Shown here: positions 1 through 64,000 of the stretch, piece by piece
Layout of the letters: each line of letters begins with the position of its first letter
How positions within the stretch are numbered: the stretch's first letter is position 1
Assembly (NCBI RefSeq): GCF_018128965.1
Contig: NZ_JAAEDH010000015.1
Span: 1-64,000 of the forward strand
Length of the DNA: 64,000 nucleotides
Direction of reading: 5' to 3'
DNA from: Plastoroseomonas arctica
GTDB taxonomy: Bacteria; Pseudomonadota; Alphaproteobacteria; Acetobacterales; Acetobacteraceae
Made by a program: the position numbers and the translations under genes
The notes under the pieces: generated by a model
Databases searched by the model: none
Seen by the model: the letters and a program-made list of their open reading frames with translations, nothing else
What the model was told of the DNA's origin: nothing

Positions 1-2
1 TG

Positions 3-257
3 ATCGCCGGCTGGATGCCGCGCGCCCTGGCCGAGGCCGCGCGCGGACGCGCGCAGGTCGCCCATGCGGCGATGGCGCGGGACGCCGCGCAGGCGGCACT
101 CGCCCAGGCGCGGCGGCAGGAACAGGTTCTGGAGAGCCTCGCTGGAGCCCGCGCGGCGGCCCGCGCGCTCGAAGCTGCGCGGCGGGAGCAGGCGCGGCTG
201 GATGATCGCGCGCAGGCGGGGCACGGCCATCACGGCGAACTGGGGAGCATCCGATGA
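3..257 (+). CDS. Partial coiled-coil protein, possibly FliJ-like (5' end outside window)
   Basis: The frame is open from the window edge, so only the C-terminal part is seen. It is rich in Ala, Arg and Glu with heptad-like spacing, as expected of a long coiled coil, and has no membrane segment. Its stop overlaps the next start as ATGA, so the two are translationally coupled. The next product resembles a flagellar export chaperone, which makes a FliJ-like role reasonable; this is inference from context and composition, not from a diagnostic motif. Confidence 0.4.
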   Translation: MAGWMPRALAEAARGRAQVAHAAMARDAAQAALAQARRQEQVLESLAGARAAARALEAARREQARLDDRAQAGHGHHGELGSIR

Positions 258-595
258 GCGACACGCTGCTGGCGGCCGGCGAGGCGCTGGCCGCCACGCT
301 GATGGCCGAGACCGCCGCCCTCAAGGTGCCCGGCCATCCGCAGGCGGGCGCCCTCGGCGCGGCGAAGACGGCCGCGCTGGAGACCTTCGCGACCCTGCTC
401 GCCGCCGACCCGCCGCCGCCGCGGCAGATGCGTGCGATGCTGCTGCTGGCGAGGCTGCGCCACCTCGCCGACGCCAACCAGGCGGCGTTGGAATCCGCGC
501 TTCGGGTGCAGGCGGCGGTGCTCGAGGTGCTGCACGACGCGATGCAGCGCGGCGAGGCAGCCGGCGGCCAGGCGGCGGTCTCCTTCCGGGTCTGA
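254..595 (+). CDS. Small helical protein, FlgN-like flagellar chaperone candidate
   Basis: This 113-residue, all-helical, Ala/Leu-rich protein has no signal peptide. The region around residues 70-95 (RLRHLADANQAALESALRVQ) resembles the conserved stretch of alphaproteobacterial FlgN-type chaperones, where a Leu/Ala-rich helix precedes an 'N..ALE.A..VQ' pattern. FlgN proteins hold hook-filament junction proteins before export. The start overlaps the stop of the upstream coiled-coil gene. No other flagellar gene lies in view, so the assignment is tentative; an unrelated helical protein is the alternative. Confidence 0.42.
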   Translation: MSDTLLAAGEALAATLMAETAALKVPGHPQAGALGAAKTAALETFATLLAADPPPPRQMRAMLLLARLRHLADANQAALESALRVQAAVLEVLHDAMQRGEAAGGQAAVSFRV

Positions 596-677
596 CCGGG
601 CGCGGTTCTCAAGCCGCGCCGGCGGTGGCAGGCTGGCGCGGAAGGGGCGCGCACTGCCCCAAGGGAGCGACCGCGCC

Positions 678-1643
678 ATGGCTATCACCAAGCGAGCCCT
701 GCTGGCCGCCCCCCTGCTGCTGTCAGGCGTCGCCCGGGCGCAGGTTTGGCCCAGCCGCGCCATCACCATCATGGTGCCCAACCCGCCCGGCGGCGGCAGC
801 GATTTCGCCGCGCGCCTGTTCACCGAGGGTTTGTCGCAGGCGCTCGGCCAGCCGGTGGTGATCGACAACCGGCCGGGTGCGAACGGCAATATCGGCATCA
901 TGGCGGCGGTGCGCGCCGTGCCCGACGGGCACACCCTGCTGATGCAGTATTCCGGCTACCACGCCGGCAACCCCGCGATGATGCGCAACCTCGCCTGGGA
1001 CCCCGTGCGCGATCTGGCGCCCGTGGGCATGGCGACCATGGCGCCGCACGTGGTCCTCGCGGCACCCAACCTGCCGGCGAATACGCTGGCCGAGTTCATC
1101 GCCTATGCGCGGGCCAATCCGGGCCGGGTGAACTTCGCCTCCTCCGGCAATGGCTCGATCCAGCACATCGCGGGCGAGGTGCTGTCGCGCGCGATCGGCG
1201 CGCCCATGGTCCACGTGCCCTATCGCGGCGCAGCACCCGCGCTCCAGGATGTCGCCGGCGGGCGCGTCGAGATCTTTATCACCACGCCCTCCTCGGGCAT
1301 CGCGCTGGTCCAGGCCGGCCGGATCAAGGCGCTGGCCACGGCAAGTGCCGAGCGCAGCCCCGCGCTGCCCGACGTACCCACCACGGCCGAGGCTGGGCTG
1401 CCCGGCTACACCATGGATGCCTGGTTCGCCTTCTTCGCCCCCGCCGGCGTGCCCGAGCCGGTGCTGGAGCGGCTGAACGCCACGCTTCGCAGCCTCGCCG
1501 CGGACCCGGTCATCCGCCGTCGCGCCGAGGAGGGCGGCACCCGCCTCGCGGCGATGACGCGGGCCGAGCTCGACACGCTGGCGCGGGCGGAGATCGAGAG
1601 CCTGGGCGCGGTGATCCGCGGCGCCGGCATCGTGCTCGAATGA
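678..1643 (+). CDS. Bug/TctC-family tripartite tricarboxylate receptor
   Basis: This 321-residue periplasmic solute-binding protein has a signal peptide (residues 1-22, ending near ARAQ). The Bug family landmarks are present: a VPNPPGGGSDF loop near residue 38, 'IDNRPGANGNIG', 'PDGHTLL' and the 'HVPYRGAAPALQD' segment that shapes the ligand pocket. Known members bind carboxylates or small amides for TctAB-type transport or for signalling. No TctA or TctB membrane subunit is nearby, so it is an orphan receptor. The ATG at 678 follows an AGGGAG-like ribosome site and places the signal peptide at the N terminus. Ligand unknown. Confidence 0.92.
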   Translation: MAITKRALLAAPLLLSGVARAQVWPSRAITIMVPNPPGGGSDFAARLFTEGLSQALGQPVVIDNRPGANGNIGIMAAVRAVPDGHTLLMQYSGYHAGNPAMMRNLAWDPVRDLAPVGMATMAPHVVLAAPNLPANTLAEFIAYARANPGRVNFASSGNGSIQHIAGEVLSRAIGAPMVHVPYRGAAPALQDVAGGRVEIFITTPSSGIALVQAGRIKALATASAERSPALPDVPTTAEAGLPGYTMDAWFAFFAPAGVPEPVLERLNATLRSLAADPVIRRRAEEGGTRLAAMTRAELDTLARAEIESLGAVIRGAGIVLE

Positions 1644-1737
1644 CCGGAGTGCTGGCGTCTTAATAATGGTGAAATAACGCCCGATTCCGGGAGAAAGCGC
1701 TAGGGTTCTCGCCTGAGTGTTGGTTCGGAGGCGCTCC

Positions 1738-3639
1738 ATGGCTCGGGACTTCGTCGCACGCAACCCTGCCCCCGCCTACAGCGTGGAAGGGCTATCGCAC
1801 CTGGTACAGGAAATCGACGCGCTGCTCGGGCATCTTGCCCGCGCCGAGCCTGGCGCGCTCGAGGCCTGCTTCATGGACAGCCGCGGCGCCGGCACCGCGG
1901 CCCCCAAGGTGCAGCCGCCGCGCGCCATGGACACCGCGCCGGAAACCCTGCGCGGCTTCGTCGAGCGCGTGGCCGCGATCACCGTCGCCTTTTCCTCCCG
2001 CGCCGGGCACATCGCCGACGCCAAGGAGCTGATGCCGCCCAACGACTACTCCTTCCTGCTGGAGGTGCGCAGCTTCCTCGCGCAGCTGGTGCTGCCGGCT
2101 TCGGTCGACACCATCCTGGTGACCCAGGGCTACCATGACGGTCTCGCCTGCCTGGCGCGCGTGCCGGGCTGGTTCGCGCGGATCGGGGCGACGCTGGGCG
2201 CGGTGATGCCGGACCTCCGTCGCGACCGGCGCGGCGGGCCTGCGCTCGCGCCCTGCCTGGCGGCGCCGCCGCACACGACCGGGGCGCCCGAGCCCGTGCG
2301 CCTGCATCCGGCCACGGAATCCGGCTGGCGCTTCGCCGGGCTCGCGCGACGGCTGCGGCAGACCGCCGTGTTCATGGTGTTCGTGACGCTCACCTTCGCG
2401 CTGTATGTGTTTTCGGGGAAGACGCTGCAGGAGGAGGCGCAGCGCCTGCAAACGTCGCTGGGCGGCATCCAGCAGCAGATCGACAGCGATTTCGATCGCA
2501 ATGCGCCACGCGCCCCGGGGGCGATCGACCGCTCGCCGGTGCTCACCGACCGGATGGGTCAGCTGCGCGAGGCGGGCTTCGTGTTCGACCCGACGCTGTC
2601 CTATTGCGACCAGCCCTTCCTCGACGACACCGGCATCATCCGCTACGCGCGCCCGTCGCAGGAGCTGAACTGCAATCGGCTGTGGGGCGTGAACCGGGCC
2701 GTCAACCAGAACAACCGCCAGATGCAGGCGTGGATCGCGCCGGCCCTGTGGCCCGGCTTCAGCTGGCTGTTCGGCCTGTTCGACGTGGTGGCAAGCGATA
2801 CCGATGCGCAGGTGCAGGAGGATGGCCGCCCCATGCGCGCCGAGCGGCTGCGGCTGCGCAATCGCGTCGGACTGCTGCGCGTCTTTCCCGAAAATGCCCG
2901 GTTGATCAGCGCGCCGGAAGCCGAGGCGCTGGCGCTCCGCCGGGCCTGCGAAACCTCGGAGCGCACCAAGGGCGACGCCCCGAGCCTGCGCGCCGGCGCC
3001 AATCCGCCCGAGCCCGTCCAGGCGGTCCAGTCGCCCGATCCGTCGCAGCCCCCGCAGGACGCACCGCCCCCGGCCGCACCCACTCCACCTGCCGCCCCCG
3101 CGCCGCGGGCGATTAGCTGCGGGTCGGGCCTGCAGCCGGCTATGTTCACCACCATGGTCGTCGAGCGGGACCGCATCCTGCAGAACGCCACCGACCAGTT
3201 CCTGCAGATGCGCCTGGCACTGCCGATCAACGCCCAGACCGAGCGGGCCAGCCCGATCCGGGTGCGCGTGGTGATCGAGGGCCTCACGCTCTATGTGCTG
3301 CCGGTGCTGTTCGCGGTGCTCGGCGCCTTCGTCTCGGTGCTGCGGGAGATCAGGCGGCGCGCGGACGCCGCGCTGCTTACGCTCACCGAGCAGTCGCGCA
3401 TGCTGACCACATTGGTGTTGGGCGCCTCATTCGGCGCCGTGGTGTCGCTGCTGGCCGAGATCTTGCGCGGCGGCAGCACCGCCTCGCCGACCGCGGCGGC
3501 GATCTCGCTCGGCCTGTGGCCGCTCGCCTTCCTCGCTGGCTATGCGGTGAGCCATGTGTTCCGCATGCTGGATGCGGCGGTCGATCGCATCTTCGGCCAG
3601 CGCCAGCCGCCGGACCGGCCGGCGGTGCGGGAGGCTTGA
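1738..3639 (+). CDS. Large membrane protein of unknown function
   Basis: This product of about 633 residues is not one I recognise. A soluble N-terminal part of roughly 200 residues is followed by a single hydrophobic segment near residues 209-226, then a long probably extracytoplasmic region with a Pro/Ala-rich linker around 425-460. Several hydrophobic segments lie in the last 120 residues (near 520-545, 570-590 and 600-620). The chosen ATG has GGAGG seven bases upstream; an in-frame GTG at 1717 is less likely. It is transcribed alone and converges with rnd. A sensor, a channel-like protein and an envelope scaffold are all possible. Confidence 0.75.
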   Translation: MARDFVARNPAPAYSVEGLSHLVQEIDALLGHLARAEPGALEACFMDSRGAGTAAPKVQPPRAMDTAPETLRGFVERVAAITVAFSSRAGHIADAKELMPPNDYSFLLEVRSFLAQLVLPASVDTILVTQGYHDGLACLARVPGWFARIGATLGAVMPDLRRDRRGGPALAPCLAAPPHTTGAPEPVRLHPATESGWRFAGLARRLRQTAVFMVFVTLTFALYVFSGKTLQEEAQRLQTSLGGIQQQIDSDFDRNAPRAPGAIDRSPVLTDRMGQLREAGFVFDPTLSYCDQPFLDDTGIIRYARPSQELNCNRLWGVNRAVNQNNRQMQAWIAPALWPGFSWLFGLFDVVASDTDAQVQEDGRPMRAERLRLRNRVGLLRVFPENARLISAPEAEALALRRACETSERTKGDAPSLRAGANPPEPVQAVQSPDPSQPPQDAPPPAAPTPPAAPAPRAISCGSGLQPAMFTTMVVERDRILQNATDQFLQMRLALPINAQTERASPIRVRVVIEGLTLYVLPVLFAVLGAFVSVLREIRRRADAALLTLTEQSRMLTTLVLGASFGAVVSLLAEILRGGSTASPTAAAISLGLWPLAFLAGYAVSHVFRMLDAAVDRIFGQRQPPDRPAVREA

Positions 3640-3756
3640 TTGCAGCGGTCATGAAGAATGGCCGCCGCAATCACGGCTTTTCATGCCCTCAGGCGGCGGG
3701 CACCGCCTTCGGCGGCTTGCATCGTCGGACAACCGGCGTTCGCCCATTCGAGCTCG

Positions 3757-3775
3757 CGGCCCGCATGGCGGGCCG
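3757..3775. terminator. GC hairpin between convergent genes
   Basis: Perfect 8-base arms (CGGCCCGC / GCGGGCCG) are separated by ATG, in the space between two converging genes. There is no T-run on either strand, so it may be a bidirectional attenuating hairpin or chance in GC-rich DNA. Confidence 0.35.
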
Positions 3776-3807
3776 AAGGCTGAGGACCCAAGGCGCCAGG
3801 TCGTCGC

Positions 3808-4989
3808 CTACTCCGCCGCGATCAGCTTGATCCGCTTGCCCTCGACGCCGAGTGCCAGCCGTCCAGCCTTCAGGTTCAGCGCCGCCTCGCCGAACACCGT
3901 CCGGCGCCAGCCATGCAGGGCGGGGACATCGCCTTCCCCGGTCGCGAGCTTGTCGAGCTCCTCGCTGTTGGCGAGCAGCTTGGGCGCCACGTCATGCTCC
4001 TCACTCTTCGCCGCCAGCAACACCTTGAGCAGCGCGATCAGCGCGGGCGAGGGGGCGGGGCCAGTGCGTTCGCGCGCCGCCTCGGGCAGTGCCGCGTCGG
4101 GCAGGTTGGCGCCGGCCTGGATGGCGGCCAGCAGCGTCACGCCCGACTTGCCGCGCGCGAAACCCTCGCTGATGCCGCGCGCGCGGGATAGCGCATTGGC
4201 ATCCGCCGGCACGGTTGCGGCGATTTCGAGCAGCGTCTCGTCCTTCACCAGGCGCTGGCGGGGGATGTTGATGCGCTGCGCCTCGATCTCGCGCCAGGCG
4301 GTGATGGCCTGCAGCACGCCGAGGAAGCGACGGTTCTGGGTGCGCGGCTTGAGGCGCTCCCACGCGGTTTCGGGGTCCTGGCGGTAGGTGGCGGGCTCGT
4401 GCAGGGCGGCCATCTCCTCGGCGACCCAGCTGTCGCGGCCGTCTCGAGCGAGCTTGTCGCGGAGCGCCGTGTAGATGCGCCGCAGATGGGTCACGTCGGC
4501 CGCCGCATAAGCGATCTGCGAGGCGGAGAGCGGACGGGCCGACCAGTCCGAGAAGCGGTGCGCCTTGTCGATCTGGGCGCCGGCGAGCGCCCGGGCCAGC
4601 GCGTCGTAGCTCACCTGGTCGCCGAAGCCCGCGACCATCGCGGCCACCTGGGTGTCGAACATCGGGGTCGGCACGGCGCCGTATTTGAGCAGGAAGATCT
4701 CGATGTCCTGCCGCGCGGCATGGAACACCTTGGTCACCGCCGTGTTCGCCAGCAGCACGCCGAGCGGGGCCAGGTCGAGGCCGGGTGCTAGGGCATCCAC
4801 CACGGCGACGTCGTGCGTGCCCGCGAGCTGGATGACGCAGAGCTCCGGCCAATAGGTGCGCTCGCGCATGAATTCGGTGTCGACGGTCACGAAATCCTCG
4901 CCGCCAAGGCGTTCGCATAGCGCGGCGAGGTCTGCGGATTCGGTGATCAGGACGGTGTCGGGATCGGGTTCGGGGAGGCGACGGCTCAT
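3808..4989 (-). CDS. rnd: Ribonuclease D
   Basis: This DEDDy 3'-5' exoribonuclease (393 residues) trims tRNA and other stable RNA 3' ends. The exonuclease domain shows motif I (VDTEFMRERTYWP), motif II (HAARQDIEIF) and motif III with the catalytic Tyr and Asp (QIAYAAADVTHL). The C-terminal half carries the HRDC-type regions usual in RNase D, such as 'WERLKPRTQNRR' and 'RQRLVKDETLLEIA'. Length matches the family. The start giving MSRRLPEPD lies just before the conserved domain; a longer in-frame extension to 5328 runs under another gene and is rejected. Confidence 0.95.
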   Translation of the reverse strand: MSRRLPEPDPDTVLITESADLAALCERLGGEDFVTVDTEFMRERTYWPELCVIQLAGTHDVAVVDALAPGLDLAPLGVLLANTAVTKVFHAARQDIEIFLLKYGAVPTPMFDTQVAAMVAGFGDQVSYDALARALAGAQIDKAHRFSDWSARPLSASQIAYAAADVTHLRRIYTALRDKLARDGRDSWVAEEMAALHEPATYRQDPETAWERLKPRTQNRRFLGVLQAITAWREIEAQRINIPRQRLVKDETLLEIAATVPADANALSRARGISEGFARGKSGVTLLAAIQAGANLPDAALPEAARERTGPAPSPALIALLKVLLAAKSEEHDVAPKLLANSEELDKLATGEGDVPALHGWRRTVFGEAALNLKAGRLALGVEGKRIKLIAAE

Positions 4990-5100
4990 GGGGAAAACTT
5001 CTAGCGCCCGGGCGAGCCGCCGGATAGCCGCCCGGGTTTGGGGTGGTTTCGGGCCTGATCGCCGCGCTAGCCTCGGACCATGCGAAGCCAGGAGGCGAGG

Positions 5101-6024
5101 ATGCGGCGGCGGCGTGTTCTGGGTGGATTGGGGATGGCGACGCTCGCCGGCACGGCGGGCGCGCAGCCGGCGCCGCGCCCGCTGGCGGTCTATCCCAATG
5201 GCACCTTCCTCGAAAACCTGATCCTGCGGAATGACGGCTCGGTGCTGTTCACCAGCTACTTCGCGCGGCGCATCGAATCGCACTTGCCGGGGATCGGCGC
5301 GGCGGCCTTCGCGGAGGTCGATGGGCACCCGGTGAGCCTCGCCGCGCTACCGCAGGGGGGGTACGCACTCGCGATCCATGGTGCGCCCTTCACCGGTGGT
5401 CCCGCGGCGTTGCGCGGTGGCTGCGCGGTGCTGATCCTCGACCCGGCGGGGCGCGAGGAGCGGCGCATCGCGCTGCCCGAGGCGATCTTCCTCAATGGCT
5501 GCCTGCTGCGCGCCGATGGCTCGCTGCTGGTGGTGGATGCGGCGCTGGGCCGCATCTGGGCGGTCGAGCTCGGCGGCGGCACGGTGCGCGTGTGGCTCGA
5601 GGATGCGGCTTTCGCGCCTGATCCGGCGCGGCCCGGACTGCCCGGCGTGAACGGCATCAAGCCATCGCTCGATGGCGCGTCGCTGCTGGTCTCCAACTCG
5701 GCGAGCCAATCCCTGATGAGCGTGCCACTCGGACGCGCCGGTGCGCCGGGCGGTCCGCCCGTGCCGGTCGCGCGCTTCCCGGGCATCGATGATTTCTGGG
5801 TCATGCCCGATGGGGTGATCTGGGCCGCGACGCATGGCCCCGCGATTGCGCGGCTGCGCCCGGGTGCCGCGACGCCGGAGGTGTTTCCCGCGCTCGGCCT
5901 CGAGGGCAACACTGCGCTCATCCCCGCGCCGGATGGCAGCGGGCTCTATGTGCTGGGCACCGGCGGGCTCGCCGAGGGTGGGCGCGGGGAGGCGATGCTG
6001 GCGCTGTTCCCCTGGCCTGCATGA
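5101..6024 (+). CDS. Secreted SMP-30/gluconolactonase-like beta-propeller protein
   Basis: This 307-residue protein begins with a twin-arginine-like leader (MRRRRVLGG, then a hydrophobic run ending AGAQ), so Tat export is likely. The rest has repeated blades of the type 'F.NG..L..DGSLLVVDAA.GRIW' and 'PGVNGIKPSLDGASLLVSNS', as in SMP-30, strictosidine-synthase-like and gluconolactonase propellers. These usually bind a divalent metal and hydrolyse lactones, but the substrate cannot be read here. The ATG at 5101 has AGGAGG five bases upstream. It is divergent from rnd and precedes aspS. Confidence 0.75.
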   Translation: MRRRRVLGGLGMATLAGTAGAQPAPRPLAVYPNGTFLENLILRNDGSVLFTSYFARRIESHLPGIGAAAFAEVDGHPVSLAALPQGGYALAIHGAPFTGGPAALRGGCAVLILDPAGREERRIALPEAIFLNGCLLRADGSLLVVDAALGRIWAVELGGGTVRVWLEDAAFAPDPARPGLPGVNGIKPSLDGASLLVSNSASQSLMSVPLGRAGAPGGPPVPVARFPGIDDFWVMPDGVIWAATHGPAIARLRPGAATPEVFPALGLEGNTALIPAPDGSGLYVLGTGGLAEGGRGEAMLALFPWPA

Positions 6025-6101
6025 GCCGCCGGAAGGGTTGACAGTCACGCGGGGCAAGCCCCTTTTGCCGCCCTCCCGCAACTGAACTTCCAGGTTGATC
6101 C

Positions 6102-7916
6102 ATGCACGCCTATCGCACCCACACCTGCGCCGGCCTCCGTGCCTCCGATGCCGGGGCTGTCGCGCGCCTGTCGGGCTGGGTGCATCGCAAGCGCGACCAT
6201 GGCGGGCTTCTGTTCCTCGATCTGCGTGACCATCACGGGCTGACGCAATGCGTGGTGGCGCAGGGATCCGCGATGCTCGCGACGCTGGAGGCGCTGCGGC
6301 CAGAGAGCGTGGTGACCGTCACGGGCGAGGTGGTGCTGCGCGCGCCGGGCACGGTGAACGCGAAGCTGCCGACCGGCGAGATCGAGCTGCGGGTGCGCGA
6401 GGTGACGGTGCAATCCGCCGCCGAGCAGCTGCCCATCCAGGTCGCGGGCGAGCAGGAGTTCCCCGAGGATCTGCGGCTGCGCTACCGCTTCCTCGACCTG
6501 CGCCGCGAGAAGCCGCATCGCAACCTGATGCTGCGCTCATCGGTGATCGCCTCGATCCGCCGGCGCATGATCGAGCAGGGTTTTACGGAGTTCCAGACGC
6601 CGATCCTGACAGCGAGCAGCCCCGAGGGCGCACGCGACTTCCTGGTGCCGGCACGGCTGCATCCGGGGAAATTCTACGCGCTGCCGCAGGCGCCGCAGCA
6701 GTTCAAGCAGCTCGCGATGGTGGCGGGCTTCGACCGCTACTTCCAGATCGCGCCCTGCTTCCGCGATGAGGCGTCGCGCGCCGACCGCTCGCCCGGCGAA
6801 TTCTACCAGCTTGATTTCGAGATGAGCTTCGTCACGCAGGAAGACGTCTTCGCCGCGATCGAGCCGGTGCTGGCCGGCGTCTTCGAGGAGTTCTGCGACT
6901 GGACCGGCACGCGGCGCGCGGTCACGCCCGCGCCGTTTCCGCGCATCCCCTTCGACCAGGCGATGCTGGAATTCGGCTCCGACAAGCCGGACCTGCGCAA
7001 CCCCATCCGTATCCGCGATGTCTCCGACCACTTCGCCGGCGGCGGCTTCGGCCTGTTCGAGAAGGTGACGGCCGGCGGCGGCGTGGTCCGCGCCATCCCC
7101 GCACCGGGGGCCGCGTCTCAGCCGCGGCGCTTCTTCGACACCATGAACGAGTGGGCGCGGGGCGAGGGCGCCGGCGGCCTGGGCTACATCGCCTTCGAGG
7201 CCGGTGAGGCCAAGGGTCCCATCGCGAAGAACCTGCAGCCCGAGCGCGTCGCGGCCATCAAGGACGCCTGCGGCCTCGCCGATGGCGACGCGGTGTTCTT
7301 CGCCGCCGGCAAACCCGCCGATGTCGCAAAGATCGCCGGCAAGGCGCGCGCCCGCCTCGGCAACGAGCTCGGCCTGGTCGAGAAGGACGCCTACCGCTTC
7401 TGCTGGGTCACCGACTTCCCGATGTACGAGATGAACGAGGAGACCGGGCAGATCGACTTCAGCCACAACCCCTTCTCCATGCCGCAAGGGGAGCTGGAGG
7501 CCTTGAACACGCAGGACCCGCTGACCATCAAGGCTTTTCAGTATGACATCGTGTGCAACGGCATCGAGCTTTCCAGCGGTGCCATCCGCAACCACCGCCC
7601 CGACATCATGCTCCGCGCCTTCGAGATCGCGGGCTATGGCGCCGATGTGGTCGAGGCGCGGTTCGGCGGCATGCTCAACGCCTTCCGCTACGGCGCGCCG
7701 CCGCATGGTGGCTCGGCGCCGGGCATCGACCGCATCGTGATGCTGCTGGCCGACGAGCCCAACATCCGCGAGGTGATCCTGTTCCCGATGAACCAGCAGG
7801 CGGAAGATCTGATGATGGGCGCGCCGGCCGAGGTGGAGCCCGCACGCCTGAAGGAATTGTCGATCAGGCTGGATATCGCGCCGCCCAAGGGTGCGGCGGC
7901 GGGCAAGGCTCCCTAA
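6102..7916 (+). CDS. aspS: Aspartyl-tRNA synthetase, probably non-discriminating
   Basis: This class II synthetase (604 residues) charges tRNA-Asp. An N-terminal OB-fold anticodon domain ([13 protein letters not shown]) precedes motif 2 ([10 protein letters not shown], then [10 protein letters not shown]), the bacterial GAD insertion, and motif 3 ([14 protein letters not shown] near residue 545). His33 in the RDHGG loop is the residue reported in non-discriminating AspRS; discriminating enzymes such as that of E. coli carry Leu there. This suggests it also charges tRNA-Asn for GatCAB correction. That functional reading is inference, while the enzyme identity is secure. The DUF1849 gene follows within 30 bases. 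Confidence 0.97.
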
Positions 7917-7945
7917 GTGCAGGGTTGCGGCGAAGGATGATGGCG

Positions 7946-8773
7946 ATGCGGCGTGGTCTGGCCCTGGTTCTCGGGATGGCGTGTCTGGTGGGGGGAGCCG
8001 CGGCGCAGGTGCCGCTCGGCACGCCCATCGATGCGCGGCAGATGGTCGGCCATCGCGCCGCCTATCGCCTGGTGCTCGACCGCGCGCGCGACAACTCCGA
8101 CATCGCCCAGGCCTCGGGCGCGATGCTGTTCGAGGTGCTGGACGCCTGCGACGGCTGGACCGTGCGCCAGCGCCTGACGCTGAAGCTCACCGACCGCGAC
8201 GGCAACGAGACCGAGACCGTCTCCGACTACTCCACCTATGAGACGCGCGACGGCACGCGGCTGCGCTTCGCGCTCACCCAGTCGAGCCAGGGTGCGGTCA
8301 GCAGCCAGGTCCAGGGCGAGGCGGAGGTGACGGCCACCGGCGGCACCGTGCGCTTCGCCCAGCCCAATGCGCGCGAGATCGCGCTACCGGCCGGCACGCT
8401 GCTGCCGATGGCGCACACCATCGCCACGCTGAACGCGGCGCGCGCCGGAACCCGCATCCTCGCCGTGCCGCTGCTCGACGGCACCACCGCGAGCGGTCCG
8501 CAGGACACCACGACGGTGATGTCCGCCTGGCAGGCGGCGGCGATGACCGACCCGCGCTTCCCCGCGCTGATCCCGCTCGGCTCCTCGCGCATGCGCATCG
8601 CCTTCTTCGACCGAGACCAGACGAGCCAGAGCGGCGGCGCCGGCACGCCGGACTACGAGGTGAGCCTGCGCTACTACGAGAACGGCGTGGCCGACGAGCT
8701 GAAGATGGATTTCGGCGAGTTCGTGGTCGATGGCCGCATGGTCGAGCTCGCGGTGCTTCCCTCGCCCTGCTGA
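7946..8773 (+). CDS. EipB/DUF1849 cell envelope integrity protein
   Basis: This exported protein (about 275 residues) belongs to the alphaproteobacterial DUF1849 family, whose Brucella member EipB is a periplasmic beta-spiral protein needed for envelope integrity. Family hallmarks are the opening 'HRA.YRLVLD', 'G.MLFEVLDACDGWTVRQR' and 'SDYSTYE', a C-terminal 'YEVSLRYYENGVADELKMDFG', and two Cys (one mid-protein, one at the C terminus) that can form a disulfide. A signal peptide ends near GAAAQ. The third of three in-frame ATGs is chosen because AAGGA sits eight bases upstream; 7937 is the longer alternative. Confidence 0.85.
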   Translation: MRRGLALVLGMACLVGGAAAQVPLGTPIDARQMVGHRAAYRLVLDRARDNSDIAQASGAMLFEVLDACDGWTVRQRLTLKLTDRDGNETETVSDYSTYETRDGTRLRFALTQSSQGAVSSQVQGEAEVTATGGTVRFAQPNAREIALPAGTLLPMAHTIATLNAARAGTRILAVPLLDGTTASGPQDTTTVMSAWQAAAMTDPRFPALIPLGSSRMRIAFFDRDQTSQSGGAGTPDYEVSLRYYENGVADELKMDFGEFVVDGRMVELAVLPSPC

Positions 8774-8804
8774 GATCGGCTTCGCGCCGGGTCGCGCCAG
8801 CGGA

Positions 8805-9713
8805 TCAGGCCGCGAGCTCGGTATTCGCGCCGCACAGCAGCACGCCCACCCGCGCCCCCTGTGGCGGCACCCAGGCGCCGGAGCGCAGTGCGGCGAGGGC
8901 CGCCGCACCGCCGGGCTCCACCAGCAGGCGGCACGCCTCCCAGATCGCGCCGCGCGCCTCGGCGATAGCGGCGTCGTTGACCAGCACACTTGTCACGCCA
9001 TGGGCGGCGATGGCAGCGAAGCCGAGCGCGCCGACCTGCCGCGCGCCGAGGCTGTCGGCGGCGAGGCCGCCGACCGGCGCCGGCACGGGACGCCCGGCGG
9101 CCAGCGCATCATGCAGGCTGGGGCATCCCTGTGGCTCCACGGCGACCAGGTGCTGCGCGGCATCCGCGCCCCAGTGCTGCGCCATCCCGCCGATGAGCCC
9201 GCCGCCACCGACCGCCACGAGCCAGTGCGTGCACGCCGGCGCATCCTCGGTGCATTCGAGTGCGACTGTGCCCTGGCCGGCGAGCACCTCGGGCTGGTCA
9301 TAGGCGTGGATGATGCGCGCGCCGGTCTCGGCGGCGCGTGCCTCCGAGGCGAGGCGGGCCTCGTCGTAGTTGGCACCCCCGATGACCAGCCGCGCGCCGA
9401 ACGCCCGGATGCGCGCGCGCTTTGCCTCGCCGCTGATCTCGGGGACGAAGATCTCGGCCGCGACGCCCAGCGCCTGCGCCGCGGCCGCGACCGCCGCGCC
9501 ATGGTTGCCGCCCGAGGCGGCGATGACGCCGGCGGCGGGCACCGGCAGCGCGAGGATACTGTTGAAGGCACCGCGCGCCTTGAAGCTGCCCGAGAGCTGC
9601 AGGCATTCGAGCTTCAGCGTGAGCGGCACGGAGGCGAGCACCCCCGCGGGCAAGCGCAGCATGGGCGTGCGCCGGATATAGGGGGCGATGCGGGCGGCGG
9701 CGGCACGGATCAT
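8805..9713 (-). CDS. Threonine dehydratase-like PLP enzyme (fold type II)
   Basis: This 302-residue enzyme of the serine/threonine dehydratase family has the PLP lysine in 'LSGSFKARGAFN', the Asn loop 'ASGGNHG', and the glycine-rich phosphate cradle 'VAVGGGGLIGG'. It lacks a regulatory ACT domain, like catabolic dehydratases and serine/threonine racemases. Likely reactions are deamination of Thr or Ser to 2-oxo acids, or of hydroxyaspartate-type substrates. The start at 9713 has AGGGA seven bases upstream and lies 16 bases after the preceding GNAT stop; the longer frame overlaps that gene. Substrate unresolved. Confidence 0.86.
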   Translation of the reverse strand: MIRAAAARIAPYIRRTPMLRLPAGVLASVPLTLKLECLQLSGSFKARGAFNSILALPVPAAGVIAASGGNHGAAVAAAAQALGVAAEIFVPEISGEAKRARIRAFGARLVIGGANYDEARLASEARAAETGARIIHAYDQPEVLAGQGTVALECTEDAPACTHWLVAVGGGGLIGGMAQHWGADAAQHLVAVEPQGCPSLHDALAAGRPVPAPVGGLAADSLGARQVGALGFAAIAAHGVTSVLVNDAAIAEARGAIWEACRLLVEPGGAAALAALRSGAWVPPQGARVGVLLCGANTELAA

Positions 9714-9729
9714 GGCGAGGGTCCCTGGA

Positions 9730-10182
9730 TCACAGCGAGGCGTCGGCATCGAGGCGCAGGATATAGCCGCGCCACGCGGCGCGCGATGCGACGCGCTCAT
9801 ACAGCGCGACGGCCGCTGCATCGGCTTCGGGCACGAACCAGCGTAGATGGGAATGGCCGCGCGTTCGGGCTTCGGCCTCGGCGGCGGCGAGAAGGACGCG
9901 CGCGGCGCCGCGGCGGCGATGCGCGGGCAGGATGAAGAGGTCCTCGATCTGCCCGCAGCGTCGCGCGAAGACGATCTCGGGCAGTTCGACCATCACCAGG
10001 AACCCGACCGGCACGCCGTCGGCGAAGGCGCCGAGCAGCAGCGTGCCGTCGAGCAGGGCGGCGGCATCCTCGGCGCGCGCGTGGGTTGTGCCGTGCAGCA
10101 GCCCGCGCATCTCGGCGCCATAGGCAGCGATCAGCGGGATGGCGTCGGCGGGGTCGAGGTGCGCGGCGGTGATCATGGTCAT
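9730..10182 (-). CDS. GNAT-family N-acetyltransferase
   Basis: This 150-residue acetyl-CoA-dependent transferase shows the beta4/motif A region 'IEDLFILPAHRRRGAARVLL' with the R-R-G-A-A pyrophosphate-binding loop, and a C-terminal 'AVALYERV' helix. Length fits a single GNAT domain. The start giving MTMITAAHL is preceded by a G-rich ribosome site (GTGGGGGC). The dehydratase gene follows 16 bases downstream on the same strand, so they are probably co-transcribed. The substrate cannot be inferred. Confidence 0.86.
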   Translation of the reverse strand: MTMITAAHLDPADAIPLIAAYGAEMRGLLHGTTHARAEDAAALLDGTLLLGAFADGVPVGFLVMVELPEIVFARRCGQIEDLFILPAHRRRGAARVLLAAAEAEARTRGHSHLRWFVPEADAAAVALYERVASRAAWRGYILRLDADASL

Positions 10183-10199
10183 CGTGCCCCCACATGCGA

Positions 10200-10235
10200 A
10201 GAGGGCGCCGCCCGCCTGCGCGGACGACGCCCTCT
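10200..10235 (-). terminator. Hairpin downstream of the histone-like gene
   Basis: AGAGGGCG and CGCCCTCT form 8-base arms around a 20-base GC-rich loop, just after the H1-like gene on its own strand. No U-run follows, so a Rho-independent terminator is only possible. Confidence 0.38.
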
Positions 10236-10255
10236 CGCCGGGATCGCTGGTCGCG

Positions 10256-10843
10256 TCAGGTCGTCGGCGCGTCGGAGGCGGGCGCCTCGGGCGGCGCGGC
10301 ATCGACCATCGGCGCCGGCGTCTTCTTCACGCGCGGCTTGCGCGGCGCGGTCGTCTTCTTCGGAGCGGGCGGAGCCGCCTTCTTGGCTGCGGTCTTCTTC
10401 GGCGCAGTCTTCTTGGCGGCGGGCTTGGCAGCCGTCGCACGCTTGGCCGGAGCCTTCTTGGCAGCGGCCTTCTTCGGCGCGGCCTTCTTGGCTGCCGGCT
10501 TCTTGGCGGCGGCCTTCTTCGGCGCAGCCTTCTTGGCGGTGGTCTTCTTGGCGGCAGCCTTCTTCGGCGCAACCTTCTTGGCGGTGGTCTTCTTCGCGGC
10601 GGTCTTCTTCGGCGCGGCCTTCTTGGCGGCCGGCTTCTTCACGGCGGCCTTCTTGGCAGCCTTCTTCGGCGCGGCCTTCTTGGCGGCGGGCTTCTTCGCA
10701 GCCGCCTTCTTGGCAGCGGGCTTCTTCGCCGCCGGCTTCTTGGCCGCCGGCTTCTTCGCGGTCTTCTTCGCCGCGGCCATCGCCATGGCCTGAGCGCGCG
10801 GGGCGCTGTCCTCGGCGTCGTTGGTCTCGATGATGTCAGTCAT
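10256..10843 (-). CDS. Histone H1-like AAKK-repeat DNA-binding protein
   Basis: After a short acidic N terminus ([14 protein letters not shown]), nearly all of this 195-residue protein is a tandem array of KKPAAKK/KKAAPKK-type units, about five residues each, matching the Ala/Lys/Pro tail of eukaryotic histone H1 and bacterial H1-like proteins (HctB, BpH1, AlgP family). It is intrinsically disordered, strongly basic and likely compacts DNA. The tail ends with a PRKPRVKKT stretch and an acidic/Ala cap. Repeat number is expected to vary between strains by slippage, and the DNA is correspondingly repetitive. The start at MTDII has GGAGAT upstream; a longer frame to 11005 has no support. Confidence 0.87.
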
Positions 10844-11423
10844 AAGGTCAGGATCTCCGAACTGCGTTCCGATGTGGAGCGGCAACGCGCTGGCGGTTCG
10901 CCAGGTTGCGCCGCATGGGCGGGACAGCAGGGCAAGCCGCGCGGTGCCGATGCTGCGCGGATCCCGTTGCGCAGCCTCCGATCCCGAACGCGATCCCGGT
11001 GACACAGGCGCGGGGGGGATGGCGCCTCGCGGCGAGCCCTCCTGCTTCTCGGCCGCCGCGATGCCGCGCGATGTGCGTGGCCTTCGGCAGTGTGGGAGTC
11101 GCGTGGTTGGTCTTCACGCGCGCCCCCTGAGCCTGCGGTCCATGGACCGTCCTTCCCTGCTGCGGCGCGTCATGCTGGCGATGCTCGATCTTCGGTCAGC
11201 GTCACGGCGGAAAAATTTTCGCCTTGACGAATCGCTCGGTCGAATCGCGTCGAATGATGCGCGCGCGAATCACGCTATCTGCACGCGCATATTGTGTGTC
11301 AACAAATTCCGCATCGCGTCGCGCATTTTTCTGCGCGCGATGTCTGCGATGCGGTGTGCGAGCGCGCGCGACAACCGCGCTCGCAGTGGTGTCGCGACGG
11401 CGCGCGCCGTCGCGACACGTGCG
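10844..11423. other. 580-base intergenic region without a convincing gene
   Basis: It lies upstream of the H1-like gene and downstream of prpC (both minus strand). The stretch 11200-11340 is clearly richer in A/T than its surroundings and contains an imperfect palindrome at 11206-11223 (GGCGGAAAAATTTTCGCC). The segment next to prpC carries a 30-base perfect palindrome, listed separately. Short open frames here have no ribosome sites or protein-like composition. It probably holds the promoter of the H1-like gene. Confidence 0.5.
11389..11418. repeat. 30-base perfect palindrome downstream of prpC
   Basis: The arm GTGTCGCGACGGCGC is followed immediately by its exact reverse complement, with no spacer. 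It starts six bases past the prpC stop, which suggests a transcript-end hairpin, although no U-run follows on the minus strand. A protein binding site or cruciform is the alternative. Confidence 0.7.
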
Positions 11424-12560
11424 TCAGCCGCGCGTGCTCATCGGCGGAACCGCGCGCTGCTCGGGACCAACATAGAAGGAGAGCGGGCGGATCAGCCGGT
11501 TGTCCGCGCCCTGCTCGAACACATGCGCGGCCCAGCCGGTGATGCGCGAGCAGACGAAGATCGGCGTGAACAGCGGGATGTCGAAGCCCATCAGGAAGTA
11601 GGCGGGGCCGGCAGGGAAATCGAGGTTGGGATGGATCTTCTTCTCCTCGAGCATCACCCGCGCGAGCACGGCGGAGGTGTTCATCCAGCGCGTGTCGCCC
11701 ACGACCTCGGCCATGATCTCGGCGTATTTCTTCATCGTGGGGACGCGGCTGTCGCCGGATTTGTAGACGCGGTGGCCGAAGCCCATCACCAGCGCCTTGT
11801 GGTCGAAGCGCTCGCGCAGCCAGGCTTCCGCGGCCTCGGGCGAGGGGATCTCGCTCAGCATGTGCATCACGGCTTCGTTGGCGCCGCCGTGCAGCGGGCC
11901 CTTGAGGCTGCCGATGCCCGCCGTGATCGCGGAGTGGATGTCCGACATCGAGGAGGTGACCAGGCGCGTGGTGTAGGTGGACGCGTTGAAGGTGTGCTCG
12001 GCGTAGAGGATCATCGAGACGTCGAAGCTCTTGATGACCTCCTTCTGCGGCACCTTGCCGAAGACCATGTGGAAGAAGTTCTCGCAGAAGGGCAGGGACG
12101 CGTCGGGCGCGATCGGCTCGAGGCCCTTCGATAGCCGGTTCGCGGCGGCGACGGCGGCGGGGATCTTGGCCAGCAGCCGCAACGCCTTGCGCCGCTGGGC
12201 CGCGTCGGAGATGTCCGCCGTCTCGGCATCCTCCATGCCCATGAAGGAGACGGCTGTGCGGATCGCATCCATCGGATGCGCGTCGGCGGGGAACTCGCGC
12301 AGTACGCGCAGCAGCGCGGGAGATAGCGCGCGGTTGGCACGCTCCTCGGCCTGGAAGGCCGCGAGCTGGGCCGCGTTGGGCAGCTCGCCATGCCACAGCA
12401 GGTAGGCGACCTCCTCGAAGTTGCTCTCCTCGCACAGGTCCTGCACGGCGTAGCCGCGATAGGTGAGGCTGTTGGTCTCCGGCATCACCTTCGAGACCGC
12501 GCTCTCATCGGCATAGACGCCGACCAGGCCCTTCCGGATGTCAGGGGTTGCTTCGCTCAT
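11424..12560 (-). CDS. prpC: 2-methylcitrate synthase (citrate synthase family)
   Basis: This 378-residue enzyme condenses propionyl-CoA with oxaloacetate. The catalytic triad of the citrate synthase fold is visible: His224 in 'GPLHGGANE', His263 in 'GFGHRVYKSGDSR' and Asp314 in 'HPNLDFPAG'. The 'GDSRVPTM' sequence after the second His, and the short small-type II architecture, point to PrpC rather than a housekeeping citrate synthase, as does the upstream prpD. The ATG overlaps the stop of the preceding GNAT gene (ATGA), so translation is coupled. Some citrate synthase activity is possible. Confidence 0.88.
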   Translation of the reverse strand: MSEATPDIRKGLVGVYADESAVSKVMPETNSLTYRGYAVQDLCEESNFEEVAYLLWHGELPNAAQLAAFQAEERANRALSPALLRVLREFPADAHPMDAIRTAVSFMGMEDAETADISDAAQRRKALRLLAKIPAAVAAANRLSKGLEPIAPDASLPFCENFFHMVFGKVPQKEVIKSFDVSMILYAEHTFNASTYTTRLVTSSMSDIHSAITAGIGSLKGPLHGGANEAVMHMLSEIPSPEAAEAWLRERFDHKALVMGFGHRVYKSGDSRVPTMKKYAEIMAEVVGDTRWMNTSAVLARVMLEEKKIHPNLDFPAGPAYFLMGFDIPLFTPIFVCSRITGWAAHVFEQGADNRLIRPLSFYVGPEQRAVPPMSTRG

Positions 12561-13048
12561 GCGTCTTCTCCGATGTCCCGTTGCTGTGTGGGAGCGGCCC
12601 TGCCGGCATAGACCAGGTAGGGCTCTCCTTCCTCCGTCCCCGCGCCATCGGCCTCGGCCACAACGCGGAATCCATGCCGCTCATAGAAGGTGCGCGCGGC
12701 GGCATTGCGCGCAAGGCAGGCCAGCGAGAGGCGGCCATGCGCCGCCAGCGCGTCGGCCAGAAGCCGCGTGCCGATGCCGCGCCGCCACCAGGCGGGGTGC
12801 AGGTAGAGATGGAACACCATCGCCCCGAACTCGCCATCGGTCCCATGCAGGCAATAGCCGGCGAGTGCGTTGGCGCTGGCCGCGACCCGGAGCCGCGCGC
12901 CGTCCGTCTGCCGTCGCGCGAGCCATCGCGCGACCGCCTCGACCGGATAGGCCTCGCGCACCCCGGGCAGCGCCGCCTCCCGCGCTGCGCGGTGGATCAG
13001 CGCCAGGGATGGCGCCTCCTCCGCCCGCGCGTCGCGCAGTTCGATCAC
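12557..13048 (-). CDS. GNAT acetyltransferase embedded in the prp operon
   Basis: This 163-residue GNAT has an 'HPAWWRRGIGTRLLADALA' acetyl-CoA loop (R-R-G-I-G-T), followed by 'LACLARNAAARTFYERHGFR', the classic C-terminal helix and strand of the fold. It starts with GTG two bases after the prpD stop and ends inside the prpC start (ATGA), so it is locked between the two enzymes at the level of translation. This suggests a role in propionate metabolism, for instance acylation of an enzyme or detoxification of an intermediate; that is inference. Confidence 0.86.
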   Translation of the reverse strand: MIELRDARAEEAPSLALIHRAAREAALPGVREAYPVEAVARWLARRQTDGARLRVAASANALAGYCLHGTDGEFGAMVFHLYLHPAWWRRGIGTRLLADALAAHGRLSLACLARNAAARTFYERHGFRVVAEADGAGTEEGEPYLVYAGRAAPTQQRDIGEDA

Positions 13049-13050
13049 GC

Positions 13051-14589
13051 TCAGAAGATGCCGGGCTTGGCGTCGAGCAGGGTGCCGGCCGGCAGGGTGA
13101 CGTTCAGCGCCGCGAGCTCGCCCGCCTTGAGACTTGCGACATTCTGCGCGGCCTCGAGGAAGCGGTTCGACTCGCGCGCCGTGATGAGGCCTTCGGTGAT
13201 GGTGCGGAACTTGTGGATGTACTCCGCGCGGCCGAACGGGCGGGCGCCATTCGGGTGGGCGTTGGCCACGCCCAGCTCGTCGATGATGGTGCTGCCGTCG
13301 TTCATCGTGATCTCGACGCGGCCGCCGAAAGCCAGGGTCTCCGGGTCGCGCGAGTGGTACTTCTCGGTCCAGGCCGGGTCCTCCCGGGTCTCGATCTTGT
13401 GCCACAGCCGCACGGTGTCGGCGCGGCCGGCACGCTTGGGTGCGTAGCTGTCCACGTGGTGCCAGCTGCCGTCCTGCAGGGCGACGGCGAAGATGTACAT
13501 GATGGAGTGGTCCAGCGTTTCGCGGCTGGCCTTGGGGTCCATCTTCTGCGGGTCGTTCGCGCCGGTGCCGATCACGTAGTGCGTGTGGTGCGAGGTGTGG
13601 ATCGTGATCGACTTGATCGCGTTGATGTCGCCGACCTGCTCGCGCATGCGGAAGGCGAGGTCGATCAGCGCCTGGCTCTGGTACTCGGCCGAGTGCTCCT
13701 TGGTGTAGCTGTCGAGGATGGCGCGCTTGCTCTCGCCGGGGCCGGGCAGGGGCACCTCGTAGTAGATCGGCTCGAACACCGTGCCGCGGCCCTTGCTGTC
13801 GGCCTGCGTGCGGCCCGAGAGCACCCAGGCGATGATGCTGTCCTCGCCCTCGTAAATCGGCGACGGGGCGCCTTCGCCGCGCATGCAGCGATCCACGGCC
13901 TCGACGGCGAGCTTGCCGGCATGGGCGGGGGCGTAGGCCTTCCAGGAGCTGATCTCGCCCTTGCGCGACTGGCGGAAGGTGATCGAGGTGTGCAGCGCCT
14001 GCTGGATCGCCTGGAAGATGACCTCCTGCTTGAGGCCCAGCAGCGTGCCGATGCCGGCCGCCTGGGCGGGGCAGAGATGGGCAATGTGGTCGACGCGGTG
14101 CTCGTGCAGGCAGATCGCGCGGACCAGGTCGATGTGCAGCTCGTAGCCGGTGGCGAGGCCGCGGATCAGGTCTCGGCCGGACTTCTCCATAGTCTGCGCG
14201 ACGGCCAGGATCGGCGGGATATTGTCGCCGGGGTGGGAGTAATCGGCGGCGAGGAAGGTGTCGTGCATGTCGAGCTCGCGCACCGCGGTGCCGTTCGCCC
14301 AGGCCGCCCATTCGGGGGAGACGGTCACGCCCGGCTTGGCGCCGAACACGGTCGCACCGCCTTTCTTCGCGTGGCCCAGCGCCATGCCGCGGGCCGAGAC
14401 CACGGGGCGGCGGTTGATGGCGGCGATGGCGACGGAGGCGTTGTCGATGATGCGGTTGATGATCATCTCCTGTACGTCGCGGTCCACCTTGATCTTGTCG
14501 GTGGCGACGGCGGCCATCTTCCAGGCGAGCTGGTCCTCGCGCTTGAGCAGCGCCTTGGATGGGTGGACCTTGACGGGATGCTTGATCAT
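13051..14589 (-). CDS. prpD: 2-methylcitrate dehydratase
   Basis: This 512-residue MmgE/PrpD-family protein has the expected family length. Family segments include '[20 protein letters not shown]', '[16 protein letters not shown]', '[14 protein letters not shown]', '[20 protein letters not shown]' and '[15 protein letters not shown]'. It dehydrates 2-methylcitrate to 2-methyl-cis-aconitate, the step after PrpC. A clear AGGAGG lies upstream of the ATG. It is the first gene of the prpD-GNAT-prpC operon. No 2-methylisocitrate lyase (prpB) or acnD/prpF is seen within the window, so the rest of the cycle must be encoded elsewhere. Confidence 0.94.
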
Positions 14590-14758
14590 GGACGCGGTTT
14601 CCTCCTGCGGTGCGGGTGTTGTCGCGCCGCGGCGAAGCCGCGTCCATTCGGTTTGATGATAGGGGAGGACAGAATTTTTGTGGCGGTCGCCGGTGGGCCG
14701 ATCATTCCCGAGCCCTCGCAACCATCACCGGTTCGCCGCCAGCAGCCCACGGCGGGAT

Positions 14759-15871
14759 TTAGCCGCGCCAGCCCGCGACGGCGTGGCCGCCGAACACCAT
14801 GCGGTTCACCGCCGGCACGGCGATGCTCGCGGGATAGCCGGGCGCGGGCGCGCTCACCGCATCAAGCCGCGCGCGCTGCTCGGGCGAGAGGGTGATCTCG
14901 AGGGCGGCGAGATTGTCGCGCAGCTGCTCGACGCGGCTCGCCCCCATGACGAGGCCTGTGATGCCTGGCCGCGCGAGCGACCATGCCAGCGCCACGGCGG
15001 CGGGCGACTGGTTCAGTTCCCCGGCGACCGCCGTGAGAACGTCGAGCACCGCCCAGTTGTGCGGGGTGAACTTCGAATCGCCGAACGGATTGGCGCCGCC
15101 GAGTCGGCCATGGCCGTCGCCGGCCTCCTCGCCGGGTCGGGCGGCCGCGCTCGGCAGGCCGCGCTCCGTGGGCGCGCGCCCCTCCACATCGGCGCGCCGG
15201 TACTTGCCGGTCAGCATGCCGCCGCCAAGCGGGCTCCAGCCGAGCGTGCCCAGGCCGAACTCCCGCGCGGCGTCCACATGCTCGGCCTCGATGCCGCGCT
15301 CGACGAGCGAGTATTCGAACTGCAGCGCGATCGGCGCCGGCAATGCATGGGCCGAGGCGAGTGTCGCGAGCTTCGCGATGTACCAGGCGGGCGCGTTTGA
15401 AATGCCGTAGTGCCGGATCTTGCCGGCGCGGACCAGCGTGGTCAGCGTCTGCAGCACCTCCTCGGCGGGGGTGACCATGTCCCAGACGTGCAGCCAGAAA
15501 AGATCGACGCAATCGGTACGCAGGCGCCGGAGCGAGCCTTCGAGCGCCGTTGTGATGTTCTTCGCACCATTGCCCCCCGCATGGGGATAGCCCGTCTCGC
15601 GTGCGAAGCCCGCCTTGGTGGCGAGCACCAGGCGGTGGCGGGCCTGATGGTCGTGGATGAAATTGCCCACCATCTCCTCGCTGCGTCCGGCGGAATACAC
15701 GTCGGCGGTGTCGATGACGTTCCCCCCCGCCTCGACATAGGCGTCGAACACGGCGCGCGAGCTAGCCTCGCCCGAGCCCCAGCGCTTGGCACCGAAAGTC
15801 ATGGTGCCCAGCGCGAAGGGGCTGACGACGAGGCCGGAGCGGCCGAGCGTGCGGAATGGCGTCGGGGTCAT
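14759..15871 (-). CDS. Aldo/keto reductase
   Basis: This 370-residue NADPH-dependent oxidoreductase has a TIM-barrel fold. The catalytic tetrad is readable: Asp and Tyr in 'IDTADVYSAGRSEE', Lys in 'LATKAGF' and His in 'LFWLHVWD'. The C-terminal cofactor region 'GLVMGASRVEQLRDNL' is typical of YhdN/Tas-like reductases. An insertion around residues 225-265 is longer than in minimal members. It is divergent from a TetR-type gene across 77 bases that contain two palindromes, so that regulator probably controls it. Confidence 0.92.
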   Translation of the reverse strand: MTPTPFRTLGRSGLVVSPFALGTMTFGAKRWGSGEASSRAVFDAYVEAGGNVIDTADVYSAGRSEEMVGNFIHDHQARHRLVLATKAGFARETGYPHAGGNGAKNITTALEGSLRRLRTDCVDLFWLHVWDMVTPAEEVLQTLTTLVRAGKIRHYGISNAPAWYIAKLATLASAHALPAPIALQFEYSLVERGIEAEHVDAAREFGLGTLGWSPLGGGMLTGKYRRADVEGRAPTERGLPSAAARPGEEAGDGHGRLGGANPFGDSKFTPHNWAVLDVLTAVAGELNQSPAAVALAWSLARPGITGLVMGASRVEQLRDNLAALEITLSPEQRARLDAVSAPAPGYPASIAVPAVNRMVFGGHAVAGWRG

Positions 15872-15883
15872 GGGTCACTTCCA

Positions 15884-15895
15884 TATCGTTCGATA
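15884..15895. promoter_or_regulatory. Palindromic operator candidate, AKR/TetR divergent region
   Basis: TATCG-TT-CGATA, a perfect inverted repeat, lies 13 bases upstream of the aldo/keto reductase start. Its position between a TetR gene and its divergent neighbour is where such operators usually lie. Confidence 0.5.
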
Positions 15896-15935
15896 GGAAA
15901 TCACTGGACCGCTTGCTTCGGCGCGTCAAGCGTTT

Positions 15936-15951
15936 CATAGTGATCATTATG
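15936..15951. promoter_or_regulatory. Second palindrome overlapping the TetR start
   Basis: CATAGTGATCATTATG is a 16-base palindrome with one mismatched pair. It ends at the ATG of the TetR-type gene. Binding here would repress the regulator itself. Confidence 0.42.
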
Positions 15952-16539
15952 AATGTGATTTCCGAACGCCGCCGCACCGGGCGCCCCCTGTCCTTCGATC
16001 GCGATGCCGCCCTGACCCAGGCGATGATGGTGTTCTGGCGCCATGGGTACGAGGCGACGTCGCTGGCCGACCTGACCACCGCAATGGGGGTGACCGCACC
16101 GAGCATCTACACGGCCTATGGCGACAAGAAGCGGCTGTTTCTGGAAGCCGTGCGGCGCTACCTCTCAGGGCCGGTCACCTCGGACAGCATCATCGACGAG
16201 GCGCCGGATGGGCGGGCGGCGGCCGCGCGGCTGCTGGAGACGGCGGCACTCGGCTTCACCGGCGACACGACGCCGCCGGGATGCCTGCTTGCCAGTGCGG
16301 CGATCAGCTGTTCCGCGGAAGCGGCCGACGTGCAGGCCGAACTCGCGGCCATCCGGCGCGGCATCGAGGATCGCCTGCGACGAAAGATCGCGGCCGATCG
16401 CGGGACCGACGCCGAGGCCCTGGCTGCCCATTGCATGGCGGTGGTCCAGGGCATGTCCACCCTGGCGCGGGATGGCGCGTCGCGCGGAAAGCTGCTGGAG
16501 ATAGCGTCCATCGCCATGCGCGCTTGGCCGAACGCCTGA
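15949..16539 (+). CDS. TetR/AcrR-family repressor
   Basis: This 196-residue regulator has an N-terminal helix-turn-helix at about residues 20-65, with the TetR pattern 'AMMVFWRHGYEATSLADL' followed by 'MGVTAPSIYTAYGDKKRLF'. The C-terminal ligand domain contains 'GCLLASAAISCSAE', the Cys-containing segment seen in YafC/NemR-like or TetR_C_16-like regulators that sense electrophiles. It is divergently transcribed from the aldo/keto reductase, a common reductase/sensor pairing for reactive carbonyl detoxification. The ATG lies within a palindrome, suggesting autorepression. The inducer is unknown. Confidence 0.9.
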   Translation: MNVISERRRTGRPLSFDRDAALTQAMMVFWRHGYEATSLADLTTAMGVTAPSIYTAYGDKKRLFLEAVRRYLSGPVTSDSIIDEAPDGRAAAARLLETAALGFTGDTTPPGCLLASAAISCSAEAADVQAELAAIRRGIEDRLRRKIAADRGTDAEALAAHCMAVVQGMSTLARDGASRGKLLEIASIAMRAWPNA

Positions 16540-16630
16540 TCGGCACAGCCCTGCGACGTGCTGCCCGGGAGTGGCGTCGCGCGGCGCGACGTGGTGGCTT
16601 GGCGCCCAGCCTTTCGCCCGGAGCCGCCTG

Positions 16631-16879
16631 ATGAACGCCCGCCCGCCGCGCCACTGGATCAAGCGTCCGCCGCGGCCATCGCGCCCTGCCGTGGTCGCGA
16701 CGCCGCCGACCATGCCACGGTCGCGGCGCGTGCTGATCGCGGCGGTGGCCGGCGTGGCCGTGGGCTTCTGCGCGGCCTATGTCGCGGCGAACACCCATCC
16801 GGACCCGGCGCTCACCTGGGCGGGTCTCGGCTTCGGCGGCGCGCTGGGCGCGGCCTTCGCCTGGCGTTTCAGCGGGTAG
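16631..16879 (+). CDS. Small single-pass membrane protein
   Basis: This protein of 82 residues has a Pro/Arg-rich cytoplasmic-type N terminus (PPRHWIKRPPRPSRP) and two adjoining hydrophobic stretches near residues 34-51 and 62-79, giving one or two membrane passes. GGAG lies about ten bases upstream. It precedes the carbamoylase-like gene by 56 bases on the same strand. I do not recognise a family. Confidence 0.58.
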   Translation: MNARPPRHWIKRPPRPSRPAVVATPPTMPRSRRVLIAAVAGVAVGFCAAYVAANTHPDPALTWAGLGFGGALGAAFAWRFSG

Positions 16880-16935
16880 GCCGATCCCGTGGCGTGGTGC
16901 AGCATGGCCACCGACCCTTCCGCCGGAGTTCGATC

Positions 16936-17877
16936 ATGCCGCGCATCCTCCACCTCGCCGGCGCCCAGATGGGCGCCAACCAGCGCGACGGCAGCCGCGC
17001 GCAGATCCTGGAGCGGATGATCGCGCTGCTCGACCAGGCCGCCGCCGCCGGCGCGCAGCTGGTCGTCTTCCCCGAGCTGCCCTTCACCACCTTCTTCCCG
17101 CGCTGGCTGCTGGAGCGCCAGGAGCTCGACAGCTATTTTGAGCGGGAATTCCCCGGCCCGCAGACCCAGGCGATCTTCGATCGCGCGCGGGAGAAGGGCG
17201 TGGGCCTGTACCTCGGCTATGCCGAGCTCACCGAGGGCGGACAGCGCTTCAACACGTCGGTCACCGTCGCCCCCGATGGTTCCATCATCGGCAAGTACCG
17301 CAAGGTGCACCTGCCAGGGACGGAGCAGCCGCGCGACGGCGCGCGTTTCCAGCAGCTCGAGAAGCGCTACTTCGAATATGGCGACCTCGGCTTCCCGGCC
17401 TTCCGCGGCCCGGCGAGTTGGGGCGGGCCGATCCTGGGCATGCTGGTTTGCAACGACCGCCGCTGGCCGGAGGCCTGGCGCTGCTATGGGCTGCAGGCGG
17501 TCGAGCTGATGCTGATGGGCTACAACTCCGCGGCTTACGACCCGCTCGGCGGCGAGAGCGAGGACCAGGCGCTGCGCACCTTCCACTCCACGCTCGCGGT
17601 GCAGGCGAACGCCTACATGAACGCGACCTGGGCCGTGAGCGTGGCCAAGGCCGGCGTCGAGGATGGCGCCGGGCTGATCGGCGGGTCGGTCATCATCGAC
17701 CCGAACGGGCGCATCGTCGCGGAGGCGAAGACGCTCGGCGACGAGATCATCCTCGCCGAGGCGGACCTCGATGCCTGCCGCCAGGGCAAGGAGAAGATGT
17801 TCAACTTCGCCGCCCACCGCCGGCCCGACCAGTACCGGCGCATCGTGGAGCAGGTCGGCGCCATCCCGCCGGGGTGA
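16936..17877 (+). CDS. N-carbamoyl-D-amino-acid hydrolase-like nitrilase (copy 1)
   Basis: This 313-residue carbon-nitrogen hydrolase has the catalytic triad in place: Glu47 in 'VVFPELPFTTFF', Lys123 in 'YRKVHLPG' and Cys172 in 'LVCNDRRWPEAWR'. The positions and the Cys-Asn-Asp-Arg-Arg-Trp context match the Agrobacterium N-carbamoyl-D-amino-acid amidohydrolase branch, which hydrolyses ureido groups to ammonia and CO2. A paralogue lies 4.6 kb downstream. No hydantoinase gene is present, so the physiological substrate may be another ureide or amide. It converges with an M23-type gene three bases away. Confidence 0.87.
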   Translation: MPRILHLAGAQMGANQRDGSRAQILERMIALLDQAAAAGAQLVVFPELPFTTFFPRWLLERQELDSYFEREFPGPQTQAIFDRAREKGVGLYLGYAELTEGGQRFNTSVTVAPDGSIIGKYRKVHLPGTEQPRDGARFQQLEKRYFEYGDLGFPAFRGPASWGGPILGMLVCNDRRWPEAWRCYGLQAVELMLMGYNSAAYDPLGGESEDQALRTFHSTLAVQANAYMNATWAVSVAKAGVEDGAGLIGGSVIIDPNGRIVAEAKTLGDEIILAEADLDACRQGKEKMFNFAAHRRPDQYRRIVEQVGAIPPG

Positions 17878-17880
17878 CCT

Positions 17881-18432
17881 TCACATGCCGTTGACGAAGC
17901 CCTGGCCGGCGGCGAAGCCGAACTCGCCGGGCAGCGCGCCGGGGAAGTAGAAGCACGGGCTCGGCGGCTTGGCACCGGCCATCTCGGCCGCGTCGAGGAA
18001 GGGCGTCGGGTCCAGCAGGTCCTTTCGCCGCTGGTATTTGGTGCCCTTCTGGGTGAGCGGACCGGTTTCCTTTCCCGAATACATCTCGAAATGCACCATG
18101 CTCATCTTGAGGCCCTTGAGCTGTCCGACCTCGCCGAGCAGCTGGCCCGCCTCCACCCGCGCGCCGGCCTTGATGCCGGCCGCGAGCTTGGGCTTCACCT
18201 CGCCGTAGCGCACGGTGAAGATGCCGTGGTCGACGGTGATGGCCCAGGTGCCGAGATAAAAGGGGCCGGCACTCACCACGGTGCCATCCGCGACCGCGTA
18301 GACCGGCGTGCCGATTGGTGCGTAAAGGTCGCAGCCGGCATGCAGCCGGTGGCCATGGTCGCGATTGGCGCCGAAGCGCCGCATGCCCTCCTTGTAGGAT
18401 TCCTTGGGCATGAACTTGAGTGGAAAGCGCAT
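17881..18432 (-). CDS. M23 (LytM-like) peptidase-fold protein with altered HxH motif
   Basis: This 183-residue protein has no obvious signal peptide. It has the LytM beta core: 'HAGCDLYAPIGTPVYAVADGTV' contains the HxxxD metal motif, and 'KMSMVHFEMYSG' corresponds to the usual HLHFE strand, but the first His of HxH is replaced by Met. The C-terminal 'KYQRRKDLLDPTPFL' recalls a subfamily of M23 proteins with this change. It may be a metal-binding regulator or an altered hydrolase of peptidoglycan cross-bridges. GGGGGA lies upstream of the start. Confidence 0.84.
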   Translation of the reverse strand: MRFPLKFMPKESYKEGMRRFGANRDHGHRLHAGCDLYAPIGTPVYAVADGTVVSAGPFYLGTWAITVDHGIFTVRYGEVKPKLAAGIKAGARVEAGQLLGEVGQLKGLKMSMVHFEMYSGKETGPLTQKGTKYQRRKDLLDPTPFLDAAEMAGAKPPSPCFYFPGALPGEFGFAAGQGFVNGM

Positions 18433-18520
18433 GGCGAGGTCCCCCGTTCGATACGCCGGGCGATCTACATCCTGATACGACAGCGATCCAATCACGCCCC
18501 CGTGAGCAAAGCGCGTCGCC

Positions 18521-19501
18521 TCATTCCACCTGGATGTTGGCCGCCCGCAGCACCGGCTCCCACCGCCGCGTATCTTCCTCGATCACGCGGGCCAGCGTCG
18601 CGGCATCGCCGAAATCCGCCTCGATCCCGCGCTGGGCCAGCGCGGTGCGGCCCTCGGCGGTGTCGATCGCGACGCGCAGCGCGTTCTGCAACCGCACCAC
18701 GATCGGCGCCGGCGTCCCGGCCGGCGCCAGCACCGCGCCCCAATTGTCGACCGCATAGCCCGGCAGCCCCGCAGCCTCGGCAACCGTGGGCACGCCGGGC
18801 ATCAGCGGTGAAAGGCGCGCGGAGAGGCTGCCCAGTGCCCGAAGCTGGCCGCCGCGCACCAGCCCCTCCACCGCCGACCAGGGTGCCGAGACCAGCTCCA
18901 CCTCGCCGGCGACCGCGGCGGTCACGGCGGGTGCGGTGCCGCGGTAGTGCACATGGGTCAGCTTGCCGCCGGACATCGCGTCCATCAGCTCGGCCGAGAC
19001 GTGGGTGATGGTGCCGAGCCCGGGCGTGCCGTGGTTGAGCTGGCCGGGGCGGGCGCGCGAGATGGCGATGACTTCGGCGAGCGTGTTGACCAGCAGCTTC
19101 GGCCCTGCCGCGATGACCGTGGGCGCGAGTGCCACGCGCGCCACCGGGGCGAGATCGCGCCGCAGGTCGAAGGGCATGGTGCGGAAGACGAACTGGTTGA
19201 CCACGATGGTGTTGAACACCGTGACCAGGGTGTAGCCATCGGGCACCGCCTTGGCGACGACGTCGGTGCCGATATTGCCGCCCGCGCCGGAGCGGTTTTC
19301 CGGTACCACGGGCTGGCCGAGCTGGTCGCCGAGGCGCTGGGCCAGCACGCGACCGAGGATGTCGCTTCCCCCACCGGGCGGGAAGGGGATCACCATGCGC
19401 AGCGGACGGTTGGGGTATTCGCCACTTTGGGCGTGGGCGGGCAGAGCAGCGAAGGCCGCCAACGCCAGGCTGCCGCGGCGGCCGATTCTCGTGTTGCTCA
19501 T
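18521..19501 (-). CDS. Bug/TctC-family receptor
   Basis: This 326-residue periplasmic binding protein has a leader containing twin Arg (TRIGRRGSLALAAF) and a cleavage site near AHAQ. Characteristic Bug segments are 'MVIPFPPGGGSDI', 'ENRSGAGGNIGTDVVAKA.PDGYTL' and 'HVHYRGTAPAVTAAVAGEV'. AGGAGG is placed well before the ATG. A TetR-type gene lies just upstream on the same strand and no transport partner is seen. This is one of four Bug receptors in the window; their signal peptides and pocket segments differ, so ligands probably differ too. Confidence 0.94.
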   Translation of the reverse strand: MSNTRIGRRGSLALAAFAALPAHAQSGEYPNRPLRMVIPFPPGGGSDILGRVLAQRLGDQLGQPVVPENRSGAGGNIGTDVVAKAVPDGYTLVTVFNTIVVNQFVFRTMPFDLRRDLAPVARVALAPTVIAAGPKLLVNTLAEVIAISRARPGQLNHGTPGLGTITHVSAELMDAMSGGKLTHVHYRGTAPAVTAAVAGEVELVSAPWSAVEGLVRGGQLRALGSLSARLSPLMPGVPTVAEAAGLPGYAVDNWGAVLAPAGTPAPIVVRLQNALRVAIDTAEGRTALAQRGIEADFGDAATLARVIEEDTRRWEPVLRAANIQVE

Positions 19502-19545
19502 GGCGGGTCCTCCTGCATCGGCATTGCCCCAAACCCCGGCGATTG

Positions 19546-20145
19546 TCATCCGGCGCCGAGGCCGCGCACCATCCTTTGCAGCACCGCTTCGAGCGGCGTC
19601 GACCAGTCCTCGGGCGCGCCGAAGGCCGGGTCGTGCTGCAACCCGCCCTCGATGCACAGCACCGCGAAGCCATGCACGACGCACCAGGCGAGGGCCGTGT
19701 CGGCATAGGCGCGCGGCGTGGCGGCGGGGAGCGCGGCCAGCGCGCCGCGCAGAGCGCCATAGGCTTCGGCGGAGGCCGCCAGCAGCCGCGGCGAGGCGAG
19801 GTGCACGCGCTTGGAATGGAACATCAGCCGGAAGATCGCCGGCCGCGCGATGGCGGTGGCGACATAGGCACGCCCGATCGCGACCAGCCGCGCGACCGGG
19901 TCGGCGCAAGGTGCGGCCGCCGTGGCCATCGCCTGGGTGAGGCGCTCGAACCCGTTGGCGGCGAGTTCCGTGAGCAGCGCCGCGACGTCGGGGAAGTGAT
20001 GCGCGGGCGCGGCGTTGGAGACACCCACGCGGCGGGCGAGTTCGCGTAGCGTGAAGCCCTCCAGCCCGCGTTCGGCGAGCAGGGCTTCGCCGGCGTCCAG
20101 GAGCGCCGTTCTCAGGTCGCCATGATGGTAGGCGGGCTTGGACAA
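19546..20145 (-). CDS. TetR-family regulator (WHG-type C-terminal domain)
   Basis: This 199-residue protein starts 'KPAYHHGDLRTALLDAGEAL', the signature opening of the TetR group with a WHG C-terminal domain; the HTH is 'FTLRELARRVGVSNAAPAHHF' with an unusual P-A-H-H-F recognition helix end. Residues around 165-172 (AWCVVHGFAVL) form the WHG segment. The start is TTG with GGAG seven bases upstream; no in-frame ATG is better. It is divergent from the ABA4-like operon over 83 bases holding tandem TTGAC-N3-GTCAA palindromes, its probable operators. Confidence 0.88.
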   Translation of the reverse strand: MSKPAYHHGDLRTALLDAGEALLAERGLEGFTLRELARRVGVSNAAPAHHFPDVAALLTELAANGFERLTQAMATAAAPCADPVARLVAIGRAYVATAIARPAIFRLMFHSKRVHLASPRLLAASAEAYGALRGALAALPAATPRAYADTALAWCVVHGFAVLCIEGGLQHDPAFGAPEDWSTPLEAVLQRMVRGLGAG

Positions 20146-20173
20146 GGACGGCTCCGGTGTTCTTCAACATATC

Positions 20174-20216
20174 TTGACGGCGTCAAAATCGCTTGTCATC
20201 TTGTCATCGTCAAGAT
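20174..20216. promoter_or_regulatory. Tandem TetR operator candidates
   Basis: TTGAC-GGC-GTCAA is perfect at 20174-20186. A second site, ATCTTGTC-ATC-GTCAAGAT, is at 20198-20216 with one mismatch. The half-site TTGTCATC is also tandemly repeated at 20193-20208. They sit between a TetR gene and the operon it faces. Confidence 0.58.
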
Positions 20217-20228
20217 CAGGAGCGGGCA

Positions 20229-20660
20229 ATGAATCTGGAAACCATCTTCAGTGCCGCCAGCAGTCTCGCGCTGCTCGGCTGGCTGGGCCTGGCCGCCGGT
20301 GCGGCGTGGCGGCTGGACCGCCTCACCAGCGCCGTGGGCCTGCTGATCCCCGGCGTGCTGGCGCTGGGATACGCGGTGCTGCTGGCGATGACCCTGCCGG
20401 CCAGCGATGGCGGTTTCGACAGCCTCGACGCCGTGCGACGCCTGTTCGCGAACCCCTGGGTGCTGCTCGCGGGTTGGATCCATTACCTCTGCTTCGACCT
20501 GCTCACCGGGCACTGGATCGCGACGGAGACGCGCCGCCTGGGCCTGCCGCGCTGGCTGCTCATCCCGGCGCTGCCGCTGACCTTCCTGTTCGGCCCGCTC
20601 GGGCTGCTGGTGTTCTTCGCGGGTGCGGCGAGCCTGCCGCGCCGCGCGGCCCTGGCCTGA
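20229..20660 (+). CDS. ABA4-like (DUF4281) membrane protein
   Basis: This 143-residue protein has about four transmembrane helices. The segment 'PWVLLAGWIHYLCFDLLTGHWIATE', and the following 'RWLLIPALPLTFLFGPLGLLVF', are typical of the ABA4-like family, named from a plant neoxanthin-pathway protein; bacterial members are uncharacterised membrane proteins. AGGAG precedes the ATG. It is the first gene of a two-gene operon (the next starts 11 bases later) whose promoter region contains TetR-type palindromes. Confidence 0.82.
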   Translation: MNLETIFSAASSLALLGWLGLAAGAAWRLDRLTSAVGLLIPGVLALGYAVLLAMTLPASDGGFDSLDAVRRLFANPWVLLAGWIHYLCFDLLTGHWIATETRRLGLPRWLLIPALPLTFLFGPLGLLVFFAGAASLPRRAALA

Positions 20661-20670
20661 GGAGGGCGCG

Positions 20671-21489
20671 ATGAGCATCACCCTTCGCGCCGTGCCGCGC
20701 TTTGTCGTCACCGGCCTGCTCCGCCACGAGCCGGCGTTGTCGCCGCTGGGCCTCATCCTTCTCGCCGCCACCCTGCCCACGCTGTTCGCCATGGCGATCG
20801 ACGTGCGGCAATTCGGCGCCGCCTCGGTGTGGCTGAAGCCGTTCAAGTTCCAGCTGTCGCTCGGCGTGCACGTGCTGACCGTCGCCCTGGCGCTCGCGGC
20901 GCTGGACCCGGCGGCGCGCCAGGGACGGACCGCGCGCATCGCGATCACGGCCATGATCGCCGCGGTGGTCTTCGAGGCCGGCTACATCACGCTGCAGGGT
21001 GCGCTCGGCCTGCCCTCGCATTTCGCGCCGGGCCTGGTCGGCGGCATCCTCTATGGGCTGATGGGCCTGGGTGCGACCGCCATCGTGCTCGCGACCGCCA
21101 CCCTCGGCGGGCTGATCCTGCGACGACCCGCGGCGGGCGTACCGGGCACGCTGCGCCTGGCAGCCGGTTCGGGCCTGCTCGTGAGCGGCGCCCTTGGCCT
21201 GGTGACCGGCTTTGCGATCTCGTTGTCGCAGGGGCCGATCGTGGGCGAGGCGGGTGGTGCCGGCGTGGCGCTGTTCGGCTGGTCGCGCAGCGCGGGCGAC
21301 CTCCGCGTCGCCCATTTCATCGCGCTGCACGCCGCGCAGGGCCTGCCGTTGCTCGGCTTGCTCCTGCGCGAGACGGACCCGCGCATCGCGCGCGGCCCGC
21401 TGATCCTGGCCGCCTGCCTCTGGTCGGCGCTCGCGCTCGGCGCCATGCTGCAGGCCCTGGCCGGCATCCCGGCCTTCCCCATGCCCTGA
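20671..21489 (+). CDS. Polytopic membrane protein of unknown function
   Basis: This 272-residue protein is predicted to have about seven membrane helices. Noticeable polar features inside hydrophobic segments are 'WLKPFKFQLSLGVHV' near residue 55 and 'HFIALHAAQGLPLL' near residue 217, where two His and a Gln lie on one helix, possibly a cofactor or proton site. GGAGGG lies just before the ATG. It follows the ABA4-like gene closely, and the carbamoylase-like copy 2 begins 17 bases after it, so all three may share a transcript. Function unknown. Confidence 0.8.
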   Translation: MSITLRAVPRFVVTGLLRHEPALSPLGLILLAATLPTLFAMAIDVRQFGAASVWLKPFKFQLSLGVHVLTVALALAALDPAARQGRTARIAITAMIAAVVFEAGYITLQGALGLPSHFAPGLVGGILYGLMGLGATAIVLATATLGGLILRRPAAGVPGTLRLAAGSGLLVSGALGLVTGFAISLSQGPIVGEAGGAGVALFGWSRSAGDLRVAHFIALHAAQGLPLLGLLLRETDPRIARGPLILAACLWSALALGAMLQALAGIPAFPMP

Positions 21490-21505
21490 CCCGGAGCCCC
21501 CGCCC

Positions 21506-22471
21506 ATGCCGCGCATCGTGACCCTCGCCGCCGCCCAGCTGGGGCCGATCCAGAAGGCCGAGGGCCGCGATGTCGTCGTCGCTCGCCTGGTGCGGCTGAT
21601 GGAGCGCGCGCATCAGCGCGGCGTCGAGGTGGTGGTCTTCCCCGAACTCGCCCTGACCACCTTCTTCCCGCGCTGGTACGAGGAGGACATCGCCAAGGCG
21701 GACCACTATTTCGAACACGCCATGCCCTCGAACGAGACGTCGCCGCTGTTCGAGGCGGCGCGGAGATACGGCATCGGCTTTCATCTCGGCTATGCCGAGA
21801 AGACGCAGGACGGGCACCGCTACAACACCTCCATCTACGTCCACCCCTCGGGCGAGGTCGTGCTGAAATACCGCAAGGTCCACCTGCCCGGGCATCGCGA
21901 GTTCGATCCGGTGCGCAAGGTGCAGCATCTGGAGAAGCGCTATTTCGAGGTAGGCGACCTGGGCTTCCCCGTCATACGCGCGCCGGTCGGCGGCACCGAG
22001 GCGAATATCGGCATGATGATCTGCAACGATCGCCGCTGGCCCGAGGCGTGGCGCGTGATGGGCCTGCAGCAAGTCGAGATCGTGATGCTCGGCTACAACA
22101 CGCCCTCGCTCAACATGGACAATCGCGGCTTCGAGGCGCACCACCTGCGCGTCGAGCATTCGCATCTTTCGGTGCGGGCCGGGTGCTACCAGAACGCATG
22201 CTTCGGCGTCGCGACCGCCAAGGGCGGCACCGAGGACGGGCACGAGCTGTTCGGCCACTCCATCATCGTGAACCCGCAGGGCGAGATCATGGCCCAGGCG
22301 ACCAGCTGGTCCGACGAGCTGATCACCGCCGACTGCAACCTCGACGACTGCAATCTCGGGCGGACGACGATCTTCAACTTCGCCGCCCACAGGCGCCCGG
22401 AAGCCTATGGCCGCATCCTGGCCCAGACCGGCAGCGAGGCGCCGCCGGCATGGTCCCCCACGGCGCGCTAG
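21506..22471 (+). CDS. N-carbamoyl-D-amino-acid hydrolase-like nitrilase (copy 2)
   Basis: This 321-residue enzyme is paralogous to copy 1. The triad is Glu47 (VVFPELALTTFF), Lys124 (YRKVHLPGH) and Cys173 (MICNDRRWPEAWR). The 'RVMGLQQVEIVMLGYNTP' region and 'LRVEHSHLSVRAGCYQNACF' are closer to characterised carbamoylases than the same parts of copy 1, so this is the better candidate for true DCase activity. It is last in a plus-strand run after two membrane proteins, and converges with the NIPSNAP gene with only seven bases between stops. Confidence 0.88.
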   Translation: MPRIVTLAAAQLGPIQKAEGRDVVVARLVRLMERAHQRGVEVVVFPELALTTFFPRWYEEDIAKADHYFEHAMPSNETSPLFEAARRYGIGFHLGYAEKTQDGHRYNTSIYVHPSGEVVLKYRKVHLPGHREFDPVRKVQHLEKRYFEVGDLGFPVIRAPVGGTEANIGMMICNDRRWPEAWRVMGLQQVEIVMLGYNTPSLNMDNRGFEAHHLRVEHSHLSVRAGCYQNACFGVATAKGGTEDGHELFGHSIIVNPQGEIMAQATSWSDELITADCNLDDCNLGRTTIFNFAAHRRPEAYGRILAQTGSEAPPAWSPTAR

Positions 22472-22478
22472 ACCCGCG

Positions 22479-22805
22479 CTAGCGGACCGAGGAGAACGCC
22501 GTCGGCGCCAGGATCAGGTTGGTGATCTTGGCCACGATCGGCCCGTCCTTCTCGGACTCCGCGCGCTTGGCGATCCATTCGGGGTCGGCCTGGAACGCCG
22601 CCCATTTCGCCTCCCGCTCGGCGAGCGATTCCCATTCGACCATGTAGTAGAGGTCTTGGTTAGAATCGCCGATCGCGACCGTCCAGAAGCCGGCCTGGCG
22701 GATGCCGTGGCGCTCCCAGAGGCCCAGCGTGACGCCCTCGAACCGCTTGAGCAGGTTCGGCAGCCGGCCCGGGATGCAGTGATAGATGCGCAGCTCGTGG
22801 ATCAT
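22479..22805 (-). CDS. NIPSNAP-family protein
   Basis: This 108-residue single-domain protein has a dimeric alpha/beta-barrel-like (ferredoxin-like) fold. It begins 'IHELRIYHCIPGRLPNLLKRF' and has 'GFWTVAIGDSNQDLYYMVEWES' with 'REAKWAAFQADPEW', the recognised NIPSNAP pattern. Bacterial members are small stand-alone proteins, often next to degradative genes, with no settled biochemical role. Here it sits beside the carbamoylase-like enzyme. Confidence 0.87.
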   Translation of the reverse strand: MIHELRIYHCIPGRLPNLLKRFEGVTLGLWERHGIRQAGFWTVAIGDSNQDLYYMVEWESLAEREAKWAAFQADPEWIAKRAESEKDGPIVAKITNLILAPTAFSSVR

Positions 22806-22894
22806 GGGGTTTGCTCCTCCGCACGGCGCCGTTGCGCCGTCCCGTGTCGATCATGGTCCGGATGCGGCAGCGAGGACAGGCCGCCTCGCCGCGC

Positions 22895-23323
22895 CTATTC
22901 CCCGGCCCGCGCCATCGCGCGCGCGAGGTCCTCGCGCTCCGGGCAGCCGTCGCGGCACAGCGCGATGAGCCGGTTCATGTTGGCCTCTGCGCGCCCGCGC
23001 TGGCCGGTCTGGAGGAACAGGACGCCCTGGTAGGCGAGTGCGGGCAGGTAGGCGGCATCGATCGCGAGCGCCTGGTCGTAGCGCGCGGCTGCCTCGGCAT
23101 GGCGACCCTCGAGGCGCAGCGCGAGCGCCAGGTAGGTGATGAGATCGGGGTTGCCCGGCAGCCGCGCGAGCACGGATTCGAGCATGGGGACGGAGAGTGC
23201 GGGCCGGCCCTGGTCGATGTGGCGGATCGCCTCCGCGGCGATCGGGTCGGTGGTGGTCTGCGGCGGCGGCGCCGCGCCGGCCGCGCCAGCCAGCAGCACA
23301 AGCATGATCGTCCAGGCACGCAT
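22895..23323 (-). CDS. Secreted TPR protein
   Basis: This 142-residue protein has a signal peptide (residues 1-17, cut near AGAA). The body holds tetratricopeptide-like repeats, best seen in 'LPGNPDLITYLALALRLEGR' and 'DQALAIDAAYLPALAYQGVL'. Two Cys near the C terminus (ALCRDGCPE) could form a disulfide. TPR proteins of this size usually act as periplasmic adaptors. It is divergent from the Fe(III) permease gene with only 30 bases between starts, so the two may share a control region. Confidence 0.76.
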   Translation of the reverse strand: MRAWTIMLVLLAGAAGAAPPPQTTTDPIAAEAIRHIDQGRPALSVPMLESVLARLPGNPDLITYLALALRLEGRHAEAAARYDQALAIDAAYLPALAYQGVLFLQTGQRGRAEANMNRLIALCRDGCPEREDLARAMARAGE

Positions 23324-23353
23324 GGCTGCCCAACTCCCGTTCGCACGCGGGCC

Positions 23354-25042
23354 ATGGTAGCGGAGGCCATGCCCTCTGACAGTGTCATCTTCGCGCGCCC
23401 GCAACGGCGCCGCTCCGCGCCGATCTGGGCCAGGGCGTCCTGGATCGTCGCAGCGGCGATTGCGGCGCCCATCGTCGCGGTGCTGGTCACGGCCGCGGTG
23501 CCGGGCGGGGCGGTGTGGCGGCACATCTGGGCCACGACCCTGCCGGAGATGCTGGGCAATTCGCTCGCGCTGATGGTGCTGGTCGCGATGATGGCGGGCT
23601 CCGCGGGGGCGGTCAGCGCCTGGCTGGTCTCGACCTGCGCCTTCCGGGGACGCGTGGTGCTGGAGGTTGCATTGCTCCTGCCGCTCGCGATGCCGGCCTA
23701 TGTCTGCGGCTATGCCTATGTGTGGCTGCTGGAGATCTCCGGGCCGGTGCAGGCCACGCTGCGCGAGACGACGGGGCTGCGCTTCGGGCAGTACTGGTTC
23801 CCCGAGATCCGGTCGCTGCCCGGTGCCGCGCTGATGCTGGCGATGGTGCTCTACCCCTATGTCTACCTGCTGTGTCGCGGCGCCTTCCTGCAGCAGAGCG
23901 TATGCCTGGTGGAGGCCTCGCGCACGCTCGGGCACGGGCTGTCGCGCACCTTCTTCCATGTCGCACTGCCGCTGGCGCGGCCGGCCCTCGCTGCGGGGGT
24001 GGCGCTTGCGCTGATGGAGACGCTCGCCGATTTCGGCACCGTGCAGCATTTCGCGGTGCGCACCTTCACGACCGGCATCTACGAGGCCTGGTTCGGCCTG
24101 GGCGACCGCGGCGCCGCGGCGCAGCTGGCCGCGGCGCTCATCGGCTGCGTGACGCTGCTGTTGCTGGCCGAGCGCGCCTCACGCGGCGACCGCCGCTTCT
24201 ACCCCACGACGACGCGCCACCCGCCGCTGCGCGCGGTGGAACTGCGCGGCTGGCGCGAGGCGCTGGCCATCCTCGCCTGCGGCAGCCCGATCCTGCTGGG
24301 CTTCGTCATCCCCGGCGGCGTGCTGCTCTGGCTGATGGTGACAGTGGGCGACCCGCTCTCGCCATCGCGCTTCCTGCCCTTTGCGACCAACTCGCTTCTT
24401 CTGGCGGCAGTGACGGCGGTGTTGGCGGTGCTCGTCGCGGCGATGCTCGGCTGGGCCGTGCGGCTGCATCCCTCGCGGGTGCAGCGCGCGGCCAACCGCA
24501 TTGCCGGTCTCGGCTATGCGGTGCCGGGATCGGTGATCGCGGTGGGCACGCTGGTGCCGTTCGGGTTGTTCGACAATGCGCTCGATGCCTGGATGCGGGC
24601 CAATGTCGGGGTCTCCACCGGCCTGCTGCTGTCGGGCACGATGGTCGCGCTAATCTTCGCCTATCTCGTGCGCTTTCTGGGCGTGGCGCTGGGCGCCGTC
24701 GAATCCGGTCTCGCGCGGATCAAGCCGTCGCTGTCAGACGCCGCGCGCGTGCTCGGGCGGCGGCCAGGCCAGGCGGCGCGCGAGGTGGAGCTGCCGCTCG
24801 CGCGCGGGGCGCTGGCCACGGCCGCGATCCTGGTCTTCGTGGACACCATGAAGGAGCTGCCGGCGACGCTCATCGTGCGGCCCTTCGACCTCGATACGCT
24901 GGCCGTGCGGGTACATTCGCTCGCCGCCGATGAGCGCCTCGCCGAGGCGAGCACGGCGGCGCTGCTGATCGTCGCCGTCGGGCTGGTGCCGCTCGCGCTG
25001 CTGACGCGCGGGATACGCGGGCGCCACCGGTCGCCGGGGTGA
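23354..25042 (+). CDS. Fused Fe(III)-type ABC permease (FbpB/SfuB-like)
   Basis: About 560 residues with roughly 12 membrane helices make up two permease halves in one chain, as in FbpB/SfuB and ThiP. Each half has an EAA loop for ATPase contact: 'EASRTLGHGLSRTFFHVALP' near residue 200 and 'DAARVLGRRPGQAAREVELP' near residue 475. The 'ALMETLADFGTVQHFAVRTF' segment is typical of iron permeases. Neither an ATPase nor a binding protein is adjacent; an FbpA/FutA-like protein lies 28 kb away at 53.3 kb. The ATG at 23354 is preferred because the internal ATG at 23369 sits too close to GGAGG. Confidence 0.88.
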   Translation: MVAEAMPSDSVIFARPQRRRSAPIWARASWIVAAAIAAPIVAVLVTAAVPGGAVWRHIWATTLPEMLGNSLALMVLVAMMAGSAGAVSAWLVSTCAFRGRVVLEVALLLPLAMPAYVCGYAYVWLLEISGPVQATLRETTGLRFGQYWFPEIRSLPGAALMLAMVLYPYVYLLCRGAFLQQSVCLVEASRTLGHGLSRTFFHVALPLARPALAAGVALALMETLADFGTVQHFAVRTFTTGIYEAWFGLGDRGAAAQLAAALIGCVTLLLLAERASRGDRRFYPTTTRHPPLRAVELRGWREALAILACGSPILLGFVIPGGVLLWLMVTVGDPLSPSRFLPFATNSLLLAAVTAVLAVLVAAMLGWAVRLHPSRVQRAANRIAGLGYAVPGSVIAVGTLVPFGLFDNALDAWMRANVGVSTGLLLSGTMVALIFAYLVRFLGVALGAVESGLARIKPSLSDAARVLGRRPGQAAREVELPLARGALATAAILVFVDTMKELPATLIVRPFDLDTLAVRVHSLAADERLAEASTAALLIVAVGLVPLALLTRGIRGRHRSPG

Positions 25043-25046
25043 GGCG

Positions 25047-25322
25047 CTAGGCCGGCGGGGTGAAGCGGCCGACGAGGTTGCGGGCGCCCTGCGGTCCGAA
25101 CAGCTCGGCATGGGGCCGGCCGGCTTCCATGGTGAAGACCTCGCCGGGACGATAGGTGCGGCTGCCCTCGACGGTGGTAAGCGTGATGTCACCCTCGAGC
25201 ACCAGGCCGCGGACGTCGTAGGGATGGCTGTGCTCGGGGTTGGACGTGTTGGGCTCGACCACGCGGATATCGGCGCTGAAACCATCGCGCAGCAGCGCGG
25301 CCTCGAATTCCTTGGCGTCCAT
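25047..25322 (-). CDS. Small cupin-domain protein
   Basis: This 91-residue single cupin has motif 1 ('SNPEHSHPYDVRGLVLEGDI', with two His and an offset Asp in place of the usual Glu) and motif 2 ('YRPGEVFTMEAGRPHAE', ending with the His ligand), which suggests a bound metal. Stand-alone cupins of this size may be isomerases, dioxygenases or sensors. AGGAG is present upstream. The stop is five bases from the permease stop, so the genes converge. Confidence 0.85.
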   Translation of the reverse strand: MDAKEFEAALLRDGFSADIRVVEPNTSNPEHSHPYDVRGLVLEGDITLTTVEGSRTYRPGEVFTMEAGRPHAELFGPQGARNLVGRFTPPA

Positions 25323-25449
25323 GACGGGTCTCCTGTCGCGGCGTGGAGACTGACACTAGGGCGCACGCGGCGCGGCGTGCAACGGCCGGCGCGATTGCCG
25401 GCGCCGGGCGCTGCGGGCAGTCTGCACCCGGCAACAAAGGGGGGCAGCG

Positions 25450-26064
25450 ATGGCCGAGACACTGGTCTTTCCGGGCGAGGTCGAATGGACGGGCGAGAAC
25501 CCCGGCATATCGCTGAAGCAGGACCCGGCGGGGCCTTTCACCACCCTCGCCTCTTTCTTCCGCGTGATGCTGTCGCCCCACGGGCGCGGGCACGCGCTGG
25601 TGCTGGCGCTCTCGCCGCAGGATGCGGCGCCGCCCGAGGAACGCGCGAACCTGTGCCTCACCGACAACGAGCCGCTCGCGCGCTGGCTGGTGGCGAACTA
25701 CGTCAGTCATTTCGGCGCCTGGCGCGGGCTGCCGGCGCTGGTGGGCCTGCAATACCGCGCGCTCGAAAGGGTGGAGTCGCGCGGCGACGCCATCACCGCC
25801 TATGGCGAGACGGTGCGCGCCGGCGCGCTGAACGTGGCGCTCGACTGGACCGGGTTGGGCAAGCCGTTCTGCTTCGCGCTGTCGCCGACACAATCGGCGA
25901 CGGGGGCGCACCACATGCCGAGCCTGTTCGTGGGCTGCGACAATGCCACCGTGACGGTAAACGACGTGGCACTGTCCGGCGCGCCGATCCCGCGCGAGGT
26001 CGCGGGGCAGCGAATCACGACGGCCATGCTGGCGTTTTCGGAGACGTGGATCCGCGCCGAGTAG
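25450..26064 (+). CDS. Conserved protein of unknown function
   Basis: This 204-residue protein has no signal peptide or membrane segment, and I do not recognise its family. Visible features are 'LSPHGRGHALVLALSPQD', 'NLCLTDNEPLARWLVANYV' and a C-terminal His pair in 'TGAHHMPSLFVGCDNATV', with a beta-rich composition. A G-rich ribosome site precedes the ATG. It is divergent from the cupin gene across 127 bases and precedes the DUF533 gene. Confidence 0.7.
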   Translation: MAETLVFPGEVEWTGENPGISLKQDPAGPFTTLASFFRVMLSPHGRGHALVLALSPQDAAPPEERANLCLTDNEPLARWLVANYVSHFGAWRGLPALVGLQYRALERVESRGDAITAYGETVRAGALNVALDWTGLGKPFCFALSPTQSATGAHHMPSLFVGCDNATVTVNDVALSGAPIPREVAGQRITTAMLAFSETWIRAE

Positions 26065-26156
26065 GCCCGGCGATCAATGCCGCCAACGGCCAAGCCTTGC
26101 ATCCGGAACCCTGCCTCGCGCGTTCCCAGCCTCGACAACCAATCGGAGGCGTGGAC

Positions 26157-26981
26157 ATGGCGACGGATCTCAAGCGGATCATGGAACAGCTGCTGGGCGG
26201 CACGGGTGGGCTGGGCGGCCTGCTCCGCGGCGGCCAGGCCGCGCCACCTCCCGGCGCGCCGCCTTCCTCCGTGGCCCAGCCGGGCAGCGGCGGCCTGGGC
26301 GGCATGCTGGGTTCGGGCGGACTGGGCGGGTTGCTCGGCGGCGGCGGCCTGAGCGGCGGGCTCGGCGATATCCTGGGGCGGCTGCGCGGCCCGATGGGCG
26401 GCGCCGGGCAGGCGGCGGCCGCGGGCGGGCTGCTCGGTTCGGTCCTGGGCGGGCGTGGTGGTGGTGGGCTGTTGCGCGTGGGCGGCATGGCGCTGCTCGG
26501 CCTGCTCGCGCATCGCGCCTATGGCCAGTGGAAGGCGCAGCAGGACACCGGCGCCGCCGTTCCGCCGGCCGACGCCTTCGCCCAGCCTGGCGCCGCCGAC
26601 AGCGAGGGCAAGCCGTTCGGCCTGTCGGTGATCCGCGCGATGGTCGCCGCCGCCCGCGCCGATGGCCAGCTCGACGCGCAGGAGCACGAGCGCATCTTCG
26701 CCGAGGCCGAGCGCATGGCGCTGTCGGAGGAGGAGAAGGGCGAGATCTTCGGCGTGCTGGAAACCCCGGCCGATCCGCTCGCGATCGCGCGCCTGGCCGC
26801 GAGCGATGCGCAGAAGGCGGAGCTGTACCTGGCATCGTCGATGGCGATGGGAGGTGCGGACAGCGCCTCGGAGCGCGCCTATCTGAGCGCGCTCGCCGGT
26901 GCGCTGAAGCTCACGCCCGAGCTGCGCGCGCAGCTCGATGCGCAGCTCGCCGAGGCAAAGGCCGCGCAGCCGCCTGCCTGA
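26157..26981 (+). CDS. DUF533 / YebE-like tellurite-resistance-domain protein
   Basis: This 274-residue protein has a low-complexity Gly/Leu-rich N-terminal half (repeated GGLGGLLGGGG units, residues 12-115), one hydrophobic segment (VGGMALLGLLAHRAYGQW) and a C-terminal helical domain of the DUF533/TerB type: 'IRAMVAAARADGQLDAQEHE' and 'LALASSMAMGGADSASERAYL'-like helices with acidic residues suited to metal binding. CGGAGG lies eight bases before the ATG. Members are inner-membrane associated and of unknown function. Confidence 0.86.
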   Translation: MATDLKRIMEQLLGGTGGLGGLLRGGQAAPPPGAPPSSVAQPGSGGLGGMLGSGGLGGLLGGGGLSGGLGDILGRLRGPMGGAGQAAAAGGLLGSVLGGRGGGGLLRVGGMALLGLLAHRAYGQWKAQQDTGAAVPPADAFAQPGAADSEGKPFGLSVIRAMVAAARADGQLDAQEHERIFAEAERMALSEEEKGEIFGVLETPADPLAIARLAASDAQKAELYLASSMAMGGADSASERAYLSALAGALKLTPELRAQLDAQLAEAKAAQPPA

Positions 26982-27014
26982 TCGCGGCGCCGACCCGCGC
27001 CCCCGGCGCGACGA

Positions 27015-27857
27015 TCAGCGCCGAGGGGCAAGCAGGCTGGCGGCAAAGAAGCCCGCGACATCGGTCGCGGAGAGAGCGGCAAGGTCGCGGCGCGGCTCCA
27101 CCCTGACGCGGCGCGACCCATCGGCGAGGGGCAACCGGAACACGCCCTCGACACCATAGGCCGGGTAGTCCCAGGCATAACCCGCGCCGGGATAGGTCTT
27201 GGTGCGGATGTCCGCACCGGCGCCGCGCAGGCCCTCGACCAGCCTGGCGCACTCCGGGGCGGTGTCGGGCGGCAGGCCGGCGGAGGGGTTCACCAGCAGC
27301 ACCGGCTCGCGCGGCATCGGTGCGAAGGGCAGCGCGGCGCAGCCGGGATAGAGCAGCGCGCGGGCGGCGAGCGTGGCGCGCAGCGTCGCGGCGCGCCTGG
27401 CGCCGGCGCCGAAGCCGAGCACGCCCAGTGGCTGGCGCGCGATGCGGGGATGCGCTGCGAGCGCCGCCACCACCTCGGCGGCCTCGTCGAGCGGATCCTC
27501 CACCAGGTCGAGCACGGCGATGCCGGCGCCGATAAGCTGATCGATGTAGGCGGCTGACCGGCCATCGGCGCCGAGGCTGTCGTGCAGGATGATCACCGCC
27601 GGCAAGCGCCTGTCGGCGGGACCGGGTGGGAGCGAGAGCAGGCCTGCGGCGCTGCCGGCGGTGAAGGCCTCGACGGTGCCGTCGGGGTCTGCAGGCACTT
27701 CGGCGGATTCGGCGATGCTGGAGGTGCGGCGTTCGTGTTCGTGCGCGTCGGCCTCGGCGCCGACGAGGGTGGCGACCAGCATGGCCGCGACGAGGCTTGC
27801 GCACCACGGGCTGTGGGGTCGCATCAGGTTGTGAGGCCGGGATCGGATCACGGGCAT
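27015..27857 (-). CDS. Exported dienelactone-hydrolase-like protein
   Basis: About 280 residues. A hydrophobic export signal (CASLVAAMLVATLVGAEADA) is followed by an acidic/His-rich segment (HEHERR). The core looks like an alpha/beta hydrolase: 'LPAVIILHDSLGADGRSAAYIDQL' and the elbow 'LGVLGFGAGARRAATL', where the usual nucleophile position is Ala or Gly rather than Ser or Cys, so activity is doubtful. 'KTYPGAGYAWDYPAYG' resembles the His loop of dienelactone hydrolases. The start is uncertain: ATG at 27857 has a GGGG site, while ATG at 27824 gives a tidier signal peptide. Confidence 0.66.
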   Translation of the reverse strand: MPVIRSRPHNLMRPHSPWCASLVAAMLVATLVGAEADAHEHERRTSSIAESAEVPADPDGTVEAFTAGSAAGLLSLPPGPADRRLPAVIILHDSLGADGRSAAYIDQLIGAGIAVLDLVEDPLDEAAEVVAALAAHPRIARQPLGVLGFGAGARRAATLRATLAARALLYPGCAALPFAPMPREPVLLVNPSAGLPPDTAPECARLVEGLRGAGADIRTKTYPGAGYAWDYPAYGVEGVFRLPLADGSRRVRVEPRRDLAALSATDVAGFFAASLLAPRR

Positions 27858-28010
27858 CGCAGGCCCCAATTCGGTGAGGAGGATTGACCCATAGCAGCCG
27901 GAATGGTGTGGAATAAATGATCGTGTGAATGCAGTGCGGCGCAGGCACTGAACTCTGCGGGAGTTCGTATGGTATACCTCGCGGCGCAGGCAAAACGGCG
28001 GAGGAACGCC

Positions 28011-28421
28011 ATGGCCTTCGCGATCAAGGCCGACATCGACGATCCGCGTGCGAAGACATTCTCCTTCGCGGCGCACAAGACGATGTATGGCGGCAAGCGC
28101 ATCGCCACGGGCGAGACGGTGTTCGTCTTCGCGAGCGAGAGCGCGGGCGGCGAGGGGCTTCGCGCGCGCGGCGTGGTGACAGCGGCCGAGGCGATCGCGA
28201 AGACGCCCGGCGTGGATCGGCAGATGCCGCGCGTGAATTTATCCATCCGTTGCACCGGCATCGCGAAGCGGCGGCTGGGGCGGCGCGAGGTGAAAGTGTT
28301 CGACCAGTGGCAGGACGGAAAGCCGGAGACGGAGATCAACTTCAAGCTTTTCCGGCAGGCGACGAACAAGGTCGTGGGCATCTCGGAGGCGGCGGCGGCG
28401 TATCTAGAGGACCACTTCTGA
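28011..28421 (+). CDS. Conserved small protein, PUA/ASCH-like fold possible
   Basis: This 136-residue cytoplasmic protein begins MAFAIKADIDDPRAKTF and has 'TMYGGKRIATGETVFVFASE' with 'GLRARGVVTAAEAI'. That arrangement (a substrate-facing strand, a 'VFVFAS' strand and a 'RGVV' strand) recalls small PUA, ASCH or EVE beta-barrels that read modified bases; the resemblance is structural intuition only. GGAGGAA lies just before the ATG, which decides this start over the ATG at 27969. It stands alone. Confidence 0.74.
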   Translation: MAFAIKADIDDPRAKTFSFAAHKTMYGGKRIATGETVFVFASESAGGEGLRARGVVTAAEAIAKTPGVDRQMPRVNLSIRCTGIAKRRLGRREVKVFDQWQDGKPETEINFKLFRQATNKVVGISEAAAAYLEDHF

Positions 28422-28520
28422 TGCGCGCGCATTGGCGTGGTGCCGCAATGTGCTTGGCTCCGCGGCCATCGGCGTGTTTCGTCGTTTGGCCCGATGCCCG
28501 GCAAAAGGTGCAAGGCGCGC

Positions 28521-28925
28521 CTAGCGTGCAATCACTTCGACGCGCCGATTTTGTGGCTCGACAGCACCATCCGGCGTGGGAACGAGAGGGCGCATTTCAC
28601 CGAATGCACCCGTGACGATCGCCGCAGGGTCGATACCCAGTCGAACGAGTTCGGCCGCGACCGCACGGGCGCGTTGTTCACTCAGGCGCTGATTGTAGCG
28701 CGGCGTACCCGATCGATCGGTATGGCCGATGACGTCGATCCGGGTTTGGCGCAGCGCGTAGCTTGAATAATCCTTCAATGCCCGGGCTGTGCGTTCGTCG
28801 ACCTGCGCACTGTCCCACTCGAAGAAGACGATCGGAGGGAAATTCTCGACGATGAATTGTGACCGCTGCGGCGGTGCGCTCATCGCGCACGCGGTCGTCA
28901 GCCCTACGCTCATCAGCATGGCCAT
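28521..28925 (-). CDS. OmpA-family peptidoglycan-associated lipoprotein
   Basis: About 134 residues. A short lipoprotein leader with lipobox 'LTTAC' gives a lipidated Cys near residue 12. The remainder is an OmpA C-terminal domain: 'FFEWDSAQVDERTARALKDY', 'RIDVIGHTDRSGTPRYNQRL', 'SEQRARAVAAELVRLGID' and 'NRRVEVI'. The Asp and Arg that hold diaminopimelate in peptidoglycan are present. The start is chosen for the signal peptide; the longer frame to 29048 would bury it. It anchors outer membrane to wall. Confidence 0.82.
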   Translation of the reverse strand: MAMLMSVGLTTACAMSAPPQRSQFIVENFPPIVFFEWDSAQVDERTARALKDYSSYALRQTRIDVIGHTDRSGTPRYNQRLSEQRARAVAAELVRLGIDPAAIVTGAFGEMRPLVPTPDGAVEPQNRRVEVIAR

Positions 28926-29044
28926 TCTGGCGATGCGTCTCAACGGATCGAACCTCTGCCGACGTGCCGGCCGGCGGCGAGGGGAAGGAAGGATCGGGTC
29001 GGACCAGACCCGGCGACGAGACCATTCTCGGACTGGCAGCGGTT

Positions 29045-29380
29045 TCACAGCCGTCGCAGCGCCCGTCGCATCAGCCAGCCGGCCGGTCCCGGCGCCTTCT
29101 CGATGGCGTCGCGCAACGCGCGAAGCTCGCCCTGCGCCTTCGTCCGCTCGAGCGCCGCGTCCAGGGCCTGGCCGCGGGCGATCTGAGCAGCCTCGATCAG
29201 CGTCTCGATCTTCTTCGCGGTGAAGGCATCTAGCCCCTGTTCCTCGACCTGCCGCAGCTTGGCCCGGGTCTCCTCGACCTCGCGGGAGAGACGCTCCAGG
29301 GTCGCTGCAGCTGCGTCAGGCTTTGGCTGGCCGGGCTTGCCGGCGGGTTTGGCCTTGCTCGGGCGAGGACCGCGCGCCAT
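29045..29380 (-). CDS. Small coiled-coil protein
   Basis: This 111-residue basic protein has a Lys/Pro-rich N terminus (PSKAKPAGKPGQPKPDA), then a continuous helix with heptads ('LERLSREVEETRAKLRQVEE' to 'LDAALERTKAQGELRALRDA') and a basic C-terminal 'MRRALRRL'. No membrane segment. It lies upstream of the OmpA-like gene on the same strand. It could bind nucleic acid or a partner helix; function unknown, and the coding call rests on composition alone. Confidence 0.55.
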   Translation of the reverse strand: MARGPRPSKAKPAGKPGQPKPDAAAATLERLSREVEETRAKLRQVEEQGLDAFTAKKIETLIEAAQIARGQALDAALERTKAQGELRALRDAIEKAPGPAGWLMRRALRRL

Positions 29381-29504
29381 GCCTCAATCCGCGCTCGCGC
29401 AATGGGCCAAGACCCGAGCCGACGAGGGATACAAACGGTTCAGCGCCGTGACTAAGGGATGGCAGGGGTGCTGCACGGAAATACCCGATCGCGATGAGAA
29501 CTGG

Positions 29505-29594
29505 CGGAGGGGATGGGATTCGAACCCACGAAAGGGGTTATCCCCCTTTAACGGTTTAGCAAACCGCCGCCTTCGGCCACTCGGCCACCCCTCC
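29505..29594 (-). tRNA. tRNA-Ser (anticodon GCU)
   Basis: Read on the minus strand, GGAGGGG pairs with CCCCTCC at the ends with a G discriminator. The T-arm reads GTGGGTTCGAATCCCAT, and the anticodon stem-loop holds TTGCTAA, so the anticodon is GCT (reads AGC/AGU). The long variable arm (AAAGGGGGATAACCCCCTTT) is diagnostic of serine tRNA. Length is 90 bases. CCA is not encoded. Confidence 0.96.
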
Positions 29595-29665
29595 GCAGGA
29601 GTGGAAAATAACACGGCGTTGCAGGCTCCGCTTCTAGACGGCGCCCACCACCCCGTCAAACGACA

Positions 29666-30298
29666 TCAGCCGCCCAGATGCACCTCGAAGCCGCGCGCCA
29701 CGCCGGGTCGCGCCATCATCCGCTCGTACCAGGCCGCGACGTTGGGCAGGTCGTCGAACGGCACCAGGTGCCGCTCGTGGCGCCAGGCCCAGCCGATGAT
29801 CGCGAAATCGGCGACGCTCGGCTCACCTTCGCTCGCGACGTAGTCGCGCCCGGCGAGCCGACGGTCGAGCACGCCGTACAGGCGCTTGGTCTCGTCGCCG
29901 TAGCGCTTCACGCCGTAGTCGCGTGCCGGGCCCTCGGGCTGCTGCAGGAAGTGATGCACCTGGCCGGGCATCGGGCCGAAGCCGCCCATCTGCCACATGA
30001 GCCACTCCAGCACCAGCACGCGGGCGCGGAGATCGGCGGGCAGGAACTTGCCGGTCTTCTCGCCGAGATAGAGCAGGATCGCACCCGATTCGAACACCGA
30101 GATCGGCGCGCCGCCGGGCCCCTCGCTGTCGATGATGGCGGGTATGCGGTTGTTCGGGCTGATGGCGAGGAAGCTTGGCTCGAACTGCTCCTTTTTGGAG
30201 ATGTTCACGATCTTCACCGTGTAGGGTAGGTCCATCTCCTCGAGTGCCACGCTGATCTTGCGGCCGTTGGGCGTGTTCCAGGTGTGCAGCTCGATCAT
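29666..30298 (-). CDS. Glutathione S-transferase, Nu/YfcG-like
   Basis: This 210-residue GST has an N-terminal thioredoxin-like domain (IELHTWNTPNGRKISVALEE) with the 'TPNGRK' start of the YfcG/YghU (Nu class) enzymes, which use Thr/Asn rather than Cys or Ser for glutathione. The SNAIL-like 'VFESGAILLYLGEKTGKFLP' loop and the helical C-terminal domain ('ADFAIIGWAWRHERH') follow. Nu-class enzymes reduce disulfide bonds and organic peroxides. It stands next to tRNA-Ser and shares no obvious operon. Confidence 0.92.
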   Translation of the reverse strand: MIELHTWNTPNGRKISVALEEMDLPYTVKIVNISKKEQFEPSFLAISPNNRIPAIIDSEGPGGAPISVFESGAILLYLGEKTGKFLPADLRARVLVLEWLMWQMGGFGPMPGQVHHFLQQPEGPARDYGVKRYGDETKRLYGVLDRRLAGRDYVASEGEPSVADFAIIGWAWRHERHLVPFDDLPNVAAWYERMMARPGVARGFEVHLGG

Positions 30299-30396
30299 CG
30301 GGGGCGTTCCTTGCGTGGCGTGGTTGGCGGCACGGTAGCGCCTCGCGGGCGGTCCGCAAGCGCGCGACCAAGACCTTGTCGCCTGGACCCGGGCAC

Positions 30397-30427
30397 CAAA
30401 ACGGCGCGGCAGGACCTGCCGCGCCGT
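30397..30427 (-). terminator. Intrinsic terminator of the small secreted-protein gene
   Basis: A near-perfect hairpin (ACGGCGCGGCAGG / CCTGCCGCGCCGT) sits 23 bases after the stop on the minus strand and is followed there by GTTTTGG. Stem strength plus a short U-run supports a Rho-independent terminator. Confidence 0.72.
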
Positions 30428-30450
30428 CTCGAAGGCGATCAGGCGCGCGG

Positions 30451-30792
30451 CTACTGGGCGGACAGGCCACCATTGGTAAGGGTGACGTTGGTGATCTGGC
30501 AGATGTTCACCTGGCGCAGCTCGACCGCGCGTCCGCCCTGCAGCACGGCGCGGAAGTCATACATGCCGCTGTAGGCGGCCGCGAAGCGACGGCTCTGGCC
30601 TGGCGGGAGCACGCCGCTGCCCAGTTCATCGCGGGTCCAGCGCGGGTTGCGCGAGCTGTCGAAGTAGAACTCCATGACCGTGACACTGGAGCGGTTGTTG
30701 AACACGAAACGCGTATCGCAGCTCTGCGCCTGGGCGGTGGAGACGCCGGCGGAGGCCAGCAGTGGAAGGGCAAGCATGAAACGACGAAGCAT
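30451..30792 (-). CDS. Small secreted protein
   Basis: This 113-residue protein has a clear signal peptide (MLRRFMLALPLLASAGV, cut near AQAQ). The mature part is beta-rich, with 'FVFNNRSSVTVMEFYFDSSR' and 'LPPGQSRRFAAAYSGMYDFR', and two Cys near each end that could pair. The 'NNRSS.TV..FY' pattern looks like a small envelope protein of unknown role. It ends with its own terminator hairpin, so it is monocistronic, and is divergent from the large hydrolase gene. Confidence 0.72.
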   Translation of the reverse strand: MLRRFMLALPLLASAGVSTAQAQSCDTRFVFNNRSSVTVMEFYFDSSRNPRWTRDELGSGVLPPGQSRRFAAAYSGMYDFRAVLQGGRAVELRQVNICQITNVTLTNGGLSAQ

Positions 30793-30985
30793 TGGCGGAT
30801 CCCTGGATCGTTGATATCGGCGAACATATCCGGGTGCTGACGGGAATGTGAAGTGCGGATTGATGATGCTGGCCGACCGAGTTGTTGATCCGCCAGGCGA
30901 GCGCACTCCGCGGAGCCCTGGCGCAGGCACCGCGTGCCTATCGCCGCCGCCGCCACGCCGCTAGGGTCCCGGCCCGGAGGCCACA

Positions 30986-32875
30986 ATGAACAAGACATTC
31001 GCAGCCCTCGCGGCGGCATCCTGGCTGGCCCTCGCGCCGCAAGCCGGCGCACAGGTCACCCGGTTCGAGCTCACCGGCCGGCCCGAGTCGGCCTTCGGAG
31101 GCCAGGAATTCGGCGCCGCCGGTCGCTATGAACGGCTCGCCGGCCGCGCGACCATCGCGCTCGACCCCGCCGACCCCCGCAACGCCGTCATCGCTGACAT
31201 CGCGGCCGCACCGCGCAACGCCCAGGGCCGCGTCGAGGCCAGCGCCGATGTGGTGATCCTCCGCCCCGTCGAGGCCGCGCGCGGCAACGGCACCATGTTG
31301 CTGGAAGTGCCCAATCGCGGCCGCATGCTCGCGCTGCCGCTTTTCAACGAAAGCCCCACCGCCGCGCAAGGGCGCGAACCGGGCAATGGCTTCCTGTTCC
31401 GACAGGGTTTTACGCTCGTCTGGGTCGGCTGGCAGGCGGATTTCGCGCCCGCCGCCGGTGAACTCGCGATCCGTCTCCCGATGCTCGAAGGTGTCACTGG
31501 CCCGATGCGGGAGGAGGTGGTCTTCGACCACTTGCGCAACCCCGCGCCCATTCCGCTTGCCTTCCCGATCGCCGATAACGCCTCCGCGCGCATCACCGTG
31601 CGCGCTCGCTGGGACCTGCCGCGTGAGACGCCCGCGGACCTCGCTGTCGCCGTCGCGAACCCGCGCGAAATCACGGTCACCCGGCCCGCCGGCTACGACG
31701 CCGGCGCGGTCTATGAGCTGACCTACACGGCGCGTGACCCGGTCGTCTCCGGCGTGGGCTTCGCCGCGGTGCGCGACGTGGCCGCCTTCCTCCGCCGTGA
31801 AGCTGGCGACGCCAATCCCCTCGCGGGCCGCACGCGACGCACGATGGCCTTCGGCGTCTCCCAGTCCGGCCGCTTCCTGCGCGACTTCCTCTATCTCGGC
31901 TTCAACGAGGACACGGCGGGGCAGCCGGTGTTCGACGGGCTGATGCCCCACGTCGCCGGCACCCGGCGCATGTTCATGAACTCGCGCTTCGCGCGGCCCG
32001 ACAAGGCGCCCCGCAGCCTGCAGGACCCCGCCTGGTCCGCCGACGCCTTCCCCTTCACCTATGCCGAAACGCAAAACCCCTTCACCGAGGCGCGCGACGG
32101 CCTGTTGCGCCGCTGCACCGCGTCCAACACCTGCCCGCGCGTGATGCAAACGGACACCGAGTATGAATGGTGGGGTGCCCGCGCCTCGCTGCTGGTCATG
32201 GACCCGGGCGGCGGGGCGATTGGTCTGCCGGATTTCGTGCGCGCCTACATGATCGCAGGCACGCCGCATTTTTCCCAACCCGGCGCCACCGTGGCAGCGA
32301 ACCCGGTCTGTGCCCTTCCCACCAACCCCAACCACGCCGGCGGCCCGATGCGCGCGCTGCTGAGCCACCTGGACGCCTGGGTGCATGACCGCCGCGTGCC
32401 GCCGCCCAGCCAGGTGCCGACGCTGGCCGCCGGCACGCTGGTGGAAGCCGCGCGCGCCCTGCCGGCCCCGGTCCCTGGGCTGAACTACACCGGCATCCAC
32501 GTGCCCGCCGCCCAATCCGACCACACCGTCATCCCACCCCGCGAGCTCGGACGCTTCCCCGTCTTCGTGCCGAGGATGGATGGCGACGGCGTGGCGGTCG
32601 CCGGCATCCGCATGCCGATCCTGGAAGCGCCGCTTGAAAGCCGCACCGCCTGGAACCCGCGCGCCGAAGGCTACGGGCCGGGCGTTCTGTGCCCGCTGAT
32701 GGGCGGCGTGCTGCCCCTGGCCGCGACGCGCGCGGCGCGCGAGGCCGCTCGCGATCCGCGGTTGTCGCTGGAGGAACGGCCGGCGCGTGGCCCCGCGCTG
32801 CGGGCGGCGGCGGAGCGGCTCGCGGCTGCGGGGTTCCTGCTTCCGGAAGATGTGGAGCGGTTTCCGAGGGAGTGA
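30986..32875 (+). CDS. Large secreted alpha/beta hydrolase (Abhydrolase_10-like)
   Basis: This 629-residue protein has a signal peptide (cut near AGAQ). A beta-rich N-terminal part precedes the nucleophile elbow 'AFGVSQSGRFLRDFLYLGFN', with Ser in G-x-S-x-S-G near residue 288. 'PHVAGTRRMFMNSRF' and the C-terminal 'QSDHTVIPPRELGRFPVFVPR' fit the uncharacterised alpha/beta hydrolase-domain family found in soil proteobacteria. Four Cys are present in the mature chain (RRCTASNTCPRV, others later). The substrate is unknown; an ester or lactone is likely. The first copy of the dispersed palindrome begins seven bases after the stop. Confidence 0.82.
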   Translation: MNKTFAALAAASWLALAPQAGAQVTRFELTGRPESAFGGQEFGAAGRYERLAGRATIALDPADPRNAVIADIAAAPRNAQGRVEASADVVILRPVEAARGNGTMLLEVPNRGRMLALPLFNESPTAAQGREPGNGFLFRQGFTLVWVGWQADFAPAAGELAIRLPMLEGVTGPMREEVVFDHLRNPAPIPLAFPIADNASARITVRARWDLPRETPADLAVAVANPREITVTRPAGYDAGAVYELTYTARDPVVSGVGFAAVRDVAAFLRREAGDANPLAGRTRRTMAFGVSQSGRFLRDFLYLGFNEDTAGQPVFDGLMPHVAGTRRMFMNSRFARPDKAPRSLQDPAWSADAFPFTYAETQNPFTEARDGLLRRCTASNTCPRVMQTDTEYEWWGARASLLVMDPGGGAIGLPDFVRAYMIAGTPHFSQPGATVAANPVCALPTNPNHAGGPMRALLSHLDAWVHDRRVPPPSQVPTLAAGTLVEAARALPAPVPGLNYTGIHVPAAQSDHTVIPPRELGRFPVFVPRMDGDGVAVAGIRMPILEAPLESRTAWNPRAEGYGPGVLCPLMGGVLPLAATRAAREAARDPRLSLEERPARGPALRAAAERLAAAGFLLPEDVERFPRE

Positions 32876-32881
32876 AAAAGG

Positions 32882-32903
32882 CAGGGGAAATGAATTTCCC
32901 CTG
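32882..32903. repeat. Dispersed palindrome, copy 1 (left of a pair)
   Basis: The palindrome has arms CAGGGGAAAT and ATTTCCCCTG around GA. Reading rightward it is followed by the family's T-rich tail (TCCTTTTATTTTTGG) and a GTGGTGC element. It pairs with the inverted copy 2, and the VOC gene lies between them. It begins seven bases past the hydrolase stop and may also terminate that transcript. Confidence 0.85.
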
Positions 32904-32952
32904 ACCACATCCTTTTATTTTTGGCTAGTGGTGCCTGTTGTGGAGTTAGCCC

Positions 32953-33384
32953 TTGCTCGACCATGTGTTCTTGACGGTCAGCGATTTAAATCGATCGATA
33001 GCCTTCTACACGGCGGCTTTGGCACCGCTCGGGATCACGACGCGCGTTGACTATAATGGCAAGGATGGGCCGCCGGGGCATCCGGACCTGAAGGGGTTCG
33101 GCTGCAACGGGCGCATCTTCTTTTGGCTGCGGGCGGGAGTGGCCGATGCGCGGTCTGCGCATGTCGGTTTCGTCGCGAACTCTACGGCGGAGGTCGATGC
33201 GGCCTATGCCGGAGCGATGGCGGCGGGTGCTGTCGACAATGGCGCGTCGGGCATCCGGGCCTACTACGACCCTCGTTATTACGCTGCCAGCGTCTTCGAC
33301 CCAGACGGCTACAGCCTCGAATTCGTCTATAAAAGCTGGCAGCACGCAACCGCAGCGACGGTTGTCCCCCGTCGCCAAAAGTAA
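32953..33384 (+). CDS. VOC-family (glyoxalase/bleomycin-resistance fold) protein
   Basis: This 143-residue protein begins with TTG; GGAG is seven bases upstream. It has 'LDHVFLTVSDLNRSIAFYTA' with the first His metal ligand and ends 'YYAASVFDPDGYSLEFVYKS' with the second Glu ligand, a complete VOC betaalphabetabetabeta pair. It resembles small glyoxalase-like enzymes or resistance proteins of unknown substrate. The first 60 bases are richer in A/T (GATTTAAATCGATCGATAG) than neighbouring genes. It lies exactly between two inverted copies of the dispersed palindrome, which hints at arrival as a unit. Confidence 0.78.
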   Translation: MLDHVFLTVSDLNRSIAFYTAALAPLGITTRVDYNGKDGPPGHPDLKGFGCNGRIFFWLRAGVADARSAHVGFVANSTAEVDAAYAGAMAAGAVDNGASGIRAYYDPRYYAASVFDPDGYSLEFVYKSWQHATAATVVPRRQK

Positions 33385-33395
33385 AAGAATGGGGT

Positions 33396-33425
33396 CCGGG
33401 GAAATTCCTTTCCCCGGCCTTTTTT
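33396..33425 (+). terminator. Dispersed palindrome copy 2, functioning as VOC terminator
   Basis: Arms CCGGGGAAA and TTTCCCCGG surround TTCC (33396-33417), followed by CCTTTTTT: a well-formed intrinsic terminator 11 bases after the VOC stop. It is the inverted partner of copy 1. The upstream side carries the family motif AAAAGTAAAAGAATGGGG. The convergent homospermidine synthase gene ends at 33427. Confidence 0.82.
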
Positions 33426-33426
33426 A

Positions 33427-34890
33427 TTACCGCACCCGGAAATTTTCAAACTGCCACGGATCCGTGCGATCCACATTCTCCGGAAACAGGTGTTCCCGGT
33501 TCTCCAGCGGCGTCCAGTCCGAGTATTCCCCGACCACATCCCCAAGGTAGGGCGCGCAGATCTCCAGGATCCGCTCATGGTCGAGCGCGTCGGCCTCGAC
33601 CGGCCCGCGATTGGGGTTCTCGATCGCCCAGATGACACCGGCGAGCACGGCAGCCGTGACCTGCAGCGAGGTGGCGTTGTTGTGCGGTGCGACGCGGCGG
33701 GCTTCCTCGATGGTCAGGCGCGAGCCGTACCAGTAAGCACCCTTCGCGTGGCCCATGAGCAGCACGCCGAGCTCATCCATGCCGGTGGTGATCTCGTCGA
33801 CCATCAGGCGCTTGTTGGTCTGCATCACCCAGTTCTTGCCGGCGAGTTCGTGGATGGAGAGCACGGCGCCGTCGCAGGGGTGGTAGGCGTAGTGGCAGGT
33901 GGGGCGGTAGGTGGCCGCGCCGGTTGCGTCGTTCACGGTGTAATAATCGGCGATGGAGATGGCCTCGTTGTGGGTGACGAGGAAGCCGTGGAAGGGGCCT
34001 TCGAGCGGGGTCCAGGTGCGCACGCGGGTGCCGGCGCCGGGGCGGAGGAGGTAGATGGCGGCGTCGCAGCCGAATTCGTGGCGGCGGCCGTCCTCGGGGA
34101 GGGTCTTTTCGTGGGTGCCCCAGCCGAGTTCGGCGGGCTGGTTGCCCTCGCCGACGAAGCCGTCGATGGACCAGGTGTTGACGAATTCGCCGGGGCGCTT
34201 GGGGATGGTGCCGGCCTGGGTGTCGCGCTCGGCGATGTGGATGACCTTTATCCCGAGGGTCTGCGCCAGCGCGGCCCAGCCGGCGCGGTCGACGGGTGCG
34301 GTGGCGGGCACACCGGTCTCGGCCGCGATGTTGAGCAGCGCCTGCTTCACGAAGTGGGAGACCAGGCCGGGGTTCGCACCATGGGTGAGGACCGCCGTGG
34401 GGCCGTCCTTGGGCAAAGCGAGGACGCTCTCACGCAGGGCGTAGTTCGAGCGTTCGGAGGGGGTGAGCGAGGGGTCGGTGTAGAGGCCGCCCCAAGGCTC
34501 GACAACGGTGTCGAGATAGAGCGCGCCAAGTTCGCGGCACAGCGTGATGAGCGCGACGGAGGAGACGTCGACCGAGACGTTGAGCAGAAAGTCGCCCGCG
34601 CCCAGCAGCGGGGTGAGCAGGTCGGCGTAGTTCTCGCGCGTGGCGGCGGTCTCGATAAAGGTGATGCCGTATTCGGCTGCGACCTCATGGCCGCGGGGCT
34701 CGGCGGTGACGATGGTGATGCGCTCGCGCGGCATGGCGACGTGGCGGAGGAGTAGGGGGAGGACGCCCTGGCCGATGGAGCCGAAGCCGAGGATGACCAG
34801 GCGGCCTTCAAAGCGCGCATGGATGGCGTCGATTGGGGCCAGCGTCGCTTCGGTCACGGTGGTGGCGGGGGGGACGGCTTCGAGGGACAT
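33427..34890 (-). CDS. hss: Homospermidine synthase
   Basis: This 487-residue NAD-dependent enzyme joins two putrescines (or putrescine and spermidine) to give sym-homospermidine, the main triamine of many alphaproteobacteria. A Rossmann start (RLVILGFGSIGQGVLPLLLR) precedes 'PWGGLYTDP', 'THGANPGLVSHFVKQALLNI' and 'HNEAISIADYYTV', with aspartate and glutamate residues of the active-site tunnel. AGGAG precedes the chosen ATG; a start at 34923 would add 11 residues. The decarboxylase gene lies 85 bases upstream, so substrate supply and use are linked. Confidence 0.94.
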   Translation of the reverse strand: MSLEAVPPATTVTEATLAPIDAIHARFEGRLVILGFGSIGQGVLPLLLRHVAMPRERITIVTAEPRGHEVAAEYGITFIETAATRENYADLLTPLLGAGDFLLNVSVDVSSVALITLCRELGALYLDTVVEPWGGLYTDPSLTPSERSNYALRESVLALPKDGPTAVLTHGANPGLVSHFVKQALLNIAAETGVPATAPVDRAGWAALAQTLGIKVIHIAERDTQAGTIPKRPGEFVNTWSIDGFVGEGNQPAELGWGTHEKTLPEDGRRHEFGCDAAIYLLRPGAGTRVRTWTPLEGPFHGFLVTHNEAISIADYYTVNDATGAATYRPTCHYAYHPCDGAVLSIHELAGKNWVMQTNKRLMVDEITTGMDELGVLLMGHAKGAYWYGSRLTIEEARRVAPHNNATSLQVTAAVLAGVIWAIENPNRGPVEADALDHERILEICAPYLGDVVGEYSDWTPLENREHLFPENVDRTDPWQFENFRVR

Positions 34891-34975
34891 CGGCGAGCAC
34901 TCCTGGGATCGAGGCGACAGCATAGGGGCGGGGCGGCCGGCTGGCCGTCCCGTTCTTGTGACAATCCGGGTGAGA

Positions 34976-36169
34976 TCAGGCCGCGCGGATGCGGCGGGTG
35001 GTCAGGCCTGCGGTTTCCAGCAGCGGGCGGTCGCGCACGGCCTCGATGCGGGGCGCCTCGAAGCCGTTGAAGTTCGAGCCCAGGCAGGCGCCATAGGCAC
35101 CGAGTTGGCCGATCTCGATCCAGTCGCCCTCCGCCATGTCGGCGGGCAGCGGGAAGGGGCCGTGCATCACGTCCGCGCTGTCGCAGGTGGGGCCGAAGAA
35201 GGCGAAGTCGCGCAGCGGGGCGTCGGAGGCACGCAGCGCGCGGACCGGGAAGCGGAAGGCGGGGGTGCCGGCGTCGGAGAGCGAGCCGTAGACGCCGTCA
35301 TTGATGAACAGCATGCCGTCGCGCCGCGCCTGGACCTGCACGACGAGGGAGGCGCCGCCCGCGACCAGGGCGCGGCCGGGCTCGGCCCAGAGGCGCGTGC
35401 CGGCGGCGAGGCCAGCCTGCGCGTAGCCGCGCGCGATCGCCGCCATGAAGGCGGAGAGCGGCGGGGGCGAGAGGTCCGGGTAGGCCACGGGGAAGCCGCC
35501 GCCGACATCGACGATCTCGACCGCGACGCCCGAGGCGCGGATGGTGTCGCCGGCCATGATCATGGCGCGGGTGTAGCTCTCGGGCTCCATGCACTGGCTG
35601 CCGACATGGAAGGACAGGCCGAGGGTGACGGCGTGCGGGCGCGCGGCGGCGAGCAATGCGGCGGCCACATCGGGCGCCGCGCCGAACTTGCCGGAGAGGT
35701 CGTAGCGCGCGCTGCCCTTGGGCAGGCCCAGGCGCACGAAGAGACCGAGATCGGTGGCGTCGTTCGTCTCGGCCAGGATCTTCGCCAGCTCCTCGGCGGA
35801 GTCGAAGACAAAGTCGCGCACGCCATGGACCGCATAGGACTCGAGGATGGCCGAGCGCGCCTTGATCGGGTGCATGAAGTGGATGATGGCCAAGGGGAAC
35901 AGGCCGCGCACCAGGCGCACCTCACCGAGCGAGGCGCAGTCGAAATGGCGCACGCCGCCATCCCACAGCGCGCGCAGGACCTGCGGCTCGGGGTTGCACT
36001 TCACGGCATAGAGGGTGTCGCCGGGGAAGGCGCGGCGGAAGGCCCGCGCGGTCTCGGCCAGCACGGCGGGGCGCAGGCAGAGGACGGGGTCCTCCGGGCG
36101 GGCGGCGAAGATGAGGTCGTCAACACGGGGCAGGGCGCGGAGCGCGCCGTGCGGAATGAAAGCAGACAT
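34976..36169 (-). CDS. Fold-III ornithine/lysine-type PLP decarboxylase
   Basis: This 397-residue alanine-racemase-fold decarboxylase has the PLP lysine at residue 57 in 'LYAVKCNP', the phosphate loop 'VDVGGGFPVAYP', 'LWAEPGRALV', and the catalytic Cys in 'FFGPTCDSADVM'. This is the eukaryotic-type ODC arrangement, also used by bacterial ornithine/lysine decarboxylases. It lies directly upstream of homospermidine synthase, so ornithine to putrescine is the likely reaction; lysine to cadaverine cannot be excluded. GGGAAG lies upstream of the ATG. Confidence 0.92.
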   Translation of the reverse strand: MSAFIPHGALRALPRVDDLIFAARPEDPVLCLRPAVLAETARAFRRAFPGDTLYAVKCNPEPQVLRALWDGGVRHFDCASLGEVRLVRGLFPLAIIHFMHPIKARSAILESYAVHGVRDFVFDSAEELAKILAETNDATDLGLFVRLGLPKGSARYDLSGKFGAAPDVAAALLAAARPHAVTLGLSFHVGSQCMEPESYTRAMIMAGDTIRASGVAVEIVDVGGGFPVAYPDLSPPPLSAFMAAIARGYAQAGLAAGTRLWAEPGRALVAGGASLVVQVQARRDGMLFINDGVYGSLSDAGTPAFRFPVRALRASDAPLRDFAFFGPTCDSADVMHGPFPLPADMAEGDWIEIGQLGAYGACLGSNFNGFEAPRIEAVRDRPLLETAGLTTRRIRAA

Positions 36170-36379
36170 GGGCACTTCCCTGTCAGAGCGCCGACCCACA
36201 TGGCCGGCTCCACCGATAAGGACGCGTCCCGTCGTTGCCTTCCGGCACGTGCGATAGCGCCAGTGATGGGGGATATGGTCGCTTGTTCCGGAAAATGCAA
36301 GGGCATTTGCGGGGTTGGCCTGGGTTTTTCCGGGAGTCTGCTGGGGAGGCGGGGGATTTCGGTGGAATTTAAGCAAGGT

Positions 36380-36399
36380 CGGGGGAAAGAATTCCCCCG
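36380..36399. repeat. Dispersed palindrome, copy 3 (left of a pair)
   Basis: Arms CGGGGGAA and TTCCCCCG surround AGAA, slightly shortened relative to the family. It is followed by ATCTTTTATTTTCATCTATTGGTGC, the family tail. It sits in the 319-base space (36170-36488) between the decarboxylase and agmatinase genes; the rest of that space holds nothing else I recognise. Confidence 0.82.
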
Positions 36400-36477
36400 C
36401 GCCCCGATCTTTTATTTTCATCTATTGGTGCCGGTTGCCCGGCCAGCACCAAAATTCAAAAGTTAAAGAATGGGGGT

Positions 36478-36501
36478 CTGGGGGAAATTCATTTCCCCCA
36501 G
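36478..36501. repeat. Dispersed palindrome, copy 4, overlapping the agmatinase 3' end
   Basis: Arms CTGGGGGAAAT and ATTTCCCCCAG surround TC, perfect 11-base arms. The stop codon of the agmatinase gene (36489-36491) lies in its centre and the last codons (Trp-Gly-Lys) are read from its arm. Together with copy 3 it forms an inverted pair whose inner parts contain TTGGTGC / GCACCAA. Confidence 0.88.
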
Positions 36502-37391
36502 TCTTTGCCAACCATGCAGATATATTCCCACGCCAAAGTCGCGCCCGCCAGCGCCGTGATCTCCGACACGTCATAGGCGGGGGCGACTTCCACAAGGTCC
36601 ATCCCGCGCCAATCCAGGCCCGCCATCCCCCGGATGAGCGCTTGCGCCTGCCAGGAGGCGAGGCCGCCGATTTCCGGGGTGCCGGTGCCCGGCGCGAAGG
36701 CCGGGTCGAGCGCGTCGATGTCGAAGGAGAGATAGGCGGGGCCGGTGCCGAGCACGGCGCGGGCGCGGGCGATGGTCGCCGCGATGCCCTCCGCGTGGAC
36801 GTCCTGTGCGGAGAGCACGGTGACACCGCGCGCCGGCGCCCAGGCGGCGACCTCGGTCTGGACGGTGGCGCGGATACCGATCTGGATGGTGCGGTGGGGG
36901 TCGATCAGGCCCTCGTTGATGGCGTGGAAGAAGACGGAGCCGTGGCCGTATTCCTGGCCGAAGCTTTCCGACCAGGTGTCGCAATGGGCGTCGACGTGGA
37001 GCAGGGCCAGGGATTGGCCGACGCGACGGGCGAGGGCGCGGAGCAGTGGGAGGGTGACGCCGTGTTCCCCGCCCAGGGCGAGCAGGTGAGGGATGAGCGC
37101 GGCCTGCTGCTCGATGAGCGCGAGGCTGGCCTGGATGTCGCCGAGCGCGATGGCGAATTCGCCGAGATCGGCGAGCGAGAGGGTCGCGGGGTCGACGCCG
37201 CTGACCGGGTGGGCGCCGTCGACCAGCATGCGCGAGGCGGCGCGGATGGCCTGCGGACCGGCGCGGGTGCCGGCGCGGTTGGTGGTGCCGATGTCGAGCG
37301 GGATCCCGGCGACCGAAAGGGCGGCCGGGGTGGTGGTGAAGGGCAGGCCGAGGAAGCCGGGGGGTGTGGCGAAGGTCGGGACGCCGACCAT
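36489..37391 (-). CDS. speB: Agmatinase (ureohydrolase family)
   Basis: This 300-residue binuclear Mn enzyme hydrolyses agmatine to putrescine and urea. All metal ligands are visible: His110 in 'LGGEHG', Asp134, His136 and Asp138 in 'HVDAHCDT', and Asp224 and Asp226 in 'SFDIDALDPAFAPGTGTPE'. The C terminus is read into a copy of the dispersed palindrome, which provides the stop. The start is five bases from the DUF3141 stop, so both are co-transcribed. With the decarboxylase and homospermidine synthase downstream on the same strand this makes a polyamine block. Confidence 0.94.
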   Translation of the reverse strand: MVGVPTFATPPGFLGLPFTTTPAALSVAGIPLDIGTTNRAGTRAGPQAIRAASRMLVDGAHPVSGVDPATLSLADLGEFAIALGDIQASLALIEQQAALIPHLLALGGEHGVTLPLLRALARRVGQSLALLHVDAHCDTWSESFGQEYGHGSVFFHAINEGLIDPHRTIQIGIRATVQTEVAAWAPARGVTVLSAQDVHAEGIAATIARARAVLGTGPAYLSFDIDALDPAFAPGTGTPEIGGLASWQAQALIRGMAGLDWRGMDLVEVAPAYDVSEITALAGATLAWEYICMVGKDWGK

Positions 37392-37395
37392 GGCC

Positions 37396-39672
37396 TCAGG
37401 CCGCGACCGGGCGGGCCAGCTTTAGCGTTTCCCGCAGCCGCGCGAGCATGGCGAGGACGGCTTCGGGCTGGTCGGTCTCGGGGCCGGCGACGTCGGCCAC
37501 CGTCTGCAGCGCGCGGCGGCGGTCCGGTGCGCCGGGCAGCAGTTGCGGCAGGGTCGCGAGAGCCTGCTCAGCATCGACGGCGACGATCAGCGTCTGCTCG
37601 CGGATCATCGACTGGCGCGCGTCGGCGGACATTTCGGCGAAGGGGCTTTCGGTAGTGAGCAGGGCGTTGGAGCGGGCCAGGCGATCGCGGCGCACGCCGC
37701 CGCGGGCGCGGGCGAGCAGGATCATCATGCGCACCACCGCCTCGGCATAGCCGCCGGTGGCGATGCGGGTCATGGCGACCTGCACCTCGGGGGTCTGGGC
37801 GAGGGCCGCCTGGGCGGGAGCCTCGATCGGCACATCGTCGGTGATGCCGATGGCGGCGAGCGCGCCGTAGACGATGTGGAAAGCGATCTCCTGGCGGGCA
37901 TCGCGGGTGTCGCGGTAGCGGTCGATGGATGCTTCGATGCGGTCCGCCATGGCGCGTTCGGCGGCGATGAAGGCGTTGTCGGGCGCGGCCTGCTGGCGGT
38001 GGGCGCGGACGTGCTCGGCCATGGTCGCGAAGCCGGCCATGAAGGGGTTGATCTTGTCGGACATCAGGGAGCGCTTGGCGCGGAGGGGGTGGAGCTGGCG
38101 GCGGAGTTCGGCCGTCTGCTCGGTGGCGAATTGGCGGATGATGGGGCGCAGCGTGAGGTCGTACAGGGTCTCGTTCAGGGCGCTGACCTTGGCGACGGCG
38201 GGGAAGGCTTCGTTCTCGGCCTCGCCGGACAGGGCGCGGATGTCGGCGATGGAGCGTTCCACCAGCTCGACCTGGAAGCCGGTGTTCAGGCCCGTGCCCT
38301 CGGTGCCGGTGATGCGCATTTCGTACAGGCCGGGGGCCACGGCCTCGATGGTGTCGAGGGTGGTGGCGATTTCGGCGTGTTCCTTCAGCGCCACCTTGCC
38401 GGAGACGAAGATGCCGAGGTGGCCGATATCGGCGTGCATCAGGTAGATGATGGTCTGGCCGAGCGTCTTTATTTGCTGTTCGTCGTCGTAGACGTCGGCG
38501 ATCCACCGCAAGGCTTGCCCTGGCGGGGTGATGTTGTCGCCGGCGGAGGCGAAGACGATGATGGGAGAGCGGACGGCGCGCATGTCGAAGGCCGCACCCG
38601 GGCCGGCGGAGAGGGTGCCGCGGGAGAAGCGGTTGCCGATGAACAGGTTCTCGACGATCCAGTTGATCTCGTCGGCGTTCATCAGGAAGAAGCCGCCCCA
38701 CCAGCGTTCGAATTCCAGGAAGCGTTCGGATTCCGTGTCCACGTTCTGGAAGAGGTTGGCGTATTTGCGGAACTTCGCGTTGCCGGGGCTGAGGTTTTCG
38801 AAATTCTGGACCAGGTTGGCGCCGTCGAAGCGGCCATTGCCGAGGTCGGACAGCATGGCGGCGGGCCAGGCGCCGCCGGCGAGGCCCCCGGCGTAGCGCA
38901 TGGGGTTCTTGCCGGTCTCGCCGGCCCAGTAGGAGAGGGGGGCGCCGTTGAGAACCAGCGGGCCGGTGAGCTCGGGGGCGGTCGCACCCAGCATCATCAC
39001 CGCCCAGCCGCCCTGGCAATTACCGATGACGACGGGCTTGGGCGCGTCCGGGTGGCGGGTGGCGATGGTGCGGAGGAATTCCTCCTCGGCGGCGGTGATG
39101 TCGAGGATGGTCTGGGAGGGCTCGGGCTCGCGGAAGAAGATGACGAAGTAGACGGGGTGGCCGCGGCGCAGCGCGACGCCGACCTGGCTGTCCGACTTGA
39201 AGCCGCCGATGCCGGCGCCGTGGCCGGCGCGGGGGTCGATGATGACGAAGGGGCGGAGGGCGGGGTTTTGGGCGGGCCAGCCCTCGGGGGGGGTGATGGA
39301 GACGAGGGCGTAGTTGCAGGGGCGGGGGAGAGAGCGGCCGTCGACGACCATCTCATAGGCGAAGTGCAGGACGGGGGGGCAGCCGGCGGCTTCATGGGAG
39401 ACGAAGGTGTTGCCGGCCTGGCGCATGGTGTCCCAGAAGAGGATGCCGCGCTGGGTGGCGTCGATGGCGTAGGCCATGGCGTCCTGGGCGAGGGCGAAGG
39501 GGGATTTTTGGAAGGGGCTGAGGTCGGGGAAGGTGGGGAGGCGCGGGGCGAAGGTGGGGGCGGCGCGCTGGATGACGCCGGTGATGCGCTGGGCCTGTTC
39601 GAGGGCGCGGGCGGCGGATTCGGAAGTGCGGGCGAGGAGCTCGGTGACGGGAGCGGAAGTGGTGGGGGTCAT
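37396..39672 (-). CDS. DUF3141 protein, PHA-synthase-like hydrolase fold
   Basis: About 758 residues. An N-terminal helical region of phasin-like character (to residue ~90) precedes an alpha/beta hydrolase core. The nucleophile elbow is 'VVIGNCQGGWAVMM' with Cys219, the G-x-C-x-G-G lipase-like box of polyhydroxyalkanoate synthases; the acid is in 'ASAGDNITPPG' and the His in 'HADIGHLGIF'. A long helical C-terminal extension of about 300 residues is not found in PhaC and is typical of DUF3141. It is first in the polyamine run. AGGAG precedes the ATG. Function not established. Confidence 0.86.
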   Translation of the reverse strand: MTPTTSAPVTELLARTSESAARALEQAQRITGVIQRAAPTFAPRLPTFPDLSPFQKSPFALAQDAMAYAIDATQRGILFWDTMRQAGNTFVSHEAAGCPPVLHFAYEMVVDGRSLPRPCNYALVSITPPEGWPAQNPALRPFVIIDPRAGHGAGIGGFKSDSQVGVALRRGHPVYFVIFFREPEPSQTILDITAAEEEFLRTIATRHPDAPKPVVIGNCQGGWAVMMLGATAPELTGPLVLNGAPLSYWAGETGKNPMRYAGGLAGGAWPAAMLSDLGNGRFDGANLVQNFENLSPGNAKFRKYANLFQNVDTESERFLEFERWWGGFFLMNADEINWIVENLFIGNRFSRGTLSAGPGAAFDMRAVRSPIIVFASAGDNITPPGQALRWIADVYDDEQQIKTLGQTIIYLMHADIGHLGIFVSGKVALKEHAEIATTLDTIEAVAPGLYEMRITGTEGTGLNTGFQVELVERSIADIRALSGEAENEAFPAVAKVSALNETLYDLTLRPIIRQFATEQTAELRRQLHPLRAKRSLMSDKINPFMAGFATMAEHVRAHRQQAAPDNAFIAAERAMADRIEASIDRYRDTRDARQEIAFHIVYGALAAIGITDDVPIEAPAQAALAQTPEVQVAMTRIATGGYAEAVVRMMILLARARGGVRRDRLARSNALLTTESPFAEMSADARQSMIREQTLIVAVDAEQALATLPQLLPGAPDRRRALQTVADVAGPETDQPEAVLAMLARLRETLKLARPVAA

Positions 39673-39910
39673 GGCGAGGGCTCCTGGAGGTGGGCGCGAG
39701 ATAGGTGGCATGTGGGGACGGAAGGTGGAAGGGGCGTCTGAGTTGTGAAGCAATAGAGGCGTAAGAAGGACGTTCCGCAGGCCACCGTTCTTTTCACTTC
39801 TAATGCCTTCGATACGGCTGCCGCGTCGAAACAGGCCTTAGCGCGGAGGCCAAATTGCCTGGACTACCGTGGGGGACTGCGAATAGCCTGCGTGATGTGG
39901 AGATCGCGTG

Positions 39911-41335
39911 ATGGCAACATCCCGGGAAGAGCGTTCGAAACGGCTGGAGGCGCGCATCGCCGATTTGCTTGCTCGCGTGCCACATGATGGCCTCATGCAG
40001 CTGCACGAGACCTACCGACGCGGCGACCTGATCTTCACTTGCGACAAGGGCGTTCTGTCGAAGGCGCTGCTTGTCGGGCAGACCTTGGCCGATGGCAAAC
40101 CCGCACGGTTTGCGCACGTGGCGCTTTGTGTCGCGCCGGGGCTGCTGGTGGAATCCATCCCGCCTACGGGCGAACATCCGGCGGGCGGCGTACGCATTGT
40201 CCGCGTCGAGGATGATGCCGATTGCCGGTTTCACGTCATGCCGAAGCGCCGCTTCAGAGCGCTCCGCCTGCCGAAGATGGACAGCGACAGGGTCCTCGGC
40301 GCCATCCAGTACTATCTGGACCAGACCTATAGTTATCGCTTCCTGGTGCGGCCTGACCACGCAGGTTCCGTGTTCTGCTCGCAATTCGCGATGCAGGTTC
40401 TGGCGCGCGCCGGCGTCACGCCACCGGGGCTGCCGGAGGGGCATCTGGTCACGCCAAGTACGCTCTTCCGCGCCGCCGCGAAGGCGGGTGCCAGAGACTT
40501 GAGCGAAGACTACCGCGCGATCGCCGAGCGGATCGAAGGCGAGGCCGATTTACGGGCGGCCATGGCCACGGACCCCATGCGGACAGGGGGCCTGCGGATC
40601 TTTGATGCCTCCGTTGCCCTGCAGCGGGCAATCGAAGGCACTCATGCCTCCGCGGCGATGTTGACTGAGTTTATCGACACGAGATCCAAGATACAGGCTC
40701 TTCAGATTGATGCCGAGCTTAGCAAGGTGCGTGCGGCGTCGCCGCGTCCAAAGGGCGGGAAGCCGGTTGCCGACCTGTGGAACGAAATTGAAGGGCTTGT
40801 TCCGGCCATACACAGCGCGTTGACCGGGGCTGCTGTTTCGCGTCCCGCGATGATCGAATGGAAAGCGGGCGGCTGGCGGTCCGAGCTGATGGAGCCGACG
40901 CGCCTGCCCGATCCCGCCCGTTCGCTGCTTAACCTGGATCGCCTCGCGGCCGCCTCGCTCCAGATGGCGGAGGAACGTCGCGAGATGCTGAGGGAAAGTG
41001 CAATATTGGTGGCCGAGCTCGCCGCCGCGGCCGCGACCGGGCGGCCCGACGCGCTGCCTCTCATCCAAGCGGCCGTGACCCGGGATTTCGAGACCTTGAG
41101 CCCCTTCTTCCGCTCGCTCGGGCACCTTACAGGGCGCCTTGTTTCGCCATGGGCGGAAAGACCGCCAAGCTATCCGCCGGAGATCGAGCCGATGGCGCGG
41201 GCGCTCGAGACGACGCTTGTGCGGCTTGAGGCGACGACGCTCGAGACCTGGGAGGCACTCTGCGCCTGGCTCGCTGCCCACAAGGGTGCCAATGCCGCGA
41301 TCGCCGCGCGGATCGAGAAGGAACGCTCCAAATGA
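39911..41335 (+). CDS. Permuted papain-like (NlpC/P60, YiiX-type) enzyme with helical C-terminal domain
   Basis: This 474-residue protein has no signal peptide. Residues 35-165 look like a permuted NlpC/P60 domain: 'RRGDLIFTCDKG', then His69 in 'RFAHVALCV', Glu81 in 'LLVESIPP' and the nucleophile candidate Cys156 in 'GSVFCSQFAMQVL', the His-then-Cys order of YiiX/LRAT-like enzymes that act on lipids or amide bonds. Residues 200-470 are helical and unrecognised. Its stop overlaps the next start (ATGA), so it is coupled to a membrane protein. Codon use is less G/C-biased at third positions than neighbours, suggesting acquisition. Confidence 0.78.
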   Translation: MATSREERSKRLEARIADLLARVPHDGLMQLHETYRRGDLIFTCDKGVLSKALLVGQTLADGKPARFAHVALCVAPGLLVESIPPTGEHPAGGVRIVRVEDDADCRFHVMPKRRFRALRLPKMDSDRVLGAIQYYLDQTYSYRFLVRPDHAGSVFCSQFAMQVLARAGVTPPGLPEGHLVTPSTLFRAAAKAGARDLSEDYRAIAERIEGEADLRAAMATDPMRTGGLRIFDASVALQRAIEGTHASAAMLTEFIDTRSKIQALQIDAELSKVRAASPRPKGGKPVADLWNEIEGLVPAIHSALTGAAVSRPAMIEWKAGGWRSELMEPTRLPDPARSLLNLDRLAAASLQMAEERREMLRESAILVAELAAAAATGRPDALPLIQAAVTRDFETLSPFFRSLGHLTGRLVSPWAERPPSYPPEIEPMARALETTLVRLEATTLETWEALCAWLAAHKGANAAIAARIEKERSK

Positions 41336-41796
41336 ACAAGACACTGGCAGCGCTGCGTCGCGGCGACATGACCGATGTGACCATAGCTTGCTTCGTTGCC
41401 GTGCTTCTTTACGGGCTGATGCTGCTCTTCGCGCTGATCCATCAGGGTGGCGCATTGTTCTCGGCGGCGCTGCTCGCCGGCATCCTCGGTGCCGCGCTAG
41501 GCTGGGTGATCGGCATCGGGCTCTCGCCCTACGAGGCGAAGGAGCGGAAATCCTTTTCCGATCTCGGCAAGCTGGTCGCTGGCTTCCTTGGCGGCTACGG
41601 CCTTAGCAAGCTCGATCCGGCGTTGAGTCGCCTCGGCTCGGCTGGCCATGGCTTAGCTGACGCGGTGGTGAAGGATGCTCTCGCCCTCGCGGGCGTAGGA
41701 AGCGCTTCGATGCTGATCGCCGCGGTGCTGACCTACATCACCCGGCACTACTGGGATGACGCGCAGAACCAGGGGCGATCCGCGCCGGGCGCGTAG
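41332..41796 (+). CDS. Membrane protein coupled to the papain-like enzyme
   Basis: This 154-residue protein has two hydrophobic helices near residues 16-38 and 42-60, a soluble middle with 'SPYEAKERKSFSDLGKLVAG', and a further hydrophobic segment near 118-140 ending 'TYITRHYWDD'. Its ATG lies in the stop of the upstream gene, so the two are probably made in fixed ratio. The helix near residues 75-100 ('FLGGYGLSKLDPALSRLG') is amphipathic. No family is recognised. A pore, an anchor or a partner for the enzyme is plausible. Confidence 0.76.
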   Translation: MNKTLAALRRGDMTDVTIACFVAVLLYGLMLLFALIHQGGALFSAALLAGILGAALGWVIGIGLSPYEAKERKSFSDLGKLVAGFLGGYGLSKLDPALSRLGSAGHGLADAVVKDALALAGVGSASMLIAAVLTYITRHYWDDAQNQGRSAPGA

Positions 41797-41802
41797 AGGC
41801 CC

Positions 41803-42162
41803 TTATGGCGCCCCCCTAACCACCCCATCCCTAACAAACACCCGAAACGGCGTCGTCCCGTTCCCGTCATTCTCCAACGACCGCCACCGCCCGTTCTGGC
41901 ACAACATCCCCCCGTTCAGCGGCACCGCGTCGAACACCACCGTGTTCCGGTGCCGCGTCCCGTCCGGCCCGATCGCCTCAAAATCGGTGGTGCACACCGC
42001 GCCCGTCACCACCGGCCGGTAGCCATCGATCATCCACCCGCCGCCGCCGGTGCTCGGGAAGGGGTTTTGCAGCACGGGCCAGGCGGCGGGGTCCTCGGCC
42101 GTGGTCTGGGCGAAGGCCGCCACGGAGGCGAGCAGGGCAAGGGCGATGGCAGGGCGGATCAT
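41803..42162 (-). CDS. Small secreted protein
   Basis: This 119-residue protein has a signal peptide (residues 1-18, cut near AFAQ). The mature part is short and beta-rich with two Cys (GAVCTTDFEAIG and NGGMLCQNGRWR) likely to pair. No family is recognised. It converges with the membrane gene of the papain-like cassette (six bases between stops) and follows a Bug receptor gene on the same strand. Confidence 0.66.
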   Translation of the reverse strand: MIRPAIALALLASVAAFAQTTAEDPAAWPVLQNPFPSTGGGGWMIDGYRPVVTGAVCTTDFEAIGPDGTRHRNTVVFDAVPLNGGMLCQNGRWRSLENDGNGTTPFRVFVRDGVVRGAP

Positions 42163-42227
42163 GGCGAGGTCTCCTAAGGCGATGCCCCGTTACGCCCTGC
42201 CCTCGGCCGCGGATGCATCCGCGCCTC

Positions 42228-43169
42228 TCAGCGCCGCATCAGCACCTCCCACCGGGTGACCTCGGCGGCCAGGTAGGCATCGGTGGCGTCCAGGCCCAGA
42301 GCCGGGATGCGGTCCGCGCCCAAGCCGGCGAGGCGCGCCCGCAGCCCCTCGCCCGCCAGCGCCCGGGCGATCGCCACCGACAGCGCCTCGCGCACCGGGC
42401 GCGGCGTGGCGGCGGGGGCGAAGACCGCCTGCCAGACCGCCATCTCGGCATCCACGCCCATCTCGCGCAGCGTGGGCACGTCGGGCGCGGTGCTGTTCCG
42501 CTCCGCCGTCGTCACGGCAAAGGCGCGGGCCTGGCCGCCGCGCGCGGTCTGGAACGCCGTGGCCCCTGCGTCGAACACCACCGCGATCCGCCCGGCCGCG
42601 AGGTCCAGCGTCGCCGCCGCCCCACCCCGATACGGGATCTCGTTCATCTGAACCCCCGCCGCGCGCTGGAACAGGATGGCCGCCATCTGCAGCGTCCCGC
42701 CGCCGCCGGTACTGCCATAGTCGAACCGGCCAGGTGCGGCGCGGGCGAGTGCGACGAACTCACGCAGGTCGCGGGCGGGCAGGGTGTTCGCCACCAGCAT
42801 CACCATGGGTGATTCCGCCAGGATGGTGATGCCGGTGAGGGAGGTGTGCGGGTCCACCGGCGGGCGCTCCACCACCACGCGCAGCACGGCGTGGCCTGTG
42901 TTGTTGAGCAGCAGCGTGTGGCCATCGGCAGTGGCGCGCGCCACGGCCTCCGCACCCACCATGCCGCCGCCGCCGGCGCGGTTCTCCACCACCACCGGCT
43001 GCGGCAGGATGGGCCCCAGCGCCTCGGCCAGCACGCGGGCAATCACGTCGGTCGCCCCGCCGGCGGCATAGGGCACCACCAGGCGGATCGGGCGGTCCGG
43101 GAAGGCCTGCGCGGCCACCGGCAGCAGGACGAGGCAGGCCGCAAGCGCGCGGCGGGCAAGGCGGGACAT
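42228..43169 (-). CDS. Bug/TctC-family receptor
   Basis: This 313-residue periplasmic binding protein has a short leader (SRLARRALAACLVLLPVAAQA) and the Bug signatures 'LVVPYAAGGATDVIARVLAE', 'ENRAGGGGMVGAEAVARA.ADG' and 'NEIPYRGGAAATLDLAAGRI'. The start at 43169 is chosen because GAGGA lies eight bases upstream; the ATG at 43178 has none. Its pocket loop 'AAGGATDV' differs from the PPGGGSD form of the other receptors, so a different ligand is likely. Orphan, with no transport subunits near. Confidence 0.93.
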   Translation of the reverse strand: MSRLARRALAACLVLLPVAAQAFPDRPIRLVVPYAAGGATDVIARVLAEALGPILPQPVVVENRAGGGGMVGAEAVARATADGHTLLLNNTGHAVLRVVVERPPVDPHTSLTGITILAESPMVMLVANTLPARDLREFVALARAAPGRFDYGSTGGGGTLQMAAILFQRAAGVQMNEIPYRGGAAATLDLAAGRIAVVFDAGATAFQTARGGQARAFAVTTAERNSTAPDVPTLREMGVDAEMAVWQAVFAPAATPRPVREALSVAIARALAGEGLRARLAGLGADRIPALGLDATDAYLAAEVTRWEVLMRR

Positions 43170-43513
43170 GGGCGTCATCCTCGGTCGGGGCGCTCTGGGG
43201 CGCCGTTTCCCGGGCATCATGTCGCCGCCGCTCCGTCGCGACCAGCCCGCGCGCGCCTGGGCGAATTGTTGCAATTCTGTGCACCGCCCCGCGGCGGGTT
43301 CTGCCTGAAAAACAGGCATTCATCGGCAAGTCTGGCGTTCGCCCGCCGCGTCAGGGCGGCGTTGGGGATGCGGCGCCTGCCCGTAAGGCCAGCGCAAACA
43401 GGGCGGCATCCTTCTTGCTGTCCCACAATCCACCCTGCATAGCGTCGCCTGCAACGGCGCGCGCCGGGCCGGGAGAAATGATCATGGCGCCACCAGAAGA
43501 CAGGAAGACAAGA
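43170..43513. other. Divergent promoter region between a Bug receptor and a porin gene
   Basis: This 344-base space holds two small inverted repeats: GAATTG-TTG-CAATTC (43263-43277) and TGCCTG-AAAAA-CAGGCA (43302-43318). The first, with a 3-base centre, looks like an operator; the second is a possible hairpin. No convincing gene is present. Confidence 0.5.
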
Positions 43514-44320
43514 ATGACCCTCGCTGCCCCGATCGCCTTGCGGCTGCGCCGGCGATTGACGCGCCTTCGCCTGACCACACTCGCCGCCGCGATCGTCGCC
43601 GGCCTCGGATTCGGCGTGGCCGCCCCGGCGCGCGCGCAGGTCGATCTCGGTGCCGGCCTCTCGCTCACCGGCACCGTCGCCGGCACGACCGACTACCTGT
43701 TCCGCGGCATCAGCCAGACCCGCAACCGCCCCACCGTCCAGGGCACGCTCGAGCTCAGCCATGAGAGCGGCGTCTACATCGGCGCCTTCCTCAGCGGCGT
43801 CGCCTTCCAGGGCGGCTATGATGCCCGCCAGGAGCTCGACCTCACCGCCGGCTATCGCTTCGAGATCGGCCCGGTGAAGTTCGACACCTACGTGATCGGC
43901 TACACCTACCCGGGCTACACCGCCCAGCCCGGCTTCCAGGAGCTCGCCTACCTCGAAGTCGGCGCCCGCGGCACCATCGAGCTCGGCGACTTCACGCTGA
44001 CCGCGGCGGCCAACTATTCGCCCAACTATTTCGGTCGCTCGGGGTCGGGCGTCTACATCGAGGGCGGGGTGGACTACAAGGTGCCGGTGCTGGAGCTGGT
44101 GCTCAGCGGCCGCCTTGGCTACCAGTTCATCGAGCGTCCTGCCCGCTTCGGCATCACGCCCGACAGCTACCTCTACTACGGCGTGTCGGTGTCGCGTGAG
44201 ATCGCCTACGGCATCACCGCCTCCGTCGGCTACTACGGCACCGACCTGAGCGAGCGGGAATGCGGCGGGCTGAAGATCTGCAACTCGCGCTTCCTGGCCA
44301 GCCTGACGCTGAAGTTCTGA
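43514..44320 (+). CDS. TorF-family outer-membrane beta-barrel protein (Gcw_chp)
   Basis: About 268 residues. A long basic N region and hydrophobic core (residues 1-45) end near ARAQ. The mature chain shows alternating strands typical of an outer-membrane barrel: 'GTVAGTTDYLFRGISQTRNRPTVQG', 'LELSHESGVYIGAFLSGV', 'GYRFEIGPVKFDTYVIGYTY', ending with C-terminal Phe (FLASLTLKF). The opening 'TDYLFRGISQT' marks the TorF/Gcw_chp porin-like family. Three in-frame ATGs exist; the one with AGGAAG six bases upstream is used. A strong terminator follows. Substrate unknown. Confidence 0.87.
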   Translation: MTLAAPIALRLRRRLTRLRLTTLAAAIVAGLGFGVAAPARAQVDLGAGLSLTGTVAGTTDYLFRGISQTRNRPTVQGTLELSHESGVYIGAFLSGVAFQGGYDARQELDLTAGYRFEIGPVKFDTYVIGYTYPGYTAQPGFQELAYLEVGARGTIELGDFTLTAAANYSPNYFGRSGSGVYIEGGVDYKVPVLELVLSGRLGYQFIERPARFGITPDSYLYYGVSVSREIAYGITASVGYYGTDLSERECGGLKICNSRFLASLTLKF

Positions 44321-44381
44321 TGGCGCACCTGGCGTGACGGTGCTGGCCTTGCCGCGCGGCTCCCGCCGCCCAAGGTAGATG

Positions 44382-44412
44382 AGCCGGCGAGGCACAGCTT
44401 CGCCGGCTTTTT
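44382..44412 (+). terminator. Intrinsic terminator of the TorF-like gene
   Basis: Nine-base arms AGCCGGCGA and TCGCCGGCT are followed by TTTTT. It lies 62 bases after the stop, in front of the next plus-strand gene, and is the cleanest Rho-independent terminator in the window. Confidence 0.83.
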
Positions 44413-44476
44413 CGTATGGGGGTTTGCAGGACCCGGAGGGCTTGCCATCCTCCTCCGCCGAGGAGAGGGCCGCCAC

Positions 44477-45448
44477 ATGGCCAAGGATGATTGGGAAATA
44501 CCGGAATCGCTGCAGCCGGACCCGGCGCGGCTGGGGTTCGACCTGAACCGCGCGCTCGGGGCCGTGGTGTCGCTGCGCGCGCAGGTGCCCGAGGACGCCT
44601 TCACCGCCTCGGTGCTCGGCACCGACCGGGAGGGGAGTGGTGTGCTGATCGGCGCGGATGGCCTGGTGCTCACCATCGGCTATCTGGTGACCGAGGCTGA
44701 GAGCGTATGGCTGCGCTTCGGCGATGGCCGCGTGTTGCCGGGGACGGTCATGGGCATCGACCAGGAGACCGGCTTCGGCTTGGTGCAGTGCCTGGGGCGC
44801 CCGCATGTGGCGCCACTTCCGCTGGGCGACAGTGAGGGTCTGCAGGTGGGGGGTGCCGCGGTGCTCGCCGGCGCCGGCGGGCGCACCCATGCGCTGGCCT
44901 GCAAGCTGGTCGCGCGTCAGGTCTTCGCGGGGTACTGGGAATATCTGCTGGAGGATGCGCTGTTCACGGCGCCCGCCCACCCCGCCTGGGGCGGGGCGGC
45001 GCTGATCGGGCCTGACGGGTCGCTGATCGGGATCGGGTCCCTCATCCTGCAGGAAGGCGATGAGAGCCGGCGCAAGGACCTCAACATGGTGGTGCCCATC
45101 CACCGCCTGCGGCCGGTGCTGGACGCGATCATGACGCGCGGCCGCCCGGATCGGCCGGTGCGCCCCTGGCTCGGCCTCTACGCGACCGAGGACGAGGATG
45201 GCGTCACCATCGCTTCGCTCGCCCCCGGTGGCCCGGCCGAGAAGGCCGGTATCCGTGCGGGCGACCGCGTTGTCTCCGTGGCCGGTGCGCCGGTGGGTGA
45301 CCTGGCCGAGCTGTGGCGCGCGGTGTGGTCGGTGGGCGATGCCGGTGTGAGCGTGACGCTGAAGCTCGCGCGGCGGAGTGCGACGCGCGAAATCACGGTG
45401 GAATCATCCGATCGGCAGCGTTTCCTGAAGGCCCCGCGGCTGCATTGA
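44477..45448 (+). CDS. Degenerate HtrA-like protein with intact PDZ domain
   Basis: This 323-residue protein has a trypsin-like S1C fold (residues ~25-205) and one PDZ domain (~215-310, 'GLYATEDEDGVTIASLAPGGPAEKAGIRAGDRVVSV'). In the three catalytic positions the triad is absent: the His of 'LTNxHVV' is Tyr69 (LTIGYLV), the Asp is Gly99 (ETGFGLV), and the Ser of 'GNSGGPL' is Gly172 (AWGGAAL). It lacks a signal peptide, so it is cytoplasmic. It is therefore a binding or scaffold protein, not a protease. Its 3' end overlaps pdeM by 45 bases, convergent. Confidence 0.87.
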   Translation: MAKDDWEIPESLQPDPARLGFDLNRALGAVVSLRAQVPEDAFTASVLGTDREGSGVLIGADGLVLTIGYLVTEAESVWLRFGDGRVLPGTVMGIDQETGFGLVQCLGRPHVAPLPLGDSEGLQVGGAAVLAGAGGRTHALACKLVARQVFAGYWEYLLEDALFTAPAHPAWGGAALIGPDGSLIGIGSLILQEGDESRRKDLNMVVPIHRLRPVLDAIMTRGRPDRPVRPWLGLYATEDEDGVTIASLAPGGPAEKAGIRAGDRVVSVAGAPVGDLAELWRAVWSVGDAGVSVTLKLARRSATREITVESSDRQRFLKAPRLH

Positions 45449-46120
45449 GCGCCGCGGCGGAACCGGAAAACTGAACAGCCGCTCCGCGCCCAGCAGGAAG
45501 GCGCGTCCGCCGCGCGGGAACAGCGTCGCGATTGCCGGGTCTGCGATCTCCAACCCGCCCGTGTAGGCGCCGAACGCCGGCAGCAGCACGCGGTTCGCAC
45601 TGGTCACGAAGCAGGGCCGCGTCACCGAACCCGCGCGCGTCGCCATCGCGGCCTTGGGGTGCAGGTGGCCGGCGACCTCGTGTCCCTGCATCAGCCGGGC
45701 CGTGGGGATGTGCCGGAACGTCATCGGCCCTTCCTCCAGCACATCGACCGCATCGCCGGGCAGGTCAGGTGGCAGCGCCGGATCATGGTTGCCGAGCAGC
45801 CAGGTGATGCTCAGCCCCTGCGCCAGCACCGCCAGCGCCTGGGCATCCGCCACCGTCAGCCGCGACGTCGCGCGATGGAAACTGTCGCCGAGGAACACCA
45901 GCCGCTGCGGCCGGTGCCGGCGAAGCAGCCGGCGCAGCCGGTCCAGGGTTTCGGCGCTGTCGTAGGGCGGTACGAACTGGCCACGGGTGGCGAAGGAACT
46001 GCCCTTCTCGAGGTGCAGATCGGCGACGGCCATCAGCTTGCGAGCGGGCCAGAGGAGGGCGCCGCCAGGGTCGAGCATGAACCGCTCGCCGGCGATGTGC
46101 AGCGGGGCGAGGGCGCTCAT
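45404..46120 (-). CDS. pdeM: Ligase-associated DNA damage response endonuclease PdeM
   Basis: This 238-residue metallophosphoesterase shows all metal motifs: 'AVADLHLEKG', 'FLGDSFH', 'LLGNHDP' and 'GHEVAGHLHPKA', followed by 'RPCFVTSANRVLLPAFGAYTGG', the conserved tail of PdeM. It belongs to the four-gene module with an Lhr-type helicase, a metallo-beta-lactamase exonuclease and an ATP-dependent ligase, thought to process damaged DNA ends. It overlaps the HtrA-like gene at its 3' end. A pair of dispersed palindromes separates it from the helicase gene. Confidence 0.92.
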   Translation of the reverse strand: MSALAPLHIAGERFMLDPGGALLWPARKLMAVADLHLEKGSSFATRGQFVPPYDSAETLDRLRRLLRRHRPQRLVFLGDSFHRATSRLTVADAQALAVLAQGLSITWLLGNHDPALPPDLPGDAVDVLEEGPMTFRHIPTARLMQGHEVAGHLHPKAAMATRAGSVTRPCFVTSANRVLLPAFGAYTGGLEIADPAIATLFPRGGRAFLLGAERLFSFPVPPRRSMQPRGLQETLPIG

Positions 46121-46130
46121 GGCGACAGCA

Positions 46131-46152
46131 TGGGGGAAATGAATTTCCCCCA
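46131..46152. repeat. Dispersed palindrome, copy 5
   Basis: TGGGGGAAAT and ATTTCCCCCA around GA; left end of the 46123-46300 pair, 10 bases from the pdeM start. The first in-frame ATG of a longer pdeM frame lies within it, but the ATG at 46120 is the better start. Confidence 0.87.
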
Positions 46153-46270
46153 AACCCCCATTCTTTTGTTTTTATCTATTGGTGCTTGCGGCACGGCCAT
46201 ATCGCGTGCCGCGAACTCGGTGCGACCTACCAACCCGAACCAATCATTCAAAAATAAAAGAAAGGGGGTT

Positions 46271-46292
46271 TGGGGGAAATTCATTTCCCCCA
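46271..46292. repeat. Dispersed palindrome, copy 6
   Basis: TGGGGGAAAT and ATTTCCCCCA around TC; right end of the pair, 22 bases beyond the helicase stop on the minus strand. It could act as that gene's transcript end. Confidence 0.87.
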
Positions 46293-46313
46293 TGCTGTCG
46301 TCCAAACCCACTC

Positions 46314-48845
46314 TCATCTCCCCAAAGCCTTCTTCCCCACCCGCCGCGTAAACCGCCCCTGATGCTTCGGCCGATCCATGTTTGCCGGCCGGATCGTCAC
46401 GCCTTCCAGGACCTCCGCCAGTGTCTCCGAGAACACCTCGGCGCCTTCCGTGACATCCGCGACCAGGGAAGCGGCCTCTGCCAGCAGCGCGTCTTCGGCG
46501 CCGCCGGCCACCCATTCGTGGCCTTCCTCGATCAGCGCCGGGACGGCCAGAGGCGAGACCCGGTCGAGGCGCATGTGCCGGATTCCCACCTTCGCGCGCG
46601 CCAGGATCATGGCGATGCGCCGCACGTCGGTGAGGCCGCCAGCGGCTTCGGCACGGGTGGCGCGGAGCAGGATGTGGTCCGGTTCATGGCGGCGGAGCAC
46701 GTCGTAGATCAGGTCTGCGTTCACGGACATGGCGCGCCCGGATTTTTCCTGGCCCGGCTGGTTGCGGGCGATGAGGCCGGCGATGGTGGCGATGTTGCGG
46801 AAGGACCTCCGCAGAACGGAGGATTCTGCGATCCATTCCTCCAGCGGTTCGCCGAGCAGGTCTTCCTCGAACAGGGGCGCAACGTCATCGGGCTCGAAGG
46901 CCGACCAGATGGCGATGACGTAGTCGGTCGCGACGTAGCCGAGCGGGCCGTAGCCCAGGGTTTCCATGCGCTTGGTGACGAGCATGCCCAGCGTCTGGTG
47001 CGCGAGGCGGCCCTCGAAGCCATAAGCGATGAGGAACCAGCGGCCCCCACGCGGGAAGGTCTCGACCAGCAGCCCGTCGCGTTCGGGGAGCGCGCTGCGG
47101 AGCTGTTGCAGGCGCAGCCATTCGCGGACGGGCTCCGGCAGGGCGCCCCAGCGGGATGGGTCAGACAGGATGTCGCGCACGCGGGCAGCCAGGTAGGTGG
47201 AGAGTGGCATGCGCGCACCGGCGTAGACAGGGACACGGGGCTCGCCTTCGCCGCCGCGGGTAACCAGGCAGGACATGCCGTCGATGCCCTCGTAGCGGAG
47301 CAGTTGGCCGCCGAAGAGGAAGCAGTCGCCGCGGGTCAGCGTGGCGGCGAAGTATTCCTCCACCTCGCCCAGAATCCCGCCGCCGCGGAGCCGTACCTTC
47401 AGCATCGGCGCCTCGACGATGGTGCCGAGGTTGAGCTTCAGCAGCAGTGCGGAACGTGCGTCGCGCAGGTGGACCATGCCCTCGGAATCACGGAACAGGC
47501 GGCGGAAGCGCTCATAGGCCTGCAGAGCATAGCCGCCGTCTTCGACGAAGCGCAGCGTGTCGTCGAAATCGCGCCGGCTCAGCGCCGCGTAGGGGCCGCA
47601 GGCCGACACCTCGGCGAAGAGTGCGTCGGGGTGGAAGGGCCCCGAGCACGCCATGGCCAGGATGTGCTGCGCGAGCACGTCGAGTCCCCCCGGCCGCGGC
47701 GCCTCGCCGTCGAGGTCGTGCGCGGCGACGGCCTCGGTGGCGGCGGCGCATTCGATGACCTCGAAGCGGTTGGCGGGGACGAGGATGGCGGCGGAGGCCT
47801 CGTCCATGCGGTGGTTGGCGCGCCCTACGCGCTGGAGCAGGCGGGACACGCCCTTCGGCGCGCCGACCTGGATGACCTGGTCGACGGCGCCCCAGTCGAT
47901 CCCGAGGTCGAGCGAGGCGGTCGCGACCACAGCGCGCAGCTTGCCCTCCGCCATGGCGGCCTCGACCTTGCGGCGGGTTTCGATCTGCAGGCTGCCATGG
48001 TGCATGGCGATCGGCAGGGTTTTTTCGTTCAGCCGCCACAGCGCCTGGAAACACAGCTCCGCCTGGGCGCGGGTGTTGACGAAGACGATGGTGACGCCCG
48101 CGGCCTCGATGCGCCGATAGACCTCGGGCATGGAGGCAAGGCCCATATGGCCTCCCCAGGGGAGGTGGCCCTCGGGGAGGAGCATGCCCAGGATGGGCGC
48201 CGCGCCGGGGTGGGCGGTGACAAGGCGCACGTCGTCCGGCCGCGCGGTGGGGGAGAGCCAGGCGCGCAGCGGCTCGGGGTGGGCGACGGTCGCGGAGAGG
48301 CCGACGCGGCGTGCCTTGGGCGCCAGCGTGGCGAGGCGCGAGAGGCACAGCGCCAATTGGTCGCCGCGCTTGGTGCCGGCCAGCGCGTGGATCTCATCGA
48401 CCACGATGGCGTCCAGCCCCGCGAAGAATTGAGCGGCCTCGGGCTGCATCAGCAGCAGCACCAGGCTTTCGGGCGTGGTGAGCAGGAATTCGGGCGGTGC
48501 CACGCGCTGTCGGGCACGGCGATTGGCCGGCGTGTCGCCGGTGCGCGTCTCGATGCGGATGGGCAGCCCCATGGCCTCGACCGGTGCGGTGAGGTTGCGC
48601 GCGATGTCGACGGCGAGTGCCTTGAGTGGCGAGATATACAGCGTGTGCAGGCCCGGGCGGGGCCGTGCATGCAGGTCAAGCAGCGAGGGCAGGAAGCCCG
48701 CCAGCGTCTTGCCGCCGCCGGTGGGTGCAACCAGCAGGGCGCTCTCCCCGGCCTCCGCAGCCTCGACCAGCGCCGCCTGGTGCGGGCGCAGCGTCCAGCC
48801 GCGATCCGCGAACCAGCGGGCGAAAAGTTCTGGCAATGTTCCCAT
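46314..48845 (-). CDS. Ligase-associated DEXH-box (Lhr-type) helicase
   Basis: This 843-residue superfamily 2 helicase has Walker A 'LVAPTGGGKTLAG' near residue 45, Walker B 'VVDEIHAL', motif III 'VGLSATVA', then 'IVFVNTRAQAELCFQ' and the arginine finger motif 'LLQRVGRANHR'. The C-terminal part matches the Lhr core winged-helix and specialised domains (DUF4011-like 'GDCFLFGGQLLRYEG', 'PRVPVYAGARMPLSTYLA'). It is a member of the ligase-associated DNA damage response cassette. Start MGTLPELFARWF is chosen; a longer start at 48902 would overlap the divergent exonuclease gene. Confidence 0.94.
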   Translation of the reverse strand: MGTLPELFARWFADRGWTLRPHQAALVEAAEAGESALLVAPTGGGKTLAGFLPSLLDLHARPRPGLHTLYISPLKALAVDIARNLTAPVEAMGLPIRIETRTGDTPANRRARQRVAPPEFLLTTPESLVLLLMQPEAAQFFAGLDAIVVDEIHALAGTKRGDQLALCLSRLATLAPKARRVGLSATVAHPEPLRAWLSPTARPDDVRLVTAHPGAAPILGMLLPEGHLPWGGHMGLASMPEVYRRIEAAGVTIVFVNTRAQAELCFQALWRLNEKTLPIAMHHGSLQIETRRKVEAAMAEGKLRAVVATASLDLGIDWGAVDQVIQVGAPKGVSRLLQRVGRANHRMDEASAAILVPANRFEVIECAAATEAVAAHDLDGEAPRPGGLDVLAQHILAMACSGPFHPDALFAEVSACGPYAALSRRDFDDTLRFVEDGGYALQAYERFRRLFRDSEGMVHLRDARSALLLKLNLGTIVEAPMLKVRLRGGGILGEVEEYFAATLTRGDCFLFGGQLLRYEGIDGMSCLVTRGGEGEPRVPVYAGARMPLSTYLAARVRDILSDPSRWGALPEPVREWLRLQQLRSALPERDGLLVETFPRGGRWFLIAYGFEGRLAHQTLGMLVTKRMETLGYGPLGYVATDYVIAIWSAFEPDDVAPLFEEDLLGEPLEEWIAESSVLRRSFRNIATIAGLIARNQPGQEKSGRAMSVNADLIYDVLRRHEPDHILLRATRAEAAGGLTDVRRIAMILARAKVGIRHMRLDRVSPLAVPALIEEGHEWVAGGAEDALLAEAASLVADVTEGAEVFSETLAEVLEGVTIRPANMDRPKHQGRFTRRVGKKALGR

Positions 48846-48900
48846 CTTGGGCGAATATGGCGGCTTGAGCCGAACCCGGGAAGGGCCAGTTTCACACCCC

Positions 48901-49947
48901 ATGCCGCCACACCCCGAAACCTGGCTCTGCGTCCGCCCCGAAGGCCTGTGGTGCCGGCCGGGCGAATTCTACATCGACCCGGTGCGCGCGGTGCCGCGGG
49001 CGGTGATCACCCACGGCCATTCCGACCATGCGCGTCCCGGCCATGGCGCGGTGCTGGGGACCTCGGAGACGCTCGCCATCATGCGCGCGCGCATGGGAGA
49101 GGGCCGCGCCGGGGATAGCCAGCAGGCGCTGGGGTATGGGGAAGCGCTGGCGGTCAACGGGGTGACGGTGTCGCTCGCGCCGGCGGGCCACGTGCTCGGC
49201 TCGGCGCAGGTGGTGATGGAGTGGCAGGGCAGCCGTGCCGTGGTCTCGGGCGACTACAAGCGGCGCGCGGACCCGACCTGCACGGCGTTCGAGCCCGTGG
49301 TGTGCGACGTCTTCGTGACCGAGGCGACCTTCGCGCTGCCGGTCTTCCGCCACCCGCCGGTGGAGGATGAAATCGCCAAGCTGCTCGCGAGCCTCGCGCT
49401 GTTTCCCGAGCGCGCACATGTGGTGGGCGTCTATGCCCTCGGAAAATGCCAGCGGCTGATCGCGCTGCTGCGGCGCGCCGGGTGGGACCGGCCGATCTAC
49501 ATCCATGGCGGGCTGGTCGCGCTGTGCGGGCTGTATGAGGCGCTGGGCGTCCCGCTCGGCCCGCTGCTGCCGGTGCCGCTCGTCAAGCGCGGTGGCCCGG
49601 CCATCCTGGCGGGCGAGATCGTGCTGGCTCCGCCGTCCGCCGAGGCCACGCCTTGGGCACGGCGCCTCGCGGAGCCCGTGACCTGCGCCGCCTCCGGCTG
49701 GATGCGGGTGCGGCAGCGCGCGAAGGCGCGCGGCATCGAACTGCCGATGATCATCTCCGACCACGCCGACTGGGACGAACTCCTCGACACATGCGCGGAG
49801 GTCCAGGCGCCGGAGGTGTGGGTGACGCATGGGCGGGAGGATGCGCTGATCCATGCGCTGTCGCTCCGCGGCGTGCGCGGCCGCGCGCTGCACCTGGTGG
49901 GGTTTTCCGAAGACGACGAGGAGGCCGCTCCCGTTGAGGCAGCCTAG
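48901..49947 (+). CDS. Ligase-associated DNA damage response exonuclease (metallo-beta-lactamase)
   Basis: This 348-residue nuclease of the SNM1/CPSF-like metallo-beta-lactamase/beta-CASP group has the zinc motif 'ITHGHSDHARPG' (HxHxDH), 'LAPAGHVLGSAQVVM' and 'VSGDYKRRADPTC'. The C-terminal 'DHADWDELLDTCAEVQAPEV' and 'WVTHGRED' supply the remaining ligands. It belongs to the same module as PdeM, the Lhr helicase and the ligase. It is divergent from the helicase gene. The next gene on the other strand converges within two bases. Confidence 0.93.
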   Translation: MPPHPETWLCVRPEGLWCRPGEFYIDPVRAVPRAVITHGHSDHARPGHGAVLGTSETLAIMRARMGEGRAGDSQQALGYGEALAVNGVTVSLAPAGHVLGSAQVVMEWQGSRAVVSGDYKRRADPTCTAFEPVVCDVFVTEATFALPVFRHPPVEDEIAKLLASLALFPERAHVVGVYALGKCQRLIALLRRAGWDRPIYIHGGLVALCGLYEALGVPLGPLLPVPLVKRGGPAILAGEIVLAPPSAEATPWARRLAEPVTCAASGWMRVRQRAKARGIELPMIISDHADWDELLDTCAEVQAPEVWVTHGREDALIHALSLRGVRGRALHLVGFSEDDEEAAPVEAA

Positions 49948-49948
49948 T

Positions 49949-50695
49949 CTAACGACGCAGCCAGTTCCGCTTCAGGCGCAGCCGCGCGCAGGTGGTGCGG
50001 ATGCGCCAGTCGCGCGCGAACAGCGCCCGGTACTTGCCTTCGAAGCGCTTCTGGGCCGCCTTGAAGCCGGCATCCTTGGTGCCTGGGCTGAGGTGACGCA
50101 GGTGGAAATCGATCACCCAGGCGCTGCGCCCGGCCAGGCGCGCGTGCAGGCACAGATCGGCGCCGTAGAAATGGAACCCGGTGAGGTCGGCGGAAAGTCC
50201 CAGCGGCGCGTCGCGATTCAGCACGATGAAGTTCTCATCGAGGCTCGCGGCGCGGGCGGGCAGGGCGCCACGATGCTGGTCCTCGCCATGAGGGTCGGAG
50301 ATGCGAATGGCGAGGTCGCCGGCATCGGTCCCCCCCGCGTTCCCGGCGAGCGCCCAGTCCGGATCCAGCGCATCGAGTTCGGCGAGGCGCACGGCGAGGA
50401 CCTCGGCGCCGTCATCGAGCAGCCGCACATCCTGGTGGCAGAGGATGATGAAGGGCGCCTGGCTCATCGTCATCAGGCGGGAGATGCCGCGATAGGCGTC
50501 CCAGGCGGGGCCCTCGGAATTGTCGAGGTAGAGGAATTCGCAAGTGTCGCGCGCGAAGCCGTTGGCGGAAAAACTCGCGACCATGGCGCGATACTGGGCG
50601 TGGTCCGTGACCAGCGTGCAGATGGAAAAGCGCGGCGCTGCGCGGGCCAGGCCCGCGTCGATGGGAAGTGCGCCAGTGTGACCGTCGGCCGCCAT
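49949..50695 (-). CDS. GT2/StrF-like glycosyltransferase-fold protein
   Basis: This 248-residue protein has no membrane segment. It starts 'RFSICTLVTDHAQYRAMVAS' and contains 'APFIILCHQDVRLLDDGAE', the HQDxR motif of StrF-related glycosyltransferase domains, followed by 'FHFYGADLCLHARLAGRSAW', which resembles a nucleotide-sugar-binding GT-A fold. The substrate is unknown. It is wedged, in reverse, between the exonuclease and ligase genes of the DNA repair cassette, so it is not obviously part of that pathway. Confidence 0.68.
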   Translation of the reverse strand: MAADGHTGALPIDAGLARAAPRFSICTLVTDHAQYRAMVASFSANGFARDTCEFLYLDNSEGPAWDAYRGISRLMTMSQAPFIILCHQDVRLLDDGAEVLAVRLAELDALDPDWALAGNAGGTDAGDLAIRISDPHGEDQHRGALPARAASLDENFIVLNRDAPLGLSADLTGFHFYGADLCLHARLAGRSAWVIDFHLRHLSPGTKDAGFKAAQKRFEGKYRALFARDWRIRTTCARLRLKRNWLRR

Positions 50696-50730
50696 GGCGG
50701 CGCTTATACAGTCTTTGCGGCGGGCGCGCG

Positions 50731-52308
50731 ATGAGCCTGCCCGCCTTCGCGACGCTGCTCGAACGGCTGCTGTTCACGCCGGGGCGCCTGGCGAAGCTCG
50801 CCCTGCTGCGGCAATGGTTCGCCTCGCAGCCGGATCCGGAGCGCGGCATCGGGCTCGCGGCACTCACCGACGAGCTGGTGCTGCGGGTGGCCAAGCCCGC
50901 TTTGCTGCGCGAGATCGTCGCGGCGCGGACAGACCCGGAGCTGCTGCGGATGAGCCGCGACTACGTCGGTGATTTCGCGGAGACCGCCGCGCTGATCTGG
51001 CCGACGCGCCCCGGTGTGAACGCGCCGCCGCCGGGCCTGACCGAGGTGGTCGATGCGATGGAGGCCGCACCCAAGGCGGAGCTGCCTGCGCTGATCGCGG
51101 ATTGGATGGACAGGCTTGATGCCAGCGGCCGCATCGCGCTCGCCAAGCTCGTGACGGGGGGCTTGCGGGTCGGTGTTTCGGGCCGGCTCGCGCGGGTGGC
51201 GCTGGCGGAGTGGTCGAGCGTCGATGTCGGCGAGATCGAGGAGGTTTGGCACGGCGTCACGCCACCCTATGCGAGCCTGTTCGCCTGGCTGGAGGGTCGC
51301 GCGCCGCGGCCGGATGCCGCCGGCCAGCCGGTGTTCCGGCCGTTGATGCTCGCCCATCCGCTGGAGGCGAACGACCTCGCGGCGCTGCAGCACGAGGCGT
51401 GGCGCGCGGAGTGGAAATGGGACGGCATCCGCGTGCAGGTGGTCGCCGGGCCGGGCGGTGCGCGCCTGTTCAGCCGCGGCGGCGAGGATGTCTCGGGCGC
51501 GTTCCCGGAGATCGTCGCGGGGCTGGGCTTCAACGCCGTGCTGGATGGCGAACTGCTCGTCGTGCGGGATGGCGAGGTCGCGCCATTCGGCGATCTGCAG
51601 CAGCGGCTGAACCGGAAGACCGTGACGCCGAAGATGCTGCGCGAGAGCCCGGCGGAGGTGCGGCTATACGACCTGCTGATCGAGGGTGAGGAGGATCTGC
51701 GCATGCTGTCCTTCGATGCGCGGCGGGCGCGGCTGGAGGCGTTTTTCGCGCGCGAGGCGCCAGCGCGCATGGCGCTGTCGCCGTTGATCGCGTTCGGGTC
51801 CATCGCGCAGCTTGCGGCCGTGCGGGATGGGGCGCGAGCGGCATCGATCGAGGGGCTGATGCTCAAGCGGGGTGACAGCGCCTATGTCGCGGGCCGGCAG
51901 AAGGGTCTGTGGTGGAAGTGGAAGCGCGATCCACTCTCGATCGACGCGGTCTTGATGTATGCGCAGCGCGGCAGCGGGAAGCGGTCCAGCTTCTACTCGG
52001 ACTACACCTTCGGGGTTTGGCGGGGGGAGGAGCTGGTGCCGGTGGGGAAGGCGTATTCGGGGTTCACCGATGCGGAGCTGGTGTTTCTGGATCGGTGGGT
52101 GCGGAACCACACGACGGCGCGGTTCGGGCCTGTGCGGGAGGTGGAGAAGGGCCTTGTCCTGGAGGTGGCGTTCGATGCCGCGCAGCGCAGCAGCCGCCAT
52201 CGCTCCGGCGTGGCGCTGCGCTTCCCGCGGATCGCGCGCATCCGTTCCGACAAGCCCGTGGAAGAGGCGGACCGTCTGGAGTCCGTTGAGGCCTTGATCG
52301 CCGAATGA
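50731..52308 (+). CDS. ATP-dependent DNA ligase (ligase-associated damage response)
   Basis: This 525-residue ligase has an N-terminal helical DNA-binding domain (to ~200), then the adenylation domain with nucleotide lysine Lys229 in 'EWKWDGIRVQ', 'LFSRGGEDVSGAFPEI' (motif III-like), 'VLDGELLVV' and 'IEGLMLKRGDSAYVAGRQ' (motif IV), and the C-terminal OB-fold with 'KWKRDPLSIDAVLMYAQ' (motif V). Family members are linked to cisplatin and other cross-link tolerance. It completes the PdeM-helicase-exonuclease-ligase set. A solitary dispersed palindrome lies 52 bases after its stop. Confidence 0.95.
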   Translation: MSLPAFATLLERLLFTPGRLAKLALLRQWFASQPDPERGIGLAALTDELVLRVAKPALLREIVAARTDPELLRMSRDYVGDFAETAALIWPTRPGVNAPPPGLTEVVDAMEAAPKAELPALIADWMDRLDASGRIALAKLVTGGLRVGVSGRLARVALAEWSSVDVGEIEEVWHGVTPPYASLFAWLEGRAPRPDAAGQPVFRPLMLAHPLEANDLAALQHEAWRAEWKWDGIRVQVVAGPGGARLFSRGGEDVSGAFPEIVAGLGFNAVLDGELLVVRDGEVAPFGDLQQRLNRKTVTPKMLRESPAEVRLYDLLIEGEEDLRMLSFDARRARLEAFFAREAPARMALSPLIAFGSIAQLAAVRDGARAASIEGLMLKRGDSAYVAGRQKGLWWKWKRDPLSIDAVLMYAQRGSGKRSSFYSDYTFGVWRGEELVPVGKAYSGFTDAELVFLDRWVRNHTTARFGPVREVEKGLVLEVAFDAAQRSSRHRSGVALRFPRIARIRSDKPVEEADRLESVEALIAE

Positions 52309-52359
52309 CCGGCGCTGCGTTCGCGGCTGGTATCGGTGATAAACATAAAAGATGGGGGT

Positions 52360-52383
52360 CTGGGGGAAATTCATTTCCCCCAG
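52360..52383. repeat. Dispersed palindrome, copy 7 (solitary)
   Basis: CTGGGGGAAAT and ATTTCCCCCAG around TC, identical to copy 4 in its arms. Upstream are ATAAACATAAAAGATGGGGGT, matching the family's tail in the opposite orientation. No partner within 500 bases, so this is a single end. Confidence 0.88.
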
Positions 52384-52443
52384 TCTTGTTGACCCGGTGT
52401 GGTCGGCGTGGTGCGCTCGCGCGAAATCTTGGAAGGATCGTCC

Positions 52444-53226
52444 ATGTCACTTATGAAAAACCACGCCCGCGCGCGTCTGGATGCCGGCGAACTCGCCCTG
52501 GGTTTCGGTGTGCATCACATGCGCGGCTCCGCCGTCGGCATGATCGCCAAGGCGACTGGTTTCGACTGGCTGTTCATCGACATGGAACATGGCGCGATGA
52601 GCGTCCACGAGGCGACGCAGATCGCGATCGCAGCACTCGGCCAGGGTGTCACGCCGATCGTGCGGTGCTGCAAGGATGCGTTGTTCGAGGGCACGCGCGC
52701 GCTCGACAATGGCGCGATGGGCGTGGTGGTCCCGCATGTGGACACGGTTGAGGAGGCGCGCATGGCCGCGGCCGCCTATCGTTTCCCGCCGGTGGGGACG
52801 CGCAGCTGGGGCGGCCCTCCCTTTGCGTATGGAATGGTGCCGCCGGACACCGCCAAGGCGCAAGAGGAGCTCAACCGCGAGATCCTGATCTGCGCGATGA
52901 TTGAGACCCCCGAGGCGGTGGCCAATGCGCATGACATCGCGGCTGTGCCGGGGATCGACAGCCTGATGATCGGGACGTCGGACCTCACCGCCTCGATGGG
53001 CATCGCGGGGCAGATCGGGCACCCGGATGTGCGTGCGGCCTATGCCAAGGTGGCCGATGCCTGCAAGGCCTCGGGCAAGGTGCTGGGCATGGGCGGCGTC
53101 TATGACGAGGTGGTGGCGAAGGACTACATCGCGCTCGGCGCACGGTTCCTGTTGTCGGGGTCCGACCATGCCTTCCTGATGGCGGGTGCGGGATCGCGGG
53201 CGAAGTTCCTGCGGTCGCTCGGGTAG
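52444..53226 (+). CDS. HpcH/HpaI-family aldolase
   Basis: This 260-residue class II pyruvate aldolase or citramalyl-CoA-lyase-like enzyme has 'FDWLFIDMEHGAMS' (the metal-binding Glu), 'GVTPIVRC' (the Arg that holds pyruvate), 'GVVVPHVDTVEEA', 'ICAMIETPEAVAN' and 'SLMIGTSDLTASMG'. It cleaves or forms 4-hydroxy-2-oxo acids; the aldehyde partner cannot be read. AAGGA lies upstream. It lacks the KKCGH motif of isocitrate lyase-fold enzymes, so it is not PrpB. An inverted repeat precedes the next gene. Confidence 0.91.
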   Translation: MSLMKNHARARLDAGELALGFGVHHMRGSAVGMIAKATGFDWLFIDMEHGAMSVHEATQIAIAALGQGVTPIVRCCKDALFEGTRALDNGAMGVVVPHVDTVEEARMAAAAYRFPPVGTRSWGGPPFAYGMVPPDTAKAQEELNREILICAMIETPEAVANAHDIAAVPGIDSLMIGTSDLTASMGIAGQIGHPDVRAAYAKVADACKASGKVLGMGGVYDEVVAKDYIALGARFLLSGSDHAFLMAGAGSRAKFLRSLG

Positions 53227-53233
53227 CAGATGA

Positions 53234-53268
53234 GAATCCCTCGCAAATCAGTTGCGAGGGATTCGCAA
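53234..53268. promoter_or_regulatory. TCGCAA half-site array upstream of the iron operon
   Basis: Three half-sites alternate in orientation (TCGCAA at 53241, TTGCGA at 53252, TCGCAA at 53263) exactly 11 bases apart, inside a longer perfect inverted repeat GAATCCCTCGCAA / TTGCGAGGGATTC with a 5-base loop. Helical phasing and position 40 bases before an iron-binding protein gene point to an operator, possibly of a Fur-family regulator. It could instead terminate the aldolase transcript, though no T-run follows. Confidence 0.55.
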
Positions 53269-53307
53269 ACCGGTTATGGCTTTGGGGCCGCATTGAAAGG
53301 GTTCCCC

Positions 53308-54327
53308 ATGCGCCGTCGCCTGCTGCTTGCCGCACCCGTCCTGCTCGCCGCCCCCGCGGTGGTGCGAGCGCAGGAGAGGGTGCTGAACCTGTATTCCTCG
53401 CGGCACTACGACACCGACCGGGTGCTCTATGAGGGGTTCACGGCCGCGACGGGCAACCGCGTGCGGCTGATCGAGGGTGACGCGGACCAGCTGCTGGCGC
53501 GCATCCAGGCCGAAGGTGCCAATAGCCCCGCCGACGTGCTGATGGCCGTCGATGCGGCGCCGCTGCAGCGCGCGGTGGATGCCGGCGTGCTGGCGCCGAC
53601 GGAGAGCGCGGTGCTCGCCGCGCGGGTGCCGGCCGGGCTGCGGGCGCCGGGGGGCGAGTGGTTCGCCGTCTCGCGCCGCGCGCGGGTGCTGATGTACGAC
53701 AAGCGGCGCGGCGTGCCGGCGGGCCTCGCGCGTTACGAGGACCTCGCCAAGCCCGACTATCGCGGCCAGATCCTGGTGCGCGCCGCGGCGCACCCCTACA
53801 ACACCTCGCTGATGAGCGGCATCATCGCGGCCAATGGCACGGAGGCCGCCGAGGCCTGGGCGCGCGGCGTGGCCGCCAACCTCGCCCGCCCACCGCAGGG
53901 CGGCGACCGCCCGCAATTCGAAGCGGTGGCGGCCGGGCAGGGCAGCATCGCGATCGCCAACACCTATTACCTCGCGCGCTATGGCGCCTCGGGCATCGCA
54001 TCCGAGCAGGCGGTCTACGACAAGCTCGGCGTGCTGTTCCCCAACCAGGCCGATCGTGGAGCGCATGTCAGCGTCTGTGGCGCGGGCGTGGTGAAGTCCG
54101 GCCAGCACCGCGAGGCCGGGCGTGCCTTCCTCGAATACCTGGTCAGCCGCCCGGCGCAGGAATTGTTCACCAACGGGAATTTCGAATACCCCGTGGCCCC
54201 CGACGTGGAACCCCACCCGGCACTCGCCGCCTTCGGCAGCTTCCGCGCCGATGATCGCGGCGCCCAGGTGCAGGGTGCGCTCTCGGCGCAAGCGCTGCAG
54301 ATCATGCAGCGCGCCGGCTGGCGGTGA
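53308..54327 (+). CDS. Fe(III)-binding ABC transporter receptor (FutA/FbpA-like)
   Basis: This 339-residue periplasmic protein has a signal peptide (MRRRLLLAAPVLLAAPAVVRAQ). It has 'LNLYSSRHYDTDRVLYEGF', the usual beta-strand and Tyr of the FutA/FbpA class, 'NTYYLARYG' with the paired Tyr that bind iron, and 'GAHVSVCGAGVVKSG'. Its permease partner is not adjacent; an FbpB-like permease is found 28 kb upstream at 23.4 kb. The stop overlaps the bfd start. An operator-like array lies 40 bases upstream. Confidence 0.9.
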   Translation: MRRRLLLAAPVLLAAPAVVRAQERVLNLYSSRHYDTDRVLYEGFTAATGNRVRLIEGDADQLLARIQAEGANSPADVLMAVDAAPLQRAVDAGVLAPTESAVLAARVPAGLRAPGGEWFAVSRRARVLMYDKRRGVPAGLARYEDLAKPDYRGQILVRAAAHPYNTSLMSGIIAANGTEAAEAWARGVAANLARPPQGGDRPQFEAVAAGQGSIAIANTYYLARYGASGIASEQAVYDKLGVLFPNQADRGAHVSVCGAGVVKSGQHREAGRAFLEYLVSRPAQELFTNGNFEYPVAPDVEPHPALAAFGSFRADDRGAQVQGALSAQALQIMQRAGWR

Positions 54328-54521
54328 GCGAGGCCGTGTACATCTGCCTGTGCAATGGTCTGACCGACCGCGTCGTCGGCCAGGCGGTCGAGGGCGGCGC
54401 CGCGCGCCCCGGCGAAGTCTATGCCGCGTGCCAGTGCAAGGCGCAGTGCGGCAGCTGCGTCCGGCTGATCCTGGGGATCATCAAGGACCTGGCCTCCGGC
54501 CAGCCGGCCGTTCAGCGGTAA
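54324..54521 (+). CDS. bfd: Bacterioferritin-associated ferredoxin
   Basis: This 65-residue [2Fe-2S] protein has Cys8, Cys10, Cys42 and Cys45, giving the CXC...CXXC spacing of 32 residues between the second and third Cys seen in E. coli and Pseudomonas Bfd. It delivers electrons to bacterioferritin haem to release stored iron. The GTG start overlaps the stop of the iron-binding receptor gene (GTGA). Bacterioferritin follows 94 bases on. Confidence 0.94.
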   Translation: MSEAVYICLCNGLTDRVVGQAVEGGAARPGEVYAACQCKAQCGSCVRLILGIIKDLASGQPAVQR

Positions 54522-54615
54522 TCCGGTATCCCGGGGGCGGTCGAACGCCCTCGCTTGCCCTGGCCGACGGGCACGCAGCCCGGTAGCGTTGCCTCTCTTC
54601 AATCAGGATCTTTCC

Positions 54616-55101
54616 ATGCCGCGCGACCCCAAGGTCATCGAACACCTCAACATCCAGCTCACCAACGAGCTGACCGCGATCAACCAGTATTTTCTGCACG
54701 CACGCACGCTGCGGCACTGGGGTGTGACGCTGCTGGGCAAGAAGGAATACAAGGAATCGATCGAGGAGATGGTCCATGCGGACTGGCTCATCGAGCGCAT
54801 CCTGTTCCTCGGCGGGCTGCCCAACGTGCAGCGGCTGAACAACGTCATGGTGGGCCAGAACGTCCAGGAAATCCTGGAATGCGACCTCAAGCTCGAGGAG
54901 AAGGCGCTGGTCGACCTGCGCGAGGGCATCGCCTATTGCGAGACGGTGCGCGACTACGCATCACGCGACCTGCTCGCCAAGATCCTAACCGCCGAGGAAG
55001 AGCATGAAGACTTCCTCGACGCGCAGTTCGAGCTGATCCGCCAGATCGGGATAGAGCGCTACACGCTGCTCAACAGCGGCCCTGCCAACGAATACGAGTA
55101 G
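54616..55101 (+). CDS. bfr: Bacterioferritin
   Basis: This 161-residue, 24-mer iron store has ferroxidase ligands at the standard positions: Glu18, Glu51, His54, Glu94, Glu127 and His130. Met52, the haem ligand at the subunit interface, is conserved. The alignment to E. coli Bfr is gap-free over the first 60 residues, for example 'LNIQLTNELTAINQYFLHAR'. It is last in the iron block. The stop is adjacent to the convergent holin-like gene. Confidence 0.97.
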   Translation: MPRDPKVIEHLNIQLTNELTAINQYFLHARTLRHWGVTLLGKKEYKESIEEMVHADWLIERILFLGGLPNVQRLNNVMVGQNVQEILECDLKLEEKALVDLREGIAYCETVRDYASRDLLAKILTAEEEHEDFLDAQFELIRQIGIERYTLLNSGPANEYE

Positions 55102-55105
55102 CGGC

Positions 55106-55444
55106 TCAGGCGCCGACCAGCCGGCCGGTCGCCCAGGAGACGACGGAGACGATGATGGCGCCCATGAAGGCGGCGCCGAAGCTCGCGACCACCATCCCCG
55201 GGATCACCGCCGCGGTCAGCGCGAACATCGCCGCATTCACCACCAGGATGAACAGGCCCAGCGTGATGATGGTGAGCGGCAGCGACAGCGCGACCGCGAC
55301 GGGCCGGATGATCGCATTGACCAGCCCGAACACCGCGGCCGCGATCACCAGCGTCAGCGTCGAGGAGAAGCTGATCCCGGCGATGAGCTGGTCGGCGCAC
55401 CAGAAGGCGAAGGCCGTGATGAGAAGCGTGACGATGTAGCCCAT
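55106..55444 (-). CDS. Phage holin family 4 (Phage_holin_4_2) membrane protein
   Basis: This 112-residue protein has four hydrophobic helices, beginning 'MGYIVTLLITAFAFWCADQLI' and with 'VFGLVNAIIRPVAVALSLPLTI', the signature of the ubiquitous Phage_holin_4_2 (YvlD-like) family. Despite the name, it is a chromosomal membrane protein of unknown function. It converges with bfr with a four-base gap and is divergent from the metallophosphoesterase gene across 168 bases. Confidence 0.86.
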   Translation of the reverse strand: MGYIVTLLITAFAFWCADQLIAGISFSSTLTLVIAAAVFGLVNAIIRPVAVALSLPLTIITLGLFILVVNAAMFALTAAVIPGMVVASFGAAFMGAIIVSVVSWATGRLVGA

Positions 55445-55612
55445 AGAGCGTCTCCGAGCGGAAGGGATCACAGCCTTTGTCGCTGCGCCCTGGTAACGGC
55501 CGCTGATCACGGAGGTTTCAACGGGGGAGGTTTTTCGCGGGGCGGTCTGGCGCAGCGGAACCCTCATCGTCCCGTCACATGAGTGCAACCTAAACCGCCT
55601 AGCACGCGAGGC

Positions 55613-56464
55613 ATGTTCACCCTCGCGCAGATCTCCGACACCCATCTGGGCGCCCATACGCCTCTGTTCCGGGCCAATTTCGCCCGGGTCGCCGGGCAAA
55701 TGGTGGCACGCGTGCCGGACGTGATCGTGGCCACCGGCGATGTCTCGCTCGATGGCGCGGACCGCGAGGCGGATCTCGAATACGCCGCGCGCAGCTTCGC
55801 ACGGCTGCCGCGGCCGGTCCTCGCCGTGCCGGGCAACCATGATGTCGGCGACCACCCGGACCGCGCACCGCGCCAGCCGTTTTCAACCGAGCGGCTGGAG
55901 CGGTTCGAGCGGCATTTCGGCCCGGCGCGGTGGATGGCCGACCGGGAGGGTTGGCGGCTGCTGGGGTTGAATTCGCAGGTCGCCGGCACCGGGCATCCAG
56001 AGGAGGCGGCGCAGGCGGGGTTCATTGCAGAAGCGCTGGCGACGCTGGGCGAGCGGCGCCTCGCCGTATTCCTGCACAAGCCGATCTTCACGACCACGCC
56101 GGAGGATCCGCTGTTCGACTACTGGTCGGTGCCGCCCTTCGCGCGCGCGCCCTTCCTGCCCTTGCTGGCGCATCCGGCGTTGCGGCTGGTGGCCTCGGGG
56201 CATCTTCACCTGCACCATGAGGCGACGCGCGGCGGGGTGCGCCTCGCCTGGGCGCCGGCGGTGTCCTTCGTCGTGGCCGAGGATGAGCAACCGGGGCTGC
56301 CGGGCGCGCGCCCCTGCGGCTACCTGCTGCACCGCTTCGGTGCGGACGCCGTCACGACGGAGCTGGTGTGTCCGGACGGGATGGAGCAGCCCTTCATCCA
56401 CGACGTCCGCGCCGAGGCCTATCCGGACTCCGCGCTGCTGGCGGCCGCCCCCGATGCGGGCTGA
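55613..56464 (+). CDS. Metallophosphoesterase (CpdA/GlpQ-like function possible)
   Basis: This 283-residue class III phosphodiesterase has 'LAQISDTHLGAHT', 'VIVATGDVSLDG', 'AVPGNHDVGD', 'FLHKPIF' and 'VASGHLHLHHE', so all five metal motifs are intact. No signal peptide, so it is cytoplasmic. Its gene overlaps the next ABC ATPase by 11 bases, and the transporter genes after it also overlap. A phosphodiesterase joined to a CUT1/Ugp-type importer suggests hydrolysis of a glycerophosphodiester or similar compound. A cyclic nucleotide is the alternative substrate. Confidence 0.89.
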   Translation: MFTLAQISDTHLGAHTPLFRANFARVAGQMVARVPDVIVATGDVSLDGADREADLEYAARSFARLPRPVLAVPGNHDVGDHPDRAPRQPFSTERLERFERHFGPARWMADREGWRLLGLNSQVAGTGHPEEAAQAGFIAEALATLGERRLAVFLHKPIFTTTPEDPLFDYWSVPPFARAPFLPLLAHPALRLVASGHLHLHHEATRGGVRLAWAPAVSFVVAEDEQPGLPGARPCGYLLHRFGADAVTTELVCPDGMEQPFIHDVRAEAYPDSALLAAAPDAG

Positions 56465-57605
56465 GGGCGGACGCGCCATCCTCATCGAGGGCGTTGAGAA
56501 GGCGTTCGGCGCGACGCGGGTGCTGAAGGGCGTGAGCCTGACGCTGCGGCAGGGCGAGTTCATGGCCCTCGTCGGCCCCTCGGGGTGCGGCAAGACCACG
56601 CTGCTGCGCATCGTCGCGGGGCTGGAGAGTGCCGATGCCGGGCGCGTGGTGATCGGCGGGCGCGATGTGACGCGGGCGCGACCGGCGGATCGGGACATCG
56701 CCATGGTGTTCCAGAACTACGCGCTCTACCCGCATCTGACGGTGGCGCAGAACCTCGCCGTGCCGCTGGCGATGCGGCGGCTATCGGCGCTGGAGCGGTT
56801 GCCGCTTGTCCATCGCCTGGTTCCCGGCAATGCCGCACGACGGCGCGCGATCGCTGCGCGGGTCGGCGAGGCGGCGGCGATGCTGCGCATCGCCCACCTG
56901 CTGGATCGCCGCCCGGGGCAACTTTCGGGCGGGCAGCGGCAGCGGGTCGCGCTCGGACGCGCTCTTGTGCGCGAGCCGGCGGCGTTCCTGATGGATGAGC
57001 CGCTGTCCAATCTCGACGCCGAGCTACGCGCGGGCACGCGGCAGGAGATTGTCGACCTGCATCGCCGCGCCGGCGTGACAACGATCTACGTCACCCATGA
57101 CCAGGTCGAGGCGATGACCATGGCCGACCGCGTGGCGGTGATGATGGAAGGCGAGGTGCTGCAGCTCGGCACCCCGCGCGAGGTCTATGACGACCCCTGC
57201 GACATCCGCGTGGCCGGTTTCCTGGGCAGCCCGCGCATCAACGCGCTGCCGGGCATCGCGACGGAGAACGGCGTGTCGCTCGGCACCCTGGCGCTCCCGC
57301 TTCGCGCCGCTGCGGCACCGGGTTCGGCGGTGACGATCGGGCTGCGTCCCGAGGCGATCCGCGTTGCGCCACTCGGCCTCGCCTGCCGGGTCGAGCATCT
57401 GGAATATCTCGGCGCAGAGACTTTGCTGCATGCGCGGCTGGAGGCGCCCGAGGCGCGCATCGTCGCGCGGCTGCCGGTCGCGGCTGGCGAGGGGCTTTCC
57501 CGCGGCGACGCGGTCCGGCTCGGTGCCGATTGGGAACGCGCGCTGGTGTTCGGCGCGGATGGCAAGCGCCTCGCGTTGCACCAGGCGGCGCGCATCGATG
57601 CCTGA
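56454..57605 (+). CDS. UgpC/MalK-type ABC transporter ATPase
   Basis: This 383-residue ATPase has Walker A 'LVGPSGCGKTTLLR', Q-loop 'MVFQNYALYPH', signature 'LSGGQRQRVALGRAL', Walker B 'AAFLMDEPLSNLD', H-loop 'VTHDQVEAMTMAD', and the C-terminal OB/TOBE domain of the CUT1 group ('GLRPEAIRVA'). About 25 extra residues lie between the Q-loop and signature (QNLAVPLAMRR..RRRAIAARV). It starts inside the phosphoesterase gene and overlaps the permease gene by eight bases. Likely substrates are glycerol-3-phosphate-like or sugars. Confidence 0.93.
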   Translation: MRAEGGRAILIEGVEKAFGATRVLKGVSLTLRQGEFMALVGPSGCGKTTLLRIVAGLESADAGRVVIGGRDVTRARPADRDIAMVFQNYALYPHLTVAQNLAVPLAMRRLSALERLPLVHRLVPGNAARRRAIAARVGEAAAMLRIAHLLDRRPGQLSGGQRQRVALGRALVREPAAFLMDEPLSNLDAELRAGTRQEIVDLHRRAGVTTIYVTHDQVEAMTMADRVAVMMEGEVLQLGTPREVYDDPCDIRVAGFLGSPRINALPGIATENGVSLGTLALPLRAAAAPGSAVTIGLRPEAIRVAPLGLACRVEHLEYLGAETLLHARLEAPEARIVARLPVAAGEGLSRGDAVRLGADWERALVFGADGKRLALHQAARIDA

Positions 57606-58515
57606 GGCGCTGGCCCTGTCGGCGCCGCGCCGCGCCACTGCCGTCCTCGGCGAGGCGAGCGCGGCCTGGTTCCTCGTTGCCCCCGCCGGCATCGCGCTGT
57701 TCCTGCTGCTGCTCGGGCCGAGTGCCGCGCTGCTGGCGCTGTCCTTCAGCGATTGGGAACTTGGCGCACCGACGCTGGCCTGGATCGGCTTCGAGAACTA
57801 CGCCGAGCTGGCAACGGACCCCGTGTTCCGCGCGGCACTGTCGAACACGCTGGTCTATGTCCGCGTGGTGATGCCGGCTTCCATCGGGTTGGGCCTGGGC
57901 GTCGCGCTGCTGATCGAATCCGGTACCCGCCTGCGGGCCTTCTTCCGCGCGGTGTATTTCCTGCCCGTCGTCTCGCTGCTCGTCGCTATGGCGACGGCCT
58001 GGCAGTACCTGCTGCACCCGACCATCGGGCCGGTGAACAAGCTGCTCGCGATGGTCGGCATCGCGCCGGTCAACTGGCTGGGCTCGTCGGACTGGGTGAT
58101 GGTCTCGCTGTGTATGATCGGGGTCTGGGAGAACCTGGGCTTCGTGGTCGTTCTGTTCCTCGCCGGGCTCACCGCAATCCCCGCGGACCTCTACGCGGCG
58201 GCCGAGACCGATGGCGCCCGATCGGGGCTGGACCGGTTCCGCCTGGTGACATGGCCGCTGCTCGGGCCGACGACGCTGTTCGTCGTGACCATCACCGCGA
58301 TCCGGTGCCTGCGCGTGTTCGACACGGTGGCCGCACTCACGCGCGGCGGTCCCAACAACGCCTCCGAGGTGCTGCTGCACATGATGTACCGGGAGGGTTT
58401 CTCGTATTTCCGCATCGGCTATTCGGCGGCGATCACCGTGGTGTTCCTGGTGATCGTGCTGGCGTTGATGCTGGTGCAGACGCGCCTGCTGGACCGTCAG
58501 GTGCATTACGGATGA
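57598..58515 (+). CDS. CUT1-type permease, UgpA/MalF-like
   Basis: This 305-residue protein has about six membrane helices. The EAA loop is 'EAAETDGARSGLDRFRLVTWPLL' (residues ~195-217). 'LGPSAALLALSFSDWE' near the N terminus and 'GFENYAEL' are typical of the MalF/UgpA family. The start overlaps the ATPase gene by eight bases and the stop overlaps the second permease start (ATGA). Forms the inner-membrane channel with the next protein. Confidence 0.9.
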   Translation: MPEALALSAPRRATAVLGEASAAWFLVAPAGIALFLLLLGPSAALLALSFSDWELGAPTLAWIGFENYAELATDPVFRAALSNTLVYVRVVMPASIGLGLGVALLIESGTRLRAFFRAVYFLPVVSLLVAMATAWQYLLHPTIGPVNKLLAMVGIAPVNWLGSSDWVMVSLCMIGVWENLGFVVVLFLAGLTAIPADLYAAAETDGARSGLDRFRLVTWPLLGPTTLFVVTITAIRCLRVFDTVAALTRGGPNNASEVLLHMMYREGFSYFRIGYSAAITVVFLVIVLALMLVQTRLLDRQVHYG

Positions 58516-59348
58516 GGACCGCGCGAACACTCGTCGAAGACACCCCTCGCCTGGCGCTGCTCAGCCTCGGCGCCTGCATCATGCTGGCGCCCTACGTGTG
58601 GATGTTCTTCGCCTCGCTCAAGCCGGGCAGCGAGGTGTTCCGCGACAGCCTCACCCTATGGCCCGAGACCTTCTATGCGGTCGAGAACTACACCAAGGCG
58701 CTGACCGCCGTGCCGCTCGCGCGCTTCCTGCTGAACGGCGTGCTGGTGTGTTCGCTGATCCTGGTGTTCCAGATCGCCTTTGCGGTCCCCGCGGCCTATG
58801 CACTTGCAAAACTCCGCTGGCGTGGGCGGGAATGGGCCTTTGGGCTGGTGATGCTCGGACTGCTGATCCCGTATCATGTGCCGGCGCTGCCGCTTTATGT
58901 CGGTGCGGCTCGGCTCGGCCTGCTCGACAGCTTTACCGCGCTGGTGGTGCCCTTCTCCATCTCGGTGTTCGGCATCTTCCTGTTCCGCCAGGCCTTCCGC
59001 GCGCTGCCCGACGAGCTGATGCAGGCCGCGCGCATCGACGGCATGGGCGAGTTCTCCATCGTCTGGCGCGTGGTGATGCCGAATGCCTGGCCAGCGGCGA
59101 CGGCCTTCGCCACCTTCTCGATCGTGGCGCATTGGAACGACCTGTTCTGGCCGCTGATCATCGTGCAGTCGCCGCAGATGGCGACGCCGGCGCTCGGCGT
59201 GTTGTTCTTCCGCGCCGAGGAGGCCGGCAACGACGTGGGCGCGCTGATGGCCGCGGCCGTGCTGGTCACCGCGCCGATGATCGCCCTGTTCCTGCTCGCC
59301 CAGCGCCACTTCATCCGCGGCATCGCCACCGCGGGTCTCAAGGGCTGA
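58512..59348 (+). CDS. CUT1-type permease, UgpE/MalG-like
   Basis: This 278-residue protein has six helices. The EAA loop 'ELMQAARIDGMGEFSIVWRVVMP' and the 'VWMFFASLKPGSEVF' opening are typical of UgpE/MalG. 'HWNDLFWPLIIVQS' is the usual binding-site segment near the C terminus. Overlaps the upstream permease by four bases. The receptor gene begins 26 bases after its stop. Confidence 0.91.
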   Translation: MRTARTLVEDTPRLALLSLGACIMLAPYVWMFFASLKPGSEVFRDSLTLWPETFYAVENYTKALTAVPLARFLLNGVLVCSLILVFQIAFAVPAAYALAKLRWRGREWAFGLVMLGLLIPYHVPALPLYVGAARLGLLDSFTALVVPFSISVFGIFLFRQAFRALPDELMQAARIDGMGEFSIVWRVVMPNAWPAATAFATFSIVAHWNDLFWPLIIVQSPQMATPALGVLFFRAEEAGNDVGALMAAAVLVTAPMIALFLLAQRHFIRGIATAGLKG

Positions 59349-59374
59349 TGCCCACCCCCATGATGGAGAACACC

Positions 59375-60643
59375 ATGAACTTGCTGTCTCGTCGCGCAGC
59401 CCTTGCCGCGCCTCTCGCCCTTGCCATGCCCGCCATCGCCCGCGCGCAGGCGGCCGAGGTGGTGGTCCACTACCCCATGCCGGCCTTCTTCAAGGATGTG
59501 ATGGAGAAGATCGCCGAGGAGTTCCAGGCGGCCAATCCGGGCATCACCGTGCGCCACCTGGCACCCTCGCCGAGCTACGAGGACGCCGTGCAGCAGGTGC
59601 TGCGCCAGGGTGTCGCCGGCGGCCTTCCCGATGTGAGCTTCCAGGGCCTCAACCGCCTGCGCATGCTGGTGGAGCGACGCCTCCCGGTGGACCTCGCGCC
59701 GTTCCTCGCCGCGGAGGGCGACCTCGCGGCCAAGGGCTGGACACCCAACCTGCTCGGCCTCGGCCATGCGCAGGGCACGCAGGCGGGGATGGCCTTCGCG
59801 TCGTCCAACCCGGTCGTCTACTACAATCTGAACCTGGTCCGCCGCGCCGGCGGCGACGTGGAAAACCTGCCCACCGACTGGAACACGCTGCTGGGCCTCG
59901 CGGGACGGATCGCGGCCCTGGGCGATGGCAATTCCTCGATGCACTACCGCTGGGCCGGCGATGACTGGATGTTCTCTGCGCTGCTCTACGGCCATGGCGG
60001 CCGCATGCTCACCGAGGATGAGCGCGAGGTCGCATTCAACGGCGCCGAAGGCCGTGCCTCGATGGTGCTGATCGACCGCATGGTGAAGGAAGGGCGGATG
60101 CCGGCCTTCACCGTCGATGCCGCGCTGCAGGCCTTCTACGCCGGCAAGATGGGCATCTTCTCCGGCACCACGGCCTATATCGGGTCGATGCTGCGTTCGA
60201 TCGGGCGCGATGTGGAGCTCCGTACGGCGAAGATGCCGGTGATCGATGCCGAGAAGGGCCGCCTGCCCACCGGCGGCAATGCGGGCGTGATCCTGACGCG
60301 GGAAGCGGCGCGCCACGCCGCGGCTTGGAAATACCTCACCTTCGCGACCGGCCCGCGCGGGCAGGAGATCATGACGCGCGGGACCGGCTACGTGCCCTGC
60401 AACACCGTCGCGGCGTCGGATGAGCGCTACCTCGGCGGCTTCTACCGGGAGAACCCGCTCTACGCGCCGGCGATGCAGCAGATGCCGATCGCGCAGCCCT
60501 GGTACGCCTTTCCCGGCACCAATGGCGTGCGTATCACCGAGACCATCGTCAACAACATCGCCCGCGTGGTCGAAGGCAATGCGACGCCCGACGTGGCGCT
60601 GGCGGAGATGGCCACTGGCGTGCGGCGGCTGCTGCCGCGCTGA
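59375..60643 (+). CDS. UgpB-like extracellular solute-binding protein
   Basis: This 422-residue periplasmic receptor has a leader (LLSRRAALAAPLALAMPAIA) cut near ARAQ. Features are 'EEFQAANPGITVRHLAPSPS', 'FASSNPVVYYNLNLVRRAGG', 'GIFSGTTAYIGSMLRS' and 'NAGVILTREAARHAAAWKYLTF', which are standard for the family-1 receptors of CUT1 importers. GGAGAA precedes the start; an earlier ATG at 59348 overlaps the permease stop. It is the last gene of the five-gene block. Ligand probably a glycerol-phosphate or sugar derivative. Confidence 0.91.
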   Translation: MNLLSRRAALAAPLALAMPAIARAQAAEVVVHYPMPAFFKDVMEKIAEEFQAANPGITVRHLAPSPSYEDAVQQVLRQGVAGGLPDVSFQGLNRLRMLVERRLPVDLAPFLAAEGDLAAKGWTPNLLGLGHAQGTQAGMAFASSNPVVYYNLNLVRRAGGDVENLPTDWNTLLGLAGRIAALGDGNSSMHYRWAGDDWMFSALLYGHGGRMLTEDEREVAFNGAEGRASMVLIDRMVKEGRMPAFTVDAALQAFYAGKMGIFSGTTAYIGSMLRSIGRDVELRTAKMPVIDAEKGRLPTGGNAGVILTREAARHAAAWKYLTFATGPRGQEIMTRGTGYVPCNTVAASDERYLGGFYRENPLYAPAMQQMPIAQPWYAFPGTNGVRITETIVNNIARVVEGNATPDVALAEMATGVRRLLPR

Positions 60644-60650
60644 GGCCGGC

Positions 60651-60676
60651 GCGCGCCGGACGTCCGTCCGGCGCGC
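60651..60676 (+). terminator. Hairpin downstream of the Ugp-like operon
   Basis: GCGCGCCGGACG and CGTCCGGCGCGC are exact 12-base arms around TC, starting eight bases after the receptor stop. No T-run follows, so termination is likely but not certain to be intrinsic. Confidence 0.52.
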
Positions 60677-60770
60677 CCGTGTGTCGGGGTGATACATGAA
60701 TGTGCTGGCGTTGCGCGGGGCGACCTGCGCAGCGTGATGGATTCCACATTCCAAGAAATGAAAACCCGCC

Positions 60771-61007
60771 ATGCCGATGCGCCTGTACAATGCGTCCACC
60801 AAGCACGTGACCAGCAATCTCTGGCTCTGGATCGGCATCACCTCCGCCCTGATGCTGGCGATCGGGCTGCTCGACACGCAGATGCCGCGCGGCCAGGGTC
60901 TCGGCAACTGGGTGGCGCTCGTCGGCGCGGTCCTGGGCATCCTGCTGATGCTGAAGAGCGAAGCCGAGATGCCGGCGCGGGTGATGGTGGACCCGAGCCA
61001 GCTCTAG
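60771..61007 (+). CDS. Small two-helix membrane protein
   Basis: This 78-residue protein has two hydrophobic helices (residues ~17-35 and ~44-62) joined by a short loop, and a basic N terminus (MRLYNASTKHVTSN). The C terminus carries 'PARVMVDPSQL'. No clear ribosome site. Hairpins flank it on both sides, so it is a single-gene unit. Not recognised. Confidence 0.68.
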   Translation: MPMRLYNASTKHVTSNLWLWIGITSALMLAIGLLDTQMPRGQGLGNWVALVGAVLGILLMLKSEAEMPARVMVDPSQL

Positions 61008-61024
61008 ACGTCTCGGCACAACGG

Positions 61025-61058
61025 CGCGGCGGGCTTGGCCCGACCGCCGCGTGGTTTT
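61025..61058 (+). terminator. Terminator after the small membrane-protein gene
   Basis: CGCGGCGG and CCGCCGCG form the stem with a GC-rich loop, followed by TGGTTTT. It lies 18 bases after the stop. Confidence 0.58.
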
Positions 61059-61165
61059 ACGCTGCCGAGCCGGCCATCGGCTGCTCGGCAGGCGTGAGAT
61101 CCGTGCGACCCGGCTTTCGTCCTCATGACGCGGCTTCGGTTGCATGCAAGGGGGTAAGAGGCGTC

Positions 61166-61816
61166 ATGAATGAACGCATCACATTGTTCGGCAGCTTCAC
61201 CTCCAGCTCCAGTTTCAAGGTCATGCTGTACCTGACGCTCGCGCGGGTGCCGTTTTCCTTCCGAACGGTCAACCTGAAGACGGGTGCGCAGAACACGCCC
61301 GAGTACCAGGCGGTCAATCGCTACGGGAAGGTCCCGGCCGTGCAGCACCGCGGGCTCACGATCGTCCAGTCCAATGTCTGCCTCAGCTATCTCGCCAGCA
61401 CGACCGGCCATTTTGAAGGCAGGACCGAGCAGGATCGCTGGGCCGCGCGCGAATGGCTGGACTGGGAGGCGGACCGGATCAGCAACATCGCCAAGGTTCG
61501 GCACTACAGCCGTTTCCGCTCGGTGGACCCGGCCGTGATGGATTACTTCCGCCCGCTGGCGACCGATGCCCTCGACTTCGTCAACAAGGCGCTGGAGGGC
61601 CGTGAATGGCTCGTCGGCGACGCGCCGACCATCGCCGATATCGGGTGCTGGGGCCGCATGGTGTTCATGGCCGAGGGCGGGCTGGAGATCGAAAACTGGC
61701 CCAACGTCGCCGCCTGGTCGCGCCGCATCCAGGCAATGCCGGGCTATGCCTACCCTTACGACCTGGTGCCGAAGAACGATCGTGAGATCGATCCGGCGGA
61801 CGCCGCGGTGCCCTGA
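61166..61816 (+). CDS. Glutathione S-transferase
   Basis: This 216-residue GST has an N-terminal thioredoxin-like domain 'ITLFGSFTSSSSFKVMLYLT' with a run of Ser near the catalytic position (Ser14-16), 'YGKVPAVQHRGLTIVQSNVCLSYLA' (the cis-Pro loop and the Ser-Asn GSH contact), and a helical C-terminal domain with 'GDAPTIADIGCWGRMVF' (the N-capping box). It is separate from the first GST. A Bug receptor gene follows 38 bases downstream. Substrate unknown. Confidence 0.91.
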   Translation: MNERITLFGSFTSSSSFKVMLYLTLARVPFSFRTVNLKTGAQNTPEYQAVNRYGKVPAVQHRGLTIVQSNVCLSYLASTTGHFEGRTEQDRWAAREWLDWEADRISNIAKVRHYSRFRSVDPAVMDYFRPLATDALDFVNKALEGREWLVGDAPTIADIGCWGRMVFMAEGGLEIENWPNVAAWSRRIQAMPGYAYPYDLVPKNDREIDPADAAVP

Positions 61817-61854
61817 ACATCATGCCGTAGGTCGAATGGGGGGAGGCAAGAAGC

Positions 61855-62841
61855 ATGCAGGATCATCGATTGCCGCGACGCGCGCTCGGCGCACTCGCCG
61901 CTTCCCTGATGGCAGCGCCGCGTCCCTCCGCGTCGCAGCAATCGGACTGGCCGCGCCGGCCGATCCGCCTGATCTGTGGCTTTCCCCCCGGCGGTCTCAC
62001 CGACATCATCGCCCGCTTCACAGCGCAGGGCCTGGGTGCCGCCTGGGGACAGACGGTGGTCGTGGACAATCGCTCCGGCGCCGGCGGCACCATCGCGACC
62101 GACGCGGTCGCGCGCGCCGCACCCGATGGCTACACGCTGTTCTTCGCCACGCTGTCCCTCGTCTCCAACCCGCCGATGTTCGTCTCGCTGCCCTATGATG
62201 TGGAGCGCAGCTTCACCGCGCTGGGCGGCATCGCGATCTCCCCCAACGTACTGGCCTGCAACGCCGCCATGCCCTGGCGCACGCTGGGCGACTTTGTCAC
62301 AGCCGCGAAGGCGGCGCCGGGCACGATCGCCTATTCGACGAGCGGCATCGGCAGCAACGGGCATTACGGCGGCGCGCTGCTCAACATGACGGCCGGGATC
62401 GAACTGTCGCACGTGCCTTATCGCGGCGCGGCGCCGGCGACCCAGGATGCGATCTCCGGCACGGTGCCGCTGACCTTCAACACGCTGGGCACCGTGCTGG
62501 GCGCCATCCGCGCCGGCCAGCTTCGGGCGCTCGCGGTCGCAGGCCCCGGGCGCAACGTGGATCTGCCGGAGATCCCGACCTTCACCGAGGCCGGCTACGA
62601 CCTGCCCGACACCTCGGTCTGGTACGGGTTGGTGGGCCCCGCCGGCCTGCCCGCGGCACTGGCCCGGCGCATCGAAAGTGATGTCGTGGCGCTGCAGCGC
62701 CAACCGGAGATGCGCGAGCGCCTGCAATCCCAGGGTTCCGAAACCCTCGCGCTGGATGCGGCCGGCCTCGCCGCGCGCATCCGCGAGGAGCTGCCGCGCT
62801 GGCGACGCGTCGCGCAGGCGGTCGGCATCCGTCCGGAATAG
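61855..62841 (+). CDS. Bug/TctC-family receptor
   Basis: This 328-residue periplasmic binding protein has a leader with 'RLPRRALGALAASLM' and cleavage near 'RPSASQQ'. Signatures are 'LICGFPPGGLTDIIARFTAQ', 'VDNRSGAGGTIATDAVARAAPDGY' and 'SHVPYRGAAPATQDAISGTV'. The loop 'PPGGLTD' differs from the others in the window. It may be co-transcribed with the upstream GST. No TctA/B genes near. Confidence 0.93.
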   Translation: MQDHRLPRRALGALAASLMAAPRPSASQQSDWPRRPIRLICGFPPGGLTDIIARFTAQGLGAAWGQTVVVDNRSGAGGTIATDAVARAAPDGYTLFFATLSLVSNPPMFVSLPYDVERSFTALGGIAISPNVLACNAAMPWRTLGDFVTAAKAAPGTIAYSTSGIGSNGHYGGALLNMTAGIELSHVPYRGAAPATQDAISGTVPLTFNTLGTVLGAIRAGQLRALAVAGPGRNVDLPEIPTFTEAGYDLPDTSVWYGLVGPAGLPAALARRIESDVVALQRQPEMRERLQSQGSETLALDAAGLAARIREELPRWRRVAQAVGIRPE

Positions 62842-62854
62842 GGGCGCGGGTGGC

Positions 62855-63022
62855 TCAGCCCTCGCGGGTAACGGCGGGCGCGGCCTGGCCGACCTGGGTC
62901 TGGATGATGGTGATGGCGTCCGGGCTCTGCAGGCTGCCATTGTCGGTGCGGATGCCGGCCTGGGCGGGTGCCGCGGCGGCGAGGAGGAGCAGGGCGACGG
63001 CGGCGATGGCGATCTGGCGCAT
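62855..63022 (-). CDS. Very small secreted protein (55 residues)
   Basis: The frame encodes a textbook signal peptide (MRQIAIAAVALLLLAAAAPAQA) and a 33-residue mature chain (GIRTDNGSLQSPDAITIIQT then QVGQAAPAVTREG). AAGGA lies nine bases before the ATG. It converges with the Bug gene stop (13 bases). No Cys. It could be a small periplasmic or exported peptide; the coding call rests on the signal peptide and ribosome site. Confidence 0.55.
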   Translation of the reverse strand: MRQIAIAAVALLLLAAAAPAQAGIRTDNGSLQSPDAITIIQTQVGQAAPAVTREG

Positions 63023-63183
63023 GGTCGGTGTCCTTGTGGTGCCGCGAGCGGCGGTGGCTTGCTGATGGAGGCTTTATGCGCCTCGCCGGTCGCGGGATGA
63101 TCGCGCCGGGCCGCGCGGATGGTCGCGTATGTCGCGCCGCTTCGCTCCATCGACGCCGTGCTTGGCGGCGCTTTCCTGGCGCG

Positions 63184-63612
63184 ATGATGCTGCTGCGCGC
63201 TGTCCTGATCCTCCTCTGCGTCTCCAGCCCGGCCTGGTCTCAGGCGATCACCGCCTTCTGCGCCGGTGGCGTCACGGGCGGTGGCGGCGGCATGCGCGCG
63301 GAGCGTGACGGGCGCATCGTGCAGTTGCGGCGCGACCGCCTGAAGCCATCGATCGAGACCGAGCTCGGACGCGATGCGGCCGCCGTCGCCGCCTGGAACG
63401 CGGCACTCGACCGCGCGGCCTTCGACACCTTGCGGCTGCACGCGCCGGGCAACATCACCTGTTCACTGCGGCGCGGTTCGCGTGCGATCGCGTGGTCGCT
63501 GGAACCGCCCGCCAGCCTTGCCGCCGAAATCCGCACGGTGTTTCGAGAGTTGCGGAGCTGGCGCCCGCCCTCGAGGTCGGGCGACAAGACGGGTTCGACG
63601 CCGCGGCCTTAG
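63184..63612 (+). CDS. Small secreted protein
   Basis: This 142-residue protein has a signal peptide (LLRAVLILLCVSSPAWSQ) with cleavage near residue 19. Mature features: 'AFCAGGVTGGGGGMRAERDG', a Gly-rich turn, and a second Cys in 'GNITCSLRRG', which could pair. Basic C-terminal tail. No family recognised. Two adjoining ATGs (63184 and 63187) are equally possible. Confidence 0.65.
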   Translation: MMLLRAVLILLCVSSPAWSQAITAFCAGGVTGGGGGMRAERDGRIVQLRRDRLKPSIETELGRDAAAVAAWNAALDRAAFDTLRLHAPGNITCSLRRGSRAIAWSLEPPASLAAEIRTVFRELRSWRPPSRSGDKTGSTPRP

Positions 63613-63714
63613 TGACCCGGCAGGGCAGGTCCAGGTCCCGCTCCCGGCGCGGCTTGGGCCTGATGGGCGCGTGTTCCTTCGGCGGATGGCAAGAGCCTGG
63701 GGGTCGCGACCCTC

Positions 63715-64000
63715 TCAGGTCAGCAGCAGCGCCATGCCGGGATCGCCCTTCGCCATGGCGCGCTGGTAGGCCGGGCGGGCGGCCATGCGCTGGATGTAGG
63801 CCAGGATGTTCGGATAGGGCGCCAGGTCGACCGGCATGAAGAAGCGCATCGTGGTCAGGCTGAACACGGTCATGATGTCGGCGATGGTGAACTGCGTGCC
63901 CGCCAGGTACGCGACTGCTCCGAGCCGCGCCTCGATCAGCCCCAGAGTGCGCCCCAGGCGTTCGCGCATCGCCTGGACCATCGGGTGGGTGTCGCCGAGC
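63715..64000 (-). CDS. Glutathione S-transferase, C-terminal part (5' end outside window)
   Basis: The frame is open to the window edge on the minus strand. The visible 95 residues are a GST C-terminal helical domain: 'LIEARLGAVAYLAGTQFTIADIMTVFSL' contains the N-capping box and Asp, followed by 'YPNILAYIQRMAARPAYQRAMAKGDPG', the closing helices of bacterial GSTs. It is the third GST in the window. The active-site residue is off the edge. Confidence 0.87.
   Translation of the reverse strand, partial: LGDTHPMVQAMRERLGRTLGLIEARLGAVAYLAGTQFTIADIMTVFSLTTMRFFMPVDLAPYPNILAYIQRMAARPAYQRAMAKGDPGMALLLT

Follow-up and report, generated by a model that had tools for sequence, protein, structure and literature searches.

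A foreign-looking VOC gene has probably replaced the interior of a terminator-like intergenic repeat in Plastoroseomonas arctica

The junction between a hydrolase gene and an hss-like gene in Plastoroseomonas arctica raises the question of how a single gene came to lie between two inverted palindromes. In the window, which here denotes the whole 64,000-nucleotide stretch of contig NZ_JAAEDH010000015.1 that was analysed, the palindrome GGGGAAATGAATTTCCCC occupies positions 32884-32901 and its mirror copy GGGGAAATTCCTTTCCCC positions 33398-33415, and these are among six such palindrome sites in 64 kb, compared to none in 100 dinucleotide shuffles. The original prediction had portrayed the two copies as facing each other across a lone VOC gene with a TTG start and an A/T-richer 5' end, and had read this gene as a possible passenger between mobile ends. 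The palindrome scan, the open reading frames and a Pfam match (PF00903, E 7e-13) bore out this layout, identifying one intact VOC/glyoxalase ORF between the facing palindromes, and GC content at its 5' end is 0.555-0.56 (32800-33099) against about 0.70 in the surrounding sequence. The TTG at 32953 has a GGAG 7 nt upstream and lines up with codon 1 of the homologues in a protein alignment; the stop codon lies at 33382-33384. The palindromes are embedded in longer arms, at 32875-32945 and 33363-33425, with the outer side of arm 1 beginning at the hydrolase stop codon, the outer side of arm 2 adjoining the hss stop codon and the VOC stop codon falling within arm 2. The features concerned are the following:

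30986-32875, plus strand: alpha/beta hydrolase (Abhydrolase_10; PF20091, 1e-42), left of the repeat and convergent with hss
32875-32945, plus strand: arm 1, palindrome 32884-32901 followed by CCACATCCTTTTATTTTTGGCTAGTGGTGCC (nhmmer profile, 6e-16; orthologous sister arm L076:5488-5561)
32953-33384, plus strand: VOC/glyoxalase-family gene, 143 aa, TTG start (PF00903, 7e-13)
33346-33384, plus strand: 12-residue VOC tail ATAATVVPRRQK and stop (protein alignment, sequence)
33363-33425, minus strand: arm 2, palindrome 33398-33415 (nhmmer, 4e-16; orthologous arms L076:5267-5336 and L077:7464-7531)
33427-34890, minus strand: hss-like gene of the saccharopine/homospermidine dehydrogenase family, to the right of the repeat (PF03435/PF16653)
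36371-36506, no strand assigned: full repeat of the shortest class (136 bp, no central module) at the arginase-family/decarboxylase junction (profile; fold -64.7 kcal/mol, z -5.4)
46124-46300, no strand assigned: full repeat of the one-module class (177 bp; profile)
52337-52389, minus strand: single arm with palindrome 52363-52380 (palindrome scan, sister comparison)

The palindromes belong to a genus-restricted repeat, present as about 200 palindromes in 4.4 Mb (196 copies at up to 2 mismatches in the 4.44-Mb draft). The pattern GGGGAAANNNNTTTCCCC has 134 exact copies in the window genome and 102 and 4 in two congeners; in one further genus the count reaches 42, and the remaining genomes among the 398 of the family have few copies or none. 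Among the 145 copies that were located, 28 of 29 neighbours less than 1.5 kb apart are in facing orientation. An arm of about 70 nt is described by the profile AAAAAGRCY-GGGGAAADGAATTTCCCC-RGACCCCATTCTTTTATTTTTGGCTATTGGTGC, and searches with it, which covered genome stretches around repeats, returned 177 arms forming 56 facing pairs and leaving 65 arms unpaired; some single arms are shared in position by both species. Pairs fall into discrete length classes (about 136, 174, 190, 225, 250 and 284 bp) that recur with a period near 38 bp, and 54 of the 56 pairs fall at 129-284 bp, in lengths that fit 136 + n x 38 bp. The pair bracketing VOC, at 551 bp, is one of the two gene-sized outliers. Internal self-matches of L170 and L319, at 37 and 75 nt, directly reveal a repeat of 37-38 nt within some longer copies, and the 21 shortest copies align over their full length as one long mirror-image sequence. 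The architecture of the repeat is hence an arm, zero to seven modules of about 38 bp and a mirror arm. As the original prediction had noted, the other two pairs in the window (36371-36506 and 46124-46300) have nothing but short stretches of non-coding DNA inside them.

Some copies (L176, L189, L213 and L244) carry an extra small palindrome, such as CGCGACGCACTGCGTCGCG, between the two C-runs of the left arm. A different repeat (TTTGATCGCGTGATTCAG...CATCACGCTC) is found in Plastoroseomonas hellenica, the nearest named relative of the window genome among the genomes compared, at L077:4320-4375 and L277:1970-2150, where it follows the arginase-family and YcgN genes, places at which the window genome has its own repeats. 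Separately, a 15-nt tandem repeat runs for about 25 copies in register at 10345-10837 of the window.

The palindromes examined are intergenic and lie chiefly after stop codons. A G-run was found 2-16 nt past the stop codon at 70 of the 75 outer pair ends scored, most commonly at a distance of 8. Junctions with pairs, as classified with a simple gene caller written for the purpose, comprise 20 convergent, 33 tandem and 1 divergent, a depletion of divergent junctions relative to the 14 of 66 in the window (Fisher p 0.0015). Read from inside to outside, an arm presents a hairpin followed immediately by a T-run, which is the layout of an intrinsic terminator. In the reading direction of VOC, the terminator-like scan places such a hairpin in arm 2 directly after the gene, as a G+C-rich CCGGGGAAATTCCTTTCCCCGG-CCTTTTTT in which CCTTTTTT is the T-run, and the RNA fold of this arm has an energy of -22.3 kcal/mol (z -3.0). 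Double changes were observed in only 2 of 35 pairs, which leaves the structure unproved by covariation. From this layout, the arms probably work as transcription terminators, and arm 2 is now the supplier of the VOC stop codon and of a putative terminator, while also standing at the 3' end of hss.

Several described families share part of this organization. BOX elements of Streptococcus pneumoniae are built from two end modules with central modules in varying number between them, and the sections of PMC3049150 that deal with them report over-representation between convergent genes and a stop codon supplied to the neighbouring gene in 36 cases. The repeat described here has the two constant end modules and variable central modules of a BOX-type intergenic repeat, and likewise occurs between convergent genes and sometimes provides stop codons (compare PMC3049150, same sections). 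It differs in that it belongs to another genus, with no shared family found, its ends mirror each other, each end has a strong G4AAA...TTTC4 hairpin and the central module measures about 38 bp; the replacement of modules by a foreign gene is not described for BOX in those sections of PMC3049150. SPRITE, also from S. pneumoniae, is portrayed in the corresponding part of PMC3049150 as dispersed, terminator-like, enriched between convergent genes and forming one long duplex with a uridine-rich tract. The present repeat resembles it in being dispersed, terminator-like and partial to convergent junctions, but is modular and mirror-imaged instead of a single long duplex.

The REP/BIME palindromic units of enterobacteria occur in hundreds of intergenic copies, some at 15 nt or less from a stop codon (PMC12306157), and the repeat found here is similarly a short palindrome with many intergenic copies near stop codons. 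Nevertheless, its arms, read outward, run into T-runs like those of intrinsic terminators, and no Y1 (RAYT-type) transposase was found in the window genome: PF01797 had no match in this 99%-complete genome, whereas 5 of 14 control genomes did match. Membership in REP/RAYT was rejected on this account. Because no Rfam family reached the gathering score in the stretch searched (window 32000-53000) and no paper on such repeats in Roseomonas or Acetobacteraceae was found, the repeat seems to be undescribed so far.

The gene between the arms appears to have a different history from its surroundings, as judged by its composition and relatives. Its product scores 49 bits against PF00903 (cut-off 20.6), and H4, H70 and E123 are invariant across the seven proteins aligned. 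It is 72-74% identical to plasmid-borne relatives from Rahnella, Variovorax and Novosphingobium, which are 131-134 aa long and encoded within operons; in the annotated records of Rahnella and Variovorax the VOC gene overlaps a saccharopine-dehydrogenase-like gene, and in that of Rahnella an SDR gene lies upstream. A 72% relative in another genus (G005) has apparently similar neighbours, as read by eye from the sequence. The window gene has the second lowest codon score of 172 genes of 300-700 nt and the lowest GC3 in the window (0.72 against a median of 0.89), and neither congener yielded an orthologue (best E 1e-13 and 1e-15). VOC looks foreign and recently acquired because of this unusual codon usage, its relatives in plasmid operons and the lack of an orthologue in the congeners. 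Homologues terminate at WQH or up to a few residues beyond it, and the window protein continues with ATAATVVPRRQK, a tail absent from all the aligned homologues that extends through the spacer into arm 2, where the ORF is ended by the TAA of AAAAGTAAAAG. The native stop codon of VOC thus appears to have been lost on joining to the arm.

Whether the arms arrived with the gene can be judged from the same junction in relatives. The decisive comparison involves a single sister genome that has the hydrolase/hss junction. In this MAG, whose completeness is about 90%, the hydrolase occupies the same place with 89% amino acid identity and the hss-like gene is 88% identical (84-87% in P. hellenica). 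In the sister, stretch L076 reads hss, arm (5267-5336), a filler of about 150 bp, mirror arm (5488-5561) and hydrolase, and contains no VOC. The arms of the two genomes align directly past the hydrolase and hss stop codons, and homology ends within the arms. In P. hellenica the arm on the hss side stands alone, followed by other sequence and without the hydrolase. The occurrence of both arms at this junction in a sister lacking VOC indicates that the arms predate the difference in VOC presence.

This bears on the idea of a mobile unit whose inverted ends brought VOC into the junction as cargo, with a transposase acting in trans. MITEs and mobile insertion cassettes, exemplified by the MITE with qnrS2 on Aeromonas pAC3 (PMC5444012), resemble this arrangement in that they end in inverted terminal repeats, lack a transposase and have a gene lying between these ends or next to them. 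The repeat itself shares with MITEs terminal inverted repeats, the lack of a transposase ORF and discrete presence or absence: two sister repeats (L305:1857-2049 and L316:3567-3765) have empty counterparts in the window genome, with the break directly after the stop codon, and therefore entire repeats are gained or lost as units. A relative with a cleanly closed junction from which the entire block is missing, as expected from the original prediction, or one lacking gene and both ends jointly, as in a mobile insertion cassette, was not observed; the sister has instead both arms of this very copy at the same site, around unrelated filler. Nor did the analysis find a clear duplication of the target at either empty site, a second VOC of this kind in the window genome or a VOC relative between palindromes elsewhere, and the failure to find a Y1 transposase also speaks against a mobile unit. 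Relatives with VOC at the hydrolase/hss locus but lacking both palindromes, which would contradict the cargo idea, were not found either.

A second bracketed gene offers some support to the cargo idea. In the sister, a facing pair of 601 bp (L286:1636-2236, on G001:C27) surrounds a lipoprotein-like ORF of 153 aa with no Pfam match, and the ORF is missing, arms included, from the orthologous junction of the window genome (L349), where a different small gene, GFA-like by eye, is found with no repeat. A search for this ORF in the window genome, run without a positive control, did not find it. As a test of cargo, the case is not decisive, since the orthologous junction holds another gene and no repeat. 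The passenger reading hence survives only in part: the ends behave as discrete units and VOC looks recently acquired, but the movement of VOC together with its ends is not supported, given a sister that has the arms without the gene. Insertion of VOC and ends as a block was consequently rejected as the leading reading, and we regard it as improbable.

The explanation that we consider the best supported, and moderately probable, is that, in this lineage, a VOC gene of foreign origin took the place of the interior of a terminator-like repeat already resident at the junction. The two palindromes would be both ends of one resident copy of the modular intergenic repeat, which lay between hydrolase and hss, two convergent genes, before the species and its sister split. 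VOC would have been taken alone from an SDR-VOC-dehydrogenase operon and would have displaced most of the repeat interior, entering by illegitimate recombination inside the repeat or by an interior swap through the repeated arms. The direction of change, we infer, was gain of VOC and not loss in the sister.

Loss by the sister is the main rival. Under it, an ancestral VOC lay between hydrolase and hss, a single arm or a decayed repeat belonged to each 3' end separately, and the bracketing is a coincidence in a dense repeat family. Single arms are indeed common and stable, as the 65 unpaired ones and those shared in place by both species attest, and by a crude estimate chance alone would bracket about 3 genes per genome with repeat sites. 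The YcgN-like cysteine-cluster gene (PF03692) at L256:1793-2438 (G000:C25), which lies between two facing arms, exemplifies a gene between remnants of separate repeats. Its bracket is probably a two-repeat remnant, because the arm downstream of YcgN is in the sister part of a complete, separate repeat. For this reason, and because P. hellenica has YcgN too, with no arms in the stretch examined, the gene was rejected as a second cargo gene. On the other hand, both sister arms at the VOC locus nearly reach the inner end of the profile (positions 76 and 78 of 80), which fits one repeat better than remnants joined by deletion. The sister filler has no trace of VOC (p = 0.41 against the VOC interior). 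Together with the foreign codon usage of VOC and the lack of an orthologue in either congener, these observations make an ancestral VOC rather unlikely, although it retains more weight than any other alternative. A point against the preferred explanation is that the filler matches the interiors of other repeats weakly (z 2.0, with ordinary copies at -0.6 to 11.8), so that it may not be an ordinary repeat interior.

Across the family, repeat sites are largely conserved between the two genomes, though not invariably. Among the sister arms with a matching stretch of the window genome, 52 of 64 lie at the same junction in the same orientation, a proportion biased upward by the choice of window-genome stretches for having repeats, and pair lengths differ at shared sites (244 vs 174, 399 vs 284 and 295 vs 551). 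Such variation in length, along with about 200 similar palindromes, would suit a variant in which VOC was first enclosed near another repeat and homologous recombination between the repeated arms then transferred that interior to this copy. The arms are merely some 70 nt long, however, and no donor VOC between arms was found in the window genome or the two congeners searched; this variant, inseparable from the main explanation on present data, is very unlikely as a separate account. Finally, the many repeats and a 51-contig draft might have led an assembler to join VOC at a repeat, but synteny with the sister holds on either side, the reading frame runs unbroken into the arm and the assembly has no other place for VOC, which makes an artefact exceedingly improbable.

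Replacement of the repeat interior by VOC thus remains the preferred reading. A broader and distinctly speculative proposal, to which we assign a low probability, is that these repeats act as landing pads, whose mirrored arms, with ready stop codons and terminators, would let single foreign genes be swapped in and out of 3' junctions with their neighbours unharmed, and that the genus exchanges small accessory genes in this way. With this family, a BOX-like modular repeat associated with stop codons, and probably with termination, is exemplified outside the streptococci, and the VOC copy offers a case, located through the sister genome, of a foreign gene seated between two terminator-like arms. 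If more cases exist, they would bear on how a single gene separated from its operon comes to be expressed and tolerated by another genome.
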